A stretch of DNA of 64,000 nucleotides, from contig NC_015185.1 in the NCBI RefSeq assembly GCF_000191045.1, positions 1,184,501 to 1,248,500 on the forward strand, given 5' to 3'. The notes below the pieces were generated by a model that saw only the letters and a list, made by a program, of their open reading frames with translations, made no database searches and was not told the DNA's origin. Source of the DNA: Desulfurobacterium thermolithotrophum DSM 11699 (GTDB lineage Bacteria > Aquificota > Aquificia > Desulfurobacteriales > Desulfurobacteriaceae). Made by a program: the position numbers and the translations under genes. Positions 1-64,000 of the stretch are shown here, in pieces. How positions within the stretch are numbered: position 1 is the first letter of the stretch; every line of letters starts with the position of its first letter.

Positions 1-229
1 AAAAAAGTCCGTAATCAGAATGCTTTTTTCTGTTGAAATGATAATAAATGCTGCCAACCTTAATTTTGTCATATTCTCAGCTCAAAGAAATCTTGACGGC
101 CAGATTTTCACTTTTTTCACTATAGGCCTTGCAGCTCTTGAGGCAGCAGTTGGTCTTGCAATAATCATTGTCTTTTACAAAAGGTTTGGAGAGGTTATAC
201 CCTCTAAAATAAAAAACCTGAGGTGGTAG
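1..229 (+). CDS. nuoK: NADH-quinone oxidoreductase subunit K (3' part)
   Basis: This is the C-terminal part of the small membrane subunit K of complex I, cut by the window start. The reading frame is already open at base 2 and the first in-frame ATG (base 20) is internal, so it is not the true start. The visible protein has the family pattern: a helix with the VEMIINAANLNF motif containing the conserved membrane glutamate, then LDGQIFTFFTIGLAALEAA with the second conserved glutamate, then a short basic tail. It lies one base before nuoL in the usual nuoKLMN order. K, L, M and N form the proton-pumping membrane arm. Confidence 0.93.
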   Translation, partial: KKSVIRMLFSVEMIINAANLNFVIFSAQRNLDGQIFTFFTIGLAALEAAVGLAIIIVFYKRFGEVIPSKIKNLRW

Positions 230-230
230 A

Positions 231-2060
231 ATGGAATTTTGGGTCTACTCTTTAATTGGAATATTTTTCCTTGGTAGCATACTTGCTTTTATAGTAGGAA
301 AGTTCACACAGAAATGGAATTCTTTTTGGGTCGCAGTTATCACTGGAGCCATAGGTTTCGTAACTTCTTGTTACATAGCTTTAAATATAGGAAATTCTCC
401 AATAGCTCATGAGTTTGAGTGGTTTCGATTTGGTAATTTTTCAATTCCTCTTGGAATCTATGTTGATACTCTTTCCATTTTAATGGTCTTAATTGCCACA
501 GGAATTGGTTTCTTAGACATAGTCTTTTCTAAAGGTTATATGGAAGAAGATGAATCTCCCCACAGATATTATTTTGAAAAGCTCTTTTTCATTGGTTCGA
601 TGGTTGGTCTTGTTTTTGTTAGCAATCTAATAGGTCTTTACATATTCTGGGAAGGAGTAGGTCTTTGTTCCTACCTTTTAATAGGCTACTGGTACTGGAA
701 AAAGAACGCTGCAGAAGCAGCTTTAAAAGCTTTTGTAATGACAAGATTTGGTGATGTCTTTATGTTAGCAGGTATCATTGTTTCTCTTGTTTTTCTTGGA
801 ACTGTTAACTTTCAAGAACTTAATGCTTTAAGTGTTATAGGAGCTTTTAGTGCAAAACTAGGCTTCATAATTTCTATATTAATATTCATTGGAGCTATTG
901 GTAAATCCGCTCAATTTCCGCTCTTTCCTTGGCTTCTTGATGCAATGGAAGGACCAACTACAGTTTCTGCCCTCATTCACGCTGCTACGATGGTTAATGC
1001 TGGTGTTTATCTCGTTGCAAGAATGTTTCCATTTTTTGACTATTCTAATGCCCTAATTATCGTTGCTTTTGTAGGAGCAATTTCTGCATTCATCGCAGCA
1101 ACGGGTGCTTTAGTACACAAAGAGATAAAAAAAGTTCTTGCTTTTTCTACTATGGAGCACTTAGCCCTTATGTTCGTTGCTCTTGGTGTAGGTTCTGTCG
1201 CCGCAGGTATATTTCATCTTACAAGCCATGCCATCTTTAAGGCTCTTTTATTCCTTGCAGCTGGTGCTGTCATACATATGACTCACCATACAAAAGATGC
1301 ATTTAAATTAGGTGGTCTCTATAAATACATGCCTCAAACTGCTTTTCTATTCTTAATAGGAATTCTTGCTTTATCTGGTATTCCTCCTTTTAATGGATTC
1401 TTTAGCAAAGATTGGATACTTACTGAATCCTATAGATTTGGAAATCCTGTAATTTTTGGTCTTACTTTTGTTTCAGCTGTTTTGGCAGTTGCTTACGGTT
1501 TTAGGCTTTGGTTTGTTCTCTTTACTGGTAACCCTTCAGAAAGGTCTAAACATGCCAAAGAAGCTTATCCTGTAATGCTGTTTCCTCTTTATGTTCTTGC
1601 AGCGTTTACTCTTATTACTGCCTTTTTTAAGGAAAAAATTATTTACTTCATCTTTGAAGAAGTTCATGAACCTTTTTACATGAATTTATTTATGATAACT
1701 ATGGTTGTTATGTTTATTCTTTTTTCAATTATTTATTTAATCTACTATAAGAAAAAATTTAGCACTGAAAAGTTTCTTGCACATCCAATTGGTTCAGCTG
1801 TTAACTTCTTTTTTTACAAAGGTTGGCTAATAGATGACGCTATTAAATGGACGTGCAAAAATATTTTTTACGGTTCCATCGCTAAAGCTATCGAATGGAT
1901 TGATACCAATGTTATTGATGGAGCTGTAAATGGAACTGCAAAATTTGCTTTAGTTTGTTGGGAAAAAGGTAGAAAAATACAAACTGGTAATTTAATTCAC
2001 TACCTTACCTACTTTGTAGCTGGTCTAATAGTACTCTCTTTAATTATTCTTGCAATATGA
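231..2060 (+). CDS. nuoL: NADH-quinone oxidoreductase subunit L
   Basis: Antiporter-like subunit L of complex I, 609 residues, with many hydrophobic helices. The family core is clear: FWEGVGLCSYLLIGYW near residue 140, GKSAQFPLFPWLLDAMEGPTTVSALIHAATMVNAG near 220-255, and KEIKKVLAFSTMEHLALM near 300. The end has the extra amphipathic and terminal helices that set L apart from M and N. It starts one base after nuoK and is followed after 10 bases, with a GGAGG ribosome site, by nuoM. Subunit L couples electron transfer to proton (or sodium) translocation at the far end of the membrane arm. The dehydrogenase-arm genes would lie outside the window. Confidence 0.97.
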   Translation: MEFWVYSLIGIFFLGSILAFIVGKFTQKWNSFWVAVITGAIGFVTSCYIALNIGNSPIAHEFEWFRFGNFSIPLGIYVDTLSILMVLIATGIGFLDIVFSKGYMEEDESPHRYYFEKLFFIGSMVGLVFVSNLIGLYIFWEGVGLCSYLLIGYWYWKKNAAEAALKAFVMTRFGDVFMLAGIIVSLVFLGTVNFQELNALSVIGAFSAKLGFIISILIFIGAIGKSAQFPLFPWLLDAMEGPTTVSALIHAATMVNAGVYLVARMFPFFDYSNALIIVAFVGAISAFIAATGALVHKEIKKVLAFSTMEHLALMFVALGVGSVAAGIFHLTSHAIFKALLFLAAGAVIHMTHHTKDAFKLGGLYKYMPQTAFLFLIGILALSGIPPFNGFFSKDWILTESYRFGNPVIFGLTFVSAVLAVAYGFRLWFVLFTGNPSERSKHAKEAYPVMLFPLYVLAAFTLITAFFKEKIIYFIFEEVHEPFYMNLFMITMVVMFILFSIIYLIYYKKKFSTEKFLAHPIGSAVNFFFYKGWLIDDAIKWTCKNIFYGSIAKAIEWIDTNVIDGAVNGTAKFALVCWEKGRKIQTGNLIHYLTYFVAGLIVLSLIILAI

Positions 2061-2070
2061 GGAGGAATAA

Positions 2071-3528
2071 ATGATTCTTCTTAGCATGATACTTGTACCT
2101 ATCTTGGCAGCTCCATTTGCCTATATTGGGGAGAAAATCAATAAAAGTATTCCTAAATATTTATCTCTTTCAATTGGAATATTTTTAGGTCTGAGTACTA
2201 TATATCTTTTACTTAATTATCCTAATAAAGGTTTTGCTTTTGAAGAGTTTTACAAAATTTATCCTCCCTTTGATTTCAATCTTCATCTAGCAGTAGATGG
2301 TATATCTTTAATTCTTCTTTCAGTTACAGCTTTCCTTGCAATTACTGTAACACTTTCTTCTTGGAATGTAGAAAAACCAGGAGCTTACTTTTTTTTAGTA
2401 TTAATATTTTTAGGCCCAATGGTCGGAGTATTTACTTCACTTAACTTACTGTGGTTCTTTATATTTTGGGAGTTTACTCTTGTTCCAATGTTTTTTCATA
2501 TAGGTATATGGGGAGCAGAAAACCGTATATATGCTGCTATGAAGTTCTTTATCTATACACATCTTGCAAGTATTTTCCTTCTTTTAGGAATCATTATCCT
2601 TTTCCTAAATACACATACCTTTGATTTCACAAATCTTTTTGGTGTAAATCTTGAGCCCGGCATAGCTAAACTCGTATGGGTACTCATGTTTATTGGCTTT
2701 GCTGTAAAAATGCCTGTTGTTCCATTTCATACATGGCTTCCAGATGCTCATGTTCAAGCTCCTTCTCCAATTTCCGTTTTTCTTGCGGGACTTCTTCTTA
2801 AGATGGGAGCTTATGGTCTTCTTAGATGGGAAATATTCATGTTACCTGAAACATCAAAATTTTTTGCTCCACTAATGGCATTTATTGCAGTTTTGACAAT
2901 TTTTTATGCAGGCTTTAGAGCTCTTGCTGAAGACCATATCAAAAAAATGGTTGCATACTCCAGTATCAACCACATGGGATTTGTTCTTTTAGGGCTGTCT
3001 GCAATAACTGCTGCTGGAATCTCAGCAGCTATCTACGAAATGGTAGGTCACGCTCTCATTATATCTCTCCTTTTCATGATTGCCGGTTATATTCACTCCA
3101 AAACTCACACCTGGTACATTTCAGAACTTGGTGGTCTAATGAAAAAAATTCCTGGTCTTATGACAATGTTTGTTATTGGAGTTCTTGCTGCTGTTGGACT
3201 TCCCGGAACGGCTGGTTTTATTGGTGAAATAACTGTAGTGATTGCAGCTTTTGATTATTACGGCTGGATAATGATTATTGTTCCTCTTGCTAGCGCTCTT
3301 AGTGCAGGATTTTTTATGTGGATGCTCCAAAGAGCAGTTTTTGGTCCACTCAAAGAGTGCTTTAAGGATTTGAAATCATTAAAAGAGTTACCTCTAATAG
3401 AAAACATTCCTTTAGTAATGTACATTGTAGCTTTTATAGTTATTGGTATTGTTCCTTCCTTAGTCTTTAACCTTTACAATCCTGTAGTAGATGCTTTTGC
3501 TCAGCTCTTTAATCTAAATAGGGGGTAG
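2071..3528 (+). CDS. nuoM: NADH-quinone oxidoreductase subunit M
   Basis: Antiporter-like subunit M of complex I, 485 residues, polytopic membrane protein. Diagnostic segments are FIFWEFTLVPMFFHIGIWG (about residue 130-148, with the conserved functional glutamate), KMPVVPFHTWLPDAHVQAPSPISVFLAG (about 213-240) and DHIKKMVAYSSINHMGFVLLG (about 288-308). The length is normal for the family. A GAGGA ribosome site lies 6-7 bases before the ATG. It sits between nuoL and nuoN, three bases before the latter, so the four genes are clearly one transcript. It forms one of the proton channels of the membrane arm. Confidence 0.97.
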   Translation: MILLSMILVPILAAPFAYIGEKINKSIPKYLSLSIGIFLGLSTIYLLLNYPNKGFAFEEFYKIYPPFDFNLHLAVDGISLILLSVTAFLAITVTLSSWNVEKPGAYFFLVLIFLGPMVGVFTSLNLLWFFIFWEFTLVPMFFHIGIWGAENRIYAAMKFFIYTHLASIFLLLGIIILFLNTHTFDFTNLFGVNLEPGIAKLVWVLMFIGFAVKMPVVPFHTWLPDAHVQAPSPISVFLAGLLLKMGAYGLLRWEIFMLPETSKFFAPLMAFIAVLTIFYAGFRALAEDHIKKMVAYSSINHMGFVLLGLSAITAAGISAAIYEMVGHALIISLLFMIAGYIHSKTHTWYISELGGLMKKIPGLMTMFVIGVLAAVGLPGTAGFIGEITVVIAAFDYYGWIMIIVPLASALSAGFFMWMLQRAVFGPLKECFKDLKSLKELPLIENIPLVMYIVAFIVIGIVPSLVFNLYNPVVDAFAQLFNLNRG

Positions 3529-3531
3529 CAG

Positions 3532-4947
3532 GTGAATATTAACTTTTTAGCTGGAATACTAATATTAGCTCTTACAGGTGCTTTTCTACCTGTTATCAAT
3601 AGAATTTTTAGAATATCTGGAAATTTAGGAGCCATTATTTCCAGTATTGGTTACGTTCTTGCCAGTTTCCTGATTTTATTTTCAGGAGAAGGGAAGAAAG
3701 TTCTGACTTCTTTCTTCGTTACAGATAGCGTAGCTCAACTAATAGGTCTATTTATACTTGTTGCTTCATGGATGACTATGCTTGTTATTTACTGGACTAC
3801 TAACAAGGATAAGTTTGTTAATGAGTTAATAGGAGCTCTCATTATTTCCACCGCAGGAGCTCTTTTTCTCATCTCCAGCACTAACTTCATTTCCCTTATT
3901 ATCTCTATGGAATTAATGGCAATGCCAACATATTTAATGGTTCTCTTTACTTTTAGTGATAAATCTATAGAAGCCGGAATTAAGTACTTTTTTAATGGAG
4001 CTTTAGCTATTGGAACAATGCTTTTTGGAATATCTCTTCTTTATGGATTTACAGGAAGCTTTGATTTTAATGTTTTATCGAGAGAGCTCTTTAAAGACCC
4101 TCTAGTTTTACTTGCTACTATTTTTATTCTAGCTGGATTTGCTTTCAAAATAACTGCTTTTCCCTTCCATTTTTGGGGAGCCGATGTTTATGATGGAACC
4201 TGTCCTAAGATAGCTGCAATCTTAACAGGTATTTCCAAAAGTGCTGTATTTATTGCACTTATGAGAGTTATCTACGAAGCACTGCCACCTATTTCTGAAA
4301 ATCTAACTTTCATATTTGCACTAATTTCAGCAATCACAATGACAGTTGGTAATCTTTTAGCTCTTGCTCAAAAAAGAGTATCAAGAATCCTTGCTTATTC
4401 TTCTGTTGCTCATGCCGGTTACACTCTTATTGCTTTTGCAGCCCTTTCAGTTCCTATTAGCGTAACGGGTATTCTTTATCATTCAGTTGCTTACATCTTC
4501 ATGAAAACGGCTGCTTTCTTATGTTTTGCAGTCTTTCTTTATCTTTGGGGAGCAAAAACTATGGACGATTATAAAGGTCTTGGAAAAAGAGAACCTTTAC
4601 TTGCAGCTCTTTTTTTAATATTTCTATTTTCTTTAGCAGGTGTTCCTCCGATGGCTGGATTTATCAGCAAAGTATTCGTCTTTACAGCAGCCGTTAATGC
4701 TGGAATGGTTTGGCTTGCAGTTATAGGTCTTTTAAATAGTGCTTTTTCTGTTGCTTACTACATTTGGATTGCAAAACAGATGTACTTTGAAGAACCTAAA
4801 ATAGAAAAACCTCTAAATAATCCTCCTGATAAAAATCTAATTCTTATACCTCTCACCATTATGGCAATATTTTTAATCATTTTCGGAATATGGATCAATC
4901 CGGTTATTAATGCTTCAGCTAACTTTATTTCAAAATTGGATTTTTGA
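3532..4947 (+). CDS. nuoN: NADH-quinone oxidoreductase subunit N
   Basis: Antiporter-like subunit N of complex I, 471 residues, starting at GTG three bases after nuoM (GGGGG and CAGG lie just upstream). Recognisable parts are the SLIISMELMAMPTYLMV helix with the conserved glutamate, GIKYFFNGALAIGTMLFG, FKITAFPFHFWGADVYDG and QKRVSRILAYSSVAHAGY. It is the last nuo gene. The AT-rich gap after it contains TATAAT-like sequence that could be a weak promoter for the next gene. N is the antiporter-like subunit nearest the hydrophilic arm of the complex. Confidence 0.96.
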   Translation: MNINFLAGILILALTGAFLPVINRIFRISGNLGAIISSIGYVLASFLILFSGEGKKVLTSFFVTDSVAQLIGLFILVASWMTMLVIYWTTNKDKFVNELIGALIISTAGALFLISSTNFISLIISMELMAMPTYLMVLFTFSDKSIEAGIKYFFNGALAIGTMLFGISLLYGFTGSFDFNVLSRELFKDPLVLLATIFILAGFAFKITAFPFHFWGADVYDGTCPKIAAILTGISKSAVFIALMRVIYEALPPISENLTFIFALISAITMTVGNLLALAQKRVSRILAYSSVAHAGYTLIAFAALSVPISVTGILYHSVAYIFMKTAAFLCFAVFLYLWGAKTMDDYKGLGKREPLLAALFLIFLFSLAGVPPMAGFISKVFVFTAAVNAGMVWLAVIGLLNSAFSVAYYIWIAKQMYFEEPKIEKPLNNPPDKNLILIPLTIMAIFLIIFGIWINPVINASANFISKLDF

Positions 4948-4978
4948 TTATAATAATATTTAAAGGAGGAAAAAAATA

Positions 4979-5326
4979 ATGAAAGCAAAAGTTGTTTTTC
5001 ATATTGATTCTGAAGAAAAAAAACTTCTTATGACACTTAATAACATCGAAAATCTATTAAAAGAAATTCCTGCTAAGGATATATCTATCTATGTAGTAGC
5101 AAATGGTACTTCAGTTAAGCTACTCAAAAAAGAAAATGCTGCTAAATACATAGATAGAATGAAAAAACTTTCCGATATAGGTGTTAAATTTTTGTTGTGT
5201 AACAACTCGCTTCGTAAGCAAAATATTAGACCTGATGAACTTTTAGAATTTTGCAAAATAGTACCAGCTGGAGTTGTAGAATTAATCCGATTGCAAAAAG
5301 AAGGTTGTGCCTATATTAAACCTTAA
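4979..5326 (+). CDS. DsrE/DsrF-like family protein
   Basis: A 115-residue soluble protein resembling the DsrE/DsrF-like fold (COG1416 type). It starts with a beta strand (KVVFHID), continues with an amphipathic helix, then IYVVANGTSVKLL, GVKFLLCNNSLR with one cysteine in the position often seen in this family, and ends with VPAGVVELIRLQKEG, a common signature. Members act in sulfur relay or bind small sulfur carriers; the exact role of single-domain copies is unknown. It has a strong AAAGGAGG site. It follows nuoN by 31 bases and may share its transcript. Candidate role: sulfur metabolism in a sulfur-respiring host (inference). Confidence 0.8.
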   Translation: MKAKVVFHIDSEEKKLLMTLNNIENLLKEIPAKDISIYVVANGTSVKLLKKENAAKYIDRMKKLSDIGVKFLLCNNSLRKQNIRPDELLEFCKIVPAGVVELIRLQKEGCAYIKP

Positions 5327-5339
5327 AAAACACGTCTAA

Positions 5340-5432
5340 ACTACCCCTCATTAAATTAAAATGAGAGGGATTTCGTAGTCTCCAAAAGGAGACTACAAGC
5401 TGGTTTATCAGCTTGTCCCGTCACAACGGGCA
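5340..5432 (-). ncRNA. candidate omega RNA (reRNA) at the tnpB 3' end
   Basis: On the tnpB strand, the last part of the coding region and the bases just after it form four consecutive hairpins: CCCGT/ACGGG (5417-5430), AAGCTG/CAGCTT (5397-5414), a perfect 9 bp GTAGTCTCC/GGAGACTAC stem with an AAAA loop on the plus strand (5375-5396), and CCCCTCATT/AATGAG-A-GGG (5344-5369). In known TnpB systems the guide scaffold overlaps the 3' end of the gene and the right end of the element, with the guide taken from the flank. Here the guide would run into the 3' end of the DsrE-like gene. RNA boundaries are estimates. Confidence 0.6.
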
Positions 5433-6669
5433 TCCAACTGCTCACTCTCCCTCTAACCCACTTAAAGTGGTAGAAAGAGATAATTTTAAGAGAGGAAAGT
5501 TTCTTCCCTCTCTTCAATATGTTAACTGCTCCGTTTAGGTCTGCATTCAGTTTTCCACACTTTGGACAGATTACGTAATGTTGATGAGGTCTTTTGACAG
5601 AACTACCGCACTTAAAACACCTTGAGCTTGTATTGTATTCTGGAATCGGTTTAAGTCCGATTCCAGCTTCGGTTAGCTTTTCTTCAAGTCTTTTCGTTAC
5701 ATAAGCTCTTACCCAGAAGTTGTGTAGGAGAATATTAAGCTTTCCAAAGTTTTTGTCTTCTCTAATCCCTGTTAGGTTTCCTACATAAACTTCTTTAGCT
5801 CCTCTTGAAATACAGATTTCTACAACACGATTGAGCATTGAGTTAATTGACTGCTTTAATCTCCTATCTCTTTTAACGTATAGTTTTTGGAGTCTCTTTG
5901 AAGTATAAGCTCCACTTCTGTTAAGGAGAGACTGATACTTAGCTATCTTCCTGTTCCATCTTTTGTAGTCTTTGATAAGCTCTCTGCTTTTAAACTGGAA
6001 AACTTCTATCCCTTTATCTGTTTCCACTGCAAGTGTCAGGAAGTTACGAATCCCAAAGTCTATCCCTGCTGTCTTTTCTCCTACTGGTTTGGTTTCGGAA
6101 TTCTGAAGATTAACAGATATATAACACCACCACTCCCCAGCTTTATAGAAGATTTCAGCTCTACCAAAACCTTTAATGTTTTCATAAGAGACTGAATACT
6201 TAGCTCTAATCTTTAGTCTTTTTCTGCTTAAATCTTTCGGAACTGTCATCTCAAAAGAGTAATTCCCTAAACGGTAGCTCCTGTCTGTCTTAATGTAGAT
6301 GTCCATAGGAAGAGTTAAGTTTCTTTTCCTGTCTTTTTTGTATTTTGAAGGATTTACCTTTTCTATGTGTGGAGGTAGTTCTCCTTTTTCTTTTTGTTTC
6401 TTTAGCTTTAAAAACGACTTCCAGTCCTCTAATAGCTTCTTTAAAACTTCCTGAGCTATGTCTGAAGGGAGAGCTTTATACTCTGGTAAGCCCTTAGCTA
6501 ACTTGTAGAGAATTCCATCAGTAACTTTGACTTTTCCAAAGGAGAAATACTGCTGTCTTAGGATGTAATTAAAACGGTTGTAGAGATAACTGCACCTTAA
6601 CTGAATTTCTTTTAACTTCCGTTTCTCATCTTTCGTAGGATATAGCTTGACCTTGACTATTCGCTTCAT
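5356..6669 (-). CDS. tnpB: RNA-guided endonuclease TnpB (IS200/IS605 OrfB)
   Basis: A 437-residue TnpB. An OrfB N-terminal domain is followed by a split RuvC nuclease and a zinc ribbon: TAGIDFGIRNF with RuvC-I Asp204, a basic bridge region, NADLNGAVNIL with RuvC-III Asp377, and zinc cysteines 351, 354, 368 and 371. At the RuvC-II position the usual glutamate is replaced: EVYVGNLTGI has Gly297. A glutamate at 344 (IPEYNTSSRC) could substitute if this is a lineage with a relocated acidic residue. The ATG starting MKRIVKVKLYPT is chosen over an upstream in-frame GTG-like extension that runs into the divergent gene. The C-terminal 50 residues overlap the candidate omega RNA. Confidence 0.92.
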   Translation of the reverse strand: MKRIVKVKLYPTKDEKRKLKEIQLRCSYLYNRFNYILRQQYFSFGKVKVTDGILYKLAKGLPEYKALPSDIAQEVLKKLLEDWKSFLKLKKQKEKGELPPHIEKVNPSKYKKDRKRNLTLPMDIYIKTDRSYRLGNYSFEMTVPKDLSRKRLKIRAKYSVSYENIKGFGRAEIFYKAGEWWCYISVNLQNSETKPVGEKTAGIDFGIRNFLTLAVETDKGIEVFQFKSRELIKDYKRWNRKIAKYQSLLNRSGAYTSKRLQKLYVKRDRRLKQSINSMLNRVVEICISRGAKEVYVGNLTGIREDKNFGKLNILLHNFWVRAYVTKRLEEKLTEAGIGLKPIPEYNTSSRCFKCGSSVKRPHQHYVICPKCGKLNADLNGAVNILKRGKKLSSLKIISFYHFKWVRGRVSSWMPVVTGQADKPACSLLLETTKSLSF

Positions 6670-6715
6670 AAAGATTAATTTATTCTCAGAAATTATGATG
6701 TCAAGGTGTAATAGT

Positions 6716-6913
6716 ATGACCAAGAAAAAGTATGTTCAGACTACTATTAGAGTAGAAGAAGAAGTTTTCAAGGAATACAAAAAGTGGTTGATAGACAAAG
6801 GTTATAGGTCTATCAATCAGCACTTGAACGAGGTTATAAAGAAAGTGTTAGAAGAAGATAACCGCATTCCTCTCTCCTCTAAAGAGGAGAGTATCCTGCG
6901 GAGGAAATCGTGA
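6716..6913 (+). CDS. ribbon-helix-helix small protein, divergent from tnpB
   Basis: A 65-residue basic protein with the CopG/Arc-type ribbon-helix-helix pattern: a strand (YVQTTIRV) followed by two helices (EEEVFKEYKKWLIDKGY, then SINQHLNEVIKKVLEE). The ATG at 6716 is chosen because AAGGTG lies eight bases upstream; an upstream ATG at 6647 would overlap tnpB coding sequence and lacks a ribosome site. It is head-to-head with tnpB with only 46 bases between the starts, so a dimer bound there could control both genes (inference). It could instead be a host antitoxin-like regulator unrelated to the element. The last 17 codons form a strong hairpin. Confidence 0.7.
   Translation: MTKKKYVQTTIRVEEEVFKEYKKWLIDKGYRSINQHLNEVIKKVLEEDNRIPLSSKEESILRRKS
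6862..6901. repeat. long hairpin inside the 3' end of the ribbon-helix-helix gene
   Basis: An inverted repeat with a 9 bp perfect inner stem (CTCTCCTCT, loop AA, AGAGGAGAG, 6872-6891) and a second outer stem CCGCA/TGCGG (6862-6866 with 6897-6901), separated by 5-base internal loops. No T-run follows, so it is not an ordinary terminator. It could be the left-end hairpin of the IS200/IS605-type element or an RNA structure in the small gene's message. Confidence 0.6.
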
Positions 6914-6955
6914 AAATTTTCTTGAGTTCTATCTACTGGAATTAAGCTTTTTCTG

Positions 6956-6980
6956 TTGAAAGCCCTTAATGGTTTATAAT
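6956..6980 (+). promoter_or_regulatory. candidate promoter for yhaM
   Basis: A perfect TATAAT (6975-6980) lies 29 bases before the yhaM start codon. The nearest good -35-like sequence, TTGAAA at 6956-6961, has a 13-base spacer, which is too short, so the -35 assignment is weak. The position after the end of the mobile unit and before a new operon supports a promoter here. Confidence 0.4.
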
Positions 6981-7009
6981 TTTGCTACAAAAACCTAAAG
7001 GGAGAAATT

Positions 7010-7990
7010 GTGGACACTTATATAAGGGAGATATGTTCTTTACCAGTTGGAACTGAATTTGAAGGTTTCTTCTTTATAGAACACGTAGAAATAAAAAAAC
7101 ATAGAACGGGAGAACCCTATTTAAAGCTTATCTTATCTGATAAAACAGGAACGATTCCTGCTTTGTGGTGGAAACCACCCAAAGATGCTGATCTGACAAT
7201 ATTTCAAAGAGGAGATGTTGTTTTTGTAGTTGGTCATGTAGAGCATTTCCAGCAAAGCGTTCAACCAAAGTTAAAAGAAATTAGAAAGGCTGATTCAAAA
7301 GAATTTGATTCGAAAAAATTCATATCTGAAAGTCGTTTCAGTATAGAGGAACAATTTAACTCTCTTCTTGAGGTTATTGATAGTATAGAAAACCCATTCC
7401 TAAAGAAACTTTTAGAAAACTTTTTTTATGATGATTCATTTGTTAAAAAATTTTTAAAAGCTCCAGCAGGTAAAACTATTCACCACGCTTGTATAGGTGG
7501 ACTTTTAGAACATACACTTGGAGTTGTAGAGATTTGCGAAACTGTGGCAAAACGGTTTAAAAGCATTGATAGAGATCTTCTTATTTGTGCAGCTATACTA
7601 CACGACATAGGAAAAGTTTATGAATACGAAATTGACGTGACAATTTCAAGAACCACTGAAGGAATTCTTCTTGGACATCTTTATATGAGCTGTGAGATGG
7701 TAACGAAAAAAATAGATGAAATAGAAGGATTTCCTCATGATCTTAAAGTAAAACTTCTTCACTGTATACTTTCTCATCACGGAGAATATGAACACGGTTC
7801 TCCTAAGAAGCCTAAAACTTTAGAAGCAGTTACTCTTGCATATGCTGATGCACTCGACTCAAGAGTAAAGGGTTTTGAGGAGCATATAGAAAGAGAACTG
7901 GGTACAAATAAAGGATGGACAAGAAGACATTTTGCTTTCGAAGTACCTATTTTCTTTGATGGAAATTTTAACTATGGAGAGGAAAAATGA
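7010..7990 (+). CDS. yhaM: 3'-5' exoribonuclease YhaM family (OB fold + HD domain)
   Basis: A 326-residue protein with two domains. The N-terminal OB fold (about residues 10-95, [13 protein letters not shown]) is a nucleic-acid-binding module. The HD phosphohydrolase domain (about 150-290) shows [30 protein letters not shown] and [15 protein letters not shown], the metal-binding His/Asp set of the YhaM/Cbf1 group. In Firmicutes this family degrades RNA and short DNA 3' to 5'. The GTG start is chosen for its GGGAG site 6 bases upstream. Its stop overlaps the purM start, so it heads the purM-purN operon. Confidence 0.88.
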
Positions 7991-9021
7991 AAAAGAAGAG
8001 CTTAACTTACAAGGATGCTGGAGTTGATATAGAAGCAGGAGAAAAGCTTGTCGATAAGATTAAACCTTTTGCCAAAAAGACATTTGACGAAAACGTTCTT
8101 GCAGGAATAGGTGGATTTGGTGCTGGATATAAACTTCCAAAAGGTTATAAAGAACCAGTTCTTGTTTCTGGAACAGACGGTGTAGGAACAAAACTAAAAG
8201 TAGCCCAAATGGCAAATGTTCACAATACTGTTGGAATAGATTTAGTTGCAATGTGTGTTAACGATATTCTTACAGTTGGAGCAAAACCTCTATTTTTCCT
8301 TGATTACTTTGCAACTGGCAAGCTTTCTGTTGATACAGCAGCTGATGTAGTAAAAGGAATAGCAAAAGGATGTGAAATTGCCGGCTGTTCTTTAATAGGT
8401 GGAGAAACAGCCGAAATGCCAGACTTTTATCCTGAAGGTGAATACGACCTTGCCGGTTTTGTCGTTGGAATTGTTGATAAAGAAAAGTACATCACAGGAG
8501 AGAAAATAGAACCAGGAGATGTTGTTTTAGGACTTGCATCTTCAGGAATTCATAGTAATGGCTACTCTTTAGTAAGGAAACTTTTCTTTGAAATTCTTGA
8601 ACTAAAAATTGATGAGTATATTAAAGAGTTGGATAAAAAAGTTTATGAAGTTCTTTTAACTCCTACAAAGATCTACGTAAAACCTGTTTTGAAGCTTCTT
8701 GAAGAAGTAGAAGTTAAGGGAATTGCTCATATTACAGGTGGTGGTATTCCTGGAAATCTTGTAAGGATTCTTCCAAAGTCTGTTGATGCTGTCATTAAAA
8801 AAGGAAGCTGGGAAGTACTTCCAATTTTTGAGTTCATTCAAAAGAAGGGAAACATCGTAGAAGAAGAAATGTTTAAAACCTTTAATATGGGTATTGGTCT
8901 TTGTATTGTTGTTTCTTCTCAAAATATTGAAAAAGCAGAAAAACTATTAACAGACGCAGGAGAAAAAGTTTATAGAATAGGAGAAATAAGAAAAGGAACA
9001 GGAAAGGTAATTATCCAATGA
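7987..9021 (+). CDS. purM: phosphoribosylformylglycinamidine cyclo-ligase (AIR synthetase)
   Basis: PurM, 344 residues, converts FGAM to aminoimidazole ribotide with ATP in purine synthesis. The N-terminus has [13 protein letters not shown], the family opening. [13 protein letters not shown] carries the ATP/phosphate-binding acidic residue, followed by [13 protein letters not shown] and [13 protein letters not shown], with [13 protein letters not shown] and [11 protein letters not shown] further on. The start overlaps the yhaM stop by four bases and the stop overlaps purN by four, so the three are translationally coupled. PurN makes a product two steps upstream of PurM. Confidence 0.97.
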
Positions 9022-9665
9022 AAATTGCTGTTCTAGCATCTGGTAGAGGCTCTAACTTTGAGTCTATAGCTAAAGCTGTTAAGTCAGGAAAAATAAGTGG
9101 AGAAATAGCTGTTCTTATAGTTGATAGAAAGAACATTGGAGCCATAGAAAGGGCAGAAAAATTAGGAGTTAATTGGATATATGTTGATCCATATGGTTAT
9201 TCTTCTCGAGAGGATTACGACAGGAAAATAGTTTCTATTTTAAAACATTTACAGGTTGATTTAGTCTGTTTAGCAGGATATATGAGAATTGTTTCAGAAG
9301 TTTTTATAGAAAGTTTTCCAAACAAAATAATGAACATTCATCCTGCACTTCTTCCTTCCTTTCCTGGTTTAAAACCACATGAAAAAGCTATTAAATATGG
9401 AGTAAAAGTTACAGGAGCTACTGTTCATTTTGTTGACAATGGAATAGATACAGGTTCAATAATAGTTCAGGCAGTAGTTCCTGTATCTCCTCAGGATACT
9501 TCATCTTCTTTGTCTCAAAAAGTCTTAGAGCTTGAACATAGAATATATCCTCAAGCTGTTAAATGGTTTGTCGACGGCAGGATAGAAATTAAAGGGAGAA
9601 GTGTAATAGTAAAAAATGCTAATTATTCCACTTTACCAATAGTTCCTGCTTTAGAGGATTTCTGA
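9018..9665 (+). CDS. purN: phosphoribosylglycinamide formyltransferase
   Basis: PurN, 215 residues, transfers a formyl group from 10-formyl-tetrahydrofolate to GAR. Visible motifs are [12 protein letters not shown] (phosphoribosyl binding), [24 protein letters not shown] with the catalytic Asn/His, and [17 protein letters not shown] with the catalytic Asp. The C-terminus carries about 20 residues beyond the shortest family members. Start and stop overlap the neighbouring genes by a few bases. The downstream M16 homologue begins on the last base of the stop codon. Confidence 0.96.
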
Positions 9666-10876
9666 TGAAACTGTTTAAGCTTAGAAACGGATTGAAGGTC
9701 ATCTTTCAAGAAGTTAATAATCTTGATATTTTAGCCTGTACAATTTTTCTACCAGGCGGAGCATCTATTGAAGACAAGTTAAAAGCGGGAATTACTATTC
9801 TTTCTCTAAAAACAGCTTTTAAAAGAACCTTAAAAAGGAGCTCCTTAGAATTTGCAAAAATTCAAGAACAGTTTGGTACTCCCTTCATTCCTGATGTCTC
9901 AAGCGATTACTCTTTCATTAAGTTTCAAATAATTACTGAAGGTTTAGAAAATTACATTAAACTTTTCCAAGAGGTAATTGAAGAACCTGGGTTTACAGAA
10001 GAAAGTTTTAAAGTAGAAAAAGAGTCTCTTTTGGCAGCTATAAGATCAAGAAAAGAGAATTCTTTTTCGCTTGCCTATGAAAAGATGGTTTCTTTGACTT
10101 ATAACGGAACTCCTTATGAAAAGCTACCCTATGGAGAAGAGTTGACAGTTAAACCATTAACTCTTGAAGACATCCGCAATCAATTTAAGAAAGTTGTTGT
10201 GCCGGAAGGAACTGTTTTTTCCTTCTGTGGAAAGATAAAAGATGCAGAAGGCATTCTGAAGCTTTTAGAGAAAATTAAAACTAAAAAATTAAGAAAACTT
10301 CAACATTTCTCGAAGAGAATTGAAAATATAGAAGAAGTTGAAGTAAAAAGAAAAGGTTCTTCACAAGTATTTATTATTCTTGCAGTGAATGCTCCTTCTA
10401 TTTCAGAAAAGGATTTCCTTTCTTATAAGCTCTTTAATACTCTTTTAGGTGAAGGTATTGGTTCTCTCCTCTTTCAAGAATTAAGAGAAAGGAAAGGTTT
10501 TGCTTACTCTACTGGTTCTATTTTCCCAACAAGAAAAAACTCAGGACGACTCTTTTTTTATATAGGAACTTCACCTGAAAAGGAAAAAGAAGTAAAAAGA
10601 GCTCTTATAAACTTAAAGGAAAACTTACCTAATCTTATAACTAAGGAAGCTTTAAATAGAGCAAAACAGTTTTTCAGAGGAAATTTTGAACTTGACCATG
10701 AAACGAGAATGAAAAAAGCATGGTATTCCGGACTTTGGGAAATTTTAGGAAAAAGTAGCTCTTTTGACTCTCAAATTCTTGATCTAGTAGAGGAAGTTTC
10801 CTTCTCTAATTTATTAGATGTTGCAGAAAAAATTTCTTCTGAACCTTATCACATGGTGGTTGTCAAAGATGAATAA
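9665..10876 (+). CDS. M16 peptidase-family protein lacking the zinc-binding motif
   Basis: A 403-residue M16 (pitrilysin-type) protein with the usual two half-domains. The N-terminal half begins LRNGLKVIFQEV and reaches FLPGGASIEDKLKAGI, the point where active members have HXXEH. Here the sequence continues TILSLKTAF, with no His-X-X-Glu-His and no zinc site. The C-terminal half keeps the substrate-side signature: LLGEGIGSLLFQELRERKGFAYSTGS, with the conserved Arg/Tyr. Bacterial M16 enzymes often work as pairs of a zinc subunit and an inactive partner, so this may be the partner subunit; no zinc-bearing partner is in the window. Confidence 0.85.
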   Translation: MKLFKLRNGLKVIFQEVNNLDILACTIFLPGGASIEDKLKAGITILSLKTAFKRTLKRSSLEFAKIQEQFGTPFIPDVSSDYSFIKFQIITEGLENYIKLFQEVIEEPGFTEESFKVEKESLLAAIRSRKENSFSLAYEKMVSLTYNGTPYEKLPYGEELTVKPLTLEDIRNQFKKVVVPEGTVFSFCGKIKDAEGILKLLEKIKTKKLRKLQHFSKRIENIEEVEVKRKGSSQVFIILAVNAPSISEKDFLSYKLFNTLLGEGIGSLLFQELRERKGFAYSTGSIFPTRKNSGRLFFYIGTSPEKEKEVKRALINLKENLPNLITKEALNRAKQFFRGNFELDHETRMKKAWYSGLWEILGKSSSFDSQILDLVEEVSFSNLLDVAEKISSEPYHMVVVKDE

Positions 10877-11363
10877 ACTTTTAATTGTTAGTGCTTGTCT
10901 TATAGGATTTAACTGTAAGTATAGTGGTGGAAATAATAGATATGAGCCACTTGTAGAAGCCTTTAAAAAAGGTAAGGTAATACCAGTTTGTCCTGAACAG
11001 CTTGGAGGTCTTCCTACTCCAAGACCCCCTGCTAAAATTTTAGGCAAAGACGGAAAAGATGTTTTAAGTGGAACTGCAAAAGTTTTGACTGTTAAAGGAA
11101 CCCCAAAAGATGTAACAAAGAACTTTTTAAAAGGAGCTTATGAAACTCTTTATGTAGTAGAACTCTTAAAAGATAAGGTTATTGCGTGTATATTAAAAGA
11201 AAAAAGTCCATCTTGCGGAGTAAAGAAAATCTATAAATTTGAAGTTGATCAACTTAAAGATGGAATGGGCGTAACTGCTGCACTTTTAAAAGAAAAAAGG
11301 TTTAAAATTATTAGTTCCGAAGATAAAAAAGACATAGAAAAAATCATAGAGGAGCTTGGATGA
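10869..11363 (+). CDS. DUF523 family protein
   Basis: A 164-residue DUF523 protein of unknown function. The family signature is clear: LLIVSACLIGFNCKYSGGNN at the start, VIPVCPEQLGGLPTPRPPAKI in the middle, and LKEKSPSCG(VKKIY) near residue 115-120, with several conserved cysteines suggesting metal or cluster binding. The ATG at 10869 gives the typical N-terminus and overlaps the end of the M16 gene; an upstream in-frame ATG would add 17 unlike residues. It overlaps the next gene by four bases. No function is assigned. Confidence 0.85.
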   Translation: MNKLLIVSACLIGFNCKYSGGNNRYEPLVEAFKKGKVIPVCPEQLGGLPTPRPPAKILGKDGKDVLSGTAKVLTVKGTPKDVTKNFLKGAYETLYVVELLKDKVIACILKEKSPSCGVKKIYKFEVDQLKDGMGVTAALLKEKRFKIISSEDKKDIEKIIEELG

Positions 11364-12436
11364 GTAGGTTACCCGAACTAAAAATCAAGAACTTAAAACC
11401 AAAGTATCCAATAATTCAAGGTGGAATGGGAGCAAGAGTTTCGCTCCATAAACTTGCTGCTGCCGTAGCAAATGCAGGTGGAATAGGAGTTATTTCTGCA
11501 GTTCTTCTTCACGAAAAGGATCGTTCAAAACCTAAAAAGACCACCTGTAAAGGGATAGAAGTTGAAAGCTTAGGTCTCAAGCCTTATCACTACGCTTGGG
11601 AGTTAGCAGAAGAAATAAAGAAAGCAAAGGAGTTAGCTCCCAATGGAATCATTGGCGTTAATATAATGTATGCTCTTACTCACTTTTATGAGCTATTAAT
11701 GACTGCTATTGATGCAGGAGCTGATCTGATAATTCAAGGGGCAGGATTTGGAAAAGATGTATTTAAGATTTGCAATCTTTTCGACATGCCACTTATAGAA
11801 ATAGTTGCAACTCCTAAGGGAGCAATGCTTTCAGAAAGATTAGGGGCAGCAGCCGTAATTGTCGAAAGTGGAGAAGCCGGTGGTCACCTTGGTACAATGG
11901 ATAGTATTTGGGATACCCTTCCTAAGATAGTAAAAGCAGTGAAGAACATCCCTGTTATTGCTGCTGGTGGTATTTTTGATGGAAAAGACATGGCAAGAGC
12001 TTTTGAACTTGGAGCAAAAGGAATACAAATTGCAACAAGATTTATAGCAACCTATGAATGTGATGCTGCTCCCGAATTTAAAGATTATATAATAAAAGCT
12101 AAACCTGAAGACTCTATCTATATAAAGAGTCCTGTAGGAATGCCAGCACATGCAGTAAAAAATCCATTTACTGAAGGGCTTGAAAAGGAAGGAAAGATAC
12201 CTCATTCTTGTCCTTACAATTGTCTTAAAATGTGTTCAGGTCCTGATTCTATTTACTGTATCGCTGATGTCCTTTTAAAGTCTGTAAATGGTGATGTAGA
12301 AAACGGACTTGTTTTTGCTGGAAGCAACGTTGGAAGAGTTAATAGAATATACCATGTTGATGAGCTTGTAAAAGAACTAATTGAAGAATGTAAAAGTGAG
12401 CTTGAAAAGAAGAATCTTAATTTTGGAGGTGATTAA
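11360..12436 (+). CDS. nitronate monooxygenase-like flavin oxidoreductase
   Basis: A 358-residue TIM-barrel flavoprotein of the nitronate monooxygenase / FabK-like group. Motifs: YPIIQGGMGARVS at the N-terminus (FMN phosphate side), AAVANAGGIGVISA, AAAVIVESGEAGGHLG (the family glycine-rich block), IPVIAAGGIFDGKDMARAFELGAKGIQIATRF. A cysteine-containing segment near the C-terminus (HSCPYNCLKMC) is more like the longer anaerobe subfamily than like FabK. The substrate cannot be told from sequence; FabK (enoyl-ACP reductase) is less likely at this length. It is coupled to DUF523 upstream and cpoB downstream by overlaps. Confidence 0.85.
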   Translation: MSRLPELKIKNLKPKYPIIQGGMGARVSLHKLAAAVANAGGIGVISAVLLHEKDRSKPKKTTCKGIEVESLGLKPYHYAWELAEEIKKAKELAPNGIIGVNIMYALTHFYELLMTAIDAGADLIIQGAGFGKDVFKICNLFDMPLIEIVATPKGAMLSERLGAAAVIVESGEAGGHLGTMDSIWDTLPKIVKAVKNIPVIAAGGIFDGKDMARAFELGAKGIQIATRFIATYECDAAPEFKDYIIKAKPEDSIYIKSPVGMPAHAVKNPFTEGLEKEGKIPHSCPYNCLKMCSGPDSIYCIADVLLKSVNGDVENGLVFAGSNVGRVNRIYHVDELVKELIEECKSELEKKNLNFGGD

Positions 12437-13164
12437 TGAGAAAATTTTTAATTTTTCCGATATTTTCTTTTTTGTTCTTTAGTTGTGCTCAAAATCAACA
12501 ACCTGTTAACACAGGAATTTTAGAACTAAAAAAAGAAATAGATCTTATTAAGACAAAAGTGGAACTAAATTCAAGAAAAGTTTCATCTCTTGAAAGTAGA
12601 ATTTCACAAGTTGAGGATAAATCAGCTGAAAACGAACAACAGATTTTCGAGCTTAAAAGAAAACTGGAAGATGTAGAAAAAACGGTATCCTCTATAACTG
12701 TACCATCTCCATCGGTATCTCCGACTGTTCCTAGTTCTCCTTCTTCCAATGAAGAAAAAACAGAAGAACAACAAATAGTAATTCAAGTTTCTGATAAAGA
12801 TCTTTACAAACAGGCTTTTAACTCAATGGAAGCTGGTGATCTTGAAACAGCAAAGTCTACGTTTGAAAAACTTGTTGAACAGTATCCTGATAGTCCCCTT
12901 GCCGATAACGCTCTTTACTGGATAGGTGAAATTTACTACTCTCACAACGATTACGAAACAGCAGCTAATTACTTTAAACAGGTTATTGAAAAGTATCCTA
13001 ATGGAAATAAAGTGCCTGCAGCAATGTTAAAGCTTGCTCTTTCCTATAAAGGAATGGGAGAATTAGATAAAGCAAAAGAGATGTTTCAACAGGTTATAGA
13101 AAAATATCCTAACACACCTGAAGCAGGTATAGCAAAAGCAAAACTTATGGAGATAGAAAAATGA
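12436..13164 (+). CDS. cpoB: Tol-Pal-associated lipoprotein CpoB/YbgF
   Basis: A 242-residue exported protein. The signal ends in a lipobox (FLFFSC, Cys17), unlike the soluble E. coli CpoB. Next comes a coiled coil (about residues 25-85, heptads of Leu/Ile), a Ser/Pro/Thr linker, and three TPR-type repeats at the C-terminus (LYKQAFNSMEAGDLETAKSTF, ADNALYWIGEIYYSHNDYETA, PAAMLKLALSYKGMGELDKA). This order is the CpoB/YbgF pattern: coiled-coil trimerisation then TPRs that contact Tol and peptidoglycan synthases. No tol or pal genes are nearby. It is coupled by overlaps on both sides. Confidence 0.85.
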   Translation: MRKFLIFPIFSFLFFSCAQNQQPVNTGILELKKEIDLIKTKVELNSRKVSSLESRISQVEDKSAENEQQIFELKRKLEDVEKTVSSITVPSPSVSPTVPSSPSSNEEKTEEQQIVIQVSDKDLYKQAFNSMEAGDLETAKSTFEKLVEQYPDSPLADNALYWIGEIYYSHNDYETAANYFKQVIEKYPNGNKVPAAMLKLALSYKGMGELDKAKEMFQQVIEKYPNTPEAGIAKAKLMEIEK

Positions 13165-13544
13165 AAATAGACAATAGAGCTATTAAAGGACTTGCATATA
13201 GAGCCGCTGATCTTTGGCTTAACCTTGAACTTTCTAAATTCCGTCCAGATGGTAACTATGAGCAAGTTGAAAACTTTTTAAAGCAAAGATTTAAAGCAGA
13301 TGAACTAAATCCTCTTCTTGTCACTTTAGGTCTTTTAGAAATGGCCTTGATTGAGGATGCTTTAAAGAATAAGCCTTATCTTTCAGAAGAAGAAAGAGAG
13401 AAAATCATACAGGAAATTGTTGAAAGTTTAGCCAAAAAATTTCCTCAAATTGTGTCAGAAATGGAAAAAATATTGAGTGAAATTGATAGTAAAATAAAGG
13501 AGTTTAAACTCCTTGCTGATAAGTATAGAAAAGGAGGAGAGTAA
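13161..13544 (+). CDS. uncharacterised helical protein
   Basis: A 127-residue soluble protein I do not recognise. It is rich in Glu, Lys and Leu, predicted mostly helical, and has no signal peptide, cysteine or known motif. The N-terminal part (LAYRAADLWLNLELSKFRPDG) and a middle hydrophobic segment (NPLLVTLGLLEMALIEDALK) suggest a small helical bundle; the end (about 95-120) looks like a coiled coil. It overlaps the cpoB stop by four bases and touches ino1, so it is certainly translated. Its job may relate to either neighbour. Confidence 0.8.
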   Translation: MKIDNRAIKGLAYRAADLWLNLELSKFRPDGNYEQVENFLKQRFKADELNPLLVTLGLLEMALIEDALKNKPYLSEEEREKIIQEIVESLAKKFPQIVSEMEKILSEIDSKIKEFKLLADKYRKGGE

Positions 13545-14642
13545 ATGTCTGAAAAGGTAAAGGTAGCGATAGTAGGGGTAGGGAACTGTGCAAGTTCGCT
13601 TATTCAAGGTATTTATTATTATCAAAATAAAAAAGAGGAAGAAATTACCGGACTTATGCACTATGACATTGGAGGATACAAACCCTGGGACATAGAGGTA
13701 GTTGCAGCTTTTGATATAGACGCAAGAAAAGTTGGGAAGGATTTGAGTAAAGCAATATTTGAAAAACCTAACTGTACTACTGTTTTCTATCCAGATGTTC
13801 CAAAAATGGATGTTGAAGTTCAAATGGGACCATTAATGGATGGCTTTGCAGAACACATGCTTGACTATCCCGAGGATCAAAGATTTGTTCCTGCTGATAA
13901 AGAACCTGTTGACGTAGCAAAAGTGCTTAAAGAAAGTGGTGCTGAAGTAGTCGTTAACTATCTTCCTGTTGGTTCTGAAGAAGCTACGCGCTACTACGCA
14001 CAGTGTGCTCTTGAGGCTGGATGTGCATTTGTTAACTGTATTCCTGTCTTTATAGCTTCTGATGAAGAATGGGCTAAAAAATTCAAAGAAAAAGGACTTC
14101 CAATTGTTGGAGATGACATAAAGTCTCAAGTCGGAGCAACTATTACTCATAGAGCTCTTGCTAACTTAATGAGCGATAGAGGAGTGCCTATAGATAGAAC
14201 CTATCAGCTTAATTTTGGTGGAAATACAGACTTCCTTAACATGTTAGAGAGAAAAAGATTAAAAACAAAGAAAGTTTCAAAAACAGAAGCTGTAAGATCT
14301 TTGATACCACATCCTATGGATAACGATAACATTCATATAGGCCCCAGTGACTATGTCCCATGGCTTAAAGATAACAAAATAGCCTACATTAGACTTGAAG
14401 GAAGACTCTTTGGTGATGTTCCTATGTTCATCGAATTGAAGCTTTCTGTTGAAGATTCTCCAAATAGTGCAGGTTCTGCAATTGATGCCATTAGATGTGC
14501 TAAAGTAGGGTTAGATAGAGGAATAGGAGGACCTCTTTACTCTATCTCTTCTTATACTATGAAACATCCACCTATTCAGTATCCTGACTGGAAAGCAAAA
14601 GAACTCGTTGATAAGTTTATAAAAGGAGAAATTGAAAGATAA
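13545..14642 (+). CDS. ino1: myo-inositol-1-phosphate synthase
   Basis: A 365-residue inositol-1-phosphate synthase, converting glucose-6-phosphate to myo-inositol-1-phosphate with NAD. Seen: the nucleotide fold [62 protein letters not shown] (active-site lysine region), [12 protein letters not shown] and [16 protein letters not shown]. It is the short prokaryotic form found in archaea, Thermotoga and Aquificales, where the product feeds inositol lipids or the thermoprotectant di-inositol phosphate. The GGAGGAG site directly before the ATG is strong. A terminator follows. Confidence 0.95.
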
Positions 14643-14648
14643 TTTTCT

Positions 14649-14676
14649 ATCCCCCCCTTTGAAAGGGGGGATTAAA
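14649..14676. terminator. convergent terminator between ino1 and panD
   Basis: A G/C hairpin: a run of seven C, TT, loop TGA, AA, then six G, flanked by A/T-rich sequence on both sides. It lies between two convergent genes and probably serves both. The T-runs are short and mixed, so the strength is uncertain. Confidence 0.65.
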
Positions 14677-14680
14677 ATTT

Positions 14681-15061
14681 TTAAACTAAAAGACCACCAG
14701 AAGTTTTTGTAACTTTTACAGGTCTATTTTCCTCATCAACTAACACAACAGTAGGTGAAAATTCTTTAATTTCTTCTTCGTTAAGTTCACAATAGGTAAC
14801 GATTATAACCTTATCTCCTTTTTGAACTTTCCTTGCAGCAGCACCGTTAAGACAGATTTCCCCACTTCCAGGTTCTCCGGGAATTACATAGGTTGAAAAT
14901 CTTTCTCCATTTGTAACATTATATATCTCAACCTTTTCATAAGGAAGAATATCGGCTAATTTCATTAGTTCCAAATCTATGGTTATACTTCCCTCATAAT
15001 CCAAGTCTGCTCCTGTTACTGTAGCTCTGTGAATTTTTGATTTAAACATAATTCTCTTCAT
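14681..15061 (-). CDS. panD: aspartate 1-decarboxylase
   Basis: PanD, 126 residues, makes beta-alanine for pantothenate and coenzyme A. It is a pyruvoyl enzyme that cleaves itself at Gly-Ser. With the ATG at 15061 the site falls at Gly24-Ser25 ([10 protein letters not shown]), exactly the usual position. [13 protein letters not shown] and the Tyr58-region [23 protein letters not shown] are also typical. A GTG three codons upstream is possible, but it lies within the GAGGTG ribosome site that serves this ATG. It is a single gene on the minus strand, divergent from the MEMO1-like gene across 79 bases that must hold two promoters. Confidence 0.97.
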
Positions 15062-15140
15062 TCTTCCCACCTCGATGGAAATTTGTCAAAAGTAAATATA
15101 TGTTTAACAAAGAAGATTGTGTGGTAAGAAGGAGGGGAGG

Positions 15141-15944
15141 ATGGTTAGGTATCCAGCGGTTGCAGGGCAGTTTTACCCAGGAAATTCAGAAGAATTAAAA
15201 CTTTACCTTGAGTCATTTTGTAGAAATAATATTCCTAAGGTAGATGCAAAAGCCATCATTGTTCCTCATGCCGGATATATCTATTCTGGAAAAGTGGCTG
15301 GTGAAACTTATAGTAGAGTCGAAATTCCATCTCTTAACATTATTATGGGTCCTAATCATACAGGCTTAGGGAAATCCGTATCTGTTTATCCTTCTGGTAT
15401 ATGGATAACCCCACTTGGAGAGATCCCTATAAATGAACATATAACCTCTAAACTTTTAAATAATTCTCCCTTTGAAGCTGATACCGCAGCACATATTTAT
15501 GAACACTCGTTAGAAGTTCAGCTTCCTTTTTTACAGTATTGTTCAGGCTATAGAGAAGATCTTTCAATTGTTCCAATAACTTACAAATACATATCATACA
15601 GTGATTGCATAAAAGCAGGTGAAGTTTTGGCTAAAGTTTTAGAAGAAGACAATGGATTAATAGTTATAAGTACAGACTTTTCTCATTATATTTCCCAATC
15701 AGAAGCTGAAAAGTACGATTCCTTAGCTATCGATGCCATACTGAGTCTTAATCCAGAAGAACTCTATAAAAGAGTATTTACCTATAACATTTCCATGTGC
15801 GGTGTAATTCCTGCAACTATTGGACTTATAGCCTCTAAACTCTTAGGAGCAAATAATGCTGAACTTGTTATGTATAGAACTTCAGGAGATATAACCGGAG
15901 ATTATTCTCAAGTTGTTGGATATGCTGGAATAATCATATATTAA
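15141..15944 (+). CDS. MEMO1/AmmeMemoRadiSam-B family protein
   Basis: A 267-residue MEMO1-family protein. Typical parts are RYPAVAGQFYPGN at the start, AIIVPHAGYIYSGKVAGETYSRV (metal His), IIMGPNHTGLGKSVSVYPSGIWITPLG, EHSLEVQLPFLQY, VISTDFSHYISQSEAEKYD and SMCGVIPATIGLIA. The fold is that of extradiol dioxygenases; the biochemical role in bacteria is unknown. Often an AMMECR1 and a radical-SAM gene are nearby; neither is here. The ATG at 15141 sits right after GGAGGGGAGG, so this start is preferred over one 24 bases upstream. Confidence 0.9.
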   Translation: MVRYPAVAGQFYPGNSEELKLYLESFCRNNIPKVDAKAIIVPHAGYIYSGKVAGETYSRVEIPSLNIIMGPNHTGLGKSVSVYPSGIWITPLGEIPINEHITSKLLNNSPFEADTAAHIYEHSLEVQLPFLQYCSGYREDLSIVPITYKYISYSDCIKAGEVLAKVLEEDNGLIVISTDFSHYISQSEAEKYDSLAIDAILSLNPEELYKRVFTYNISMCGVIPATIGLIASKLLGANNAELVMYRTSGDITGDYSQVVGYAGIIIY

Positions 15945-15956
15945 TTATGATACAAT
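15933..15956 (+). promoter_or_regulatory. inverted repeat and -10 box upstream of the arsR-trxA-trxB operon
   Basis: ATCATA and TATGAT form a 6-7-6 inverted repeat (15933-15951) over the stop codon of the preceding gene. Its last base begins a TACAAT -10-like box (15951-15956), 33 bases before the proposed TTG start. This is a plausible autoregulatory ArsR-family operator. No convincing -35 is seen and AT-rich palindromes arise by chance. Confidence 0.35.
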
Positions 15957-15988
15957 TTTTCACCCATAACTTACGTGGAGGTAAAGAA

Positions 15989-16261
15989 TTGACAGATTGT
16001 GAAAAAGTAGCCGAGATACTTAAAGCGCTTGGACATCCGACAAGAGTTAAGATTATAAAGTATCTTAGTGATGGAGAAAAATGCGTAAAAGAAATATGGC
16101 AGGAGCTTGGGATCCCTCAACCGACTGTTTCCCAGCACATTAATATATTAAAAAGTGCTGGAATCATTTCATTTAGAAAAGAGGGTGTTAAGACTTGCTA
16201 CAAGATAGAAGATCCAAGAGCAGTCGAAGTGATAAAACTTTTATCTGAGGAGGTAAAATAA
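15989..16261 (+). CDS. ArsR-family transcriptional regulator
   Basis: A 90-residue winged-helix repressor of the ArsR/SmtB family: [17 protein letters not shown], then the recognition helix [18 protein letters not shown] and the wing [12 protein letters not shown]. The TTG at 15989 is preferred because GGAGGT lies 8 bases upstream; the longer frame from an ATG at 15947 would add 14 residues and includes that site. Three cysteines (4, 32, 70) are visible; Cys32 sits where E. coli ArsR has its first metal cysteine. The gene is coupled to trxA by one base overlap, so it probably regulates thioredoxin genes in response to redox, sulfur or metal signals (inference). Confidence 0.88.
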
Positions 16262-16587
16262 TGGCTCAGGAAATTAAGTCTATGGAAGAATTTGAAAGAG
16301 AAGTACTTTCTTCAGATGTTCCTGTGCTCGTCGATTTTTGGGCTCCATGGTGTGGTCCATGTAGAATGCTTGCTCCAACAATTGAAGAGCTCTCAGAAGA
16401 ATATGCTGGAAAAGTAAAGGTCTTCAAAGTTAATACTGACGAACTTCCAATGCTTGCTATGCAATATGGTATTAGAGGTATTCCAACTGTGATGCTCTTT
16501 GTTAATGGAGATGTTGCAGACGTTAAAGTCGGTCTTCAGCCAAAAGCAGTTTTTGAAAGCATGATAGAAAGAGTTCTTACGGAGTAA
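16261..16587 (+). CDS. trxA: thioredoxin
   Basis: A 108-residue thioredoxin with the canonical active site WAPWCGPC (Cys31, Cys34), the cis-proline segment RGIPTVMLF and the usual length. It reduces protein disulfides and is itself reduced by the flavoenzyme encoded three bases downstream. It shares one base with the upstream ArsR gene and has a GAGGT site within that gene's end, so the operon order is regulator, thioredoxin, reductase, exported thioredoxin-like protein. Confidence 0.97.
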
Positions 16588-16589
16588 CC

Positions 16590-17516
16590 ATGAAGATTTG
16601 GGATATAGTCATTGTTGGAGCCGGTCCGGCAGGACTGGCTGCTGGCATATACGCTGGTCGCTCACAACTAAAAACTATCATTCTTGACCAAATGCTACCA
16701 GGAGGTCAGCTACTAATTACTGAGTTTATTGAAAACTATCCTGGTTTTTATGACGGAATAAGTGGCTTTGAACTTTCAGAAAAGCTAAGGATTCATGCAG
16801 AAAAGTTTGGAACTCTTATAGAAAATTCACAACCTGTAATAGCTGTTAATTTTGATGGAGAGCTCTTTAACATTAAAACTGAAAACAAAGAATTAAAAGG
16901 AAAAACTCTTATTTGGGCAGCAGGTTCTACTGCAAAGAAGCTAAATATTCCTGGAGAAGCTGAATTTGTAGGAAGAGGAGTTTCTTATTGTGCTGTTTGT
17001 GATGGAGCTTTTTTCAAAGATAGAATAGTTGCGGTCGTTGGTGGAGGAGATTCTGCTCTTGAAGAAGCACTTTATCTAACAAAGTTTGCAAGTAAAGTTT
17101 ATCTAATCCATAGAAGAGATAAATTCAGAGCAGTGAAATTGATCCAGGATAGAGTAAAGAAGAATGAAAAAATAGAACCTATTCTTAACAAGATAGTAGT
17201 TTCTATCAACGGAACGCAATTTGTAGAATCTCTTACTTTAAAAGATACCCAAACAGGAGAAATCACTGAACTACCTGTTGATGGTATTTTTATTTTTATT
17301 GGTAATGAACCAAATGTTGCTCCTATTTTACATCTTGTAGAAACAACCGAAAAAGGATTTATTATTACTGATGAAGAAATGAAGACAAAAACTCCTGGAC
17401 TCTTTGCAGCAGGAGACGTTAGGCATAAACCTTTAAAACAAGTGGTTACGGCTACAGCAGATGGTGCAACTGCAGCTATGTCTGCTGCAAAATTCTTAGA
17501 AGAAAAGGAAGGCTAA
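16590..17516 (+). CDS. trxB: thioredoxin reductase
   Basis: A 308-residue FAD-dependent thioredoxin-disulfide reductase. FAD site: DIVIVGAGPAGLAAGIYAGRS. Redox motif: SYCAVCDGAFF, a Cys-X-X-Cys with Ala-Val inside where many homologues have Ala-Thr. Nucleotide site: VAVVGGGDSALEEALYL, followed by IHRRDKFRA, the basic pair normally associated with NADPH. The C-terminus has TKTPGLFAAGDVRHKPLKQVVTA. It sits directly after trxA with a GGAG site, so the electron-transfer pair is made together. Confidence 0.96.
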   Translation: MKIWDIVIVGAGPAGLAAGIYAGRSQLKTIILDQMLPGGQLLITEFIENYPGFYDGISGFELSEKLRIHAEKFGTLIENSQPVIAVNFDGELFNIKTENKELKGKTLIWAAGSTAKKLNIPGEAEFVGRGVSYCAVCDGAFFKDRIVAVVGGGDSALEEALYLTKFASKVYLIHRRDKFRAVKLIQDRVKKNEKIEPILNKIVVSINGTQFVESLTLKDTQTGEITELPVDGIFIFIGNEPNVAPILHLVETTEKGFIITDEEMKTKTPGLFAAGDVRHKPLKQVVTATADGATAAMSAAKFLEEKEG

Positions 17517-17517
17517 G

Positions 17518-18078
17518 ATGAAAAAGCTCTTACTCATAGGATTAGCATTTTCTCTTGCTTTTTCTTTTAGCTGCGAAAAAGATAAAAATCAAGAGCCTCA
17601 AAAGGTTAAAACAGAAGAAACTTCTACCAGCCAAAACGGCATTAAGGCTTTTGACTTTAGTTTTACTGATGTTAATGGGAAACCTATAAAATTGTCTGAT
17701 TATAAGGGAAAGGTAGTTGTTCTTCAGTTTTTTGGAACTTATTGTTCTCCATGCAAAGCAGAAATACCATTTTTAAATAGACTTTATAAAGAGTACAATG
17801 GAAAGGTAGTGGTTATAGGTCTTTCAGTTGACTATATTGGTGAACCTTCGTCAAAACTTAAACCGTTTGTGGAAGAAATGAATATTTCTTATCCAGTTGT
17901 TGCTTCTAATGAAAAAGCATGGGAAAACTATGCAGGGAAAATTACGGGAATGGATTCAATTCCTCAAACATTCATAATAGATAAAGAAGGATACATAAGG
18001 TACTACAACGTTGGTTACATTCCACAGTATGACTCTCTTTTTGAAAAAGCAGTAAAAGAGCTTTTAGAAGAGAAGTGA
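17518..18078 (+). CDS. TlpA-like thioredoxin-fold lipoprotein
   Basis: A 186-residue exported protein. A signal peptide ends in a lipobox (FSFSC, Cys19), then a charged linker to about residue 42, then an AhpC/TSA-Redoxin type thioredoxin fold with FFGTYCSPC (Cys76, Cys79) and the cis-proline SIPQTFIID. This is the ResA/TlpA pattern: a membrane-anchored reductant for periplasmic disulfides, for example in cytochrome c maturation. It is one base after trxB and overlaps engB. The electron source in the periplasm (a CcdA/DsbD) is not in the window. Confidence 0.9.
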   Translation: MKKLLLIGLAFSLAFSFSCEKDKNQEPQKVKTEETSTSQNGIKAFDFSFTDVNGKPIKLSDYKGKVVVLQFFGTYCSPCKAEIPFLNRLYKEYNGKVVVIGLSVDYIGEPSSKLKPFVEEMNISYPVVASNEKAWENYAGKITGMDSIPQTFIIDKEGYIRYYNVGYIPQYDSLFEKAVKELLEEK

Positions 18079-18662
18079 TGAAGATAAAGAAGGTTAAACT
18101 TTACAAAACAGTTTATGCTCCTGAGGAGTTACCCCAAACTCCATATAAAGAAGTAGCTTTTGTAGGAAGATCAAATGTAGGAAAATCTTCCTTGTTAAAT
18201 ACGCTTGTAAATAACTACAAAATTGCAAAGGTAAGCTCTGAACCAGGAAAAACTCGCTCCGTTAACTTTTATTTAATAAACGACAAATTCTTTATGGTTG
18301 ATCTTCCAGGATATGGTTTTGCAAAGGTTCCTTTTAAAGAGCAAAAACGCTGGAGAGACCTAATAGAAAAATACTTAAAAGAAAGAGATACATTAAAAGG
18401 CGTTTTCCTTTTAGTTGACTCAAAGGTTGGACCTACAGAAAAAGATAAACAAATGAAAGATTGGCTTGACTTTTTCGGAATTCCATACGTTGTTGTTGCA
18501 ACAAAGGTTGATAAACTAAAGTCCTCTGAAAAACAGAAATTAAAAAGAAAGGTAGAAGAAGGGTTAAAAGATAAAAATTTAGAAATTATTCCTTTTTCTT
18601 CAAAGACAAGAGAAGGTAGAGTAGAAGTTTTAAAAAGAATAGAGAGACTCTTAGAAGCATAA
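18078..18662 (+). CDS. engB: ribosome biogenesis GTPase EngB/YsxC
   Basis: A 194-residue GTP-binding protein of the EngB (YihA/YsxC) family, needed for 50S subunit assembly. G1 GRSNVGKSSLLN, G2/switch EPGKTRSVNFY, G3 DLPGYGFAKVP, G4 ATKVDKL and G5 PFSSKTREG are all present in order. The ATG at 18078 overlaps the stop of the upstream gene; a GTG one codon earlier is also possible. recN starts three bases later. Length and motifs are normal. Confidence 0.96.
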   Translation: MKIKKVKLYKTVYAPEELPQTPYKEVAFVGRSNVGKSSLLNTLVNNYKIAKVSSEPGKTRSVNFYLINDKFFMVDLPGYGFAKVPFKEQKRWRDLIEKYLKERDTLKGVFLLVDSKVGPTEKDKQMKDWLDFFGIPYVVVATKVDKLKSSEKQKLKRKVEEGLKDKNLEIIPFSSKTREGRVEVLKRIERLLEA

Positions 18663-18665
18663 GAG

Positions 18666-20228
18666 ATGATAGAAGAACTTAGGCTTTCGTCTTTTGGTTC
18701 TATATCGGCAGAACTTTTATTTTCTCAAGGCTTTAACGTTATAATAGGAGAAACTGGAGCAGGTAAATCTCTTCTTCTTAGTTCCATAGAGTTTCTTAAA
18801 GGTAAAAAAAGTAATGTTGTTTTTGAAGGTAGTTTTGTTGAAGCAGTTTTTAATGTCCAAGGAGAAGAAATCTTTATAAGAAGAGAAATAAAAAATGGAC
18901 GCTCCAGATACTTTTTGAATGGAATGAGAGTGCCACAAAATTTAGTGGAAAAAAAGCTTTTTTCTCTAATAACTTTTCAATCTCAAAGGCAATCAATAGA
19001 ACTACTAAAACCTTCCTATCAACTAAAACTCCTTGATGTATTTTCAATAGTAACTCCTCTTCTTAAAGAGTATAAAAAGATTTATGAGCTTTATAGACAG
19101 AAGGAAACAGAGTTAAAAAAGCTACTTGATGAAATGTCTGCTAAGGATAGAGAAATAGATATTCTTCGTTTTCAAATAGAAGAAATAAAAAGTGTAAACT
19201 TTCAAAAAGGAGAGGAAGAAGAACTCTTAGCTTTAAGGGAAGTTCTTTTAAAATCTGAAAGTGTGAAAAGATTTAAAAGCCTTGCAAAAAGATTTCTTTA
19301 TGATGGAGAAGATTCAGCTCTTGAAAAGATAGAAGTAGTTATCAGAGAACTTGAAGAACTTGGAGTAGGAGAGGAAATTCTTAATAGACTTAACTCTGTT
19401 TACTATGAAATAGAAGATATCTATTCTGAAATAGAAAAGTCTTTTGTAATTCCAGAAGAAGACATTTCTCTTGAAGCTGTTGAAGAGCGTCTTTACGAAA
19501 TCGAAAAGTTGAAAAGAAAATATGGAAACTCTTACGAAGAAGTTCAGAAATTCTTGAAAAAAATAGAAAGAAGATTAGAAGCTCTTGAAAATTTAGATTT
19601 CGAAGTAGAAAAAGTTCAAAGAGATTTAGAAGAATTAAGAAAGGAACTTGAAAGTTTGGCAAACAAAATTTCTGAACTTAGAAAAAAAGGAGCAGAAAAA
19701 TTAAAAGAATACTTGATTTCTTCTTTTTCTGAACTTTGTATGGAATCAGCACGGTTTGAAATAAAACTTAAACCATTAGAGGACTTTTTACCAACAGGTA
19801 AAGATTCTGTGGAGTTTCTATTTTCAGGAAATCCGAAACTTCCTCTTTCTTTGCTATCTAGTTCTATTTCTGGTGGAGAGCTCTCAAGATTTCTCCTTTC
19901 TGTTCTTACTTTTTTTACAGATTCAAAAACAACTATTGTTTTTGATGAAATTGATTCAGGAATGTCTGGTAAAGTGCTATCAAAGGTTGCAGAAAAGCTA
20001 AGAAAAATCTCTCAAAAACAACAAATAATTGCTGTAACTCATTCTCCCCAAATTCTTGCAGCAGCAGATAAAGTTTTCAAAGTAGAAAAAGACCAAAAAG
20101 GAGAAGTCATTGTAAAAACTTTATCAGATGAAGAAAAGAAAAGAGAAATTGCTATAATGATTGCTGGAAGGATAACTGAAGGAAGTTTAAGTGCAGCTGA
20201 AGATCTTTTAAATAGATGGGAGGAGTGA
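18666..20228 (+). CDS. recN: DNA repair protein RecN
   Basis: A 520-residue SMC-like ATPase that acts in double-strand break repair. Walker A is GETGAGKSLL near residue 30; the N-lobe continues with FLNGMRVPQNL and LITFQSQRQSIELL. Two long coiled-coil arms (about 130-340) follow, and the C-lobe has SISGGELSRFLLSVLTFF (signature), TIVFDEIDSGMSGKV (Walker B) and QIIAVTHSPQILAAADK. It is about 30 residues shorter than E. coli RecN, mainly in the arms. The nhaD-like ATG overlaps its stop codon. Confidence 0.93.
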   Translation: MIEELRLSSFGSISAELLFSQGFNVIIGETGAGKSLLLSSIEFLKGKKSNVVFEGSFVEAVFNVQGEEIFIRREIKNGRSRYFLNGMRVPQNLVEKKLFSLITFQSQRQSIELLKPSYQLKLLDVFSIVTPLLKEYKKIYELYRQKETELKKLLDEMSAKDREIDILRFQIEEIKSVNFQKGEEEELLALREVLLKSESVKRFKSLAKRFLYDGEDSALEKIEVVIRELEELGVGEEILNRLNSVYYEIEDIYSEIEKSFVIPEEDISLEAVEERLYEIEKLKRKYGNSYEEVQKFLKKIERRLEALENLDFEVEKVQRDLEELRKELESLANKISELRKKGAEKLKEYLISSFSELCMESARFEIKLKPLEDFLPTGKDSVEFLFSGNPKLPLSLLSSSISGGELSRFLLSVLTFFTDSKTTIVFDEIDSGMSGKVLSKVAEKLRKISQKQQIIAVTHSPQILAAADKVFKVEKDQKGEVIVKTLSDEEKKREIAIMIAGRITEGSLSAAEDLLNRWEE

Positions 20229-21601
20229 TGGGTCACGGAATGGAAAGCAGTCATGAAGCAGTAGGAGGAATACTTCATGCATTTAACATTCATTTAACAA
20301 AAGCGGAACTTGCTGAACTTTCTGTCCTTTTGTTTGTTGCAACTTACGCCATGATTTTACTTGAAAAATTCTTCCACAGAACTATTGCAGCCTTAGTTGG
20401 AGCTTCTTTAGTTCTTGTTATCGGTGTTATCACTCCTGAAAAAGCTTGGGAAGCAATAGATCAAAATACCATTCTCCTTCTTTTTGGAATGATGAACATT
20501 GTTACAGTTATGGGTAAAAGCGGTTTCTTCCATATTGTTGCAGCAAAAGCAGTTAAACTTACCAAAGGTTCTCCAACAAAAGTACTTTGGGTTTTTTCTC
20601 TTTTAACAGCAGTTTTCTCAGCATTTCTTGACAACGTTACAACAGTTCTTTTCATGGCACCTGTAATGATTAACATTGCTGAGAAATTAAAACTCAATCC
20701 AATCCCTTACCTTATAGCTATCGTTCTTGCTTCAAATACCGGCGGTACTGCTACACTTATTGGTGATCCTCCAAACATAATTATTGGAAGTATTGCAGGG
20801 AAGACTTTCAACGATTTCCTTATAGAAGTTGCTCCTTATGCAATTATTGCATTCATTCTTGGGCTTATTGTTATGCACATTATGATGGCAAAGGGCGGAT
20901 TTTTACAAGCAAAAGCCTCTCAAGAGGAATTAAAAGAAATTCTTTCTGGAAAAGTTGATGAATCACTTCTTGACAGAAAACTTATGAAAAAATCTGTAAC
21001 TATTTTCATCATAACTATCATCTTATTTATAGTTGGCCATAACTTGGGACTTGAACCGGGAGTTATAGCCATTCTGATGGCTACAATCTTAGCACTTGTT
21101 AGCGGACTTTCTCCCGCTTGGATACTTGAAAGAGTAGAGTGGACTACTCTTATCTTTTTCATGGGCTTATTTATGGTCGTTGGAGCTCTTGAAGTTAACG
21201 GAGTTTTCGAAACTGCAGCAAATTGGCTCATAAAGGAAATTGGAAATAACATTCATCAAGGTATTCTGATAGTTGGCTTTACTTCTGCAATAATATCAGG
21301 ATTTGTTGATAACATTCCATTCACTATGTCCATGGCTTATGTCCTAAAAGGAATGGAAGCTCAAATGGGAAGTATTATGGATCCTCTTTGGTGGTCTTTA
21401 TCTCTTGGAGCATGTCTTGGTGGTAACCTAACTTTAATTGGAGCTTCTGCAAATATTGTTACTGCAGATATAGCTGAAAGAAACGGGTACAAAATAGATT
21501 TCTTTAAATTTATGAAATATGGAACTCCTGTAGCTATTGTAACAGTTGTAGTTGCACTCGTTTTATTCTACATAGAACATGCCATCTTTGGAGGAATTTA
21601 A
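20228..21601 (+). CDS. NhaD-like ion transporter (IT superfamily)
   Basis: A 457-residue membrane protein with about 12 hydrophobic segments, of the ArsB/NhaD (IT) superfamily. Key repeats are FLDNVTTVLFMAPVMI and ASNTGGTATLIGDPPNIIIGS in the first half, mirrored by FVDNIPFTMSMAYV and LGGNLTLIGASANIV in the second, the inverted repeat and double-hairpin signature of the family. The closest functional match I can name is the Na+/H+ antiporter NhaD; an arsenite or carboxylate permease cannot be ruled out. The ATG at 20228 is 5 bases after GGAGG. A His-containing N-terminus (HGMESSH) precedes helix 1. Confidence 0.85.
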   Translation: MGHGMESSHEAVGGILHAFNIHLTKAELAELSVLLFVATYAMILLEKFFHRTIAALVGASLVLVIGVITPEKAWEAIDQNTILLLFGMMNIVTVMGKSGFFHIVAAKAVKLTKGSPTKVLWVFSLLTAVFSAFLDNVTTVLFMAPVMINIAEKLKLNPIPYLIAIVLASNTGGTATLIGDPPNIIIGSIAGKTFNDFLIEVAPYAIIAFILGLIVMHIMMAKGGFLQAKASQEELKEILSGKVDESLLDRKLMKKSVTIFIITIILFIVGHNLGLEPGVIAILMATILALVSGLSPAWILERVEWTTLIFFMGLFMVVGALEVNGVFETAANWLIKEIGNNIHQGILIVGFTSAIISGFVDNIPFTMSMAYVLKGMEAQMGSIMDPLWWSLSLGACLGGNLTLIGASANIVTADIAERNGYKIDFFKFMKYGTPVAIVTVVVALVLFYIEHAIFGGI

Positions 21602-22107
21602 TGTTAAAACTCTTAGAAAGAGTCTTTGAAGGAATCTTATGGCGTTCAAGATGGATGGTAATATTGGCTGTAATTTTTTCTCTTTTTGCTGCTTTAAGTC
21701 TTTTCATTGTTGCTTCTGTTGAAATATACGAACCAATAAAACATCTTTTTAAAAACCACTTCCATATTACATCAGAAGACCATGGATTTCTTGTAGGTGC
21801 CATAATAAGTGCTATTGATCTATATCTTATCGCTACCGTTCTAATTATATTTTCTCTTGGTCTTTATGAACTTTTTATAAGCAAAATAGACGAAGCAGAA
21901 GGAGAAGGACATTCGAAATTACTTGCTATTCATAGTCTAGATGATTTAAAAGGAAAATTAGGTAGAGTTGTCTTAATGGTTTTAATTGTCACTTTTTTTA
22001 AATACTCAATTCATATAAAGTATGAAACACCTGTTGAAACTCTTTATCTTGCAGCAGGTGTCCTTATGCTTGCACTTGCACTCTACTTCAGTCATAAAGA
22101 CCACTAA
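21601..22107 (+). CDS. YqhA/UPF0114 family membrane protein
   Basis: A 168-residue inner-membrane protein with four hydrophobic helices (about residues 15-40, 60-88, 118-135 and 143-162). LLERVFEGILWRSRWMVILAV and SAIDLYLIATVLIIFSLGLYELF are typical of the YqhA (UPF0114) family, whose function is unknown. It begins on the last base of the NhaD-like gene's stop, so both may act on ion or envelope homeostasis (inference). The flagellar cluster begins 20 bases later on the same strand. Confidence 0.85.
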   Translation: MLKLLERVFEGILWRSRWMVILAVIFSLFAALSLFIVASVEIYEPIKHLFKNHFHITSEDHGFLVGAIISAIDLYLIATVLIIFSLGLYELFISKIDEAEGEGHSKLLAIHSLDDLKGKLGRVVLMVLIVTFFKYSIHIKYETPVETLYLAAGVLMLALALYFSHKDH

Positions 22108-22127
22108 AATTGATAAGGGGCTTAATA

Positions 22128-23162
22128 ATGCCTGAAGAGGAAAAACTACAGAGAACTGAAAGAATTACAGGGGCACAAAAAGCAGCTATTCTTATATTAA
22201 CTTTGCCTGAAGATATAGCTGTTAATGTAATTAAGAACTTAAAGGAACATGAATTAAATAAGCTTGCTAAAACTATTTTGACTCTTGGGACTATAAAACG
22301 CGATATGGTTAAACTTGTATTAAAAGAAGCAAGAGATGAATTAGCAGAAATTGCTCCTTTAAAAACAGCTCCTAATGAGCTTAGAAGACTTTTAGAAAAG
22401 GCATTACCTCCAGAAAAGCTTCAAAAACTTCTCGAAGAAACGATGATGACAGAATCTGGAAAAGTTATTTTTAACGAACTCCAAAAGCTAGATCCAAAAT
22501 TTATTGCTAAACTAATTGAAAAAGAACATCCTCAGATTATTGCAATAATACTTTCTCAGTTAAAACCCACAAAAGCTGCGGATGTCATTCAATACTTACC
22601 TAAAAGATTGGGAATTACAAACGTTCAAGAAGAAGTCATAAAAAGATTAGCTATGCTTGAGAAAGTTTCTATGAAAACTCTCAGAATTGTTACCGATGCT
22701 CTAGAAGAAGAACTTGCATCTCTTGGTGCAGGTAAAGAAGAAACATTAAGTGGTATAGATATTGCTGCAGAAATAGTTAATAATCTACCTAAGGAAATTG
22801 CTCAAGACCTCCTTGACGAAATTAGGAAAGAAAATCCTTCTCTTGCAGACTCCATTGAAGAAAGAATGTTCAAGTTTGAAGATATTATTAAACTAGACAA
22901 TAGAGCAATTATTGAAATTCTTAAAGCAGTTGACAAAAACGACCTTTTACTTGCCCTTAAAGGTGCTCCAGAGGATATTCTCAATAAATTCCTTTCCAAC
23001 ATGTCAAAAAGAGCTGCTCAAATGTTCTTAGAAGATATGGAAGCTCTTGGTCCGGTCAAAAAGTCAGATGTTGAAAAAGCTAGAAAGAAAGTTATTGCTA
23101 TAATAAAGAAACTTGCAGAAGAAGGAAAGATAGAGCTAGGAGGCTCTGAAGAATTAGTCTAA
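22128..23162 (+). CDS. fliG: flagellar motor switch protein FliG
   Basis: FliG, 344 residues, forms the upper C ring and contacts the stator. N-terminal MS-ring-binding domain: ERITGAQKAAILILTLPEDIA. Middle domain: IEKEHPQIIAIILSQLKPTKAADVIQYLP, including the EHPQ motif that binds FliM. C-terminal torque domain: MFKFEDIIKLDNRAIIEIL with the charged residues used for stator contact, then LALKGAPEDILNKFLSNMSKRAAQMF. The ATG at 22128 follows an AAGGGG site; a TTG six codons earlier is unlikely. It opens the large flagellar run. Confidence 0.97.
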   Translation: MPEEEKLQRTERITGAQKAAILILTLPEDIAVNVIKNLKEHELNKLAKTILTLGTIKRDMVKLVLKEARDELAEIAPLKTAPNELRRLLEKALPPEKLQKLLEETMMTESGKVIFNELQKLDPKFIAKLIEKEHPQIIAIILSQLKPTKAADVIQYLPKRLGITNVQEEVIKRLAMLEKVSMKTLRIVTDALEEELASLGAGKEETLSGIDIAAEIVNNLPKEIAQDLLDEIRKENPSLADSIEERMFKFEDIIKLDNRAIIEILKAVDKNDLLLALKGAPEDILNKFLSNMSKRAAQMFLEDMEALGPVKKSDVEKARKKVIAIIKKLAEEGKIELGGSEELV

Positions 23163-23177
23163 CTACTTGGAGGATAA

Positions 23178-24224
23178 GTGTCGGAAGAATTTCTTTCTCA
23201 AGAAGAAATAGACGCTTTGCTGGGAGGTGATAGTAATTCTTCCTCAGAAGAGCAAAAATTAGAAGTAGCTCCTTTTGATTTTTCTCTAGTAGAACACATA
23301 AAAAAAGGTGGTGTTCCTGGTCTTGAGCTTTTACTTGAAAGATGGATAAAGATATACAGTGAAGAGATTAGAAGATTAGTTCCACAAATTAACATGGTTA
23401 CTAAAGAATCTGTTTACATAACTCGCTTTAATAATTTCATGTCTAAAATTCCTCTTCCAGCTAGTTATAGTATAGTCTCTATGAAACCTTTAAAGGATAA
23501 TTTCCTTTTAGTCCTTGATTCAAGACTTGTCTTTGTTGTTATAAGCGTCATGTTTGGAGGTCCTGCTCAACCTTTTAAAATAGAGGGAAGAGAATTTACA
23601 AAATTGGAAACAAGAATCATAGACGATATAGTAAAAATTTCACTTTCTACATTTCAACATACGTGGAAAGATGTTTATCCTGTTGAATTTGAACTTAAAT
23701 CAATAGAACTTAATCCAGCCCTTGCACGCATTGTTTCAGGTAATGATAGAGTTATCGTTGTCGAGTGTACCATGGATGTAGACGGATACGAAGCTCCCTT
23801 TTTCTTCTGTTTCCCTCAAGGAATGTTTTTACCTATAAAGGAGTTAATTTTTTCAGAAGCTGTATTTGCTGAAAAAGATCCTGTTTGGGAAAAACATTTA
23901 ACAAAAAAACTTTTGAAGACTGAACTAAAATTAACTTTAGAATTAACTAGAAAAAATTTCTTTTTAAGAGAACTTCTTAGTTGGAAAGAAGGTGATGAAA
24001 TTCTTTTAGATATTTCTAAAGATGAATTTGTTAAACTTTATGTAGAGGACAAGCCAAAATTTTGGGCAAAACTTGGGAAAATTAAAGACAAATATGCAGC
24101 ACTTGTTGTAGATATGATAAATGGGGAGAATAATGGCGGAAAACGAGAAAAATCAGGAACAGAACCAGAATCAGGAAGAGAAAAGTCAGGAAGAATTAGC
24201 CAAGGAATGGGAGGAAGCTCTTAA
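23178..24224 (+). CDS. fliM: flagellar motor switch protein FliM
   Basis: FliM, 348 residues, GTG start after GGAGG. The N-terminus has LSQEEIDALLGG, the CheY-P-binding segment. A CheC-like middle domain follows (about residues 40-240), with the FliG-contact region around FGGPAQPFKIEGREFT. A C-terminal SpoA domain (about 250-318) ends near KYAALVVDMIN. The last 30 residues (Gly/Lys/Glu/Ser-rich) go beyond the usual end of the family and are encoded in DNA that also encodes the start of FliN in another frame. FliM joins FliG to the FliN ring and reverses rotation. Confidence 0.96.
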   Translation: MSEEFLSQEEIDALLGGDSNSSSEEQKLEVAPFDFSLVEHIKKGGVPGLELLLERWIKIYSEEIRRLVPQINMVTKESVYITRFNNFMSKIPLPASYSIVSMKPLKDNFLLVLDSRLVFVVISVMFGGPAQPFKIEGREFTKLETRIIDDIVKISLSTFQHTWKDVYPVEFELKSIELNPALARIVSGNDRVIVVECTMDVDGYEAPFFFCFPQGMFLPIKELIFSEAVFAEKDPVWEKHLTKKLLKTELKLTLELTRKNFFLRELLSWKEGDEILLDISKDEFVKLYVEDKPKFWAKLGKIKDKYAALVVDMINGENNGGKREKSGTEPESGREKSGRISQGMGGSS

Positions 24225-24633
24225 ACAACAGCAAACTGATTCTCAAGAATCCGAAGAAGACATTATGAAAGCTTGGGAAAATGCATTAAAAGAGCAAGAA
24301 TCTTTAGAAGGTGAAGAAGAACAAGTAGAAGAAAAAGAAGTTTCTGACTACGAAAGAAAGGAAGAAGAGGAAGAAAAACTAGAACTCCTAAAAGACATTC
24401 CTTTAGAAGTAAGTATAGAAATTGGAAGCACCTCCCTTCCTCTTGAGGAAATACTAAAGCTTCATACTAATAGTATTGTTGAGTTAGATAGATATATTCA
24501 TGAACCTGTTGATATAAAGATTAATGGTAAACTAGTAGCAAAGGGAAAGCTCTACACTATACGAGAGAACTATGGTATAAAGATTACGCAAATAATAACA
24601 CCTGAAGAAAGAATGAAACTTTTAGAGGATTAA
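24133..24633 (+). CDS. fliN: flagellar motor switch protein FliN (long acidic form)
   Basis: FliN, 166 residues. The C-terminal 75 residues are the SpoA domain (DIPLEVSIEIGSTSLPLEEILKL, IHEPVDIKINGKLVAKGKLYTIRENYGIKITQI). The N-terminal 85 residues are a Glu/Gln-rich linker with two short repeats, LAKEWEEALKQQ and IMKAWENALKEQ, that could be FliH- or CheC-type docking helices (inference). The ATG at 24133 has GGGGAG four bases upstream; an earlier ATG lacks a site. It overlaps fliM by 92 bases in another frame. A second, SpoA-only FliN occurs at 44.9 kb. Confidence 0.93.
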   Translation: MAENEKNQEQNQNQEEKSQEELAKEWEEALKQQQTDSQESEEDIMKAWENALKEQESLEGEEEQVEEKEVSDYERKEEEEEKLELLKDIPLEVSIEIGSTSLPLEEILKLHTNSIVELDRYIHEPVDIKINGKLVAKGKLYTIRENYGIKITQIITPEERMKLLED

Positions 24634-24635
24634 CT

Positions 24636-25352
24636 ATGGGATTAACTCTTCAGGCACTTTATGTTTTGGCTGCAGGTGGAGAAAGAGCTGTTGAACAGTT
24701 AGATACTGCAGCTAACAATATTGCTAACATTAATACACCAGGTTTTAAAAAGTTAATAGAAGAAGAAATGTCTCAGCACATTCCTGATAATAAAGGAGAT
24801 GCAAATAATCTTTTGATTTTTCCAAGATTTAAAGCAACTCATATTGTTTTAGAACAAGGGACTCTACAAAAAACTGATAATCCGCTCGATCTTGCTCTAA
24901 AAGGAAATGGCTTTTTTGCAGTTAAGACAAAAACAGGAGAACTTTACACAAGAAATGGACACTTTTTCTTAAATGCTGAAGGGAAACTTGTCGATTCTAA
25001 AGGAAATCCTGTCCTTGATATATCAGATAAAGAAATTTTACTTATTAAAAATGAACCTATACACATAACGGAAGATGGTGTCGTATATCAAGGAAATAAA
25101 AAAGTTGCTGTTTTGAAAATTGTGAATTTTCAATCTGTAAAACCAATAGGTGATAGTTATTATGCTGGTAATGGAACTCCTTTACCGACAGAAGCAAAAG
25201 TTTTACAAGGTTTTCTTGAATCGTCAAATGTTGATCCTGTAAAAGAAATGGTTGAACTTATAAACGCTCAAAGAAGATTCGAAATTTATGGAAATCTCAT
25301 AAGAGGTCTAGACCAACTAAACCTTAAAAGCAATGAAATAGGCAAAGTATAA
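24636..25352 (+). CDS. flgF: flagellar basal-body rod protein FlgF
   Basis: A 238-residue proximal rod protein. N-terminal rod motif: LDTAANNIANINTPGFKKL. Middle: LDLALKGNGFFAVKTKTGELYTRNGHFFLNAEGKLVD. C-terminal coiled coil: SNVDPVKEMVELINAQRRFEIYG. It is shorter than FlgG next door and has the early-rod features, so FlgF is the best call, though FlgF and FlgG are close relatives. It starts two bases after fliN. Confidence 0.92.
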   Translation: MGLTLQALYVLAAGGERAVEQLDTAANNIANINTPGFKKLIEEEMSQHIPDNKGDANNLLIFPRFKATHIVLEQGTLQKTDNPLDLALKGNGFFAVKTKTGELYTRNGHFFLNAEGKLVDSKGNPVLDISDKEILLIKNEPIHITEDGVVYQGNKKVAVLKIVNFQSVKPIGDSYYAGNGTPLPTEAKVLQGFLESSNVDPVKEMVELINAQRRFEIYGNLIRGLDQLNLKSNEIGKV

Positions 25353-25367
25353 GTTTAGGAGGAAAGA

Positions 25368-26168
25368 ATGCTTAGAGCTCTCTGGACTTCAGCAACAGGT
25401 ATGGAAGCTCAACAAACCAATCTTGATGTAATTTCCCATAACATAGCTAACGTAAACACTGTTGGTTTTAAAAAATCAAGAGCAAATTTTGAAGATCTGA
25501 TATATCAAGACATTAGAGATCCAGGAGTAATGAGCTCTGAAGAAAATAGAGTTCCCTCAGGAATCCAAATAGGACTAGGCGTTAAAGTTTCTGATGTTAG
25601 TAAAATTTTTACTCAAGGCAGCCTTATGAAAACAGATAAACCTCTTGATTTAGCCATTCAAGGAGCCGGTTTCTTTAAAATAGAACTTCCCGGAGGTGGT
25701 GAAGCTTATACCCGAGCAGGAAACTTTCAACTTAACGAAGAAGGTTACATAGTAACCCCTGAAGGTTATAAACTTTCCCCAAATATACAAATTTCTTCTC
25801 CTGAGACCGTTGTTAACATATCTATTAGTCCTAATGGAAAAGTTTATGTCGTAAGAAACACAGGAGGAGTTCAAACAACAGAAGAAGTTGGTACTATTAA
25901 ACTTTACAGATTCATAAATCCTGCTGGTCTTAAGGCTCTCGGAGGAAATCTCCTTGTAAAAACAGATGCATCTGGAGAACCTGTAGAAGGAGATCCTAAT
26001 ACTGATGGTTTTGGAAAACTTGCTCAAGGATTTCTTGAGGCTTCAAATGTAAATATTGTTGAAGAAATGGTAAATTTGATTGTAGCTCAAAGAGCCTATG
26101 AAGTTAACTCAAAAGGGATCACTACTGCAGATGAGATGCTTAGAGTTGTTGGAACACTTAAGTCTTAA
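25368..26168 (+). CDS. flgG: flagellar distal rod protein FlgG
   Basis: FlgG, 266 residues, builds the distal rod that passes through the P and L rings. Motifs: MLRALWTSATGMEAQQTNLD at the start (typical FlgG), ISHNIANVNTVGFKKSRANFEDL, GSLMKTDKPLDLAIQGAGFF and the C-terminal LEASNVNIVEEMVNLIVAQRAYEVNSK. AGGAGG precedes the ATG. Its end overlaps the start of flgA, which encodes the P-ring chaperone. Confidence 0.97.
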   Translation: MLRALWTSATGMEAQQTNLDVISHNIANVNTVGFKKSRANFEDLIYQDIRDPGVMSSEENRVPSGIQIGLGVKVSDVSKIFTQGSLMKTDKPLDLAIQGAGFFKIELPGGGEAYTRAGNFQLNEEGYIVTPEGYKLSPNIQISSPETVVNISISPNGKVYVVRNTGGVQTTEEVGTIKLYRFINPAGLKALGGNLLVKTDASGEPVEGDPNTDGFGKLAQGFLEASNVNIVEEMVNLIVAQRAYEVNSKGITTADEMLRVVGTLKS

Positions 26169-27096
26169 ATATTTAATAATTTTGCTGTTCTTTCCATTTT
26201 CTGTAACATTTGCTGCTGAAGTTATTATTAAAAGACAGGCAGAACTAGATAAAGATAAAATAACAGTTGCAGATATAGCAGAAATTCATGGTTCTTCTAT
26301 AGAAAAAGAAGTAATTTCTGATATTACTATATCTTCTTCTCCTTCACCTTGTAAAGAAAAAAGAATAACTAAAGAACAAATAGCAAAAAAAATAGCAGAA
26401 TTTCTGAGAAATAATGATGTTTCTTTCAAAGAAATAAAAGTTTCGGGTTTCCCTTTTTGCAAAGTTAAGAGAATCTGTTTAATCATAAAAGGTGAAAATA
26501 TCAAAAGCAGAATTCGTTCTTTTTTTAGAGAAAATTATCCTGATGTTGAAATTCTTTCTATTTTCGTTCCTAAAGTAGTAATTCCGTTTCGTGAATATAA
26601 AGACTCCATAGAAATTGAAAATATAGGTAATCATTACGCCAGAGTTGTGTATAGTATTTTCTCTAAAGGAAATCTTGTAAAAAAAATATGGATTACGGTA
26701 AAGATTGATAGGAAAAGAGAAGCTACTATAGCAGTGAAGGATATACCAAAGGGGAAATTAATCACTTACTCAGATGTAAAGATAGAAAAAGTTCCATCCA
26801 AGAAAGCAAGAAAAAGTGCTATTTCTCTAAACGAAGTTATTGGGAAAATAGCTAAAAGAGATATCAAAAAAGGAGAAGTAATTAAAATCACAGATCTTTC
26901 TCCTAATTATGTTGTCTGGAGAAATAAACCAGTAAAGATTATTTACGATATACACAACATACATATTGAACTATTAGGTATTGCATTGGAAAATGGTGCT
27001 ATAGGAGATATAATAAGAATTAAAAATATTTCAACTGGAAAAGTTTTGATATGCAAGGTAATTGGAAATGGCATTGTAAAATTTGTTTACAAGTAA
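26131..27096 (+). CDS. flgA: P-ring assembly chaperone FlgA
   Basis: FlgA, about 321 residues, a periplasmic chaperone for FlgI polymerisation. A signal peptide (YLIILLFFPFSVTFA) precedes the mature start AEVIIKRQAEL. The C-terminal SAF domain is recognisable: VKDIPKGKLITYSDVKIEKVPSKKA, VIGKIAKRDIKKGEVIKITDLS, with GALENGAIGDIIRIKN-like ending. The start is uncertain: ATG at 26098, ATG at 26131 or TTG at 26146/26149 are all in frame inside flgG. The later ones give a more normal signal peptide. It overlaps flgH by 46 bases. Confidence 0.82.
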   Translation: MRCLELLEHLSLKYLIILLFFPFSVTFAAEVIIKRQAELDKDKITVADIAEIHGSSIEKEVISDITISSSPSPCKEKRITKEQIAKKIAEFLRNNDVSFKEIKVSGFPFCKVKRICLIIKGENIKSRIRSFFRENYPDVEILSIFVPKVVIPFREYKDSIEIENIGNHYARVVYSIFSKGNLVKKIWITVKIDRKREATIAVKDIPKGKLITYSDVKIEKVPSKKARKSAISLNEVIGKIAKRDIKKGEVIKITDLSPNYVVWRNKPVKIIYDIHNIHIELLGIALENGAIGDIIRIKNISTGKVLICKVIGNGIVKFVYK

Positions 27097-27752
27097 TAAT
27101 TGCTTTCACTTCTATCTTTCTATTTTCCTGTGGTTCTTCTGGGAAGAAAGTAAGTGTTGTAAAACCTCTTCCACCTCCACCTGTAGAAGAAGCTAAACCT
27201 ACTTCTCCAGGTTCTCTCTTTTCTGGCTACGACAATTTATTTGCAGATACAAAAGCAAGAAGAGTCGGAGATATAGTTACAGTAAAGATATATGAAGTAT
27301 TGACAGGTTATGGTAGTACTCAAAGCCAAAGCGGTAAAAAAAGTACTTTTGATATAAATGTAAATAATCCTACTCTTTTTGGTAAAAAAATACCAAATGG
27401 CACAAAAGATCCACTCTTAAACTTTTCAACAAAACCTTCAATTGATTTTTCAGGTCAAGGAACAACCAAAAGAGATGCAAAGCTTATAGCCACAATTTCT
27501 GCTAGAGTTGTAAAAGTATATCCCAATGGAAACCTTTACATAGTTGGAGAAAAAATAGTAAAAATAAATGATGATACTCAAATTCTAAAGATTTCAGGTA
27601 TAGTCAAACCAACAGATATAGCTCCTGATAACTCTGTACCTTCATCTAAAATTGCAAATATGTACGTCGAATACAATGGAAAAGGATATATAGCAGATAA
27701 CCAAAAACCTGGTTGGTTAGCTCGTTTTTTAATAAAAATATGGCCATTTTAG
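27051..27752 (+). CDS. flgH: flagellar L-ring lipoprotein FlgH
   Basis: FlgH, 233 residues, the outer-membrane L-ring protein. A long n-region is followed by a hydrophobic stretch and the lipobox IFLFSC (Cys27). The body has GSLFSGYDNLFADTKARRVGDIVTVKIYE, FSGQGTTKRDAKLIATISARVVKVYPNGNLYIVGEK and SGIVKPTDIAPDNSVPSSKIANM, all typical. The start lies inside flgA; only this ATG gives the signal peptide. Presence of FlgH and FlgI shows a Gram-negative (diderm) cell envelope. Confidence 0.94.
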   Translation: MQGNWKWHCKICLQVIIAFTSIFLFSCGSSGKKVSVVKPLPPPPVEEAKPTSPGSLFSGYDNLFADTKARRVGDIVTVKIYEVLTGYGSTQSQSGKKSTFDINVNNPTLFGKKIPNGTKDPLLNFSTKPSIDFSGQGTTKRDAKLIATISARVVKVYPNGNLYIVGEKIVKINDDTQILKISGIVKPTDIAPDNSVPSSKIANMYVEYNGKGYIADNQKPGWLARFLIKIWPF

Positions 27753-27762
27753 AGGTTGGAAC

Positions 27763-28860
27763 GTGAAGAGATTATTATTTTTATTCTTATTCTTATTTTT
27801 ATTCTTTCCTTATCTAAGCTGGGGAATAGAAGTAAAAATTGGCACCGAAGTTAACATTGTAGGTGTTAGGCCTAATTACCTTACTGGTTATGGTATCGTT
27901 GTTGGACTGGACGGAACTGGAGATGGAACTACAAGCATTTTTACTCTTCAAAGTATTGCAAACATGCTAAAAAAAATGGGAATTTATGTTGATCCTAAAG
28001 CTGTTAAAACAAAAAATGCCGCAGCAGTAATTGTAACAGCGAAACTTCCTCCCTTTGCAAAACCAGGAATGACATTTGATGTTGAAGTAGCCTCTCTTGG
28101 AGATGCAAAAAGTCTTGCTAATGGTATTTTGATAAGAACTCCTTTATTGGGACCTGATGGCAAAATATATGCTTTTGCTCAAGGACCCGTTTCAACAGGA
28201 GGTGGCTTTACCGAATCAAATAAAGGAGGAAAAATAAAAAAGAATTTTTCCACTACAGGAATGATTCCAAACGGAGGTATAGTAGAAAGAGAGCTCCCCT
28301 TTGAGTTATCAAATGAGAAAAATCTTATTCTCACTCTAAAACATCCCGATTTTTCAAGAGCAAATAATATCGCTTTCGCAATAAACAATTATTTTGGAAA
28401 AAATTTAGCTAAGGCTGAAGATTCTAGTACCGTAATAGTTAAATATCTTCCTAACTATAATAAAGTAAAATTCATTTCAGAGATACTTAACTTAAAAATA
28501 AACACTGAGTCAGAACCTACAATCGTTATTTATGAAAGAACAGGTACAGTTATTATGAGTGGAGATATAAAAATAGAACCTCCAGTATATGTCTCTCATG
28601 GAAACATATATGTTTCGGTAACGAAAACTCCTGTAATTTCTCAACCTCCTCCTCTTTCTAATGGCACTACTGTACAAACAGAAAACGTAACAACTACAGT
28701 TAAGGAAGAACATGGACGAATATTTTCAATAACATCTCCCTCTCTTAGAGATCTAGTTAAGGCTTTAAATGACCTTGGAGTTTCTCCTGGAGATCTTATA
28801 GCAATAATTCAAGCAATGAAGGCAGCAGGAAAACTTCATGCTAAAATCATCATAATGTAA
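27763..28860 (+). CDS. flgI: flagellar P-ring protein FlgI
   Basis: FlgI, 365 residues, polymerises as the periplasmic P ring around the rod. GTG start, then a signal peptide ([18 protein letters not shown]). Mature motifs: VNIVGVRPNYLTGYGIVVGLDGTGDGT, LPPFAKPGMTFDVEVASLGDAKSLANG, FAQGPVSTGGG, GMIPNGGIVERELPF and SLRDLVKALNDLGVSPGDLIAIIQAMKAAGKLHA near the C-terminus, which is highly conserved. It follows flgH by 10 bases. Confidence 0.97.
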   Translation: MKRLLFLFLFLFLFFPYLSWGIEVKIGTEVNIVGVRPNYLTGYGIVVGLDGTGDGTTSIFTLQSIANMLKKMGIYVDPKAVKTKNAAAVIVTAKLPPFAKPGMTFDVEVASLGDAKSLANGILIRTPLLGPDGKIYAFAQGPVSTGGGFTESNKGGKIKKNFSTTGMIPNGGIVERELPFELSNEKNLILTLKHPDFSRANNIAFAINNYFGKNLAKAEDSSTVIVKYLPNYNKVKFISEILNLKINTESEPTIVIYERTGTVIMSGDIKIEPPVYVSHGNIYVSVTKTPVISQPPPLSNGTTVQTENVTTTVKEEHGRIFSITSPSLRDLVKALNDLGVSPGDLIAIIQAMKAAGKLHAKIIIM

Positions 28861-28877
28861 AAATTTTGGAGAGTTAG

Positions 28878-29165
28878 ATGATTGGAAAAATTGATAAAAC
28901 TTACTGGGACATAGCAAACATAAAACAGATAAAAAATGAAAGTGAAGCAATAAAAGAATTTGAGGCTTATTTCGTAAGAATATTTTTAAAGGAAGCTAGA
29001 AAGTCTATTCCTAAAGGTTTATTTAATACTTCTTTTTCTGCTAACTTCTACTACGATATGCTAGATATGGAACTTGCAGAAGTAATTTCTCAAAAAGATC
29101 CTTTACATCTAGAAAAGTTTTTACAAGAAGCACTATCTAAATATCAGAAAATATCCAAAGGATAG
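28878..29165 (+). CDS. flgJ: rod-binding protein, FlgJ N-terminal domain only
   Basis: A 95-residue protein matching the rod-binding (FlgJ N-terminal) domain: EAIKEFEAYFVRIFLKEARKSIPKG and ANFYYDMLDMELAEVISQKDPLHLEKFLQEAL. The muramidase domain found in E. coli FlgJ is absent, as is common outside the beta/gamma Proteobacteria, so a separate lytic enzyme must open the peptidoglycan. It sits in the usual place right after flgI, with a GGAGAG site. Confidence 0.88.
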   Translation: MIGKIDKTYWDIANIKQIKNESEAIKEFEAYFVRIFLKEARKSIPKGLFNTSFSANFYYDMLDMELAEVISQKDPLHLEKFLQEALSKYQKISKG

Positions 29166-29168
29166 TGC

Positions 29169-31250
29169 ATGAAAGAGTCATTAGCTTTATACTATAGCAA
29201 ATTTTATAAATATTCAGATGTTGTATTTATTGCTCTTATTCTTTCAATACTTGCTTCTATGATTCTTCCTGTTCCTGCTATTTTTCTTGACATACTTTTA
29301 ACTGCAAGTATAGCTTTTTCCTTAGTTATACTTATGGCAACGGTTTACATTAATCACCCTCTTGAACTTTCTTCCTTTCCTTCTCTTTTACTTTTAGCAA
29401 CCTTATTTAGATTATCCCTTAACGTTGCAACGACAAGAAGAATTCTTCTTCACGGACATGAAGGATCTGATGCAGCCGGTAGTGTTATTAAGGCTTTTGG
29501 ACAATTTGTCGTTGGTGGTAACTATGTTGTTGGAATTATTGTATTCATAATTCTAGTAGTGATTAACTATATTGTAATTACAAAAGGTACAGAAAGAATC
29601 TCTGAAGTTGCGGCAAGATTCACTCTTGATGCTATGCCAGGTAAGCAAATGAGTATTGATGCAGATTTAAACGCTGGACTAATAGATGAAAAAGAAGCAC
29701 AAAGAAGAAGAGAAGAAATTGCTAGAGAAGCAGACTTTTATGGTGCTATGGATGGTGCTTCCAAATTTATAAGAGGTGACGCTATAGCAGGAATAATAAT
29801 CACTCTTATAAACATTATCGGCGGTCTTGCTATCGGCGTTCTCCAGCATCACATGAGCTTTTCTGATGCAGCTAAAACATTTACACTTCTTACAGTTGGA
29901 GATGGTCTCGTTTCTCAAATTCCTTCTCTAATTACTTCCACTGCAGCTGGTCTTATGGTTACAAGAGCAGCTGCTGAAACAGACCTTGGTCACGAAGTAT
30001 TTAAACAATTGACGGGCTACTATAAAGCACTTTTTATGGCAGCTGGAGCTATTGCTATCATAGGTATAGTTCCAGGAATGCCTACAATACCTTTTGCTCT
30101 TTTAGCTGCTCTTATTGCTGCTACTGCTTATATGGTCTATTTAGTAGATAAAAGAAAAGAAATAGAAGAAGCTGAGAGAAAAGCTCGAGAACTACTTAAA
30201 CAAGCAAAAGAATCAGAAGAAAAACCTGAAGAAATAGTTGTCCAACCAGAACCAATAACACTTGAAATAGGATACTCTCTTATTCCTTACGTTGATGAGT
30301 CTCAAAATGGTGAAATAGTAAAGAAAATTCGTTCTCTTAGAAAACAACTGGCTAAAGAGTTAGGAATTATTATTCCTCTGGTTCATCTTAAAGACAATCT
30401 TGAGCTAAAACCTAATGAGTATAGGATTTTGTTAAGAGATGTTGAGGTAGCACGAGGAGAAGTCCAACCTGGAAAGTACCTTGCAATAGATACAGGGGGA
30501 ACTAGAGGAAAAATAGAAGGAATACCAACTAAGGAACCAGCTTTTGGTCTTACAGCTTATTGGATAGACGAAAAAAGCAAGGATAAAGCTAAACTATTAG
30601 GATATACAGTTGTAGATATTCCAACTGTTATTGTTACTCATCTTTCTGAAGTGATAAAGAAACACGCTTACGAAATACTTGGAAGAGCGGAAGTTAAACA
30701 ACTTATTGATAACCTTAGTAAAAAATATCCTATTGTAAAAGAAATCATTCCTGAACAAGTATCTCTAGGAACTTTAACGAAGGTTCTTCAGAATTTACTA
30801 AGAGAAGGGATACCGGTCAGAGATCTTTTAAGTATTATAGAATCGGTTTCTGATAACATTGATAAAACAAGAGATCCTGAAATTTTAACGGAGTTCGCAA
30901 GGCAATCTCTATCAAGACTTATTTCTAATCTTTATTCTAAAGACGGTATTTTAACTGCCATTTCTCTAGATCCAGAAACAGAAAATTACATTCTCAAGAA
31001 AGTTAAAGAAAATGATGGTTATCTACCTCCTTTAGATCCTGTTTTTGTGCAAAATTTAGTAAAGAGTATAAGTGGAACTCTTGAAAAGTTTATAATTAAT
31101 CAAGTAACTCCTGTTTTACTTGCCTCACCAGCTGTAAGAAGATTTATAAAGAGAATTATTGAACCTTATTTACCGAGTATAGCAGTTCTTTCTTACTCTG
31201 AGATAGAAGCTGGGCTTAAGGTTAATCTTATAGGGACGGTAAAGGGCTGA
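29169..31250 (+). CDS. flhA: flagellar export gate protein FlhA
   Basis: FlhA, 693 residues, the large export-gate component. The N-terminal half has eight predicted membrane helices with SFPSLLLLATLFRLSLNVATTR, the FHIPEP-type region (EVAARFTLDAMPGKQMSIDADLNAGLI) and LVSQIPSLITSTAAGLMVTR. The cytoplasmic half (from about residue 330) is the nonameric ring for chaperone and substrate docking, with EPAFGLTAYWID and PEQVSLGTLTKVLQNLLREGIPVRDL. The gene starts three bases after flgJ and ends on the first base of flhF. Confidence 0.98.
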   Translation: MKESLALYYSKFYKYSDVVFIALILSILASMILPVPAIFLDILLTASIAFSLVILMATVYINHPLELSSFPSLLLLATLFRLSLNVATTRRILLHGHEGSDAAGSVIKAFGQFVVGGNYVVGIIVFIILVVINYIVITKGTERISEVAARFTLDAMPGKQMSIDADLNAGLIDEKEAQRRREEIAREADFYGAMDGASKFIRGDAIAGIIITLINIIGGLAIGVLQHHMSFSDAAKTFTLLTVGDGLVSQIPSLITSTAAGLMVTRAAAETDLGHEVFKQLTGYYKALFMAAGAIAIIGIVPGMPTIPFALLAALIAATAYMVYLVDKRKEIEEAERKARELLKQAKESEEKPEEIVVQPEPITLEIGYSLIPYVDESQNGEIVKKIRSLRKQLAKELGIIIPLVHLKDNLELKPNEYRILLRDVEVARGEVQPGKYLAIDTGGTRGKIEGIPTKEPAFGLTAYWIDEKSKDKAKLLGYTVVDIPTVIVTHLSEVIKKHAYEILGRAEVKQLIDNLSKKYPIVKEIIPEQVSLGTLTKVLQNLLREGIPVRDLLSIIESVSDNIDKTRDPEILTEFARQSLSRLISNLYSKDGILTAISLDPETENYILKKVKENDGYLPPLDPVFVQNLVKSISGTLEKFIINQVTPVLLASPAVRRFIKRIIEPYLPSIAVLSYSEIEAGLKVNLIGTVKG

Positions 31251-32380
31251 TGGAAGTGAAAGTTTATGAAGGAAACAGCTTAGATTCTTTAGTAGAACAA
31301 GCAAAAAGAGAACTTGGAGAAGAAATAGATATTCTTTATTACGAAGTAGAAAAAGAAAGGAGCTTTCTTCCTTTTTTTAGGAAAAAGAAGTATAAACTTT
31401 TTGTTGTACCAAAAGAAAAAAGAGAAAATAATGAAATTGAAAAATTAGAAGAAGAGTTAAACGAAGTAAGGGAGCTCTTAACGAACATAAAGTCTTCATT
31501 AGAAGAAAATAAGCTAGCTAATTCTTCTTTACCTATTCCAGAACATATAGATTCTACCTCCAGTTGTGAAGAAAATCTAACAACAGAATTTACTGGAGAT
31601 GCTCTTGAGCTTATAAAAGTTTTAATTCAAAAAGGCGTTAAAAAGAATATCGCTGAGGAATTAGTTAAAGAGGCTTGTGGACTTGATATAGAAACTGAAA
31701 AATTAGACCTTAGCACCCCTACTCTTAAGGGAGCTCTAATAAAAGGAATAGAAAAACACATTGAATTTAGAGGAGAATTTTCTATAAAGCCAGGAGAAAA
31801 AAATATAATTGCTTTTGTAGGACCTACAGGAGTTGGAAAAACTACTAATCTATTTAAAATAGCCTCACGATTTGTCATAGAAAAAGATTTAAAAGTAGGA
31901 GTAATAACAACTGATACTTTCAAAGTAGGAGCTGTTCAACAAGCTAGAACTTATGCTTCTATTTTAAATATACCATTTTTTGTCGTAACAGATTCAAAAA
32001 AGTTAAAAGAAACTGTTTCTAAAATGGAAAATCTAGACGTAATTTTTATAGATACTGTAGGAAGGAGTCACTACGATTATTGGAGATTAGGAGAAATAAA
32101 AGCTATTCTTTCAGCTATTAATCTAAATGTAACTCTTTTAATTAGCTGTAACTATAAAACATCAGAAGCTGTAGAAATTGTTAATAGATATAGAACTTTT
32201 TTCCCAATAGATTCCATATTTTTTACAAAGATAGATGAAACATCTTTTCCCGGTATTTTGATAAATATTCCTGTGTTAACAGGACTTCCAGTATCCTATA
32301 TTAGTACTGGTCAACGTGTTCCAGAAGATGTAAAACTGTTAACAACAGAAACTATTGCTGATTACATATTAGGGAAGTAA
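31250..32380 (+). CDS. flhF: flagellar placement GTPase FlhF
   Basis: FlhF, 376 residues, an SRP-type GTPase that sets flagellar position and number at the pole. The N-terminal B domain (about residues 1-110) is basic and Glu-rich. The NG domain shows P-loop GPTGVGKTTNLFK near 190, TTDTFKVGAVQQARTYA, DVIFIDTVGRSHYDYW (G3) and FTKIDETSFPGIL (G4). It is followed immediately by flhG. Together they suggest few, polar flagella (inference). Confidence 0.95.
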   Translation: MEVKVYEGNSLDSLVEQAKRELGEEIDILYYEVEKERSFLPFFRKKKYKLFVVPKEKRENNEIEKLEEELNEVRELLTNIKSSLEENKLANSSLPIPEHIDSTSSCEENLTTEFTGDALELIKVLIQKGVKKNIAEELVKEACGLDIETEKLDLSTPTLKGALIKGIEKHIEFRGEFSIKPGEKNIIAFVGPTGVGKTTNLFKIASRFVIEKDLKVGVITTDTFKVGAVQQARTYASILNIPFFVVTDSKKLKETVSKMENLDVIFIDTVGRSHYDYWRLGEIKAILSAINLNVTLLISCNYKTSEAVEIVNRYRTFFPIDSIFFTKIDETSFPGILINIPVLTGLPVSYISTGQRVPEDVKLLTTETIADYILGK

Positions 32381-33244
32381 ATGGCTAATCAAATAGAAAA
32401 TCTTGTCAAACTGGTAAAAGATAAAAGTACTTCTTCTATAGACTCTAAATGTAAAGTTCTTTCATTTGTTAGTGGAAAAGGCGGTGTTGGAAAAACCAAT
32501 ATTTCAGTTTCTTTGGCTTACATACTGTCTAATATTTTCTTCAAAAAAGTACTTTTGTTAGATGGTGATATCGGTCTTGGAAATATTCATATTCTATTAG
32601 GATTACAACCGGAAAAAAACCTTAAAAAGGTCTTAACGGGAGAACCACTCAAGAATATCATCCAAAGAAGTTATAACTTTGATGTTATACTTGGATTCTC
32701 AGGAATTGACACGATTGATGATCTTGAATCCATTAATACAGCAAACCTTTTCTTACAATTAGATGAAATCATAGGTAATTATGATTACATTCTTATAGAC
32801 AATTCAGCAGGATTAAATAGAAACACTTTAGGCTTTTCCAGAGTGTCAACGACAACTTATGTAATTACTACACCTGAACCTACAGCACTCACTGATGCTT
32901 ATGCCTTTATAAAATCAACTTACAAGCTTTATGGATATAAAAATTTTAAGATAATTGTAAATATGTGTCGTTCCCAATCTGAAGGTTACGAAACTTTTAA
33001 TAGACTACAATTTTCATGCAAAAACTTTCTTGGAATTTCAATCAAACTTGCAGGAATAGTTCCTGCTTCAAAGAATATTAAAAAGTCTTTAATAAAGAAG
33101 AAATTAATAGTCAAAGATTATCCTACTGACCCATTTTCTCTCGAACTAAAAAAAATTGCACAGCTTGAGACAGGAGAAACGCTTCCTCCTCAAAAAGAAA
33201 GCTTTATATCTAAACTCCTTAGAGCATTCAAGGAAGGGAGATAA
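32381..33244 (+). CDS. flhG: MinD-like flagellar number regulator FlhG (FleN/YlxH)
   Basis: A 287-residue ParA/MinD-type ATPase. Deviant Walker A SGKGGVGKTNISVSLAY near residue 28, LLLDGDIGLGNIHILLG, DYILIDNSAGLNRNTLGF and VITTPEPTALTDAYAFIK are the FlhG hallmarks. The N-terminus before the P-loop resembles the region that stimulates FlhF GTPase (a Gln near residue 3 is present in ANQIENLVKLV). It begins directly after the flhF stop and is directly followed by fliA, the standard flhF-flhG-fliA order. Confidence 0.94.
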   Translation: MANQIENLVKLVKDKSTSSIDSKCKVLSFVSGKGGVGKTNISVSLAYILSNIFFKKVLLLDGDIGLGNIHILLGLQPEKNLKKVLTGEPLKNIIQRSYNFDVILGFSGIDTIDDLESINTANLFLQLDEIIGNYDYILIDNSAGLNRNTLGFSRVSTTTYVITTPEPTALTDAYAFIKSTYKLYGYKNFKIIVNMCRSQSEGYETFNRLQFSCKNFLGISIKLAGIVPASKNIKKSLIKKKLIVKDYPTDPFSLELKKIAQLETGETLPPQKESFISKLLRAFKEGR

Positions 33245-33859
33245 ATGTATACAAAATCAAGAAAAGAACTTATTATTGAGAATCTTCCTCTTGTTAAAAA
33301 GATTGCAAATAAGATATACCGAAGACTTCCAGAAAATGCAGTAGAATTTGAAGAGCTTGTAAATACGGGAGTAATAGGTCTCATAAAGGCTTTAGATAAT
33401 TATGACAAAACAAAAGCTAAATTTTCTACATATGCCTATATAAAGATCCGCGGAGAAATATTAGACTATCTCAGAAAATTAGATTTTCTTTCTCGAAGTG
33501 CTAGAGAGAGAATAAAAAATACGGAATATTATCAGGACTTAAAGGAAGAAATTATCTCTTTTGTAAGTTTAGAAGAAAATATCTTTATATCTTCAGATAA
33601 AGTAAAAATAAGAGACATTCTCTCTTCAGACAGTAAAACTCCTGAAGAAGAAGTTATCCTAAAAGAAGCTAAAGAGAGATTAGCAAATGCCTTAAAACGT
33701 CTTTCAGAAAAAGAACAACTTATTCTTCAGTTAATATTTGTTGAAGAACTTGACCTTAAAAGTATCTCAGAAATCATTGGTATATCTATTTCTCGCGTTT
33801 CACAAATAAAAGGAGCTGCAATAAAAAAGCTTAGTAAGTATCTGAAAGATTCTGTATAA
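33245..33859 (+). CDS. fliA: flagellar sigma factor FliA (sigma-28), compact form
   Basis: A 204-residue sigma-70-family protein. Region 2: LPLVKKIANKIYRRLPENAVEFEELVNTGVIGLIKALDNYDKTKAKFSTYAYIKIRGEILDYLRKLDFLSRSARE. Region 4: RLSEKEQLILQLIFVEELDLKSISEIIGISISRVSQIKGAAIKKL, with an HTH. The region-3 helices found in E. coli FliA (239 residues) are largely missing: only about 25 residues separate the end of region 2 from the region 3-4 linker. It presumably drives late flagellar genes outside the window. The AT-rich bases after its stop (TATAATATTATATT) could hold a promoter. Confidence 0.9.
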   Translation: MYTKSRKELIIENLPLVKKIANKIYRRLPENAVEFEELVNTGVIGLIKALDNYDKTKAKFSTYAYIKIRGEILDYLRKLDFLSRSARERIKNTEYYQDLKEEIISFVSLEENIFISSDKVKIRDILSSDSKTPEEEVILKEAKERLANALKRLSEKEQLILQLIFVEELDLKSISEIIGISISRVSQIKGAAIKKLSKYLKDSV

Positions 33860-33893
33860 TATTATATTGATATTAATTTTGTTTGAGGGAGTT

Positions 33894-35483
33894 ATGACTC
33901 TTTTTGATCTATTACCTGTTTTAAATCTCTCAAAGGCAAATCTTAAAGAGAAAAAAAATATTGAGAAAAATAAGAAGGTTACCATAAAGTTTGAGAGTGT
34001 TATTAATGCTTTCTTGATGAAAGAACCTAAAGAGTATGTTTTACAAAACCTTAAAGAAAAGAGTCTCAAACCCCTCAAGGGAAAATTTTACTCTCCAGGA
34101 AGATTTCAAAATAAAAGTAGAAAACAAGGAACCGATGAAAATGTTCCTCAAAATAAGTTACATGAAAAAGAATTAATAGACAATAAAATACAAAACTTTT
34201 TCACTATTTCTAAATATAAAAAGGATCAAATTCAAAAAGAGAAAGATTACACATATATCTCTTTAGAAGATTCAACTATGATTATAATAAATAAATGTTA
34301 CTTACAAACCTTAAATTCAAAGAATGTAAGTAGTACGATTATAAAATCTCCAACACTTGAAAACTCTATAATAAATCAAGAGGTAGTGTATATTCCTGAC
34401 TTATCTAAAAAATCATTTAAGCAAAGGGAAAAATTTTTTCTTACCTTAAAAAGGACTTCTAGAGAAAAAAATCTTAGTAAAAAAAATAAAACAGATTTTC
34501 TATTAGACCTAGATAAAAAGAAAGTCTCTATCACTAACACTAAAAATAATCAAGAAATAAACTTTTTAAATAAAAAATCAAATAATATAAAAAAGCTAAA
34601 AAAGGAGGAAGTTCCTATTTTAAAAGAAGTTCCTATTTCAAAACCAGATTCTCTTTCTACTAGAAAAGAAAATAAATACTTTTTCAAATATGAAAAATAT
34701 ATTGATTATACTAAAACAAAAAACTTACATTCGGAAATTTTAATTAAGGATTTTAACTCTAGATCTAAGTCAGTAGTTTTACGTTTAGAAAGTCATGTTA
34801 ATAATATTTCAAAAAATTCTTTACAAAACTTTTCAGAAAAGAGTAAAAAATTTGAAATTTATTATAAAAATATAACTAGAAGAAAAGAATCTTTCCCCAA
34901 AATTTTTAAAAAATTATCAATATTGAATAATAAACTTTTAACAAAAGAAAAGGAAAAAGAAATTGAAAGTTCTATTAAAATAAACAATAGTGGTACTGAA
35001 CTGTTTCATATTCTAAATAAGGATAATAGAGAATCAAAAAGAGAAGATCTTTCTTTTCAAAATTTCTCTCTTCAAGACGATTCACATATAGATAAGAAAC
35101 AAACCATAAAGCATTCTACTACTCACTTTATACCTTCTTCTTCAACAGAAAACGAAAGTTCAATGGATAGGAATCAAGCAGAACAAGAAAACTTCAGTAA
35201 ATTTTATTCTGAGAATAATCAGAATTTCCTTAAAGACATTAATTCACAATTCCGATTAACATTAAGAGACTTTTCTTTAAATGCTAATTTACATAAAAAT
35301 ACTATTAATATTAGTTTGAATTTTCTAAATGATCTAAATATTGATTCTTCTTTTATAGAGGAAATCCAAAATATTATTAAATCATCTGGACTAAATCCAG
35401 GAAAAATTAAGCTTAAAGTGAAAGGAAAATTTGTTTATGAAGGAAGAAATGAAAAAACTTCAGCTCTGGATGTAAGAGTCTAA
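33894..35483 (+). CDS. putative flagellar hook-length control protein FliK
   Basis: A 529-residue protein, extremely rich in Lys, Asn, Ser, Ile and Glu, with no signal peptide and few small residues. Most of it looks disordered. The last about 95 residues resemble a FliK C-terminal domain: RLTLRDFSLNANLHKNTINISLNFLNDLN, then an alpha helix (FIEEIQNIIKSSGLNPGKIKLKV). FliK is otherwise missing from the cluster and is known to be poorly conserved outside this domain, so FliK is the best guess. The ATG at 33894 has GAGGGA just upstream. Base composition is more AT-rich than its neighbours. Confidence 0.6.
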   Translation: MTLFDLLPVLNLSKANLKEKKNIEKNKKVTIKFESVINAFLMKEPKEYVLQNLKEKSLKPLKGKFYSPGRFQNKSRKQGTDENVPQNKLHEKELIDNKIQNFFTISKYKKDQIQKEKDYTYISLEDSTMIIINKCYLQTLNSKNVSSTIIKSPTLENSIINQEVVYIPDLSKKSFKQREKFFLTLKRTSREKNLSKKNKTDFLLDLDKKKVSITNTKNNQEINFLNKKSNNIKKLKKEEVPILKEVPISKPDSLSTRKENKYFFKYEKYIDYTKTKNLHSEILIKDFNSRSKSVVLRLESHVNNISKNSLQNFSEKSKKFEIYYKNITRRKESFPKIFKKLSILNNKLLTKEKEKEIESSIKINNSGTELFHILNKDNRESKREDLSFQNFSLQDDSHIDKKQTIKHSTTHFIPSSSTENESSMDRNQAEQENFSKFYSENNQNFLKDINSQFRLTLRDFSLNANLHKNTINISLNFLNDLNIDSSFIEEIQNIIKSSGLNPGKIKLKVKGKFVYEGRNEKTSALDVRV

Positions 35484-35485
35484 CT

Positions 35486-37420
35486 ATGAAGTTTTTAAAC
35501 ATTTTTATCAGTTTGTTGATTATATTAGATTTTTCAACATCTTTAGGATACGATTATAAAACGGAAAAAGAATCAAAACTGTACGAAAAAGGCGTAAAAC
35601 AACTTGAGATAGGTTCTTATTCTACAGCTCTGGAATACTTTCTAAGACTTTTAAATCCTCAATCAAAGTACTACGAAAAAACGCTTTTAATGCTTTCAAA
35701 AACTTACTATGGAATAGGAAAAAAAACAGGAGAAAAAAAATATCTCTGGCAAGCACTTAACTATCTTCAACTTTATTTTATTGCTAAAAAGGACTTACCA
35801 TGGGATTATTATTTTATGAAAGCTAAAATCTACGAAAGTCTTGGTTTTTATGAACAAGCACTTGCTATCTATAGAGTAGCTTTTCTAAAAACAGAAACAG
35901 AATCACAAAGAATAGAAACCACCATAGGTATTCTAAGAACCGCTGTTGAAATAAGAAGAATAGATATAGTTGATGAATATTATATACTCATTAGTACAGC
36001 AAAACTTTCTCCTAAACAAGAGCAAGAAGTCGAATTTGTAAAGGGATTACTACTTTTTAGTAAAGGAAAATACAAAGAAGCACTACCTCACTTCTTTAAA
36101 GTCTATAGAAAGTATGAGACGTATTTACTGGATAATCCTGAGTATTATTATCTTGTTGCAGAAAATATCTATAGAGTAGGAAATCTAGTTCTTGCAGAAC
36201 AGCTTTTTAGAAGAATTATCAGTTTAACAAGAAATCAAGAGATTATAAGAAAGTCAACTATTCGCTTAGGAGATATAGAACTAAAAAAAGGAAATCTTAA
36301 ATTAGCCTTAGTTTACTATTATTCGGTTATTCGAGAAGCACCTCAAAGTCAAGAGGCTATAGTAGCTAGACTTAAACTCATTCCTCTTCAAAAATATCCA
36401 GTTGTAAAATATCGCCTTTCTCTTACCAATGATTCTGCTTTCAAAGATCCAATTAAATATATAGCCAAAGTACTTGTTACATATAGAACAACTTATGTCG
36501 GTATCTATGCTCTTACAGACCTTGGATATCTAATCTTTTCTCTTAATTCTCCCTCTATCACTTTTAAGAGATTAGTTTGGGAAGTTTCATTAGTATTTCC
36601 AGAACAAGTTAAATACGAACAAAGAGAATTTTTACGTTCTCTGTGGACTCCATATCTTTTAAAACTAGAGTCGAAAAAAATGTGTGAACTTTATAGATCT
36701 AATACAAGATTTTTTAAAGAAATTTTTGACAGAGAAGTATTATTAAAAATAGCAAATGATCTTAAAAGTTGTAATATGAGGAAGTTAAGAATTGATCTTT
36801 TAAAATATATGGTAAAAAAATGGAATTCCGATTCTGATATCATTCTTATGGCTCAAGCATTATTTGAAAGTAGAGATTTTAAAGACGCTCTTAAGATATT
36901 AAAAAAAGTTAAAAATAAAAATAGATGTGACTATGAAAAGTTATATCTTAAAATATCTATGTTTATTTCTACAAATTTCTTGTTTAATGAAAAACGATTA
37001 GAAAATCTTTGTAGAAAGAACAAAAAAGATTCCTCTTTTATGGCTATAAAGATTTTCTATCTATCAAAAAACTTAAAGTTAGAAGAAGCTTATAAAATTT
37101 TCAAAGAAAATAAAATATATTTAAAAGAAAACTACAATAAAAGTGCTGTTGTTAAATTAGCAATAAACAATCTAATAGAAAAACTCATGGCCAATAATCA
37201 CTATTCTCAAGTATACAATATTTCCAAAACATTGCTTTCTGAAGATTCTCCAAATTGTTATCTAGGAAGTATTACTGTTATTTCGGCTGTTAGAATTGGT
37301 AAAATCAACGATGTAAAAAAAGTTAGTGAACTTATTAGAGAATGTAAGGATAAACTTAGTGATATTGCCATTACAGTTTATGACAATGCAATTTTGGAAA
37401 AGGAGTTAACAAATGAGTGA
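35486..37420 (+). CDS. exported TPR-repeat protein in the flagellar cluster
   Basis: A 644-residue protein with an N-terminal signal peptide (FLNIFISLLIILDFSTSLG) and a chain of TPR-like helical repeats over most of its length: KLYEKGVKQLEIGSYSTALEYFLRLL, YYFMKAKIYESLGFYEQALAIYRVAF, EYYYLVAENIYRVGNLVLAEQLFRRII, ALVYYYSVIREAPQSQEAIVARL. It is probably periplasmic. I do not recognise a named family. It lies two bases after the FliK-like gene and overlaps flgB by eight bases, so it is made with rod and hook parts. A role in assembly or in stabilising the periplasmic motor is a guess. Confidence 0.75.
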   Translation: MKFLNIFISLLIILDFSTSLGYDYKTEKESKLYEKGVKQLEIGSYSTALEYFLRLLNPQSKYYEKTLLMLSKTYYGIGKKTGEKKYLWQALNYLQLYFIAKKDLPWDYYFMKAKIYESLGFYEQALAIYRVAFLKTETESQRIETTIGILRTAVEIRRIDIVDEYYILISTAKLSPKQEQEVEFVKGLLLFSKGKYKEALPHFFKVYRKYETYLLDNPEYYYLVAENIYRVGNLVLAEQLFRRIISLTRNQEIIRKSTIRLGDIELKKGNLKLALVYYYSVIREAPQSQEAIVARLKLIPLQKYPVVKYRLSLTNDSAFKDPIKYIAKVLVTYRTTYVGIYALTDLGYLIFSLNSPSITFKRLVWEVSLVFPEQVKYEQREFLRSLWTPYLLKLESKKMCELYRSNTRFFKEIFDREVLLKIANDLKSCNMRKLRIDLLKYMVKKWNSDSDIILMAQALFESRDFKDALKILKKVKNKNRCDYEKLYLKISMFISTNFLFNEKRLENLCRKNKKDSSFMAIKIFYLSKNLKLEEAYKIFKENKIYLKENYNKSAVVKLAINNLIEKLMANNHYSQVYNISKTLLSEDSPNCYLGSITVISAVRIGKINDVKKVSELIRECKDKLSDIAITVYDNAILEKELTNE

Positions 37421-37787
37421 ACTCTTTGGAAAACTAAATCCTATCGCAGATATGGCTTCCTTTTTTCTTGAACGTTCAAAGATTATTCAAAGCAACATTG
37501 CAAATGCTGATACACCATTTTATAAACCGAGAGATCTTGTATTCGAAAAGGAACTGGAATCACAGTTAAAGCTTAAAAAGACAGATCCAAGACACTTCGA
37601 TGTCTCTCAATCAAGAAAAAAGTTTAAAATTGTAGAATTTCAAAATGTTAATGGTTACGACATGAACAAAGTAAATGTTAATGAAGAATTAGCAAAGTTA
37701 GCAGAAAGTGCAATTATGTTTAAATCTCTTAATGAAGTACTTAAAAAAGAAATTGGGAAGCTGAAGCTTAGTATCCAGGGGAGGTAA
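37413..37787 (+). CDS. flgB: flagellar basal-body rod protein FlgB
   Basis: FlgB, 124 residues, a proximal rod protein. Seen: MASFFLERSKIIQSNIANADTPFYKPRDLVFEKEL (the rod motif SNIANADTP) and VNGYDMNKVNVNEELAKLAESAIMFKSLNEVLKKEIGKLKLSI at the C-terminus. It starts within the last codons of the TPR gene and is followed four bases later by flgC and then fliE, the standard rod order. Confidence 0.95.
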   Translation: MSELFGKLNPIADMASFFLERSKIIQSNIANADTPFYKPRDLVFEKELESQLKLKKTDPRHFDVSQSRKKFKIVEFQNVNGYDMNKVNVNEELAKLAESAIMFKSLNEVLKKEIGKLKLSIQGR

Positions 37788-37790
37788 TGA

Positions 37791-38198
37791 ATGATATTTA
37801 AGGGGCTTGAAGTTTCCTTAACTGGTATGGAAGTACAGAGAGTTCGTATAGATATTCACTCAAGTAACCTTGCTAATGCTAATTCTGTAGATGAAAATGG
37901 TAATCCCTACAGAAGAAAAATACCTATCTTTGAATCAGTACTTGAAAAAACAGCTAAAGGAGAAATCTACAGAGTAAAAGTGAAAAAAATAGTAGAAGAT
38001 CCCTCTCCTTATAAATTAAAATATGACCCTTCTAATCCTCTTGCTGATAAAAATGGTTATGTAAAACTTCCTAATGTAGATCCTATTAGAGAAATGGTAG
38101 ATATGATATCAGCAATGAGAACTTATGAGGCAAACCTTACTGCTTTTAATACTCATAAAGGAATGCTCCTAAATGCTATAGATATTTTAAAAGCATAA
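37791..38198 (+). CDS. flgC: flagellar basal-body rod protein FlgC
   Basis: FlgC, 135 residues. It has the family opening IFKGLEVSLTGMEVQRVRIDIHSSNLANANSV, the conserved DPSNPLADKNGYVKLPNVDPIREMVDMISAMRTYEANLTAFNTHKGMLLNAIDI end and normal length. A GGGGAGG site precedes the ATG. Proximal rod component, assembled after FliE and FlgB. Confidence 0.96.
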   Translation: MIFKGLEVSLTGMEVQRVRIDIHSSNLANANSVDENGNPYRRKIPIFESVLEKTAKGEIYRVKVKKIVEDPSPYKLKYDPSNPLADKNGYVKLPNVDPIREMVDMISAMRTYEANLTAFNTHKGMLLNAIDILKA

Positions 38199-38211
38199 AT
38201 GAGAGGGTAAA

Positions 38212-38499
38212 ATGAAGATACAGCTCAATCCATTAACTAAAAGTATTTTAGATATTAAAGAAAAGCATAATCAGAAAGCTAATGGATTCAAAGACCTGCT
38301 GGAAAACTTCATAAAAGACGTTAACTCAGACCTAAAAGAGTCTAGAAAAGCTGAAGAAAATTTAATTTCAGGTAATGTACAAAACATAGAGGAAATAATG
38401 TATAAAATAGAAAAAGCAGACCTTTCTCTGAGACTATTAGTCGAAATAAGAAACAAAGCTCTTGAAAGCTATCAAGAAATAATGAGAATGCAGGTTTAA
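38212..38499 (+). CDS. fliE: MS ring-rod junction protein FliE
   Basis: A 95-residue FliE, the adaptor between the FliF ring and the rod. Helical; the C-terminal part is typical: NVQNIEEIMYKIEKADLSLRLLVEIRNKALESYQEIMRMQV. The N-terminal half (NGFKDLLENFIKDVNSDLKESRKAEE) matches the export-facing helix. It sits in the usual flgB-flgC-fliE-fliF order, 15 bases before fliF. Confidence 0.93.
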   Translation: MKIQLNPLTKSILDIKEKHNQKANGFKDLLENFIKDVNSDLKESRKAEENLISGNVQNIEEIMYKIEKADLSLRLLVEIRNKALESYQEIMRMQV

Positions 38500-38514
38500 C
38501 GGGAGCCGAAATAG

Positions 38515-40104
38515 GTGAACATAAAAGAAATTCAAACAAAAGTACAAGAAATTTTTAAGAAGAATGCTAACCCCAAGAATGTAATTCTTCTTCTTTCTGC
38601 TTTAACGCTTGTTTCTTTTCTTGCATTTATCGCTATAAAACAAAGTACAACAGAAGATTACGCGGTTCTTTATACACATTTAAGTCCTGATGATGCTGGT
38701 TCTATTCTTTCTGTTCTACAGGAGGAACATATTCCTTATAAAGTTGAAGGAAATGGAAGTATTATTCTTGTTCCAAAGGAAAAGGTCTATGACATAAGGC
38801 TTAAACTTGCAGCAAAAGGATTACCTCATGGGAAAGTTGTAGGTTTTGAGCTATTTGATGAACCTAAGCTAGGAATAACTCAATTTCAAGAAAATGTCGA
38901 ATTCTTGCGAGCTCTTGAAGGTGAAATTGAGAGAACAATAAAAAGAATAAATGCTATTCAGGATGTAAAAGTAAATATAGCGCTCCCTAAAGACTCAATA
39001 TTCGTTAGAGAATCTGAAGAACCTAAAGCTTCTATCCTTGTAAATCTTTGGCCCGGTAGAGAACTTACAAAAGAACAAGTAAAAGCTATCGTTTTTCTTG
39101 TTTCTCATGCAGTCCCTGGTTTAAAACCTGAAAATGTCACTGTTATTGATAATAGAGGAAGAGTCCTTACAGATCTTCTAAGTGGAAATGAAGATGAGAC
39201 TGGGAGTTCCAAAGAATTAGAGGTAAAGAGAAAGTTAGAAAAAGAAATAGAAAGAAAAATTCAATCTATGCTTTCACAAGTTTTAGGAAGTGGAAAGGTT
39301 GTTGTTAGAGCTTCTGTAGAAATAGAAACGGGTAGGTTAGAAAAGAAGGAAGAGCTCTATGATCCCGATATGACTGCTGTTGTTAGTGAAAGAAAAATTC
39401 AAGAAAAAGAAACAGGTATAAAACCTAAGGAACAAGGAGTCCCTGGAACGACAACAAATGTTCCCCCTGTTCTAAACTTAAATCAAGGAAATGAAATTCT
39501 AAAAAAAGAAAAGAAGGATGTAACTACAAATTACGATGTCTCAAAGACTATACAAAAAACGATAACTCCTATTTTCAAAATAAAACGGATAAGTGTAGGT
39601 GTTCTTGTTGATGGAAAGTATCAAAAAGAGAAAGATAAAGCAGGAAACGAAATAATCAAGTTTGTTCCCCGCTCCCAAGAAGAAATAAAAACTTATGAAG
39701 AAATAGTAAAAAGCGCTATTGGTTATGACCCGAAGAGAGGAGATACCGTAACGGTTGCAAGTGTTCCTTTTGAAGCTAAACAATTTGTGCAGAAAGAAAA
39801 ATCCCAAAAGAAATTTCCATGGATTTATATAGCTGCTGGTGGTGGTTTACTTACACTTATTCTTGTAGGAATAATTGCACTCAAGCTTTTAAAGTCTAAA
39901 AAGACAGAACCACAACAACCTGAAATTCCTGAGACTTTGATGGCAGAAATGAAAGCTCGAGCTGAACATAAAGAAGAATTAGAAGAACTTCACATAGAAT
40001 CGGATCCTCTCTATATTAAGATAGTAGAAATTGCAAAAGAACATCCTGAATTGGTTGCCAATGTAATTAGTAAATGGATAAGGGAAGAAGGGATAAGTAA
40101 ATGA
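38515..40104 (+). CDS. fliF: flagellar MS-ring protein FliF
   Basis: FliF, 529 residues, GTG start. Membrane helix 1 (NVILLLSALTLVSFLAFIAI) is followed by the periplasmic ring-building motifs: LYTHLSPDDAGSILSVLQEEHIPYKV, VGFELFDEPKLGITQFQENVEFLRALEGEIERTIKRI, VNIALPKDSIFVRESEEPKASILVNL, HAVPGLKPENVTVIDNRG. Helix 2 is near residue 440 (WIYIAAGGGLLTLILVGIIAL). The C-terminal tail (DPLYIKIVEIAKEHPELVANVISKWI) binds FliG. It overlaps fliH by four bases. Confidence 0.97.
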   Translation: MNIKEIQTKVQEIFKKNANPKNVILLLSALTLVSFLAFIAIKQSTTEDYAVLYTHLSPDDAGSILSVLQEEHIPYKVEGNGSIILVPKEKVYDIRLKLAAKGLPHGKVVGFELFDEPKLGITQFQENVEFLRALEGEIERTIKRINAIQDVKVNIALPKDSIFVRESEEPKASILVNLWPGRELTKEQVKAIVFLVSHAVPGLKPENVTVIDNRGRVLTDLLSGNEDETGSSKELEVKRKLEKEIERKIQSMLSQVLGSGKVVVRASVEIETGRLEKKEELYDPDMTAVVSERKIQEKETGIKPKEQGVPGTTTNVPPVLNLNQGNEILKKEKKDVTTNYDVSKTIQKTITPIFKIKRISVGVLVDGKYQKEKDKAGNEIIKFVPRSQEEIKTYEEIVKSAIGYDPKRGDTVTVASVPFEAKQFVQKEKSQKKFPWIYIAAGGGLLTLILVGIIALKLLKSKKTEPQQPEIPETLMAEMKARAEHKEELEELHIESDPLYIKIVEIAKEHPELVANVISKWIREEGISK

Positions 40105-40754
40105 TAGATCTTGAAGATTTTTCTCCACTCTTAGAATCAGAAGAAGAAAAAAATCAAGAATCTAAAAGGTTAGCAACTGAAGAAATAGAAAAAATTTTTC
40201 AGGAAAAGTTTCTAGAAATTCAGAAAAAACATTCAGCAGAGCTTGAGTCAGCAAAGAAAAAATCATTTGAAGAAGGATTTAAAAAAGGTTTTCTAAAAGC
40301 AAAAGAAGAACTTAAAATCTCTTTTCAGGAGGAATTACAAAATTTACAATCTCAATATCAGAAAAAACTAGATTCTTTACAGCTAGACCTTAATAATTTA
40401 GAAAAGGAAATTAGTCAAAAATATAAAGAATTCTTAAAAAAAGTAGAAGAAGTTATAATTTCCTCCATCGCTGAAATATTAGAATTCTTATATATAAATC
40501 CTACAAATTCTTCCTATGTGGCAAAAAAAATAGAGGAACTCTTAAAAGAATTTCCTGATGAAGACTTAATTGAAATAGAAGTAGGAAAAGAACTTTCAAA
40601 ACATATTAAATTTGATAGAGTCCAGATTAGTGAAAACCTAGCAAATAATGATTTTTCTGTAAAATTTAAGGACTTTTCAATAGAATCAAAGATTAAAGAA
40701 AAATTAAACCTCCTAAGAGAAGAAATTGAAAGAGAGATTAAAAAGTCTTCCTAA
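40101..40754 (+). CDS. fliH: flagellar assembly protein FliH
   Basis: A 217-residue FliH-like protein, a dimeric stator stalk that binds FliI and the C ring. A long coiled coil with Glu/Lys heptads covers residues 20-120 and includes GFKKGFLKAKEEL, a short version of the GxxxG region of the family. The C-terminal part (about 125-210) resembles the vacuolar/F-type ATPase subunit E-like domain. Identification rests on this architecture and on its place between fliF and fliI. Confidence 0.88.
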   Translation: MIDLEDFSPLLESEEEKNQESKRLATEEIEKIFQEKFLEIQKKHSAELESAKKKSFEEGFKKGFLKAKEELKISFQEELQNLQSQYQKKLDSLQLDLNNLEKEISQKYKEFLKKVEEVIISSIAEILEFLYINPTNSSYVAKKIEELLKEFPDEDLIEIEVGKELSKHIKFDRVQISENLANNDFSVKFKDFSIESKIKEKLNLLREEIEREIKKSS

Positions 40755-42051
40755 GTATAGAGTTATAGGGAAGGTTTCTGGAGTAAGAGGTCCCATAGTT
40801 GAAGCAAAATTGCCTAAAGTACACATTGGAGATTTTTGTACTATAGATAACACGATAGAAGCCGAAGTGGTTGGATTTAAAGAAGGAAAAACTCTCTTGA
40901 TGGCTTATAGTGATACTACCGGTATTAGTTTAGGTAGTATCATCGAATCAAAAATCTCAGGTTTGAAAATAGGAGTTTCAGATAGTCTTTTAGGACTTGT
41001 GCTAGATCCTTTTGGAAATCCTATGAATGCAGAAAGTTTTGTACCTATTGACTTTGTTCCTTTAAAAGCTGAACCAATCAATCCAATGAAAAGAAAACGA
41101 ATAAAAGAACCTCTTGATCTTGGTGTTAGAGCTATTAATGCATTACTTACTGTTGGTAAAGGACAAAGAATAGGAATATTTGCAGGTGCAGGTGTTGGAA
41201 AGAGTACACTTATGGGAATGATTTCTCGTTTTACAGAAGCAGACGTAAACGTTGTTGCTCTTATTGGAGAAAGAGGTAGAGAGGTTCGAGAGTTTATTGA
41301 AGATAATCTAGGAGAAGAAGGACTGAAAAAATCTGTTATAGTTGTTGCTACATCTGATCATCCTCCGCTTGCAAAAATAAGAGCTGCATTTACAGCCTGT
41401 GCAATTGCTGAATACTTTTCTTACAAAGGAAAAAATGTTTTATTGTTTGTAGATTCTCTTACAAGGTTAGCAATGGCACAAAGAGAAATAGGTCTTGCAG
41501 TAGGAGAACCTCCAACGTCAAAAGGTTATACTCCTTCTGTATTTTCTACAATGGCTAAACTTATAGAAAGAGCAGGTAACTTTACGGATGGAGGAAGTAT
41601 TACTGGAATTTATACAGTTTTGGTTGAGGGAGATGATATTTCACTTGATCCTGTAGCAGATGCTGCAGTAGGTTTTTTAGATGGTCACATAATTCTTTCT
41701 CGTGAATTAGCCAATAGAAGAGTATTTCCTTCAATAGATATAATCAAGAGTATAAGTAGACTAACCCCTCAACTTGTTAACGAAGAAGTTCTAAAGTATC
41801 AATCTATTGTTCTAGACGTTGAAAGTACTTATCAAAACAATAGTGATGTTATTAACCTTGGTCTCTATAAGAAAGGAACATCTCCAAAAATAGATCTTGC
41901 TATCAAGGTCTATCCTGCTATTGAGAATTTCATAAAACAATCTTTTAACGAAAAAGTTACTTTCTCTCAAAGCTTGAAAGAACTAAAAAGTTTGGTAGAA
42001 TATATAAAAATAGAGGGAGATCACTATGGCTATAGATGGAATAACAAGTGA
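40726..42051 (+). CDS. fliI: flagellum-specific ATPase FliI
   Basis: FliI, 441 residues, the export ATPase related to F1 beta. N-terminal beta domain (KVSGVRGPIVEAKLPKVHIGDFC), Walker A FAGAGVGKSTLMGMI near residue 152, ALIGERGREVREFIEDNLG, Walker B NVLLFVDSLTRLAMAQREIGLAVGEPP, and SITGIYTVLVEGDDISLDPVADA. The TTG start at 40726 lies within fliH (29-base overlap) and gives a full N-terminal domain; no better start is seen. It overlaps flgD by 26 bases. Its partner FliJ is encoded elsewhere, on the opposite strand at 48.7 kb. Confidence 0.95.
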   Translation: MKERLKSLPKYRVIGKVSGVRGPIVEAKLPKVHIGDFCTIDNTIEAEVVGFKEGKTLLMAYSDTTGISLGSIIESKISGLKIGVSDSLLGLVLDPFGNPMNAESFVPIDFVPLKAEPINPMKRKRIKEPLDLGVRAINALLTVGKGQRIGIFAGAGVGKSTLMGMISRFTEADVNVVALIGERGREVREFIEDNLGEEGLKKSVIVVATSDHPPLAKIRAAFTACAIAEYFSYKGKNVLLFVDSLTRLAMAQREIGLAVGEPPTSKGYTPSVFSTMAKLIERAGNFTDGGSITGIYTVLVEGDDISLDPVADAAVGFLDGHIILSRELANRRVFPSIDIIKSISRLTPQLVNEEVLKYQSIVLDVESTYQNNSDVINLGLYKKGTSPKIDLAIKVYPAIENFIKQSFNEKVTFSQSLKELKSLVEYIKIEGDHYGYRWNNK

Positions 42052-42685
42052 TTTTATCTATTCCGGAGATCAAAAACCCCAAGTTGTTGATGCAAACTAC
42101 GACAATTCAAAAATGTCTCAAGAGGATTTTCTTAAAGTCCTTCTTGCTGATATTCAATGGCAAGATCCTCTCAACGCAAAAGATATTAGTGAGTTTATCA
42201 ATAACGCTGTTAAACTACAAGAATTAGAAGTTTTAAACTCTTTTGAATCAAATATACAAACATTTGTTTCTACACTGCAATCGCAGTCTTTATTTTTTGC
42301 TTCTAATTTTATAGGAAAGCTAGTTGAATATGAAGGAAATCAAACGTATGTACAAAATGGTACAGGTTATGCTTCCTTTTCTTTGTCTTCTCCGGCTGAT
42401 TCTGTAAAGGTTACAATACTTGATCATGAGGGTAATATCGTAGAAGAAAAAGTTTTTTCAAATCTTTCAGCTGGAGAAGAGTATCCTATTGAGATTAACA
42501 ATCCTAATCTTACAGATGGCTATTATACTGTTTTTGTCGAAGCTACAAACCAAGGTGTTCCAGTTGATGCTACAGTAAAAAGCTTAGCTTATGTTAATCA
42601 GATAAGAAAAGATAAAGACGGTATATATGCTGTTACCGATGTTTCTTCAATACCTTTAGATAAAATTATCGGAATAGGAGGATAA
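42026..42685 (+). CDS. flgD: flagellar hook capping protein FlgD
   Basis: FlgD, 219 residues, the scaffold at the tip of the growing hook. N-terminal SQEDFLKVLLADIQWQDPLNAKDISEFINNAVKLQELEVLNSFESNIQ is the classic FlgD start. A FlgD Ig-like/Tudor region follows: FIGKLVEYEGNQTYVQNGTGYASFSLSSPADSVKVTILDHEGNIV and LTDGYYTVFVEATNQGVPVDA. It sits right before flgE, as expected. Confidence 0.95.
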   Translation: MAIDGITSDFIYSGDQKPQVVDANYDNSKMSQEDFLKVLLADIQWQDPLNAKDISEFINNAVKLQELEVLNSFESNIQTFVSTLQSQSLFFASNFIGKLVEYEGNQTYVQNGTGYASFSLSSPADSVKVTILDHEGNIVEEKVFSNLSAGEEYPIEINNPNLTDGYYTVFVEATNQGVPVDATVKSLAYVNQIRKDKDGIYAVTDVSSIPLDKIIGIGG

Positions 42686-42686
42686 A

Positions 42687-44393
42687 ATGCTTCAATCTTT
42701 TTATACAGCTTTTACTGGATTAAATGCTGATAAAACCTGGCTTTCAGTAATTTCTGATAATATTGCAAATGTTAATACTGTTGGTTTTAAAAAAGAAAAT
42801 GCTGTTTTTGAAGATCTTCTTGCGAGAAGCCTTACTACTTTTAAAAATGGAGCTCCTGTAAATCAGGAAATTGGTGGTGGTACCTTCATAAGTACTACTG
42901 TTAAAGATTTTAGCCAAGGAACCTTCATGAATACAAATAATCCTTTAGACTTAGCACTTGACGGTGAAGGTTTCTTCATGGTGAAAGATGAAACAGGTGT
43001 TACATACTACACAAGAAATGGAGAATTTAGACTAGATGCTAACGGTGATTTAATTAATATGTTAGGAATGAAAGTTCAGGGATGGATGCTTGATGAACAA
43101 GGTAATTTAGCAGGAGCAGTTGGAGCAATAAATATTCCTATGGATATGCCTCCAAAAGAAACTACAGAGATAAAATTCGAATCTCCTTCTAATTTAGATT
43201 CCCGTGTTGAGGATGCAACTAAAATGGAAAACGATAAAGCAGAAATCGGTAGTAATTTTTCTCACATAGGTTTTGATCCTTCTGAAGCAAATAGTTATTC
43301 ATATATTAACACAGTTACTATATATGATTCTCTTGGCAATCCACACAGTTTATCCTATTACTTCCAAAAGGTAGATGGTAATACATGGAGAGTATACTCA
43401 ACTGTTGATGGTGCTATTGTACCTATCAAACTAAAGTTTGCAGATAATACTATTAACGATAACCTATATTCCTACATTGAGTTTCAGTTCGATGACCAAG
43501 GAAAATTAATAACCGACTCCTTAAAAGCAGGATATCAGGTAAGTTATAAATATGATACTGATATAACGAAATCAGCAGGAGAGTTTGATGTTAGTGGACT
43601 AACTGCGGCTATTGGAAGTTTACATATTAAAAAGATCCAAAAGAATAATGACGAGTTTCTTGTTAACTTTCATGATAGTGGTGTGGTTAGAACAATTACT
43701 GTAGATGTGGGAGGTACCACAGAAACTCACTACATAGGAAATATCCTTGACAGTAATGGAAATATAGTTGGAGAAATAGATTACACTTCAGGAAAAATTA
43801 CATTTGACGATGCGAGTATTGAAAAAATAACTTTGGATTATGTAGAACCTGTTTCTTCAGGTGCTACACTCACAGGAACTGTAGATAATCCTGTTAAATG
43901 TCCAATAACTACTTCCTATGACACAATGACGAGTCCTGATGTAAACAATAAAAATACAATTGATATCAGTTCTTTTTGGAATGATTTAAAACAAGTAGCT
44001 TCTGATTTCATCTTTTATGCTCAGCAGGATGGAAATAGCAAAGGGGACATTATGTCTGTTGCCGTTAGTGAAGATGGTACAATTAGAGCAACTTATACTA
44101 ATGGTAAAGTAAAAGATATTGCGAGACTTGCAGTAGCTACTTTTAAAGATAAGGAAATGCTTGTAAGAAAAGGAAATTGGCTCTATGTTCCAAATGTACA
44201 AACATTTACTCCTGTTATAATGCCAGGCGGAGTAATTTCTAAAGTTAGAAGTGGAATGCTTGAAATGTCTAACGTAGATATTGCTAGTGAGTTTATCAAT
44301 CTTATTACAGCTCAAAGAGCTTACCAAGCTAATGCAAGAGTTATTACAACTGATGATCAAATACTTCAGGAAACAATGAATATAAAGAGATAA
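42687..44393 (+). CDS. flgE: flagellar hook protein FlgE
   Basis: FlgE, 568 residues. N-terminus MLQSFYTAFTGLNADKTWLSVISDNIANVNTVGFKKENAVFEDLL; D1 region GTFMNTNNPLDLALDGEGFFMVKDETG; C-terminus LEMSNVDIASEFINLITAQRAYQANARVITTDDQIL. The central surface-exposed domains (about 170-450) are larger than in E. coli FlgE (402 residues), as in many thermophiles and epsilon-proteobacteria. A GGAGG site lies before the ATG. A 35-base gap, among the longest in the cluster, follows. Confidence 0.97.
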   Translation: MLQSFYTAFTGLNADKTWLSVISDNIANVNTVGFKKENAVFEDLLARSLTTFKNGAPVNQEIGGGTFISTTVKDFSQGTFMNTNNPLDLALDGEGFFMVKDETGVTYYTRNGEFRLDANGDLINMLGMKVQGWMLDEQGNLAGAVGAINIPMDMPPKETTEIKFESPSNLDSRVEDATKMENDKAEIGSNFSHIGFDPSEANSYSYINTVTIYDSLGNPHSLSYYFQKVDGNTWRVYSTVDGAIVPIKLKFADNTINDNLYSYIEFQFDDQGKLITDSLKAGYQVSYKYDTDITKSAGEFDVSGLTAAIGSLHIKKIQKNNDEFLVNFHDSGVVRTITVDVGGTTETHYIGNILDSNGNIVGEIDYTSGKITFDDASIEKITLDYVEPVSSGATLTGTVDNPVKCPITTSYDTMTSPDVNNKNTIDISSFWNDLKQVASDFIFYAQQDGNSKGDIMSVAVSEDGTIRATYTNGKVKDIARLAVATFKDKEMLVRKGNWLYVPNVQTFTPVIMPGGVISKVRSGMLEMSNVDIASEFINLITAQRAYQANARVITTDDQILQETMNIKR

Positions 44394-44428
44394 TTAATAA
44401 AAAGAAATTTTAAACATATGGAGTATTA

Positions 44429-44935
44429 ATGGCGGAAGAAGAAAAGCAAGAGCAAGAACAAAAAGGTAGTGGAAAGAAAAAATTTATAATCTTAATAGTA
44501 TTACTCCTGCTCTTAGGAATAGGAGGAGGAGTAGCTTACAAGTTTCTTGTTTTAGATAAGAAGAAAGTAGAATCTCAAGAAAAGCAAGCTCAAAGGATTA
44601 TTGAAGAAATTAAAGCCACAGAAAAAGTAGGAGTTATGTTTGATCTTGGAACTTTTGTTGTAAATCTTGCTGATACAGATATTGAAAGATATTTAAAAGT
44701 TTCTATAGTTCTTGAACTCAAAGACCAAAAAATACAGGCAGAAGCACAAAAAAGACTTCCTGAAATTAAGGATGCTATTACAACTCTTTTACTTACTAAA
44801 AAGTCTTCAGAAATTAGAACACCAGAAGGAATTGAATTTCTTAAAGAAGAAATAGCAAAAAGAGTTAACGCTATACTTCCTCTTGGTGGAGTAAAAAACG
44901 TATACTTTACAGAGTTCATAATACAAACAGGTTAG
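44429..44935 (+). CDS. fliL: flagellar basal body-associated protein FliL
   Basis: FliL, 168 residues. A charged N-terminus, one membrane helix (KFIILIVLLLLLGIGGGVAYKFL) and a periplasmic domain with VMFDLGTFVVNLADTDIERYLKVSIVLEL and KDAITTLLLTKKSSEIRTPEGIEFLKEEIAKRVNAIL, all typical. FliL forms rings round the stator units. It stands before the second fliN and the export-gate genes. Confidence 0.95.
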   Translation: MAEEEKQEQEQKGSGKKKFIILIVLLLLLGIGGGVAYKFLVLDKKKVESQEKQAQRIIEEIKATEKVGVMFDLGTFVVNLADTDIERYLKVSIVLELKDQKIQAEAQKRLPEIKDAITTLLLTKKSSEIRTPEGIEFLKEEIAKRVNAILPLGGVKNVYFTEFIIQTG

Positions 44936-44939
44936 AGTC

Positions 44940-45182
44940 ATGACTAAGCAAGATAAAAGGCTAGAAGACTTTAAAGATGTAAGTTTAAGTATTTCTCTTT
45001 GTATCGGGAAAAAGTTTCTAACTCTAAATAAGATACTAAAACTTAAAGAAGGAGATTTAATAGAATTTGACAAAAAACTTGAAGATTACTTAGATGTATA
45101 CTTAAATGGTCAAAAGTTTGGTATTGGAGAACTAGTAATAGTTAATGATAAGTACAGCTTGAGGTTGGTTGATCTTGTTTGA
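44940..45182 (+). CDS. second FliN-like protein (SpoA domain only)
   Basis: An 80-residue protein consisting of one SpoA domain: DVSLSISLCIGKKFLTLNKILKLKEGDLIEFDKKLEDYLDVYLNGQKFGIGELVIVNDKYSLRLVDLV. It matches the core of FliN (C-ring, or SctQ C-terminal fragment) but lacks the linker of the FliN at 24.1 kb. Its place between fliL and fliO is where fliN or fliY sits in many operons, so it may be the ring-forming partner while the long FliN carries docking functions (inference). It overlaps the next gene. Confidence 0.88.
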   Translation: MTKQDKRLEDFKDVSLSISLCIGKKFLTLNKILKLKEGDLIEFDKKLEDYLDVYLNGQKFGIGELVIVNDKYSLRLVDLV

Positions 45183-45471
45183 TGAAAATGTCACAAAGTT
45201 TCTTTTATCCTCGGCTTTACTTATTTTTTTTCTTCTTGTCCTTTACTATGCAGCAAATAGAATTCTTTCTTTCAAAGGAATTTATAAAAAAAGTTCTATA
45301 ATAGATATAGAAGATTACAAACCTCTAGACAAAGAAAAAGGATTTATTGTAGTTTCTGCTTACGGAACAAAAATCCTCTTAGGTTACGACAAAAATGGTA
45401 TGCATAAGCTAAAAGAATGGGAAAAAAATGAAGAAATACAGCCAAGTAGCGATAGTAGCGATAGCAATTAA
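45175..45471 (+). CDS. fliO: flagellar export protein FliO
   Basis: A 98-residue FliO-like protein: one membrane helix (FLLSSALLIFFLLVLYYAANRIL) followed by a small cytoplasmic domain with EKGFIVVSAYGTKILLGYDKNGMHKLKEWE. The pattern and its place before fliP fit FliO, a scaffold for FliP ring assembly; sequence conservation in this family is low. TTG at 45175 is preferred, as GAGGT lies 9 bases upstream; TTG at 45169 is too close to it. It overlaps fliP by 44 bases. Confidence 0.8.
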   Translation: MFDENVTKFLLSSALLIFFLLVLYYAANRILSFKGIYKKSSIIDIEDYKPLDKEKGFIVVSAYGTKILLGYDKNGMHKLKEWEKNEEIQPSSDSSDSN

Positions 45472-46156
45472 TCTTTTATATATTTCTACTTCTTATGGAG
45501 AAACAGTTAATGACTTTTTACCGCAATTAGGAAATCTTGATATCACTTTAAAAATTCTTTTTCTCATCACTATTCTTAGTCTTGCTCCAGCAATACTTAT
45601 AACAGTAACTTCATTCACGAGAATAGTTATTATTCTTTCTCTTCTTAGACATGCTCTAGGTACTCCTCAGACTCCTCCTAATCAGGTAATAATCGCTCTT
45701 TCTTTATTCCTTACACTTTTTACTATGGCTCCAACTTTTCAACAAATAGATGAATTAGCAATCCAACCTTACATTAATAAAAAAATAAGTGATGTAGAAG
45801 CTATAAAAAGGGCTTCTGAACCTATAAAAAATTTCATGCTTCGTAATACCCGAAAGGAAGACCTTAAGCTCTTTCTAGATATAAGAAATGAAAAACCTTC
45901 TTCTCCTCAGGAGATATCTATGTTAACTTTAATTCCTGCTTTTATGGTCAGTGAAATAAGAACTGCTCTTGAAGTGGTTTTTGTTATTTTTTTGCCCTTT
46001 ATTGTTATAGACTTGTTAGTTGCAAGCATTTTAATGTCTATGGGTATGATGATGATACCCCCCATGATGTTATCTTTACCTTTTAAGTTAATTCTTTTTG
46101 TTCTTTCCGATGGTTGGGAACTCTTAATAAAATCAATCATATTGAGTTACAGATGA
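45428..46156 (+). CDS. fliP: flagellar export gate protein FliP
   Basis: FliP, 242 residues, with a cleavable signal (AIAINLLYISTSYG) as in E. coli. Conserved: LFLITILSLAPAILITVTSFTRIVIILSLLRHALGTPQTPPNQVIIALSLFLTLFTMAP and TLIPAFMVSEIRTALEVVFVIFLPFIVIDLLVASILMSMGMMMIPPMMLSLPFKLILFVLSDGW. It forms the core of the gate with FliQ and FliR, which follow directly. Confidence 0.97.
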   Translation: MKKYSQVAIVAIAINLLYISTSYGETVNDFLPQLGNLDITLKILFLITILSLAPAILITVTSFTRIVIILSLLRHALGTPQTPPNQVIIALSLFLTLFTMAPTFQQIDELAIQPYINKKISDVEAIKRASEPIKNFMLRNTRKEDLKLFLDIRNEKPSSPQEISMLTLIPAFMVSEIRTALEVVFVIFLPFIVIDLLVASILMSMGMMMIPPMMLSLPFKLILFVLSDGWELLIKSIILSYR

Positions 46157-46422
46157 CAGTAGATCAGGTAATCACTTTAGGTCAAAAAATGCTTGAAATA
46201 GCACTTCTTGTAGGAATGCCAGTTCTTTTAACGACCTTTTTAGTAGGAATAATTATTAGTATCTTTCAAGCAGCAACACAAATACATGAGATGACTCTTA
46301 CTTTTATTCCAAAAATCGTAGCAGCACTTTTGGCATTATTTATTTTTGGTAGTTGGATGTTGATAAAGCTTATTGACTATACGAAAGAAAACTTCCAATT
46401 TCTTATAAATGTAGTGAAATGA
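46153..46422 (+). CDS. fliQ: flagellar export gate protein FliQ
   Basis: FliQ, 89 residues, two membrane helices: MTVDQVITLGQKMLEIALLVGMPVLLTTFLVGIIISIFQAATQIHEMTLTFIPKIVAAL is the family pattern. The ATG overlaps the fliP stop by four bases; an upstream in-frame ATG at 46114 would add 13 residues inside fliP and is unlikely. fliR starts four bases before its end. Confidence 0.95.
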   Translation: MTVDQVITLGQKMLEIALLVGMPVLLTTFLVGIIISIFQAATQIHEMTLTFIPKIVAALLALFIFGSWMLIKLIDYTKENFQFLINVVK

Positions 46423-47201
46423 CAGAAATATTAGATATTCATACTTTTTCTTTATTTCTTTTGACTTTTGTCAGAGTTGCTTCTTTTTTTCTTGCTTTTC
46501 CTTTTATCTCAACTACACTTATTCCTCTAAACATTAGAATTTTATTGATTTTAGCTTTCTCTTTTTATCTTTCACAAATAATAGAACCTTCACAAATGAT
46601 TGACATAACAAAAATAGATCTTCTAAGTTTCTTTTTGCTAGTTATAAAAGAAGTATTACTTGGTATCAGTTTTTCTATTTTAACTACTATATATTCTTCT
46701 ATTTTCATTCATGCAGCAGAACTCATAAGCTACTCAATGGGTTTAACGATAGTCAACATTTTTGATTCAACATTTGGTTCTATATCGGTACTAAGTAGAT
46801 TTTTTGTTTATATATTTTATGTAGTTTTCTTCTTTACAGATGCCTATAAAATTTTTATAGCTGCTTTTGTAGAAAGCTTTAAAATAATTCCTATAGGAAA
46901 CTTTCATCTTTCAGATTCTCTCCTGTACTTTTTTCTCAAAGAGTCAAAACTTATATTCTTCTTAAGTTTTAAAATAGCTTTTCCATTTATTATTACTCTT
47001 TTCATTACGAACTTAATCTTAGCTCTTGTTAATAGACTGATACCTCAAATAAATGTTTTCATAGTTGGTCTACCTCTTCAAATTTTTATAGGTCTATTCT
47101 TTTTATCCACGGGATTTTCTATTCTTATTTACTCATCTAAATATTTAATTGAAAAACTCTCTACTGATATAATAAACCTAATAAAAATCCTAGGGCATTA
47201 A
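46419..47201 (+). CDS. fliR: flagellar export gate protein FliR
   Basis: FliR, 260 residues, with about six membrane helices. Typical parts: FLLTFVRVASFFLAFPFISTTLIPLNIRILLILAFSFYL, VIKEVLLGISFSILTTIYSSIFIHAAELISYSMGLTIVNIFD and LALVNRLIPQINVFIVGLPLQIFIGLFFL near the C-terminus. It completes the FliPQR gate, directly before flhB. Confidence 0.95.
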   Translation: MTEILDIHTFSLFLLTFVRVASFFLAFPFISTTLIPLNIRILLILAFSFYLSQIIEPSQMIDITKIDLLSFFLLVIKEVLLGISFSILTTIYSSIFIHAAELISYSMGLTIVNIFDSTFGSISVLSRFFVYIFYVVFFFTDAYKIFIAAFVESFKIIPIGNFHLSDSLLYFFLKESKLIFFLSFKIAFPFIITLFITNLILALVNRLIPQINVFIVGLPLQIFIGLFFLSTGFSILIYSSKYLIEKLSTDIINLIKILGH

Positions 47202-48245
47202 ATGGCAAAAGATCCCTCAAAAACAGAAAAGGCAACTCCTCGGCGGCGTCAGAAAGCAAAAGAAGAAGGACAAGTTCTTAAAAGCCAAGACATCCCAATA
47301 GCATTTACACTTTTAATAACTTCCACATTACTTTACTTTTATATTCCGTTTGCATACAAAAAACTTTTACAACTTTTTACTTTTGATTTTAGAACATCCA
47401 ACAATGTAAACTTATGGAATAATTATCTAGTCTCTGCTAAAACTTTCGCGCTATTAATTTTACCAGTTTTCCTTGTACTTTTTCTAGGAGGCATTTTCTC
47501 AAACATAATCCAGTTTGGTTTTCTCTTTTCCCTAAAACCACTACTTCCAAAGCTTGATAATATCAATCCAATAAAGGGTTTAGGTCGACTTTTTTCCTTA
47601 AAAACTCTATTTGAAACCTTTAGAAATACTCTAAAGCTTATTATAGCTTTAGCTGTTGGTTACTTTAGTGGAAAATACATTTTATCGGACTTCTTTTCTT
47701 TAAGTTTTATATCACTAAACAACCAAATAATACTAATGCTTAAGTATACTCTTTTGCTCTTTTTTATTTTTGGTCTTTTATCCCTTCCTATTGCTGCCGC
47801 TGACTTCTTATTTAGAAGATGGGAATACGAGGAAAATCTTAAAATGTCAAAAGAGGAAATTAAAGAAGAAAGAAAACAGTATGAAGGTCATCCTCTTATA
47901 AAATCTGCTATTAGACGAAAACAGAGAGAAATAGCTATGAAAAGAATGATGGCAGAAATTCCTAAAGCTGACGTTGTTATTACAAACCCAACTCACTACG
48001 CAGTTGCTTTAAGATATGAAAGAGGAAAAATGCATGCTCCAAAAGTTATTGCAAAGGGAGTAGACAACATTGCTTTAAAGATAAAAAAGATAGCATTAGA
48101 ACATAACATACCTATAGAAGAAAATCCCTATCTTGCAAGAGTTCTATATGAAAGCTGTGATATTGGTAGTTTCATTCCTGAAGAATTTTACCAAGCAATA
48201 GCAAAAATACTTGCAAAAGTTTACAAAAAAAAGAAATTATTTTGA
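47202..48245 (+). CDS. flhB: flagellar export switch protein FlhB
   Basis: FlhB, 347 residues. It opens with the conserved KTEKATPRRRQKAKEEGQVLKSQDI, has four membrane helices to about residue 205, and a cytoplasmic domain with the self-cleaving NPTH loop (ADVVITNPTHYAVALRYERGKMHAPKVIAKGVD) and IPIEENPYLARVLYESCDIGSFIPEEFYQAIAKILA. It switches export from hook to filament after cleavage. It ends the plus-strand flagellar run and overlaps the convergent MotE-like gene by nine bases, so no terminator separates them. Confidence 0.97.
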   Translation: MAKDPSKTEKATPRRRQKAKEEGQVLKSQDIPIAFTLLITSTLLYFYIPFAYKKLLQLFTFDFRTSNNVNLWNNYLVSAKTFALLILPVFLVLFLGGIFSNIIQFGFLFSLKPLLPKLDNINPIKGLGRLFSLKTLFETFRNTLKLIIALAVGYFSGKYILSDFFSLSFISLNNQIILMLKYTLLLFFIFGLLSLPIAAADFLFRRWEYEENLKMSKEEIKEERKQYEGHPLIKSAIRRKQREIAMKRMMAEIPKADVVITNPTHYAVALRYERGKMHAPKVIAKGVDNIALKIKKIALEHNIPIEENPYLARVLYESCDIGSFIPEEFYQAIAKILAKVYKKKKLF

Positions 48246-48704
48246 ATTTTTAGTTTCAGCTTTTTGTTTTTTTACCTTTGTTAAAATCTCAACTATTTTG
48301 TTTACTATGTCTGGATCTACATAGTTTAGAACATTTCCTGCTTTACGTGGCTTCATATTGTAAATAATATACGCTGCTTCTTTAGGATCGGAAAATTTTG
48401 ATAACTTCTGACCTGCCATTTCAGGATCCATTTTCTCGAAAATTTGTGCAAGTTTTTTATATCTCTCAGATTCTATTTCTTTAATTTTTTTCTCAAAGGC
48501 CTTTTTTTCTTCTTCAAGTTGCTTCTTTTCTTCCTCTATCTTTTTTAGTAAGTTTTTTTTCTCTTCAAGAAGTCTTTGAACTTCTACTTTTAGTTTTTTT
48601 AATCTTTCTATTTCTTTCTGAGCTTCATGTTTCTCTATCTCTTGTCCCCAAGCAGATAAGCTAAATATAAAACTAAACAGAACGAGGGTAACTAAGAACC
48701 TCAT
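48237..48704 (-). CDS. MotE-like periplasmic protein (MgtE N-domain fold)
   Basis: A 155-residue exported protein: a signal peptide (FLVTLVLFSFIFSLSAWG), a long Glu/Lys coiled coil (about residues 25-85) and a C-terminal domain like the MgtE intracellular N domain: AQIFEKMDPEMAGQKLSKFSDPKEAAYIIYNMKPRKAGNVLNYVDPDIVNKIVEIL. This architecture is that of MotE, a chaperone that stabilises the stator protein MotC in some bacteria; related proteins are annotated as flagellar in many phyla. MotA/B genes are not in the window. Its start overlaps fliJ by 32 bases. Confidence 0.82.
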   Translation of the reverse strand: MRFLVTLVLFSFIFSLSAWGQEIEKHEAQKEIERLKKLKVEVQRLLEEKKNLLKKIEEEKKQLEEEKKAFEKKIKEIESERYKKLAQIFEKMDPEMAGQKLSKFSDPKEAAYIIYNMKPRKAGNVLNYVDPDIVNKIVEILTKVKKQKAETKNSK

Positions 48705-49080
48705 TTACAAACCTCTCTATTAAAATATCCTCTTTTTTACGTATCTTAAGTGTTTCTGCTTTCTTTTTCTTTTCTAAAAGCTTTATCTCACTATTTATTG
48801 TGAAAATTTTTTCTTTTTGTTTTTCAAAAACTCTATCAATACTAATTATAAGTTTTTCTAAATTTTCGATATCTTCTAAAAGTTGATTTTGAAAAGTAGT
48901 TCGTAGAGAAAGAATTAATATATTTTCCACATCGAGTTTTTTTGTTTCTTCAAGTTCTTCTTTACATTTTTTTAGTTTTGCTTCAAGTTCTGACTTTTTT
49001 TTCTCAATTAGAAAAAGCTTCCTTTTTTCTATCTCCAATTCTTTCTTTTTAATTTCTATTAGTAAATTAAGTAATTTCAT
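48673..49080 (-). CDS. fliJ: flagellar export chaperone FliJ
   Basis: A 135-residue protein that is almost wholly coiled coil, with Lys/Glu-rich heptads and a conserved-type stretch SLRTTFQNQLLEDIENLEKLIISIDR. The length, helical pattern and context fit FliJ, the central stalk that links the FliI ATPase to FlhA. Sequence identity in this family is low, so the call rests on architecture and on its absence from its usual place beside fliI. The tail (VLSYPRSV) is unusual in containing proline. Confidence 0.75.
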   Translation of the reverse strand: MKLLNLLIEIKKKELEIEKRKLFLIEKKKSELEAKLKKCKEELEETKKLDVENILILSLRTTFQNQLLEDIENLEKLIISIDRVFEKQKEKIFTINSEIKLLEKKKKAETLKIRKKEDILIERFVNEVLSYPRSV

Positions 49081-49088
49081 TTAAACCT

Positions 49089-50117
49089 CTAAGTTTTATT
49101 CTTTACAGCAAGTTGTGCTAATTTCTGTTGTTCTTTCTTGACAAAATCGTGAATAAATTCCTGATCTTCAGGTTTAATTTTTTCAAACTTGATTCCGTAA
49201 CATGTAGAATATCTTTTCGGATAAACGTTTACAACTACTGATCGTATTGGAAAATCTTTACCACTAAGTTGAAACTTCACTACCACTTCTGTCATTGGAG
49301 TAATTTCTTCTTTTAATTCAGAGATAGGAATACACAACTTCAATCCCCCTGCACTAATATCAACAATTTTTCCTTTATACCATATTATTTTATCTTCTCT
49401 TTTATCATAAATTCCTAAGAGTCCATCTATTTCCACTTCTACCCTTGCATATTCTCTTCTTTGATATCTAGTAAGCTCAAATGTATGAGGAATTTTAAGC
49501 ACGAGCTTTCCGTTATCTATATAGGTCTCTTTCACAGTTCCTTCCAAAGCATATATACCATCATTCTTTCTTATAAAAGATATTTTTACCTTTTTTTCTA
49601 TCAGGCTAAGATTTGAGGGAATTTCTTCAATTATTGCCCAATACATAAATCTTTCATCTTTATCAAATAGAGCCACATCAAAGCTTAAATTATCTACATA
49701 AAGTTTTCCAGGTTGAAATAACTCTATATCTTTTGTACTTGTTAATGGAACGAAATAGGGTACAAAGTCGAAACCCAATTTCGTTCTCATGTCTTGGATT
49801 ATTTCTTCTTTTGCATTTGGGTCTGTTTTAATATACAAGTCAACAACTTTTTCAAAAGGAGCTTTGAATTCTAAAGAAAGAAAAGGATCTCTTCCCATCT
49901 TTTTAGAAAAATTCCAAAGCACTGCGGCTTCTTCTTTTGTTAAAGATCTTTCTAAAGCTTCTTTGAAAAAAGAAATCCTTAAGTTTTTTTCTCTTAGATA
50001 TTCTTTTATTATACCTGCTAACAGAAAAAATAGTACGATTAAGACTATGATCAAAACAAATACAGTGACAGTCATAATGTCGGCTGATGGCAATTTTAAG
50101 AAATCAATACGATTCAT
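49089..50117 (-). CDS. membrane-anchored PilZ-domain protein (c-di-GMP effector)
   Basis: A protein of about 342 residues. An N-terminal membrane helix (IMTVTVFVLIIVLIVLFFLLAGII) is followed by a helical region, a YcgR-N-like beta barrel (about 130-215) and a PilZ domain with the c-di-GMP motifs RREYARV and DISAGGLKL. PilZ/YcgR-type proteins slow or steer flagellar motors on c-di-GMP binding; the placement beside fliJ and flhB fits this. The start is uncertain: ATG at 50117, ATG at 50129 and TTG at 50150 are in frame and none has an ideal ribosome site. It heads the minus-strand trio. Confidence 0.87.
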   Translation of the reverse strand: MNRIDFLKLPSADIMTVTVFVLIIVLIVLFFLLAGIIKEYLREKNLRISFFKEALERSLTKEEAAVLWNFSKKMGRDPFLSLEFKAPFEKVVDLYIKTDPNAKEEIIQDMRTKLGFDFVPYFVPLTSTKDIELFQPGKLYVDNLSFDVALFDKDERFMYWAIIEEIPSNLSLIEKKVKISFIRKNDGIYALEGTVKETYIDNGKLVLKIPHTFELTRYQRREYARVEVEIDGLLGIYDKREDKIIWYKGKIVDISAGGLKLCIPISELKEEITPMTEVVVKFQLSGKDFPIRSVVVNVYPKRYSTCYGIKFEKIKPEDQEFIHDFVKKEQQKLAQLAVKNKT

Positions 50118-50170
50118 TTCCTTGCCCATTAATACTTGAATTTTAATCAATGTATGATTGTATCATAAAT

Positions 50171-50250
50171 TAGCAACTATTAGGAAATTCCTGCTTCAAA
50201 TACATGGTTTAGAAATTCTCAAGGTGTCCACCATGTATTGAACTCGAACA
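50171..50250 (+). pseudogene. decayed right end of an IS481-type element
   Basis: The last 32 bases (50219-50250) are identical to 59000-59031, the right end of the intact IS481-type element, including the 28 bp terminal repeat ending in AACA. Upstream bases translate, in the transposase frame, to NY-stop-EIPAS...FRNSQG, which vaguely matches the transposase end (NYKTPAEKF...IRSHQG), with stops and a small deletion. No left end is seen nearby. So an old copy once sat here with its right end next to the promoter that follows. Confidence 0.8.
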
Positions 50251-50255
50251 CCTCC

Positions 50256-50283
50256 TTGACAAATTGTTAATAAGAACTATTAT
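50256..50283 (+). promoter_or_regulatory. strong sigma-70-type promoter
   Basis: A perfect TTGACA (50256-50261), 16 bases, then TATTAT (50278-50283, five of six consensus bases). Transcription would start near 50290. No gene begins soon after; instead a terminator follows about 40 bases downstream, so the promoter probably serves a short RNA. The IS481 remnant ends five bases before the -35. Confidence 0.75.
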
Positions 50284-50289
50284 TAATAT

Positions 50290-50354
50290 AGACCCCTATC
50301 CCCCTCCCTCCTCCCCAAAGATGAAAGGGGCGCCGGTAGGCGCCCTTCTTTTTT
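50290..50354 (+). ncRNA. candidate short C-rich small RNA
   Basis: Between a strong promoter and a strong intrinsic terminator lie about 65 transcribed bases. The 5' part (50293-50316) is almost only C and T and contains CCTCC and CCTCCC, the same sequence as the anti-Shine-Dalgarno end of 16S rRNA. The 3' part is the terminator hairpin. CCCC (50313-50316) can also pair with GGGG (50327-50330). No open frame of note. It could be a base-pairing regulator of messages with GGAGG sites, or an attenuated leader of mnmA. No family is recognised. Confidence 0.55.
50328..50354 (+). terminator. intrinsic terminator
   Basis: A perfect 7 bp stem GGGCGCC / GGCGCCC with a GGTA loop (50328-50345), followed by TTCTTTTTT. 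This is a textbook rho-independent terminator on the plus strand. On the minus strand there is no T-run. Confidence 0.92.
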
Positions 50355-50522
50355 GTCTAATGGCGTGTATAACTTCTCTATCATCAATCATGCTACAATG
50401 TGGTAACACCGCTACATCGGAATTCCACTGGGACGGCTGTTTCTTCGTAGTTTGGAAAATTTAAAATGTAGTTTCCTTTCTGATCTTAAAAGCAGGACTT
50501 TCAGCTGCAAAAAGGAGGAATT
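50355..50522 (+). other. untranslated region before mnmA
   Basis: These 168 bases hold no convincing gene. A TACAAT -10-like box (50394-50399) without a good -35 may start the mnmA transcript. A GGAATTCC palindrome lies near 50420 and a GCAG/CTGC inverted repeat lies just before the AAAGGAGG ribosome site. I do not recognise a riboswitch or tRNA. With the remnant, promoter and candidate small RNA, this explains the whole 400-base gene-free stretch. Confidence 0.5.
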
Positions 50523-51575
50523 ATGAAAAAGGTTATTCTTGGATTCAGCGGAGGGATAGATAGCTTTTATACTGCTTACCTTCTAAAGGAACAAAGATTT
50601 AAGGTGTTTCCTGTTTACTTTAAAGTTCTTCCTGATATTTCCACTGAGAAAGCAGAAGAAAGTGCTTCCATTCTTGGTTTAGGATTAACAGTTATCGATC
50701 TATCTGATGAATTTAGAAAGAAGGTTATAAACCACTTTATTGAATACTACAAGAAAGGTTTAACCCCAAATCCATGTGCCATCTGCAACAAAGATATAAA
50801 GTTAAAGTATCTGTACGAACTCTCTAAGGAATTAAAAGCAGATTTCATTTCAACTGGGCACTATGCAAAAGTTAGTTACTTTGACAAGTGGAAAAAGAAT
50901 CTGATCTTACGCGGAAAAGATAAAAGAAAAGAACAATCTTACTTTTTATCCCTCGTAGAAAAATTTGTTTTTCAAAAGTTACTTTTACCATTAGGGAACT
51001 TTACAAAAGAAGAAGTGGTATTAAGAGCTCAAGAGCTTGGATTTCCCTTTGAAAGTGAAAGTCAAGATATATGCTTTATTGAAGGACATTACGTTAATTT
51101 TCTTGAAAAGTTTATAAAACCTAAGCCAGGAGTTTTTGTTCTAATAGATGGAACTCCTGTTGGAAAACATAAAGGGTACTACAAATATACTGTTGGTCAA
51201 CGGAGAGGGCTTGGAATTTCCTATACTAAACCTTTGTATGTTATTTCTATAGATGCTAAAAGGAACAGAGTTATTGTAGGAGAAAAAAAAGAGATACAGA
51301 AAGATATCATCTACGTTAAAAATATTAACTGGCACTTAGACTATGAAGTTGTTAAAAAATTTGATACTATTCAGGTTCAAATTAGGTATCGTTCAAAACC
51401 TGTAGAAGTAGAAAAAATAGACTATTTAAAAAATGGAATTTTTTGTGTAAAATTAGCAGCGAAAGTTGATGCACCTGCACCAGGACAGGTGTGTGCATTT
51501 TATAGTAACGAGCTCCTCCTGGGAGGAGGTGAAATAACTACGGAAGGAGAAGGGATATGGAAGGAAGTCTTGTAG
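50523..51575 (+). CDS. mnmA: tRNA-specific 2-thiouridylase MnmA
   Basis: MnmA, 350 residues, thiolates uridine 34 of tRNAs for Glu, Gln and Lys. PP-loop: LGFSGGIDSFYTAYLL. First catalytic cysteine: LTPNPCAICNKDIKL; second: ESQDICFIEGHYVNFL. The tRNA-binding and C-terminal barrel parts follow (YTVGQRRGLGISYTKPLYVISID, QIRYRSKPVEVE, APAPGQVCAFYSNELLLGGGEI). Length is normal. Its last 19 bases overlap the start of the ATP synthase b' gene, so the tRNA enzyme and ATP synthase are co-transcribed. Confidence 0.96.
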   Translation: MKKVILGFSGGIDSFYTAYLLKEQRFKVFPVYFKVLPDISTEKAEESASILGLGLTVIDLSDEFRKKVINHFIEYYKKGLTPNPCAICNKDIKLKYLYELSKELKADFISTGHYAKVSYFDKWKKNLILRGKDKRKEQSYFLSLVEKFVFQKLLLPLGNFTKEEVVLRAQELGFPFESESQDICFIEGHYVNFLEKFIKPKPGVFVLIDGTPVGKHKGYYKYTVGQRRGLGISYTKPLYVISIDAKRNRVIVGEKKEIQKDIIYVKNINWHLDYEVVKKFDTIQVQIRYRSKPVEVEKIDYLKNGIFCVKLAAKVDAPAPGQVCAFYSNELLLGGGEITTEGEGIWKEVL

Positions 51576-51997
51576 CTATTGACTGGACTCTTGTGGTTCA
51601 GGCAGTAAACTTCCTCATTTTCATGGTTCTTATCAACAAGTTTCTCTTTCAACCTCTTCTAAATCTTATGGAGGAAAGAGAAAAAGAACTGGAAGTTCAT
51701 CACTCTGAAGTAGAGGCACTAAGAGCTAAAGCTGAAGCTCTTTTAAAGGAAGTAGACCAGGTCTTAAATGAAGCAAAAGTCAAAGCTAAGACTTTTGTAG
51801 AAGAAGCTGTAAAAGAAGCTAAAAAAGAAAGAGATAAGATTCTTAAAGAAGCTCATGAAAAAGCAACTGCAAAAATTGAAAATTCTAAGAAAGAAATATG
51901 GGGTGCTTTCGAAACAGAAAGGCAAAAGCTTGAATCCGAAGCTGAAAAAATAGCTGAAGAAATAGTCAGAAAAATTTTAGGTAAAAAGGCTGCTTAA
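51557..51997 (+). CDS. atpF': ATP synthase subunit b'
   Basis: A 146-residue F-type b-like subunit: one N-terminal membrane helix (WTLVVQAVNFLIFMVLINKFLFQPLLNLMEEREKELE, the hallmark of b') and a long hydrophilic coiled coil rich in Ala, Lys and Glu. Paired b and b' genes form a heterodimeric peripheral stalk in phototrophs, Aquificales and others. It begins inside mnmA and is followed 11 bases later by the second b gene. Subunits a and c are not here. Confidence 0.9.
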   Translation: MEGSLVAIDWTLVVQAVNFLIFMVLINKFLFQPLLNLMEEREKELEVHHSEVEALRAKAEALLKEVDQVLNEAKVKAKTFVEEAVKEAKKERDKILKEAHEKATAKIENSKKEIWGAFETERQKLESEAEKIAEEIVRKILGKKAA

Positions 51998-52007
51998 AGG
52001 GGGTAAG

Positions 52008-52481
52008 ATGGAACAAGGGTCTCATCTTCTATTTTGGAAAGCAGTAAACACTGTAATACTAATAGCAATTCTTTACTACTTACTTAAGAAACCAATCTCT
52101 AGGTTTATTTCCGATGGCATTAATTCTGTTGTAAGTAGATTTGAAAAAATTAAGCAGGAAAAGGAAGAAGCTCTTAATCTTTTGAAAGAAGCTGAAAGGA
52201 AATCTCAGGAAGCTAAGGAAGAAGCAGAAAAAATTATCAAGTACTCACAGGAATTAGCCGAAAAAGAAAAGCAGCAGATTATCGCCGAAGCAAAGATTGC
52301 CGCAGAGCGAGTTATAAAGATGGCTGACGAAGAAATTGAGAAGGAAATTTACAAGGCTAAAGAAGAACTTAAAAAGTTTGCGGCTAAAAAAGCAGTTGAA
52401 TTAGCTGAAGAGAAGTTGAAAGTAGCTATAGATGTTGAATCCAATAAAAAACTTATTGAATCCAGCCTTCAAAAGCTTTAG
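52008..52481 (+). CDS. atpF: ATP synthase subunit b
   Basis: A 157-residue b subunit: an N-terminal membrane helix (FWKAVNTVILIAILYYLLKKPISRFISDGINSV) and an amphipathic stalk helix with Glu/Lys/Ala repeats to the end. AAAGGGGG precedes the ATG. It is followed by atpH, the delta subunit that holds the top of the stalk, so the stalk parts are consecutive in the operon. Confidence 0.92.
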   Translation: MEQGSHLLFWKAVNTVILIAILYYLLKKPISRFISDGINSVVSRFEKIKQEKEEALNLLKEAERKSQEAKEEAEKIIKYSQELAEKEKQQIIAEAKIAAERVIKMADEEIEKEIYKAKEELKKFAAKKAVELAEEKLKVAIDVESNKKLIESSLQKL

Positions 52482-52492
52482 GAGGGATCAAG

Positions 52493-53026
52493 TTGAGACT
52501 GGAAGTAAGAATTGCAAGAAGGTATGCAAAAGCTTTAGCTGATGTTCTACCAAATGAAAAGCTTGAAAAGGTTAATGAAGAGGTAAAAACTTTACTTACT
52601 CTACTTGACGACAAAGCTATCAGGTACTTCAAGAGTCCTGTTGTTCCTACAGAGAAAAAGAAGAAACTGGTGGAGCAAGTTTTAGAAAAGGTAGAGGTTA
52701 CTGAAGAGCTAAAGAAAGTTCTTCTTCTCATGGCAGAAAAAGATAGGCTCGGTATACTGAGAGAATTTGCGTCTGAATTTGAAAAGTTTGTTGATTTCCG
52801 TCTTGGAAAGATCAAGGCTGAAATTGTGAGTGCTGTAGAAATTGATGAAGAAACTCTCTCTAAGATAAAGGCTAAAATAGAAGAACTCTTTGGTAAAAAA
52901 GCAGAAATAAGTGTAAAACTTGATCCCTCCCTAATAGGTGGATTCATAGTAAAGGTTGCCGATAAAGTACTTGATGCCTCTATCAAGACACAGCTTGAAA
53001 CACTTAAAAAGGCAATAGTAGATTAA
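52493..53026 (+). CDS. atpH: ATP synthase subunit delta
   Basis: Delta (OSCP), 177 residues, links the peripheral stalk to F1. The N-terminal six-helix domain begins RIARRYAKALADVL, and the C-terminal signature is VSAVEIDEETLSKIKAKIEELFGKKAEISVKLDPSLIGGFIVKVADKVLDASIKTQLETLKKAI. The start is TTG at 52493, with a GGAGGGA site 5 bases upstream; no ATG fits. It lies between atpF and atpA as usual. Confidence 0.95.
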   Translation: MRLEVRIARRYAKALADVLPNEKLEKVNEEVKTLLTLLDDKAIRYFKSPVVPTEKKKKLVEQVLEKVEVTEELKKVLLLMAEKDRLGILREFASEFEKFVDFRLGKIKAEIVSAVEIDEETLSKIKAKIEELFGKKAEISVKLDPSLIGGFIVKVADKVLDASIKTQLETLKKAIVD

Positions 53027-53052
53027 CATAAAAAAATTAGTGAGGTGAAGGG

Positions 53053-54567
53053 ATGCAGATGCAAATCAGAGCAGAGGAAATTTCAGAACTAATAAGAAAA
53101 CAGATTGAAGAGTTTGAAGCATCTGTTAAGCTTGATGAAACAGGTATAGTAATCAAAGTAGGTGACGGTGTTGCAAGAGTTTACGGTTTAGAAAATGTAG
53201 AGTACGGTGAAGTTGTAGAATTTGAAGACGGTACTGAGGGTGTGGCTTTCAACCTTGAAGAAGACAACGTTGGTGTTGTTCTTCTTGGTGAAGGTAGAGG
53301 TATTGTAGAAGGAAGTAAAGCCAAAAGAACAGGTAGAATTCTTGATATGCCTGTAGGTGATGGACTCATCGGAAGAGTTCTTGATCCTCTTGGAAGACCA
53401 ATAGATGGTAAAGGAGACATTGAATACGTTGAAAGAAGAGCAGTAGAACGTATTGCTCCTGGCCTTGTTACAAGAAAACCTGTTCATGAGCCTCTTCAAA
53501 CAGGTATTAAAGCTATTGATGCTCTTATTCCAATTGGTAGGGGACAAAGGGAGTTAATTATTGGTGATAGACAAACTGGTAAAACAACGATTGCTATAGA
53601 CACAATCCTCAACCAGAAAAGAGAAGGCGTTATCTGTGTTTATTGTGCAATAGGCCAAAAAAGGTCAACAGTAGCTCAGACAATTCAGCTCCTTAAAGAA
53701 CACGGAGCTATGGATTATACAATTGTAATTGCTGCTACTGCTTCTGATCCTGCTGCTCTCCAATACCTTGCCCCATATTCAGCTGTTACAGTTGCCGAAT
53801 ACTTTAGAGATACAGGAAGAGCCGCACTTATCATATATGACGACCTTTCAAAACAAGCTGTTGCTTACAGGGAAATGTCCCTTCTCCTCAGACGTCCACC
53901 AGGAAGGGAAGCTTATCCTGGAGACGTTTTCTATCTCCACTCAAGACTATTAGAGCGTGCTGCTAAACTTAATGATGAGCTTGGAGCTGGTTCACTGACA
54001 GCTCTTCCAATAATCGAAACAAAGGCTGGAGATATTTCTGCTTACATTCCTACAAACGTTATTTCTATTACTGATGGTCAGATCTTCCTTGAAACAGATC
54101 TTTTCTACAAAGGTCAAAGACCAGCCATCAACGTAGGTCTTTCTGTATCCCGTGTTGGTGGTGCAGCTCAGATTAAAGCTATGAAGCAGGTTGCTGGTAA
54201 GCTAAGACTTGAGCTTGCAAGATATAGAGAACTTGAAGCTTTCTCACAGTTTGCTTCAGATCTTGACCCTGCTACAAGAGCTCAGCTTGAGCGTGGTAGA
54301 AGAATGATGGAACTTCTCAAGCAGCCACCTTACAGCCCAATTCCTGTTGAAAAGCAGATTGTTGCATTCTTTGCTGCAATTAATGGATACCTTGACGATA
54401 TTCCAGTTGAAGCTGTTACAAAGTTTGAAAGAGAGCTCTACACATTTATGGATGCTAAGTATTCTGAAGTCCTTAATGAAATCTTGGAGAAAAAGCAGCT
54501 TGATGATGAGTTAACTCAAAAGCTCCACTCAGCGATTAAGGAGTTTAAAGCTACATTTACAGCTTAA
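53053..54567 (+). CDS. atpA: ATP synthase subunit alpha
   Basis: Alpha, 504 residues, the non-catalytic nucleotide subunit of F1. Walker [18 protein letters not shown] near residue 172, [47 protein letters not shown], the arginine finger region [15 protein letters not shown] and [17 protein letters not shown]. Length and motifs are normal. GAGGTGAAGGG lies before the ATG. Codon use looks more biased than in the flagellar genes, as expected for a highly expressed gene. Confidence 0.98.
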
Positions 54568-54582
54568 CCAGTGAGGTAAAAA

Positions 54583-56903
<2,321 letters not shown>

Positions 56904-56914
56904 GGAGTGAAAAA

Positions 56915-57340
56915 ATGGCTACCGTTAAAGGAATTCCAACAGAGATGGAACTTTTAATAGCTTCATCAACTGGAAAGCATATTGAAGCAAAGGCAAAGGA
57001 AGTTTACATAGAAACAGATGATGGTGACCTTGGAGTTTTGCCAGGTCACCAACCTGAGTTTTATTCAATTAGTGCAGGATTTGTAAGATTTAAAGATATT
57101 GAAGGAAAAGAAACAGTTAAACTTCTCTTTAATGGATTTGTTCAGATAGAGCCTGAAATTATTAGAATAGGTGTTCAAGATATCTATGAACCAGAAGAAG
57201 TTAACATAGAGATAATCGAGAATGAGATTTCTGAACTAAAAGAAAAACTATCCTCTCTTTCTGAAGAGGAAACAGAAACTCGCCAAAGACTCGAATCTGA
57301 AATATCCAAAAGAGAATTGCTCGTAAAGAAGGCCCGTTAA
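56915..57340 (+). CDS. atpC: ATP synthase subunit epsilon
   Basis: Epsilon, 141 residues. N-terminal beta sandwich with EVYIETDDGDLGVLPGHQPEFYSISAGFVRFKDIEGKETVKLLFNGFVQIEPEIIRIGVQDI and a C-terminal helical part (about 90-141) that can regulate rotation. The start has a GGAG site. The stop codon is inside a hairpin that forms the operon terminator. Confidence 0.93.
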   Translation: MATVKGIPTEMELLIASSTGKHIEAKAKEVYIETDDGDLGVLPGHQPEFYSISAGFVRFKDIEGKETVKLLFNGFVQIEPEIIRIGVQDIYEPEEVNIEIIENEISELKEKLSSLSEEETETRQRLESEISKRELLVKKAR

Positions 57341-57353
57341 GGGCCTTTCTCCT
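57329..57353. terminator. terminator at the end of the ATP synthase operon
   Basis: A hairpin GGCCC / GGGCC with loop GTTAA (57331-57345), which includes the atpC stop codon, extended by AA/TT and followed by TTTCTCCTTT on the plus strand. On the minus strand TTCTTT follows, so it may also terminate the convergent superoxide reductase gene, whose stop is 9 bases away. Confidence 0.75.
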
Positions 57354-57800
57354 TTAAACTACTTCAAGTATAATAGGTTTGCTTACCCAAAGTCCGTGTA
57401 AGTTGCAGTATCCAAGACCTTCAAGTATTGCGTTTCCGGGTTTATCAATTTTAACTGTGAAAAGAGCCTTAGGAGCTCCTTGAGTCGCTCTAAATGTTGC
57501 TTTTACAACTTCAAATTTATCTATCCATAAAGCTACAGACTCTATCCAGTGAGTCATAGTATTTGGATGAGGGTGATAATATCCAACCTCAACGTAAACA
57601 TCAAACCATTCCCCAGCTCTTACTTTCTTAGGAGCCTTTACATATGGAGTATGTTTTCTTCCTCCAATAGATTTTAAATCAGGTCCAAATACAGGAAATT
57701 TTTCTTCTGCAGCTTTCGTTATTTCTGAAACTGTAACCCCTCCTCCTAAAAAAACTCCTGTTGCCAGAATAGTTTTCTTAATAAAATCTCTCCTATCCAT
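57354..57800 (-). CDS. Tat-exported superoxide reductase (neelaredoxin-type)
   Basis: A 148-residue protein with a Tat signal (DRRDFIKKTILATGVFLGGG) and one domain of the desulfoferrodoxin/neelaredoxin class. The iron site can be read off: His50 (GRKHTPYV), His78 and His84 (HPHPNTMTHWI), Cys132 and His135 (YCNLHGLW). No N-terminal rubredoxin-like FeCys4 domain is present, so it is the one-iron form. The glutamate that usually precedes the first histidine (EKH) is Arg48 here. It reduces superoxide to peroxide without making oxygen, in the periplasm. The alternative, a SoxZ-like carrier, is unlikely given the five ligands. Confidence 0.85.
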   Translation of the reverse strand: MDRRDFIKKTILATGVFLGGGVTVSEITKAAEEKFPVFGPDLKSIGGRKHTPYVKAPKKVRAGEWFDVYVEVGYYHPHPNTMTHWIESVALWIDKFEVVKATFRATQGAPKALFTVKIDKPGNAILEGLGYCNLHGLWVSKPIILEVV

Positions 57801-57832
57801 TTGATTTCTCCAAAAGTAATGTTTATTTTTTC

Positions 57833-57861
57833 AATCTATTGAAAGAAATTTTCAATTTCAA
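57833..57861 (-). promoter_or_regulatory. superoxide reductase promoter with Fur/PerR-like palindrome
   Basis: On the minus strand, TTGAAA (57861-57856) and TAGATT (57838-57833) are 17 bases apart, a good -35/-10 pair 33 bases before the start codon. Between and touching them is the inverted repeat ATTGAAA-N5-TTTCAAT (57838-57856). Read as 9-1-9 it has 7 of 9 matching bases per arm, the layout of Fur-family boxes. A repressor bound here would block the promoter. Confidence 0.55.
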
Positions 57862-57906
57862 GTTTTCATAGAATCATTCTCTATGTCATCAAACATTCTT
57901 AGCTTC

Positions 57907-59031
57907 TGTTGAAGTTCAGATAGAAGGTGGACACCCTACAATAACCTTTGAATACCACAAGGAGGTGTCCACCGATGAAACAATTGAAAAGATTCAAAGG
58001 AACATCCCTCCATATATCAAGCACAAATACAGCATTCAAAGAAACCCTGAAAGAAGGAAGAAGAGTAAAAAAGAAACTTGACCTAACAAAAGACAGAAAT
58101 GTTAAAAGGAGACTCAAATGGATAGAGTATTACCACAAAACAGGCAACGCCAGAAAAACATGCAGATACTTTGGCATCAGTCCAACAACCTTCTACAAGT
58201 GGAAAAAAAGATACGACAAGTACGGGATAGAAGGACTCCAAGACAGAAACAAAAGACCTCATAAAGTAAGACAACCCCAAACAGAACCTGAAATAGAACA
58301 CATCATCGTCACAATAAGGGAAAAATTCCCAACCTGGAGCAAAGAAAAGATAGCAGCCTTCATGGAAAGATACCTAAATGTAAAAATATCATCCTCTACA
58401 GTTTACAGGGTTCTCAAAAGACACGGACTAATAGAAAGAACCTGGAAACTAAAAAGTACCTACAAGAGGAAGAAACAGAAAGGGAAAAAGAACCGCACCA
58501 GAAAAGGACTAAGAGCAGACAAACCAGGAACAATCCTCATGGACGTTAAATACCTCTACTGGTGCGGTAAAACCTTTTACCAGTTCACGGCAATAGACAA
58601 GTTCACCCGAATAGCATTTGCCAAGGTTTATTCTACAAAAAGCAGCAGGAGCGGAAGAAGGTTTTTTGAAGAACTTGAAAAATTTCTTCCCTTCAAGATA
58701 GAGAAAGTTCAAACGGATAACGGGAGCGAATTTTTAGGGGAGTTAGACGAATATCTTAAAAGAAAAGGGATAGAACACTACTTTAGTTATCCGAAATCTC
58801 CCAAGACTAATGCGCATGTAGAAAGGTTTATTCAAACGACAGAAAGTGAACTATGGATGATAGAAGGAACAGAACCGACTGTTGATGAGATGAATAAAAA
58901 ACTTTTTGAGTATTTAAAGATTTACAACTTTCTTAGACCCCATCACTCTTTAAATTACAAGACTCCCGCTGAGAAGTTTGAGGACTATATTAGAAGTCAT
59001 CAAGGTGTCCACCATGTATTGAACTCGAACA
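57907..59031 (+). mobile_element. IS481-family insertion sequence, complete
   Basis: A 1125 bp element with one transposase gene. Terminal inverted repeats are 57907-57935 and 59004-59031 (24 matches over 28-29 positions, one gap); both begin TGTT and include a perfect GGTGGACACC block. A 5 bp target duplication GCTTC lies at 57902-57906 and 59032-59036. The right boundary is confirmed by an old copy at 50250 whose identity stops at exactly the same base. It is inserted between the superoxide reductase promoter region and the -35 box of rplM. Confidence 0.93.
57914..57973 (+). promoter_or_regulatory. transposase promoter and RBS-occluding hairpin
   Basis: TTCAGA (57915-57920), 16 bases, TACAAT (57937-57942) can form a promoter within the terminal repeat, with a start near 57949. 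GGTGGACACC of the repeat (57926-57935) is perfectly complementary to GGTGTCCACC (57964-57973), which covers half of the AAGGAGGTG ribosome site and ends one base before the ATG. RNA entering from outside would fold and hide the start; RNA begun inside would not contain the first arm. Confidence 0.65.
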
Positions 59032-59129
59032 GCTTCTTGACAATTCCGATTTACTTTAGTAAATTCCCACGTGCCCGCTACATTTTCGGCGTTCAAGAAA
59101 AACGCCAAATTTTGGAGGAAAACAGATGA
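57975..59129 (+). CDS. IS481-family transposase
   Basis: A 384-residue DDE transposase. An N-terminal helix-turn-helix ([29 protein letters not shown], about residues 52-80) is followed by a second HTH and an rve integrase core with Asp190 ([10 protein letters not shown]), Asp248 (VQTDNGSEF) and Glu283 (TNAHVERF), 34 residues apart. The ATG at 57975 has an AAGGAGGTG site; a TTG nine codons earlier is the alternative. The element encodes 352 residues and has no stop codon of its own: the last 32 residues come from the rplM leader and the TGA overlaps the rplM ATG. Confidence 0.93.
59037..59065 (+). promoter_or_regulatory. rplM-rpsI promoter
   Basis: A perfect TTGACA (59037-59042), 17 bases, then TAAATT (59060-59065). 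Transcription would start near 59072, giving a leader of about 54 bases. The IS481 element and its target duplication end exactly at the base before the -35, so the core promoter is intact but upstream sequence has been replaced. Confidence 0.75.
59088..59118 (+). promoter_or_regulatory. hairpin in the rplM leader, next to the RBS
   Basis: GGCGTT / AACGCC (59088-59093 with 59101-59106, 7-base loop) lies just before TTTGGAGG, the rplM ribosome site. rplM-rpsI leaders in several bacterial groups carry a structure bound by L13 for feedback control; this may be a counterpart, though I cannot match it to a known family. Confidence 0.4.
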
Positions 59130-59554
59130 AAACCTTCATGCTAAAGAAGGAAGAAGTTCAAAGAGATTGGTACGTGGTAGATGCTACCGGCAAAACACTT
59201 GGAAGACTTGCAAGTGAAATTGCAAAAATCCTTATTGGTAAGCACAAGCCAACTTACACTCCTCACGTTGATAACGGTGACTTTGTTATCGTTATCAATG
59301 CTGAAAAAATTCATGTAACAGGTAAAAAACTTGACAAAAAGATTTACTACAAACACACAGGTTACATGGGACATCTTAAAGAAACAACTCTTAAAGAAAT
59401 GCTTCAAAAAAAACCTGAAGAAGTTATCAAGCTTGCTGTAAGAGGAATGCTTCCAAAGAATAAGCTAAGAGACCGCAGAATGAAAAGACTAAAGGTTTAC
59501 GCAGCTCCTACCCATCCACACTCAGCACAAAACCCTAAACCCCTTGAGCTTTAA
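59126..59554 (+). CDS. rplM: 50S ribosomal protein L13
   Basis: L13, 142 residues: [55 protein letters not shown] and [23 protein letters not shown]-type core are unmistakable (here [20 protein letters not shown]). An early-assembly protein of the large subunit. GGAGG lies before the ATG. It forms the usual operon with rpsI. An IS481 transposase frame now runs through its leader and stops on its start codon (ATGA). Confidence 0.98.
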
Positions 59555-59565
59555 TGGAGGAGTAA

Positions 59566-59976
59566 ATGGCTGATATAAGATATTATGGAACAGGAAAAAG
59601 AAAGACCGCAATAGCAAGAGTTTGGCTTGTTCCTAATGGAGAAGGAAAAATAAACATAAAGCTTTCAAAGAATAAAACAGTTGATGCTGCTACGTACTTT
59701 GGAAGACTTGCTCTTTTAAAAATAATGGAGCAACCTTTCGATGTAACTGGAACTAACGGAAGATTTGATGTTATCTGTACTGTAAAGGGTGGTGGAAAGT
59801 CTGCTCAAGCTGATGCAATAAAGTTTGGTATTGCTAAAGCTCTTCTTGCATTTAATCCTGAGCTAAGGCAAACTCTTAAGAAAGCTGGATTCCTTACAAG
59901 AGACGCAAGAATCAAGGAAAGAAAGAAATACGGACAGAGAGGAGCTCGTGCAAGATACCAGTGGTCCAAACGTTAA
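59566..59976 (+). CDS. rpsI: 30S ribosomal protein S9
   Basis: S9, 136 residues. [27 protein letters not shown] at the start, [28 protein letters not shown] in the middle and the basic tail [27 protein letters not shown] that reaches into the P site of the ribosome. The terminal Ser-Lys-Arg is conserved; the tail has RYQWSKR where most have PQYSKR. Its last 29 bases overlap the argC start. Confidence 0.98.
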
Positions 59977-60997
59977 GGTATCTATTATCGGTGGTTCTGG
60001 ATATACAGGGGCGGAGCTCCTCCGCCTTTTACTGTTTCATCCGCTTGTAGAAGTAGTCTCTGTAACTTCAAGACAGTTCGAAGGGCAAAAAGTTACAGAA
60101 GTTTTTCCTCACTTTTCAAAAAGTCCATATGAAGATCTTATTTTTGAAAATTACTATCCTGATAAAGTTGCACAGAATTCAGATGTCGTCTTTTGCTGTC
60201 TTCCCCATAAAGCTGCTTTTCCAATTGTTAAAGAACTTAATGAAGTAAATCCTAAACTAAAAATCATTGACTTTAGTGCTGACTTTCGTTTTAAAAGTGT
60301 CACAAAATATGAAGAAGTTTATGGAGTAAAACATACAGCAAAAGAACTTTTTGAAAAAGTTGCCTATGGACTTCCAGAAATAAATAGAGAAGAAATAAAA
60401 AAGAAAAACATCATCGCAAATCCTGGCTGCTATCCAACAAGTATTATTCTTGGGCTTTATCCTGCAAAAGTTAACAATCTTATAGATCCTTCTTTTCCCA
60501 TTATTGCTGACAGTAAATCAGGAGTAACAGGAGCTGGTAGAAAGTCTTCTTTAGCATTTACTTATTGCGAAATAAACGAATCCTTTAAAGCGTATAGTAT
60601 AGAAGGACATAGACATGCACCAGAAATTGCAGAAAAACTTGATCTAACGTCTATTAGATTTACTCCTCATCTTGTTCCGATGAATAGAGGAATTCTTTCA
60701 ACTATATACTTTAAAACAAATGTTACTAAAGAAGAGCTAAGAAGAATTTACAAAGAGTTTTATAAAAATGAGTATTTCATAAGACTAAAAAACAATCCAC
60801 CAAAAACCTCTGATGTTGCAGGAACAAACTTCTGCGATATCTACGTAACAAAAGACGAAGAAAACAACCTTGGAATCGTTATTTCTGTTATTGATAACAT
60901 AGGAAAGGGAGCTTCCGGTCAGGCTATTCAAAATATGAATATTATTTGTGGTTTTCCTGAAGGCATGGGGCTAACTGTCTTTTCACAGTGGATCTAA
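59948..60997 (+). CDS. argC: N-acetyl-gamma-glutamyl-phosphate reductase
   Basis: ArgC, 349 residues, third step of arginine synthesis. NADP fold: [22 protein letters not shown]; catalytic cysteine: [29 protein letters not shown]; catalytic histidine region [27 protein letters not shown]. The GTG start lies within rpsI in another frame (29-base overlap), with GGAG four bases upstream. No other start preserves the nucleotide fold. Linking argC to rplM-rpsI is a known arrangement in some Aquificales-type genomes (recollection, unverified). Confidence 0.95.
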
Positions 60998-61017
60998 TCA
61001 ATTTTTTCATCAATTCC

Positions 61018-61046
61018 TTGCCATTTCCTTTAAGATTTTCTTAAAT
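61018..61046 (+). promoter_or_regulatory. candidate uvrA promoter
   Basis: TTGCCA (61018-61023), 17 bases, TTAAAT (61041-61046), in the short gap between argC and uvrA and 35 bases before the uvrA ATG. Four to five of six consensus bases in each box. No LexA-like palindrome was noticed around it. Confidence 0.5.
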
Positions 61047-61080
61047 TTCCTTATTGCAAATTATTTTCGTTTGGAGAGCA

Positions 61081-63891
61081 ATGAAGGATAAAATCATAAT
61101 TAAAGGTGCACGTCAACACAATTTAAAAAATATTGATCTTGAAATTCCTAAGAATAGTTTGGTTGTTATTACTGGAGTTTCTGGTTCAGGAAAATCATCT
61201 CTTGCCTTTGACACTCTCTACGCTGAGGGTCAGAGGCGTTATGTTGAAAGTCTTTCTGCCTATGCAAGGCAGTTCCTTGAGCTTATGGAAAAACCAGACG
61301 TTGACCTGATAGAAGGACTTTCTCCTGCTATATCCATTGAGCAGAAGACGGTTTCTAAGAATCCCCGTTCAACAGTTGGAACAACGACAGAGATTCACGA
61401 CTATTTGAGAGTTCTCTTTGCAAGAGCTGGTACACCTTGCTGTCCAAAGTGCAACGTTCCTATTGAACCTCAAACTATTCAGGAAATAGTTGACAGGATT
61501 TTAAAACTTGAAGGGAAAAGGATAATTATCATTTCTCCTGTCGTAAGGGAAAGAAAAGGAGAACATAGAGAACTGATAGAGAGACTTTTCAAACAAGGAT
61601 TTAGAAGACTCAGGATTGATGGAAAAGAATACAGAATAGAAGAAGCTTTAAACCTTAAGCTTGAGAAGAAAGTAAAACATACAATAGAAGTAATTGTTGA
61701 TAGATTAAAGGTAAATCCAAAGGATAAAACAAGAATTGCAGACTCTGTTGAGATAGCAGTAAATCTCTCTGAAGGTCTTGTTACGCTGCAAGATTACGAT
61801 ACAAAAGAGGAGGAGACTTTTTCAACAAAGGGTGCCTGTCCTATTTGTGGATTTAGCTATAAGGAAATTTCCCCAAGGCTATTTTCTTTCAATAGTCCCC
61901 TTGGAGCATGTCCTGAGTGTGGAGGACTCGGCTTTAGGCTTACAATAGATCCAGACCTTTTAATTGACTGGGATAAACCGATTATAGAAGCTATTGAACT
62001 TGTTGAAAAAGCAAAATTTGAGTACTTAAAGGATTTAATAGAAACAGGATGTGAATATTTAGGAATTTCCTCTTATACGAAAGCTTCAAAGTTGTCAAAA
62101 AAGGAACTCGACTTTCTTTTCTATGCAGAGAAACAGGAATTAAGAGTCTTTAACACAGTTCCTTATAGCCGTGGAAACTATAAACCTTACTACTTTGAAG
62201 GAATAATCAGACACCTTGAAAGACGGTATATGGAATCAGAATCTGATTACGTTAAAGAATTGATAGAGCCATATCTTAGAGAAGTTACATGTGAAAAGTG
62301 TAAGGGAAGAAGGTTAAATGAAGAAGCTCTTTCTGTAAAGATTGGTGGGCTTAATATTGCTGAAGTTGAATTTATGAGTGTTAAAGAGTGTTATGAGTTC
62401 TTTAAAAGGATGAAGTTTTCAGGTCAAAAAGCAATTGTTGCTGAAAGAGTTTTAAAAGAAGTAAAGAATAGACTTAAGTTCTTACTCGATGTTGGTCTTG
62501 ACTATTTAACCCTTGATAGGAGAACTTCTACTCTTTCCGGTGGTGAGTCTCAAAGAATAAGACTTGCAACACAAATAGGTTCACGGCTTACAGGAGTTCT
62601 CTATGTTCTTGATGAGCCAAGTATAGGTCTTCACCAAAGAGATAACAGAAGGCTTATTGATACCCTTAAAGGTTTGAGGGATCTTGGTAATACTGTTGTT
62701 GTTGTTGAACATGACATTGAAACTATAGAAAGTGCCGACTTTATCGTTGATATGGGGCCAGGTGCTGGAGTCCATGGTGGTGAAGTTGTTGCTGTAGGAA
62801 CGCCGGAAGAGATAAAGAGTAGTGAAAGATCTCTGACGGGTAAGTACCTTTCTGGTAAGCTGAAGATTGAAGTTCCCAAAGAGAGGAGAAAACCCGCAGA
62901 TAAGTGGTTGCGGATAATTGGCGCAAGGGAACACAACCTTAAAAACATTACTGTTGAGATTCCATTGGGACTTTTTGTCTGTGTTACCGGTGTTTCAGGT
63001 TCGGGAAAATCTACTTTAATAAACGAAATCCTTTATAAAGCATTGGCAAAGGAAATCTATAAAAGTAAGGTAACTCCTGGAAAACATGACAGGATTGAGG
63101 GACTTGAGTTTGTTGATAAAGTTGTGAGAGTTGATCAGTCTCCAATTGGCAGGACTCCAAGATCAAACCCAGCCACTTATGTAGATGTTTTTACACATAT
63201 CAGGGAACTCTTTGCTGCAACTCCAGAAGCAAGGGCAAGAGGTTATAAAAAGGGAAGATTTTCATTTAATGTTCCAGGTGGTAGGTGTGAAGCCTGTAAG
63301 GGTGATGGAGTTGTAAAGATTGAGATGCATTTTTTGCCAGATGTCTATGTAACCTGTGAAACTTGCGGTGGGAAACGCTACAACAGAGAAACTCTTGAGA
63401 TTACTTATAAAGGTAAGAACATTTACGACATTCTTGAAATGACCGTTGAGGAAGCTATAGAGTTCTTCAAAAATCATCCAAAAATCCTAAATAAACTCCA
63501 AACCCTTTATGATGTAGGTTTAGGTTACATAAAACTAGGACAACCTGCAACAACCCTTTCAGGTGGCGAAGCGCAGAGAATAAAACTTGCAAAAGAACTT
63601 TCTAAAAAGGGAACAGGAAAAACCGTTTATATCCTTGATGAACCAACAACGGGACTTCACATACACGATATAAAAAAATTAATAGATGTTCTTCAAAGAC
63701 TTGTAGATAAAGGTAATACAGTAATAGTCATTGAACATAACCTTGACTTTATAAAATGTGCCGACTGGATAATTGATCTTGGCCCTGAAGGGGGAAATAG
63801 GGGTGGAGAAGTCGTTGCTATAGGAAGTCCTGAAGAAGTTGCAAAGACAGATACCTGGACAGGTAAGTTTTTAAGAGAAGTTCTGTCGTAG
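61081..63891 (+). CDS. uvrA: excinuclease ABC subunit A
   Basis: UvrA, 936 residues, damage recognition in nucleotide excision repair. Two ABC ATPase modules: Walker [36 protein letters not shown] near residue 35 and [15 protein letters not shown] near 640; signatures [17 protein letters not shown] and [16 protein letters not shown]. Zinc modules: [11 protein letters not shown] with CPICGFSY and [10 protein letters not shown], and [41 protein letters not shown] at 61081 follows TTTGGAGAG; a TTG nine codons upstream is less likely. Normal length. Confidence 0.98.
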
Positions 63892-63944
63892 AAAAAGAAA
63901 AATAAAAGAAATGTTAGCTGTTTGAAGGGGAAATATACAGTTAG

Positions 63945-63998
63945 GTTATATATTTGAGTAAGTTCATCTATTCTTACAAGTTGCTCTAGTTTTTCATT
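63945..63998 (-). pseudogene. possible fragment of a GGDEF-domain gene
   Basis: On the minus strand, read from the window edge, one frame gives NEKLEQLVRIDELTQIYN, which resembles the start of a GGDEF domain (L..L...D.LTG.YNR). After this the match ends: the next residues are not GGDEF-like and the frame runs into antisense of uvrA. It may be the 3' end of a broken diguanylate cyclase gene whose rest lies beyond 64000, or chance. Confidence 0.3.
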
Positions 63999-64000
63999 TA

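What the first reader, a model, noticed from the sequence alone, without database searches (positions are those of the whole stretch)
5356..6669. TnpB without the canonical RuvC-II glutamate
RuvC-I Asp204 and RuvC-III Asp377 are intact but the RuvC-II position reads VYVGNL, with Gly where Glu normally stands. Either the acidic residue has moved (Glu344 in IPEYNTSSRC is a candidate; I recall that TnpB lineages with a rearranged RuvC-II site have been described) or the protein is a nuclease-dead, RNA-guided DNA binder of the TldR kind. The gene is otherwise full length and its RNA scaffold is well kept.
Basis: partly seen in the sequence, partly recalled or inferred. Interest (0 to 1): 0.55.

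Follow-up and report, generated by a model that had tools for sequence, protein, structure and literature searches.

The report
TnpB with a relocated catalytic glutamate
This is a transposon-borne RNA-guided DNA-cutting enzyme (TnpB) whose usual catalytic glutamate is missing but is replaced by one at a second, already described position, so it is most likely an ordinary active member of a known branch of the family, not a dead one.

Summary
In detail: the 437-aa TnpB at 5356-6669 (-) keeps D204 and D377 but has Gly297 at the canonical RuvC-II Glu position. E344 fits the published alternative glutamate ("Ealt", PMC10711439): six residues before the first CxxC, matching the published pattern exactly at 344-377. 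Of 160 TnpB reading frames with both columns readable, 128 have Glu only at the E344 column, 30 only at the canonical column, none both, 2 neither. In an AlphaFold model E344 follows strand 338-343 directly before the zinc ribbon. Purifying selection (dN/dS about 0.13), a folded 3' RNA scaffold, presence at different genomic places and no second guide match in the chromosome speak against a TldR. Best reading: an active RNA-guided nuclease of the known DPhiG/Ealt kind in a tnpA-less IS200/IS605-type element. Cleavage was not tested. A small ribbon-helix-helix-like gene lies divergently beside this tnpB lineage in 8 of 8 places of the phylum search, but not in a viral-contig copy; its role is unknown. 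Low interest; new member of a known kind.

The parts
5336..6914 (.). Whole mobile element (1579 bp), or 5336-6909 if TTCAC is the flanking target motif and not part of the element
   Evidence: 79% DNA identity to L009 starts and stops here while the flanks differ; nuoN and the HD gene are direct neighbours in 14 of 20 other genomes of the family that hold the HD gene; 13 of these gaps were printed, 41-141 bp between match ends
5356..6669 (-). tnpB, 437 aa, ATG start, stop codon included
6058..6060 (-). RuvC-I Asp204 (DFG, i.e. D-Phi-G type)
5779..5781 (-). Gly297, the canonical RuvC-II Glu position
   Evidence: aligned with Glu of Cas12f chains
5638..5640 (-). Glu344, alternative RuvC-II glutamate (Ealt)
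5539..5541 (-). RuvC-III Asp377
5557..5619 (-). Zinc ribbon C351-x2-C354 ... C368-x2-C371 (TNB domain)
5336..5436 (-). Putative omegaRNA/reRNA scaffold (right end), overlapping the 3' end of tnpB; hairpins at 5417-5430, 5397-5414, 5375-5396 and 5344-5369
   Evidence: the 5' limit of the RNA is not known
5316..5335 (-). Predicted guide (first 20 nt after the right end), over the 3' end of the DsrE-like gene
   Evidence: inferred from the right-end boundary; its only match in the chromosome with up to 3 mismatches
6716..6913 (+). Small ribbon-helix-helix-like (Arc-like) gene, 65 aa, divergent from tnpB
6862..6901 (.). Left-end nested hairpin (inside the 3' end of the RHH-like gene)
   Evidence: (z -3.3)
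6910..6914 (-). Candidate target/TAM motif TTCAC at the left end
   Evidence: at the left junction of 3 of 3 copies compared (window, L009, L218); the L218 junction was set by eye; not tested

Best explanation
The protein is a full-length TnpB of the known DPhiG/Ealt kind. Its RuvC active site is D204-E344-D377: the metal-binding glutamate comes from just after the strand that leads into the zinc ribbon, not from the end of the earlier strand, where this kind has Gly (alignment shown; catalysis inferred). It is carried by a tnpA-less IS200/IS605-type (IS1341-like) element and would use the RNA of the element's right end, read into the flank as guide, to cut DNA that carries the guide match next to a target motif (candidate TTCAC), that is the empty donor site, as proposed for other TnpBs (inferred). 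Movement would need a Y1 TnpA in trans (inferred; one intact Y1 domain exists elsewhere in the genome).
For: Exact fit of 344-377 to the published Ealt pattern; in my set the pattern fits 29 of 128 Ealt and 0 of 30 Ecan frames, many Ealt frames lacking the zinc ribbon. Mutually exclusive glutamates: 128 Ealt only, 30 Ecan only, 0 both, 2 neither among 160 readable of 163 unique frames. The states need 3 changes on a 77-row tree, shuffled mean 16.7. AlphaFold model (pLDDT 82.9): strand 338-343 runs into E344; Yoon et al. say that Ealt TnpBs and Fanzors place this Glu in a distinct, consistent place. SpuFz1 E541, D383, N385 and D606 hold two Mg ions. The model matches ISDra2 TnpB (8h1j, Z 22.6, residues 1-391) and mimivirus Fanzor2 (9b0l, Z 19.3, residues 1-392). 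dN/dS 0.14 and 0.13 against L009 and L218. RNA scaffold kept.
Against: No member of this close lineage was assayed in anything I read. The one archaeal TnpB whose mutated catalytic residues I read of, SisTnpB1 (D187, E271, D335), has its Glu at what I judge canonical spacing, so it is no precedent for Ealt. The Fanzor structure paper describes Glu between the fifth strand and TNB for Fanzor, TnpB and Cas12a alike, so that sentence does not tell the two sites apart. The modelling tool returns no coordinates, so the distance of E344 to D204 and D377 was not measured; pTM is only 0.59 and residues 303-319 are under pLDDT 50. Homologues were collected by similarity to this protein or to an Ealt profile: the census proportions are not natural and related rows are not independent. 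The tree is a FastTree with long-branch warnings, and the next supported set around the window protein mixes Ealt and Ecan.
Confidence: 0.86

Rival explanations
1. Nuclease-dead RNA-guided DNA binder (TldR-like): G297 marks loss of catalysis, and the protein represses a host or element promoter.
For: Canonical Glu absent; a small putative DNA-binding protein gene sits beside tnpB; single copy in this genome.
Against: D204, D377 and an aligned Glu are all present, and the Gly/Glu pair is shared from Aquificota to archaea. TldRs are described as mutational inactivations of RuvC that became tied to non-transposon genes (passages). The 20-nt guide has no second match with up to 3 mismatches (the reversed control pattern has 2 matches), and TTCAC plus the first 11 nt only meets its own locus with up to 2. 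The element sits at different places in different genomes.
Confidence: 0.07
2. A recently decaying copy in which the active-site change is simply damage.
For: Single copy, no tnpA in the element.
Against: Open full-length frame, dN/dS about 0.13, the same Gly in 5 of 5 close relatives (L009, L010, L011, L012, L218), changes on both sides of RNA pairs.
Confidence: 0.02
3. Active nuclease, but another acidic residue (for example E304 or D305), or D204 and D377 alone, completes the metal site and E344 is structural.
For: No direct measurement of geometry.
Against: E304 is Lys in L009 and D305 is Gly in L218. E344 is the only acidic position between D204 and D377 that is invariant in the 11-row and 35-row alignments (E334 is in 90% or more of the 11 rows; all rows had been chosen as Ealt), and Glu there goes with loss of the canonical Glu in 128 of 130 frames.
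Confidence: 0.05

Closest known systems
Ealt DPhiG TnpBs (Yoon et al. 2023, PMC10711439)
   Same: Glu six residues before the first zinc CxxC, hydrophobic residue after the RuvC-I Asp, canonical Glu absent
   Different: Nothing seen in the catalytic signature; this copy is in Aquificota (phylum inferred from record titles of relatives) and has an RHH-like neighbour
Fanzor / pro-Fanzor (SpuFz1; mimivirus Fanzor2, 9b0l)
   Same: Ealt signature, overall fold (Z 19.3 to 9b0l)
   Different: DFG not DPG at RuvC-I; no IS607 serine recombinase in the element; bacterial
ISDra2 TnpB (8h1j, 8exa)
   Same: Fold (Z 22.6 and 21.1); 3' RNA overlapping the gene (ISDra2: recalled)
   Different: ISDra2 TnpB uses the canonical Glu (recalled; not checked by a call)
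Sulfolobus ISSis2 TnpB (pHVE14, L038) and archaeal virus copies (L041, L042)
   Same: 32-33% identity, Gly at the canonical position, Glu before the zinc ribbon or its remnant
   Different: tnpB overlaps a tnpA gene in L038; no RHH hit in these loci
TldR
   Same: No canonical RuvC-II Glu
   Different: Catalytic acids of the Ealt triad retained, element at different places, no second guide match in the chromosome

Membership tests
TnpB (guided_TnpB) | OrfB_IS605, TNB and guided_TnpB models over curated cut-offs | tested here: met
TnpB (guided_TnpB) | Structured RNA at the element's right end, overlapping the gene | tested here: met
   (sequence and fold only; no transcript data)
TnpB (guided_TnpB) | RNA-guided DNA cleavage | not testable with these tools
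   needs an assay
DPhiG Ealt TnpB branch | E-x6-CxxC-x(12,18)-CxxC-x(4,8)-D | tested here: met
   match at 344-377
DPhiG Ealt TnpB branch | Hydrophobic residue after RuvC-I Asp, then Gly | tested here: met
   DFG at 204-206
DPhiG Ealt TnpB branch | Placement with Ealt sequences in a tree | tested here: inconclusive
   smallest starred sets of 3 and 5 rows are all Ealt, the next (35 rows) is mixed; FastTree with long-branch warnings
Fanzor / pro-Fanzor | DPG at RuvC-I | tested here: not met
   DFG
Fanzor / pro-Fanzor | IS607 serine-recombinase TnpA in the element (pro-Fanzor, Fanzor2) | tested here: not met
   frames of 80 aa or more inside 5336-6914 are tnpB and the RHH-like gene only
TldR | Mutational loss of RuvC catalytic residues | tested here: not met
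   D204, E344, D377 kept
TldR | Guide complementary to a separate genomic target | tested here: inconclusive
   no second match in this chromosome; shorter or looser matches and targets elsewhere are not excluded
IS200/IS605 (IS1341-like) element | Subterminal hairpins at both ends, tnpB without tnpA | tested here: met
IS200/IS605 (IS1341-like) element | Insertion 3' of a short fixed motif | tested here: inconclusive
   TTCAC at 3 of 3 left junctions; no true empty site found

The most novel reading that the evidence does not exclude
In Aquificota this Ealt TnpB forms a stable two-gene, tnpA-less element with a divergent Arc-like ribbon-helix-helix protein that controls the shared promoter region or helps the element move, a partnership that I have not seen described (one library search).
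Probability: 0.25. Interest if true: 0.4.

Novelty: new member of a known kind. Interest (0 to 1): 0.2.

Why it matters
It is a clear case that a missing canonical RuvC-II Glu should not be read as a dead nuclease without looking before the zinc ribbon: of 130 frames here without the canonical Glu, 128 have Glu at the other site. A compact Ealt TnpB with a clean RNA scaffold could be a convenient bacterial enzyme for asking whether the relocated Glu reduces collateral single-strand cutting, as Yoon et al. suggest. The conserved RHH-like neighbour is an unexplained extra.

Tried and rejected
TldR reading: not favoured, given the kept catalytic acids, selection, different genomic places and the guide search.

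S. islandicus TnpB7/SisTnpB1 as active Ealt precedents: dropped. The residues reported for SisTnpB1, D187/E271/D335 (PMC10640517, part 1 of 2 of the text), have what I judge canonical spacing, whereas the Ealt protein of pHVE14 has D191/G281/E324/D358. For TnpB7 (PMC11043419, section 6 and passages) I saw no residue numbers. ISXfa1 as an active Ealt precedent: not claimed; the passages I read do not say which Glu it has.

Not obtained: a residue-by-residue alignment to a Fanzor chain (only the five best PDB alignments are printed); the distance of E344 to D204/D377 (no coordinates returned); an exact empty site (the relatives lack both the element and the DsrE-like gene, and I saw no way to align the intergenic DNA). 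Rfam: 0 matches at gathering score in the window. RHH-like protein: no Pfam family for the window's copy at E up to 10, a weak PHROG Arc-like repressor match (E 0.0014). First genome-contig scan with the single protein: none confirmed.

Limits: 163 unique frames (exact duplicates removed, not clustered), 3 dropped for gaps; the tree used 77 of the 160 after an 80% identity filter; A1 rows were picked by me as Ealt; of 50 candidate rows filtered to have Glu at 344 and Asp at 377 I used 31 for A2, plus L138-L140 and the window, so invariance of these two columns there is circular, while G297 and D204 were not filtered on. The fourth hairpin was left out of the pair count because its columns did not align. 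The first alignment read loci with minus-strand matches on the wrong strand and was replaced, whose alignment left out frames of 300 aa or less.

Full report
OBSERVATION. The frame 5356-6669 (-) encodes 437 aa. The protein passes the curated cut-offs of OrfB_IS605, Cas12f1-like TNB and guided_TnpB. Solved Cas12f chains align a Glu with G297 and a Pro with E344, so the canonical position is correctly identified.

WHERE THE GLUTAMATE WENT. I collected TnpB reading frames from the 222 loci then held: 175 frames, 163 unique. Of 160 with both columns readable, 125 have Gly/Glu at 297/344 and 3 Ser/Glu; 30 have Glu at 297 and Pro, Ala, Thr or Ser at 344; none has Glu at both; 2 have Gln/Arg (L088, L100), with a Glu two positions after the 344 column that may be a further shift. 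The sample was gathered by similarity to this protein and to an Ealt profile, so the proportions are not natural and related rows are not independent. On a FastTree of 77 less redundant rows (59 Ealt, 16 Ecan, 2 other) the states need 3 changes against a shuffled mean of 16.7; the program warned of long branches. So the Gly follows the tree and goes with a Glu before the zinc ribbon.

WHAT IS KNOWN. Yoon et al. 2023 (PMC10711439; passages, section 23) define Ecan, about 50 residues before the zinc finger, and Ealt, six residues before it, give the pattern E-x6-CxxC-x(12,18)-CxxC-x(4,8)-D, and report two Ealt clades: DPhiG and DPG (Fanzors and pro-Fanzors). The window protein matches the pattern from E344 to D377 and is DFG, so it has the DPhiG signature. 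In my set the pattern fits 29 of 128 Ealt frames (many lack the zinc ribbon) and 0 of 30 Ecan frames. In SpuFz1, E541, D383, N385 and D606 hold two Mg ions (PMC10432273, passages). That E541 is the Ealt is my inference from spacing (158 residues after D383, within Yoon's 120-160) and from their statement that Fanzors have Ealt. PMC11423790 (passages) puts the Glu between the fifth strand and TNB, but says so of Fanzor, TnpB and Cas12a together, so it does not separate the two sites. Passages of PMC12669027 and PMC12781874 gave nothing on Ealt. Altae-Tran et al. 2023 (PNAS) also describes rearranged TnpB sites, but I saw nothing of it here (not held; recalled).

STRUCTURE. AlphaFold2 on the window protein with 34 relatives gave mean pLDDT 82.9, pTM 0.59; strand 199-205 carries D204, strand 291-298 carries G297, strand 338-343 runs straight into E344, helix 376-389 carries D377. 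Yoon et al. report that Ealt TnpB and Fanzor models place this Glu in a distinct, consistent location. The model matches AsCas12f (7wju, Z 24.0), ISDra2 TnpB (8h1j, Z 22.6) and mimivirus Fanzor2 (9b0l, Z 19.3, 354 residues, rmsd 3.8). No coordinates are returned, so the E344 distance could not be measured.

SELECTION AND RNA. dN/dS (Nei-Gojobori) is 0.14 against L009 and 0.13 against L218, at dS about 1, near saturation. The last 101 nt of the element fold into four hairpins (z -5.0; L009 z -4.4, L218 z -3.2; 0 of 200 shuffles as stable in each). On the first three hairpins 3 of 20 pairs change on both sides among the three sequences, 98.3% of cells pair (one cell does not), 17 of 500 shuffles reach that, and slid controls pair 29-48%. 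With three sequences this is supportive, not strong.

THE ELEMENT. Identity with L009 (79%, another genus of the family) runs from window 5336 to 6914 and the flanks differ. nuoN and the HD gene, which flank the insert region in the window, are direct neighbours in 14 of the 20 other family genomes with an HD match; in the other 6 no nuoN match lay on the 1.5 kb read. Thirteen of the 14 gaps were printed: 41-141 bp between match ends. Both ends of the element carry hairpins. It has no tnpA; the genome has one intact and one broken Y1 transposase domain elsewhere. TTCAC stands at the left junction of the three copies compared (window, L009, viral-contig L218, the last by eye). The 20 nt after the right end match only their own locus with up to 3 mismatches, while the reversed control pattern has 2 matches; TTCAC plus the first 11 nt meets only that locus, with 2 mismatches. 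So no second chromosomal target was found, and the donor itself lacks the candidate motif beside the guide.

THE NEIGHBOUR. A 65-aa RHH-like protein (6716-6913, +) is divergent from tnpB. A search of 136 genomes of the phylum found matches in 23 (E up to 0.01, the weakest perhaps unrelated). It adjoins tnpB at all 8 places of the search that are 42% or more identical to this TnpB: window, G125, G112, G110, G111, G106:C38 and G007:C176 (tnpB cut by the contig end in both), and G007:C103 (tnpB broken). RHH-like genes without a tnpB beside them occur in G127, G062 (two near-identical places), G068, G131, G107 (short remnant) and G007:C209; in G106:C118 the contig ends there; in G091 a broken RHH adjoins an Ecan TnpB. 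The 76%-identical copy on a viral contig (L218) has a left-end hairpin by eye but no RHH gene, and none of the archaeal loci held gave an RHH hit. Family evidence is weak (PHROG Arc-like repressor, E 0.0014). One library search for TnpB with ribbon-helix-helix listed 3 papers, which I did not open.

VERDICT. An ordinary, probably active TnpB of the known DPhiG/Ealt kind. Shown: residues, exclusivity of the two glutamates in the set held, element limits, RNA fold. Inferred: catalysis, guide, motif, movement in trans. On re-checking, the tree and guide rows of the membership test were lowered to inconclusive and the confidence to 0.86.

Noticed in passing
window 6716-6913 (+); L110, L112, L113, L118, L119, L120, L132: Small ribbon-helix-helix-like gene divergent from this tnpB lineage at 8 of 8 places; its 3' end encodes the left-end hairpin in the window.
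   Followed up: partly
window 4979-5326 (+): DsrE/DsrF-like gene between nuoN and the element; there is no room for it between nuoN and the HD gene in the 13 relatives printed. The predicted guide lies over its 3' end.
   Followed up: no
L088, L100: Two TnpBs with Gln at the canonical RuvC-II column and Arg at the Ealt column, with a Glu two residues later (DRFEATT, DRFEPTS): possibly a third placement of the glutamate.
   Followed up: no
L117 1-1422 (-) and 1477-1665 (+): An Ecan TnpB beside a broken copy of the same RHH-like gene, so the neighbour is not confined to Ealt TnpBs.
   Followed up: partly
L218 1501-2835: 76%-identical copy on an 88.8-kb viral contig (IMGVR_UViG_3300026488_000001) without the RHH gene.
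   Followed up: partly
L116 243-2440: RHH-like gene in G131 between frames that by eye resemble transposition genes of the TniQ and TniB kind; not searched.
   Followed up: no
L002, L003, L004, L005, L006, L007: The same genome holds Ecan TnpBs (L003, L004, L005, L007) and Ealt TnpBs without a CxxC zinc ribbon (L002, L006).
   Followed up: partly
L114, L133: Two RHH-like copies about 3.5 kb apart on one contig of G062 with the same flanks as printed, either a tandem duplication or an assembly artefact.
   Followed up: no

Follow-up and report, generated by a model that had tools for sequence, protein, structure and literature searches.

The window analyzed here, a 64,000-nt stretch of the Desulfurobacterium thermolithotrophum DSM 11699 genome, contains a very short promoter-terminator unit upstream of mnmA, and this raises the question of whether so small a unit is a gene in its own right and, if it is, what controls its RNA and on what the RNA would act. 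The initial annotation had described a TTGACA-16-TATTAT promoter and an intrinsic terminator that delimit an RNA of about 65 nt, with a C-rich, anti-Shine-Dalgarno-like tract bearing CCUCC repeats. All of these elements are present (Table 1). The promoter, with its 16-nt spacer, matches the consensus at 11 of 12 positions and is the top sigma-70-type site in 5 kb, the RNA is predicted to be 64-65 nt long if it starts near 50290, and the CCUCC repeats are seen in the core. The order from promoter to terminator is GA-CCCCTATCCCCCTCCCTCCTCCCC-AAAGATGA, and the terminator stem is GC-rich. Two details of the description needed correction: the distance from the -10 hexamer to the terminator stem is 42 nt instead of about 38, and the C-rich half, which was said to consist of C and U only, includes one A.

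Table 1. Features of the small RNA locus and its surroundings, in window coordinates
Feature	Position	Strand	Remarks
Right-end remnant of an insertion sequence (IS) with a DDE (rve) transposase	50209..50250	+	Immediately precedes the -35; 27 genomic copies
-35 hexamer, TTGACA	50256..50261	+	Same place in nearly all relatives
Fur-type 7-1-7 box, TAAGAACTATTATTA, overlapping the -10	50271..50285	+	Family form TGAGAACTATTATTA; Fur consensus TGATAATNATTATCA
-10 hexamer, TATTAT	50278..50283	+	Invariant in the alignment
Predicted small RNA, about 65 nt	50290..50354	+	Start placed from sequence, ~7 nt past the -10
C-rich core, CCCCUAUCCCCCUCCCUCCUCCCC, predicted to be single-stranded	50293..50316	+	Invariant in the 20 genomes compared
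Linker	50317..50325	+	Length and sequence differ among genomes
Terminator stem-loop	50326..50347	+	Hairpin kept in relatives with other letters
Terminator T-run	50348..50354	+	Read from the sequence
mnmA (tRNA 2-thiouridylase)	50523..51575	+	Usual but not obligatory downstream neighbor

The IS end lies outside the conserved unit and is absent upstream of most orthologues; a further copy of it is found in the window at 58990-59043. In 12 of the 27 genomic copies the right end precedes a TTGACA -35 hexamer by exactly 5-6 bp, most of the other copies have a TTG trinucleotide at the same spacing, and the ends often lie at tRNA and ribosomal-protein promoters. The element thus looks like one with -35 promoter elements as its targets, which it does not disrupt. 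A diverged IS end is also present just upstream of the small RNA -35 in genome G007 and at the small RNA promoter of G019.

Conservation in relatives was examined by blastn against 41 genomes. Besides the D. thermolithotrophum genome, 20 of 21 further Desulfurobacteriaceae genomes had the unit, and it was not found in any of the 19 genomes from outside that family; when 84,980 species genomes were scanned for an exact 22-nt match, 11 loci came back, each in a genome named Desulfurobacteriaceae, Desulfurobacterium or Thermovibrio. When 20 loci, that of D. thermolithotrophum among them, were aligned, the 24-nt core CCCCTATCCCCCTCCCTCCTCCCC was identical at 24 of 24 positions in every one, the linker varied in both length and letters, and the terminator varied in letters, its hairpin being rebuilt in relatives (GGGCGCC/GGCGCCC versus GGCCGCC/GGCGGCC). 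The conserved block extends beyond the -10, with TGAGAACTATTATTAATA retained in most of the Desulfurobacteriaceae. As a yardstick, identity over the first 600 nt of mnmA is 64% on average, and no invariant run exceeds 2 nt. Recurrence in 20 of the 21 other family genomes and a core that is the same in all 20 aligned loci, compared with the 64% average of mnmA, exclude chance as an explanation. Rfam searches of the whole window and of the local region gave no family at gathering score, and the matches below that score, such as U7 and rli36, were taken as chance. On this comparative evidence the locus is very probably a genuine, ultraconserved small RNA gene. The retention of promoter and terminator in the Desulfurobacteriaceae is what the initial annotation had proposed as a check, and the outcome left intact its view that this is a small RNA in its own right that bears an anti-Shine-Dalgarno-like tract.

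The box that covers the -10 hexamer provides a clue to how such a gene might be controlled. Boxes were scored against the generic Fur consensus TGATAATNATTATCA, which was not derived from these sites and gives a maximum of 14. Scores of at least 11 were obtained for 15 of 20 small RNA promoters, 11 of 20 fur2 upstream regions and about 16 of 20 suf-sor loci, where the box is close to the beginning of the sufC-sufBD-superoxide-reductase operon; these counts come from related genomes and are therefore non-independent observations. In the background of 447 gene upstream regions of the D. thermolithotrophum genome, 10 reached 11 or more and 50 reached 10; the small RNA box of this genome scores 10/14, weaker than the family copies. 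A family-wide search likewise showed the box in the vicinity of suf genes and beside a gene of the Fur family, and the boxes at suf of G002 (TTAACGATAACTATTATTAA) and at the small RNA of G001 (TTAATGAGAACTATTATTAA) are nearly identical. In G007, a 21-nt operator stands as a tandem duplicate at the small RNA promoter. The window holds, in addition, a second desulfoferrodoxin-like gene (57381-57662, minus strand), separate from the suf-linked one.

These matches are to be read with the caveat that the box overlaps an AT-rich -10 element. When matches to the box pattern were simply counted in the D. thermolithotrophum genome, there was no excess over the control, so the evidence for the box rests on the orthologous promoters. 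Genes of the Fur family were detected in 22 of 22 family genomes, two in each except for one partial genome. The top models for the Fur2-like protein are those of PerR, which score best, yet under every curated cut-off, and the signal sensed by Fur2 could therefore be peroxide rather than iron. feoAB is a classic Fur target; its promoter does not have this type of box and carries a different palindrome instead, AGTTAATA-N-TAT-N-TAACT. Across the feoAB promoters a palindrome, AGTTAATANTATNTAACT, is conserved that resembles a DtxR-type rather than a Fur-type operator. Taken together, the orthologous promoters make it quite likely that a Fur-family protein controls the small RNA.

We then considered on what the RNA could act. 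The core is predicted to be open, with an unpaired probability of 0.88 in the D. thermolithotrophum RNA and a mean of 0.95 over 20 genomes, and Hfq genes were found in 21 of 22 family genomes. Stretches covering about 30% of the genome were sampled, and against the ribosome sites of the 449 genes in them the C-rich tract gave a mean predicted energy of -11.5 kcal/mol, the best value being -30.6 at atpF. Pairing of the tract with Shine-Dalgarno sites is probable. Extended complementarity was not detected: with 18 nt and at most three mismatches the D. thermolithotrophum genome contained no complement besides the small RNA itself, and a 15-nt complement search found 53 matches versus 52 in the reversed control. 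Aconitase is acted on by iron-sparing small RNAs elsewhere and had for this reason been preselected, as had LeuC. The aconitase start, which is conserved and of the GGAGGAG-ATGGG type, ranked only in the top 2-16% in 15 genomes, and aconitase as a target is suggestive only.

The same scan bears on the alternative that the RNA mimics the 16S tail as a broad anti-Shine-Dalgarno attenuator, dampening many mRNAs with no dedicated set of iron targets. The CCUCC repeats of the core would suit such a role, strong duplexes were predicted at the ribosome sites of many unrelated genes among the 449 (atpF and an NhaD-like antiporter are among the top), and Fe-S genes were not enriched among the targets (p = 0.87) in what was a crude test, with only 9 Fe-S-like genes in a sample of about 30% of the genome. 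However, all 24 nt of the core are invariant, which is beyond what an anti-Shine-Dalgarno mimic should require, and the operator, being common to this gene and to genes for Fe-S repair and superoxide reductase, suggests that the output is a specific stress response. We regard a general attenuator as unlikely. That the RNA could act as a broad translational repressor, as the initial annotation had put it, is a conjecture in both respects, repression and breadth: the sampled scan revealed strong pairing potential at many ribosome sites, and no defined regulon.

A function that involves no mRNA pairing is less probable still. The RNA could be a sponge for a protein that binds C-rich RNA, or the DNA of the template strand could form a G-quadruplex, as in families f1 and f4 four runs of at least three G are found in the core's complement. 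The related RNAs of family f3 nevertheless fail the four-run quadruplex pattern, a quadruplex could do without such invariant details as CUAUC and CCUCC, and the conserved promoter and terminator point to a transcript; both versions appear improbable. That the unit is a cis-acting leader or attenuator of mnmA is very improbable, even though 13 of the 20 loci have mnmA directly downstream and in the same orientation. Genomes G008, G009, G013, G014, G016 and G019 have a different next gene, on the opposite strand, and an unchanged core, which makes an mnmA leader unlikely and by itself largely refutes it; moreover, the only stable fold predicted is the terminator hairpin in the 3′ half of the RNA, and 168 nt separate this hairpin from mnmA in the window. 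That the unit encodes a short protein or a Pro-rich leader peptide can practically be dismissed: a 66-codon TTG-started ORF does span the unit in the window, but its start is upstream of the -10, the segment from the predicted transcription start to the core has no start codon, and linker lengths shift the frame among genomes.

The reading that we prefer, with a probability of roughly 0.6, is that of a trans-acting, base-pairing small RNA that would be released by a Fur-family protein under iron or oxidative stress and would silence mRNAs through their Shine-Dalgarno sites. A Fur-family repressor, most likely an auto-regulated Fur2, would occupy the box over the -10 and leave it upon iron shortage or oxidative stress, the operon for SUF Fe-S assembly and superoxide reductase being released alongside. 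The RNA of about 65 nt would then be transcribed from its own promoter and ended at its own terminator, and its 5′ 24-nt tract, remaining single-stranded, would base-pair with selected mRNAs at their G-rich Shine-Dalgarno regions, Hfq probably assisting, so that ribosome binding is blocked. Of this scheme the conserved gene, the box in common with fur2 and suf-sor, the open core as predicted and the presence of Hfq genes come directly from sequence, the other steps being proposed. The outcome would be an iron-sparing or stress-sparing response; such a role is plausible, at slightly less than even odds.

Several known RNAs resemble this putative regulator. FsrA of Bacillus subtilis is Fur-repressed and binds the Shine-Dalgarno sequence with a C-rich motif (PMC9410917). 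The two share a C-rich tract complementary to the Shine-Dalgarno sequence, here by prediction, and a Fur-type operator, but there is no sequence family match, the phylum is different, and FsrA uses FbpA, FbpB and FbpC where the genomes examined here have Hfq genes. IsrR of Staphylococcus has Fur boxes in its promoter and single-stranded C-rich regions that are conserved genus-wide (PMC9410917). It is similar in its promoter box and its conserved C-rich sequence (predicted to be single-stranded in the present case), but is 174 nt long, with three C-rich regions among stem-loops, in contrast to one continuous tract in 65 nt. The alphaproteobacterial alpha-r14, Cuckoo and NfeR1-type RNAs carry an ultraconserved, unpaired anti-Shine-Dalgarno motif, CCUCCUCCC (PMC10746234), placed in each of three hairpins; the Desulfurobacteriaceae RNA departs from this architecture, having one linear tract, one terminator hairpin and a Fur-type box. 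RyhB of Escherichia coli is Fur-repressed and belongs to the iron-sparing response (PMC9410917), but no sequence or structural similarity to it was found (no Rfam match). A Fur-type operator like those of RyhB, FsrA and IsrR is found at the small RNA promoters, strong in the family copies and weaker in D. thermolithotrophum. Judged by analogy, FsrA and IsrR are functionally closest, together with the alpha-r14 RNAs. Since no Rfam family was matched and the alpha-r14 architecture is not that of this RNA, we place it in a new family within a known kind of RNA.

C-rich RNAs may also occur more widely in the class. The 12-mer CCCCCTCCCTCC is carried by 97 of 121 class genomes, and within the Desulfurobacteriaceae it occurs 60 times in total versus 2 for the reversed control; its sites comprise stray matches in coding DNA and several distinct RNA-like units. 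A second unit of the family, consisting of CCCCCCTTTTCCCCCTCCCTCCCC and its own terminator, lies directly 3′ of tRNA-Glu(TTC) in at least 11 family genomes, in D. thermolithotrophum near genome coordinate 214725. MnmA acts on tRNA-Glu. The mnmA gene thus adjoins the first small RNA and the second C-rich unit adjoins the substrate tRNA of MnmA, which is possibly a coincidence. Family f3 has two C-rich RNA-like units, in which an ATGAT-N4-ATCAT repeat is conserved, with a generic Fur score not clearly above background. In family f4 the unit is preceded by a promoter of its own and includes, besides a terminator of the GCCCCACCGCCCGGTGGGGC type, one extra hairpin.

The tmRNA and SRP positions of genome G060 agree with the published Aquifex aeolicus coordinates, and the core in this genome (989764-989775) lies inside the ncRNA candidate n68, or Aae-65 (989704-989840). 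According to Table 3 of PMC4227106 a transcript of n68/Aae-65 was detected (cDNA 476/756), and the main text of that paper names neither a C-rich tract nor a function for it. The orphan Aae-65 thus maps onto the C-rich RNA of family f4, so that transcription of such a C-rich RNA is established for one species of Aquificota. Like the small RNA studied here, Aae-65 has its own promoter, a terminator and a C-rich tract (CUCCCUCCCUCCCCCUCCCUCCCC), but its 5′ part is longer, an extra hairpin is possible, and no Fur-type box was recognized. Only the low-complexity motif is evidently common to the two, the flanks differing by eye, and homology among the kinds of C-rich RNA cannot be proved on such low-complexity sequence.

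As to Hfq, family f1 has a normal Hfq and two adjacent larger proteins with an Hfq-like domain (about 165-190 aa; genome coordinates 48856-49533 in D. thermolithotrophum), f3 and f4 genomes have a second short Hfq, and the two f2 genomes are without Hfq and without the C-rich motif.

The initial annotation was thus partly supported; it had overlooked that a Fur-type operator covers the -10 and that related C-rich RNAs are spread over the class. Whether these RNAs form an ancient, class-wide Aquificota system of C-rich anti-Shine-Dalgarno RNAs, with one motif placed on different promoters, is rather doubtful. If they do, the motif would be driven from a Fur-family operator, from the 3′ end of a tRNA-Glu transcript and from a separate promoter (Aae-65), and would constitute a common translation brake of thermophiles with several input signals.

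The literature searched contained no Fur-type-controlled small RNA in Aquificota. The gene described here is tiny, ultraconserved and simple to test, and it gives Aae-65, for which the text of PMC4227106 names no function, a testable hypothesis. Enterics, pseudomonads, bacilli and staphylococci arrived at iron sparing through unrelated RNAs, and the Desulfurobacteriaceae small RNA suggests that deep-branching thermophiles, too, may have an RNA solution to the sparing of iron.
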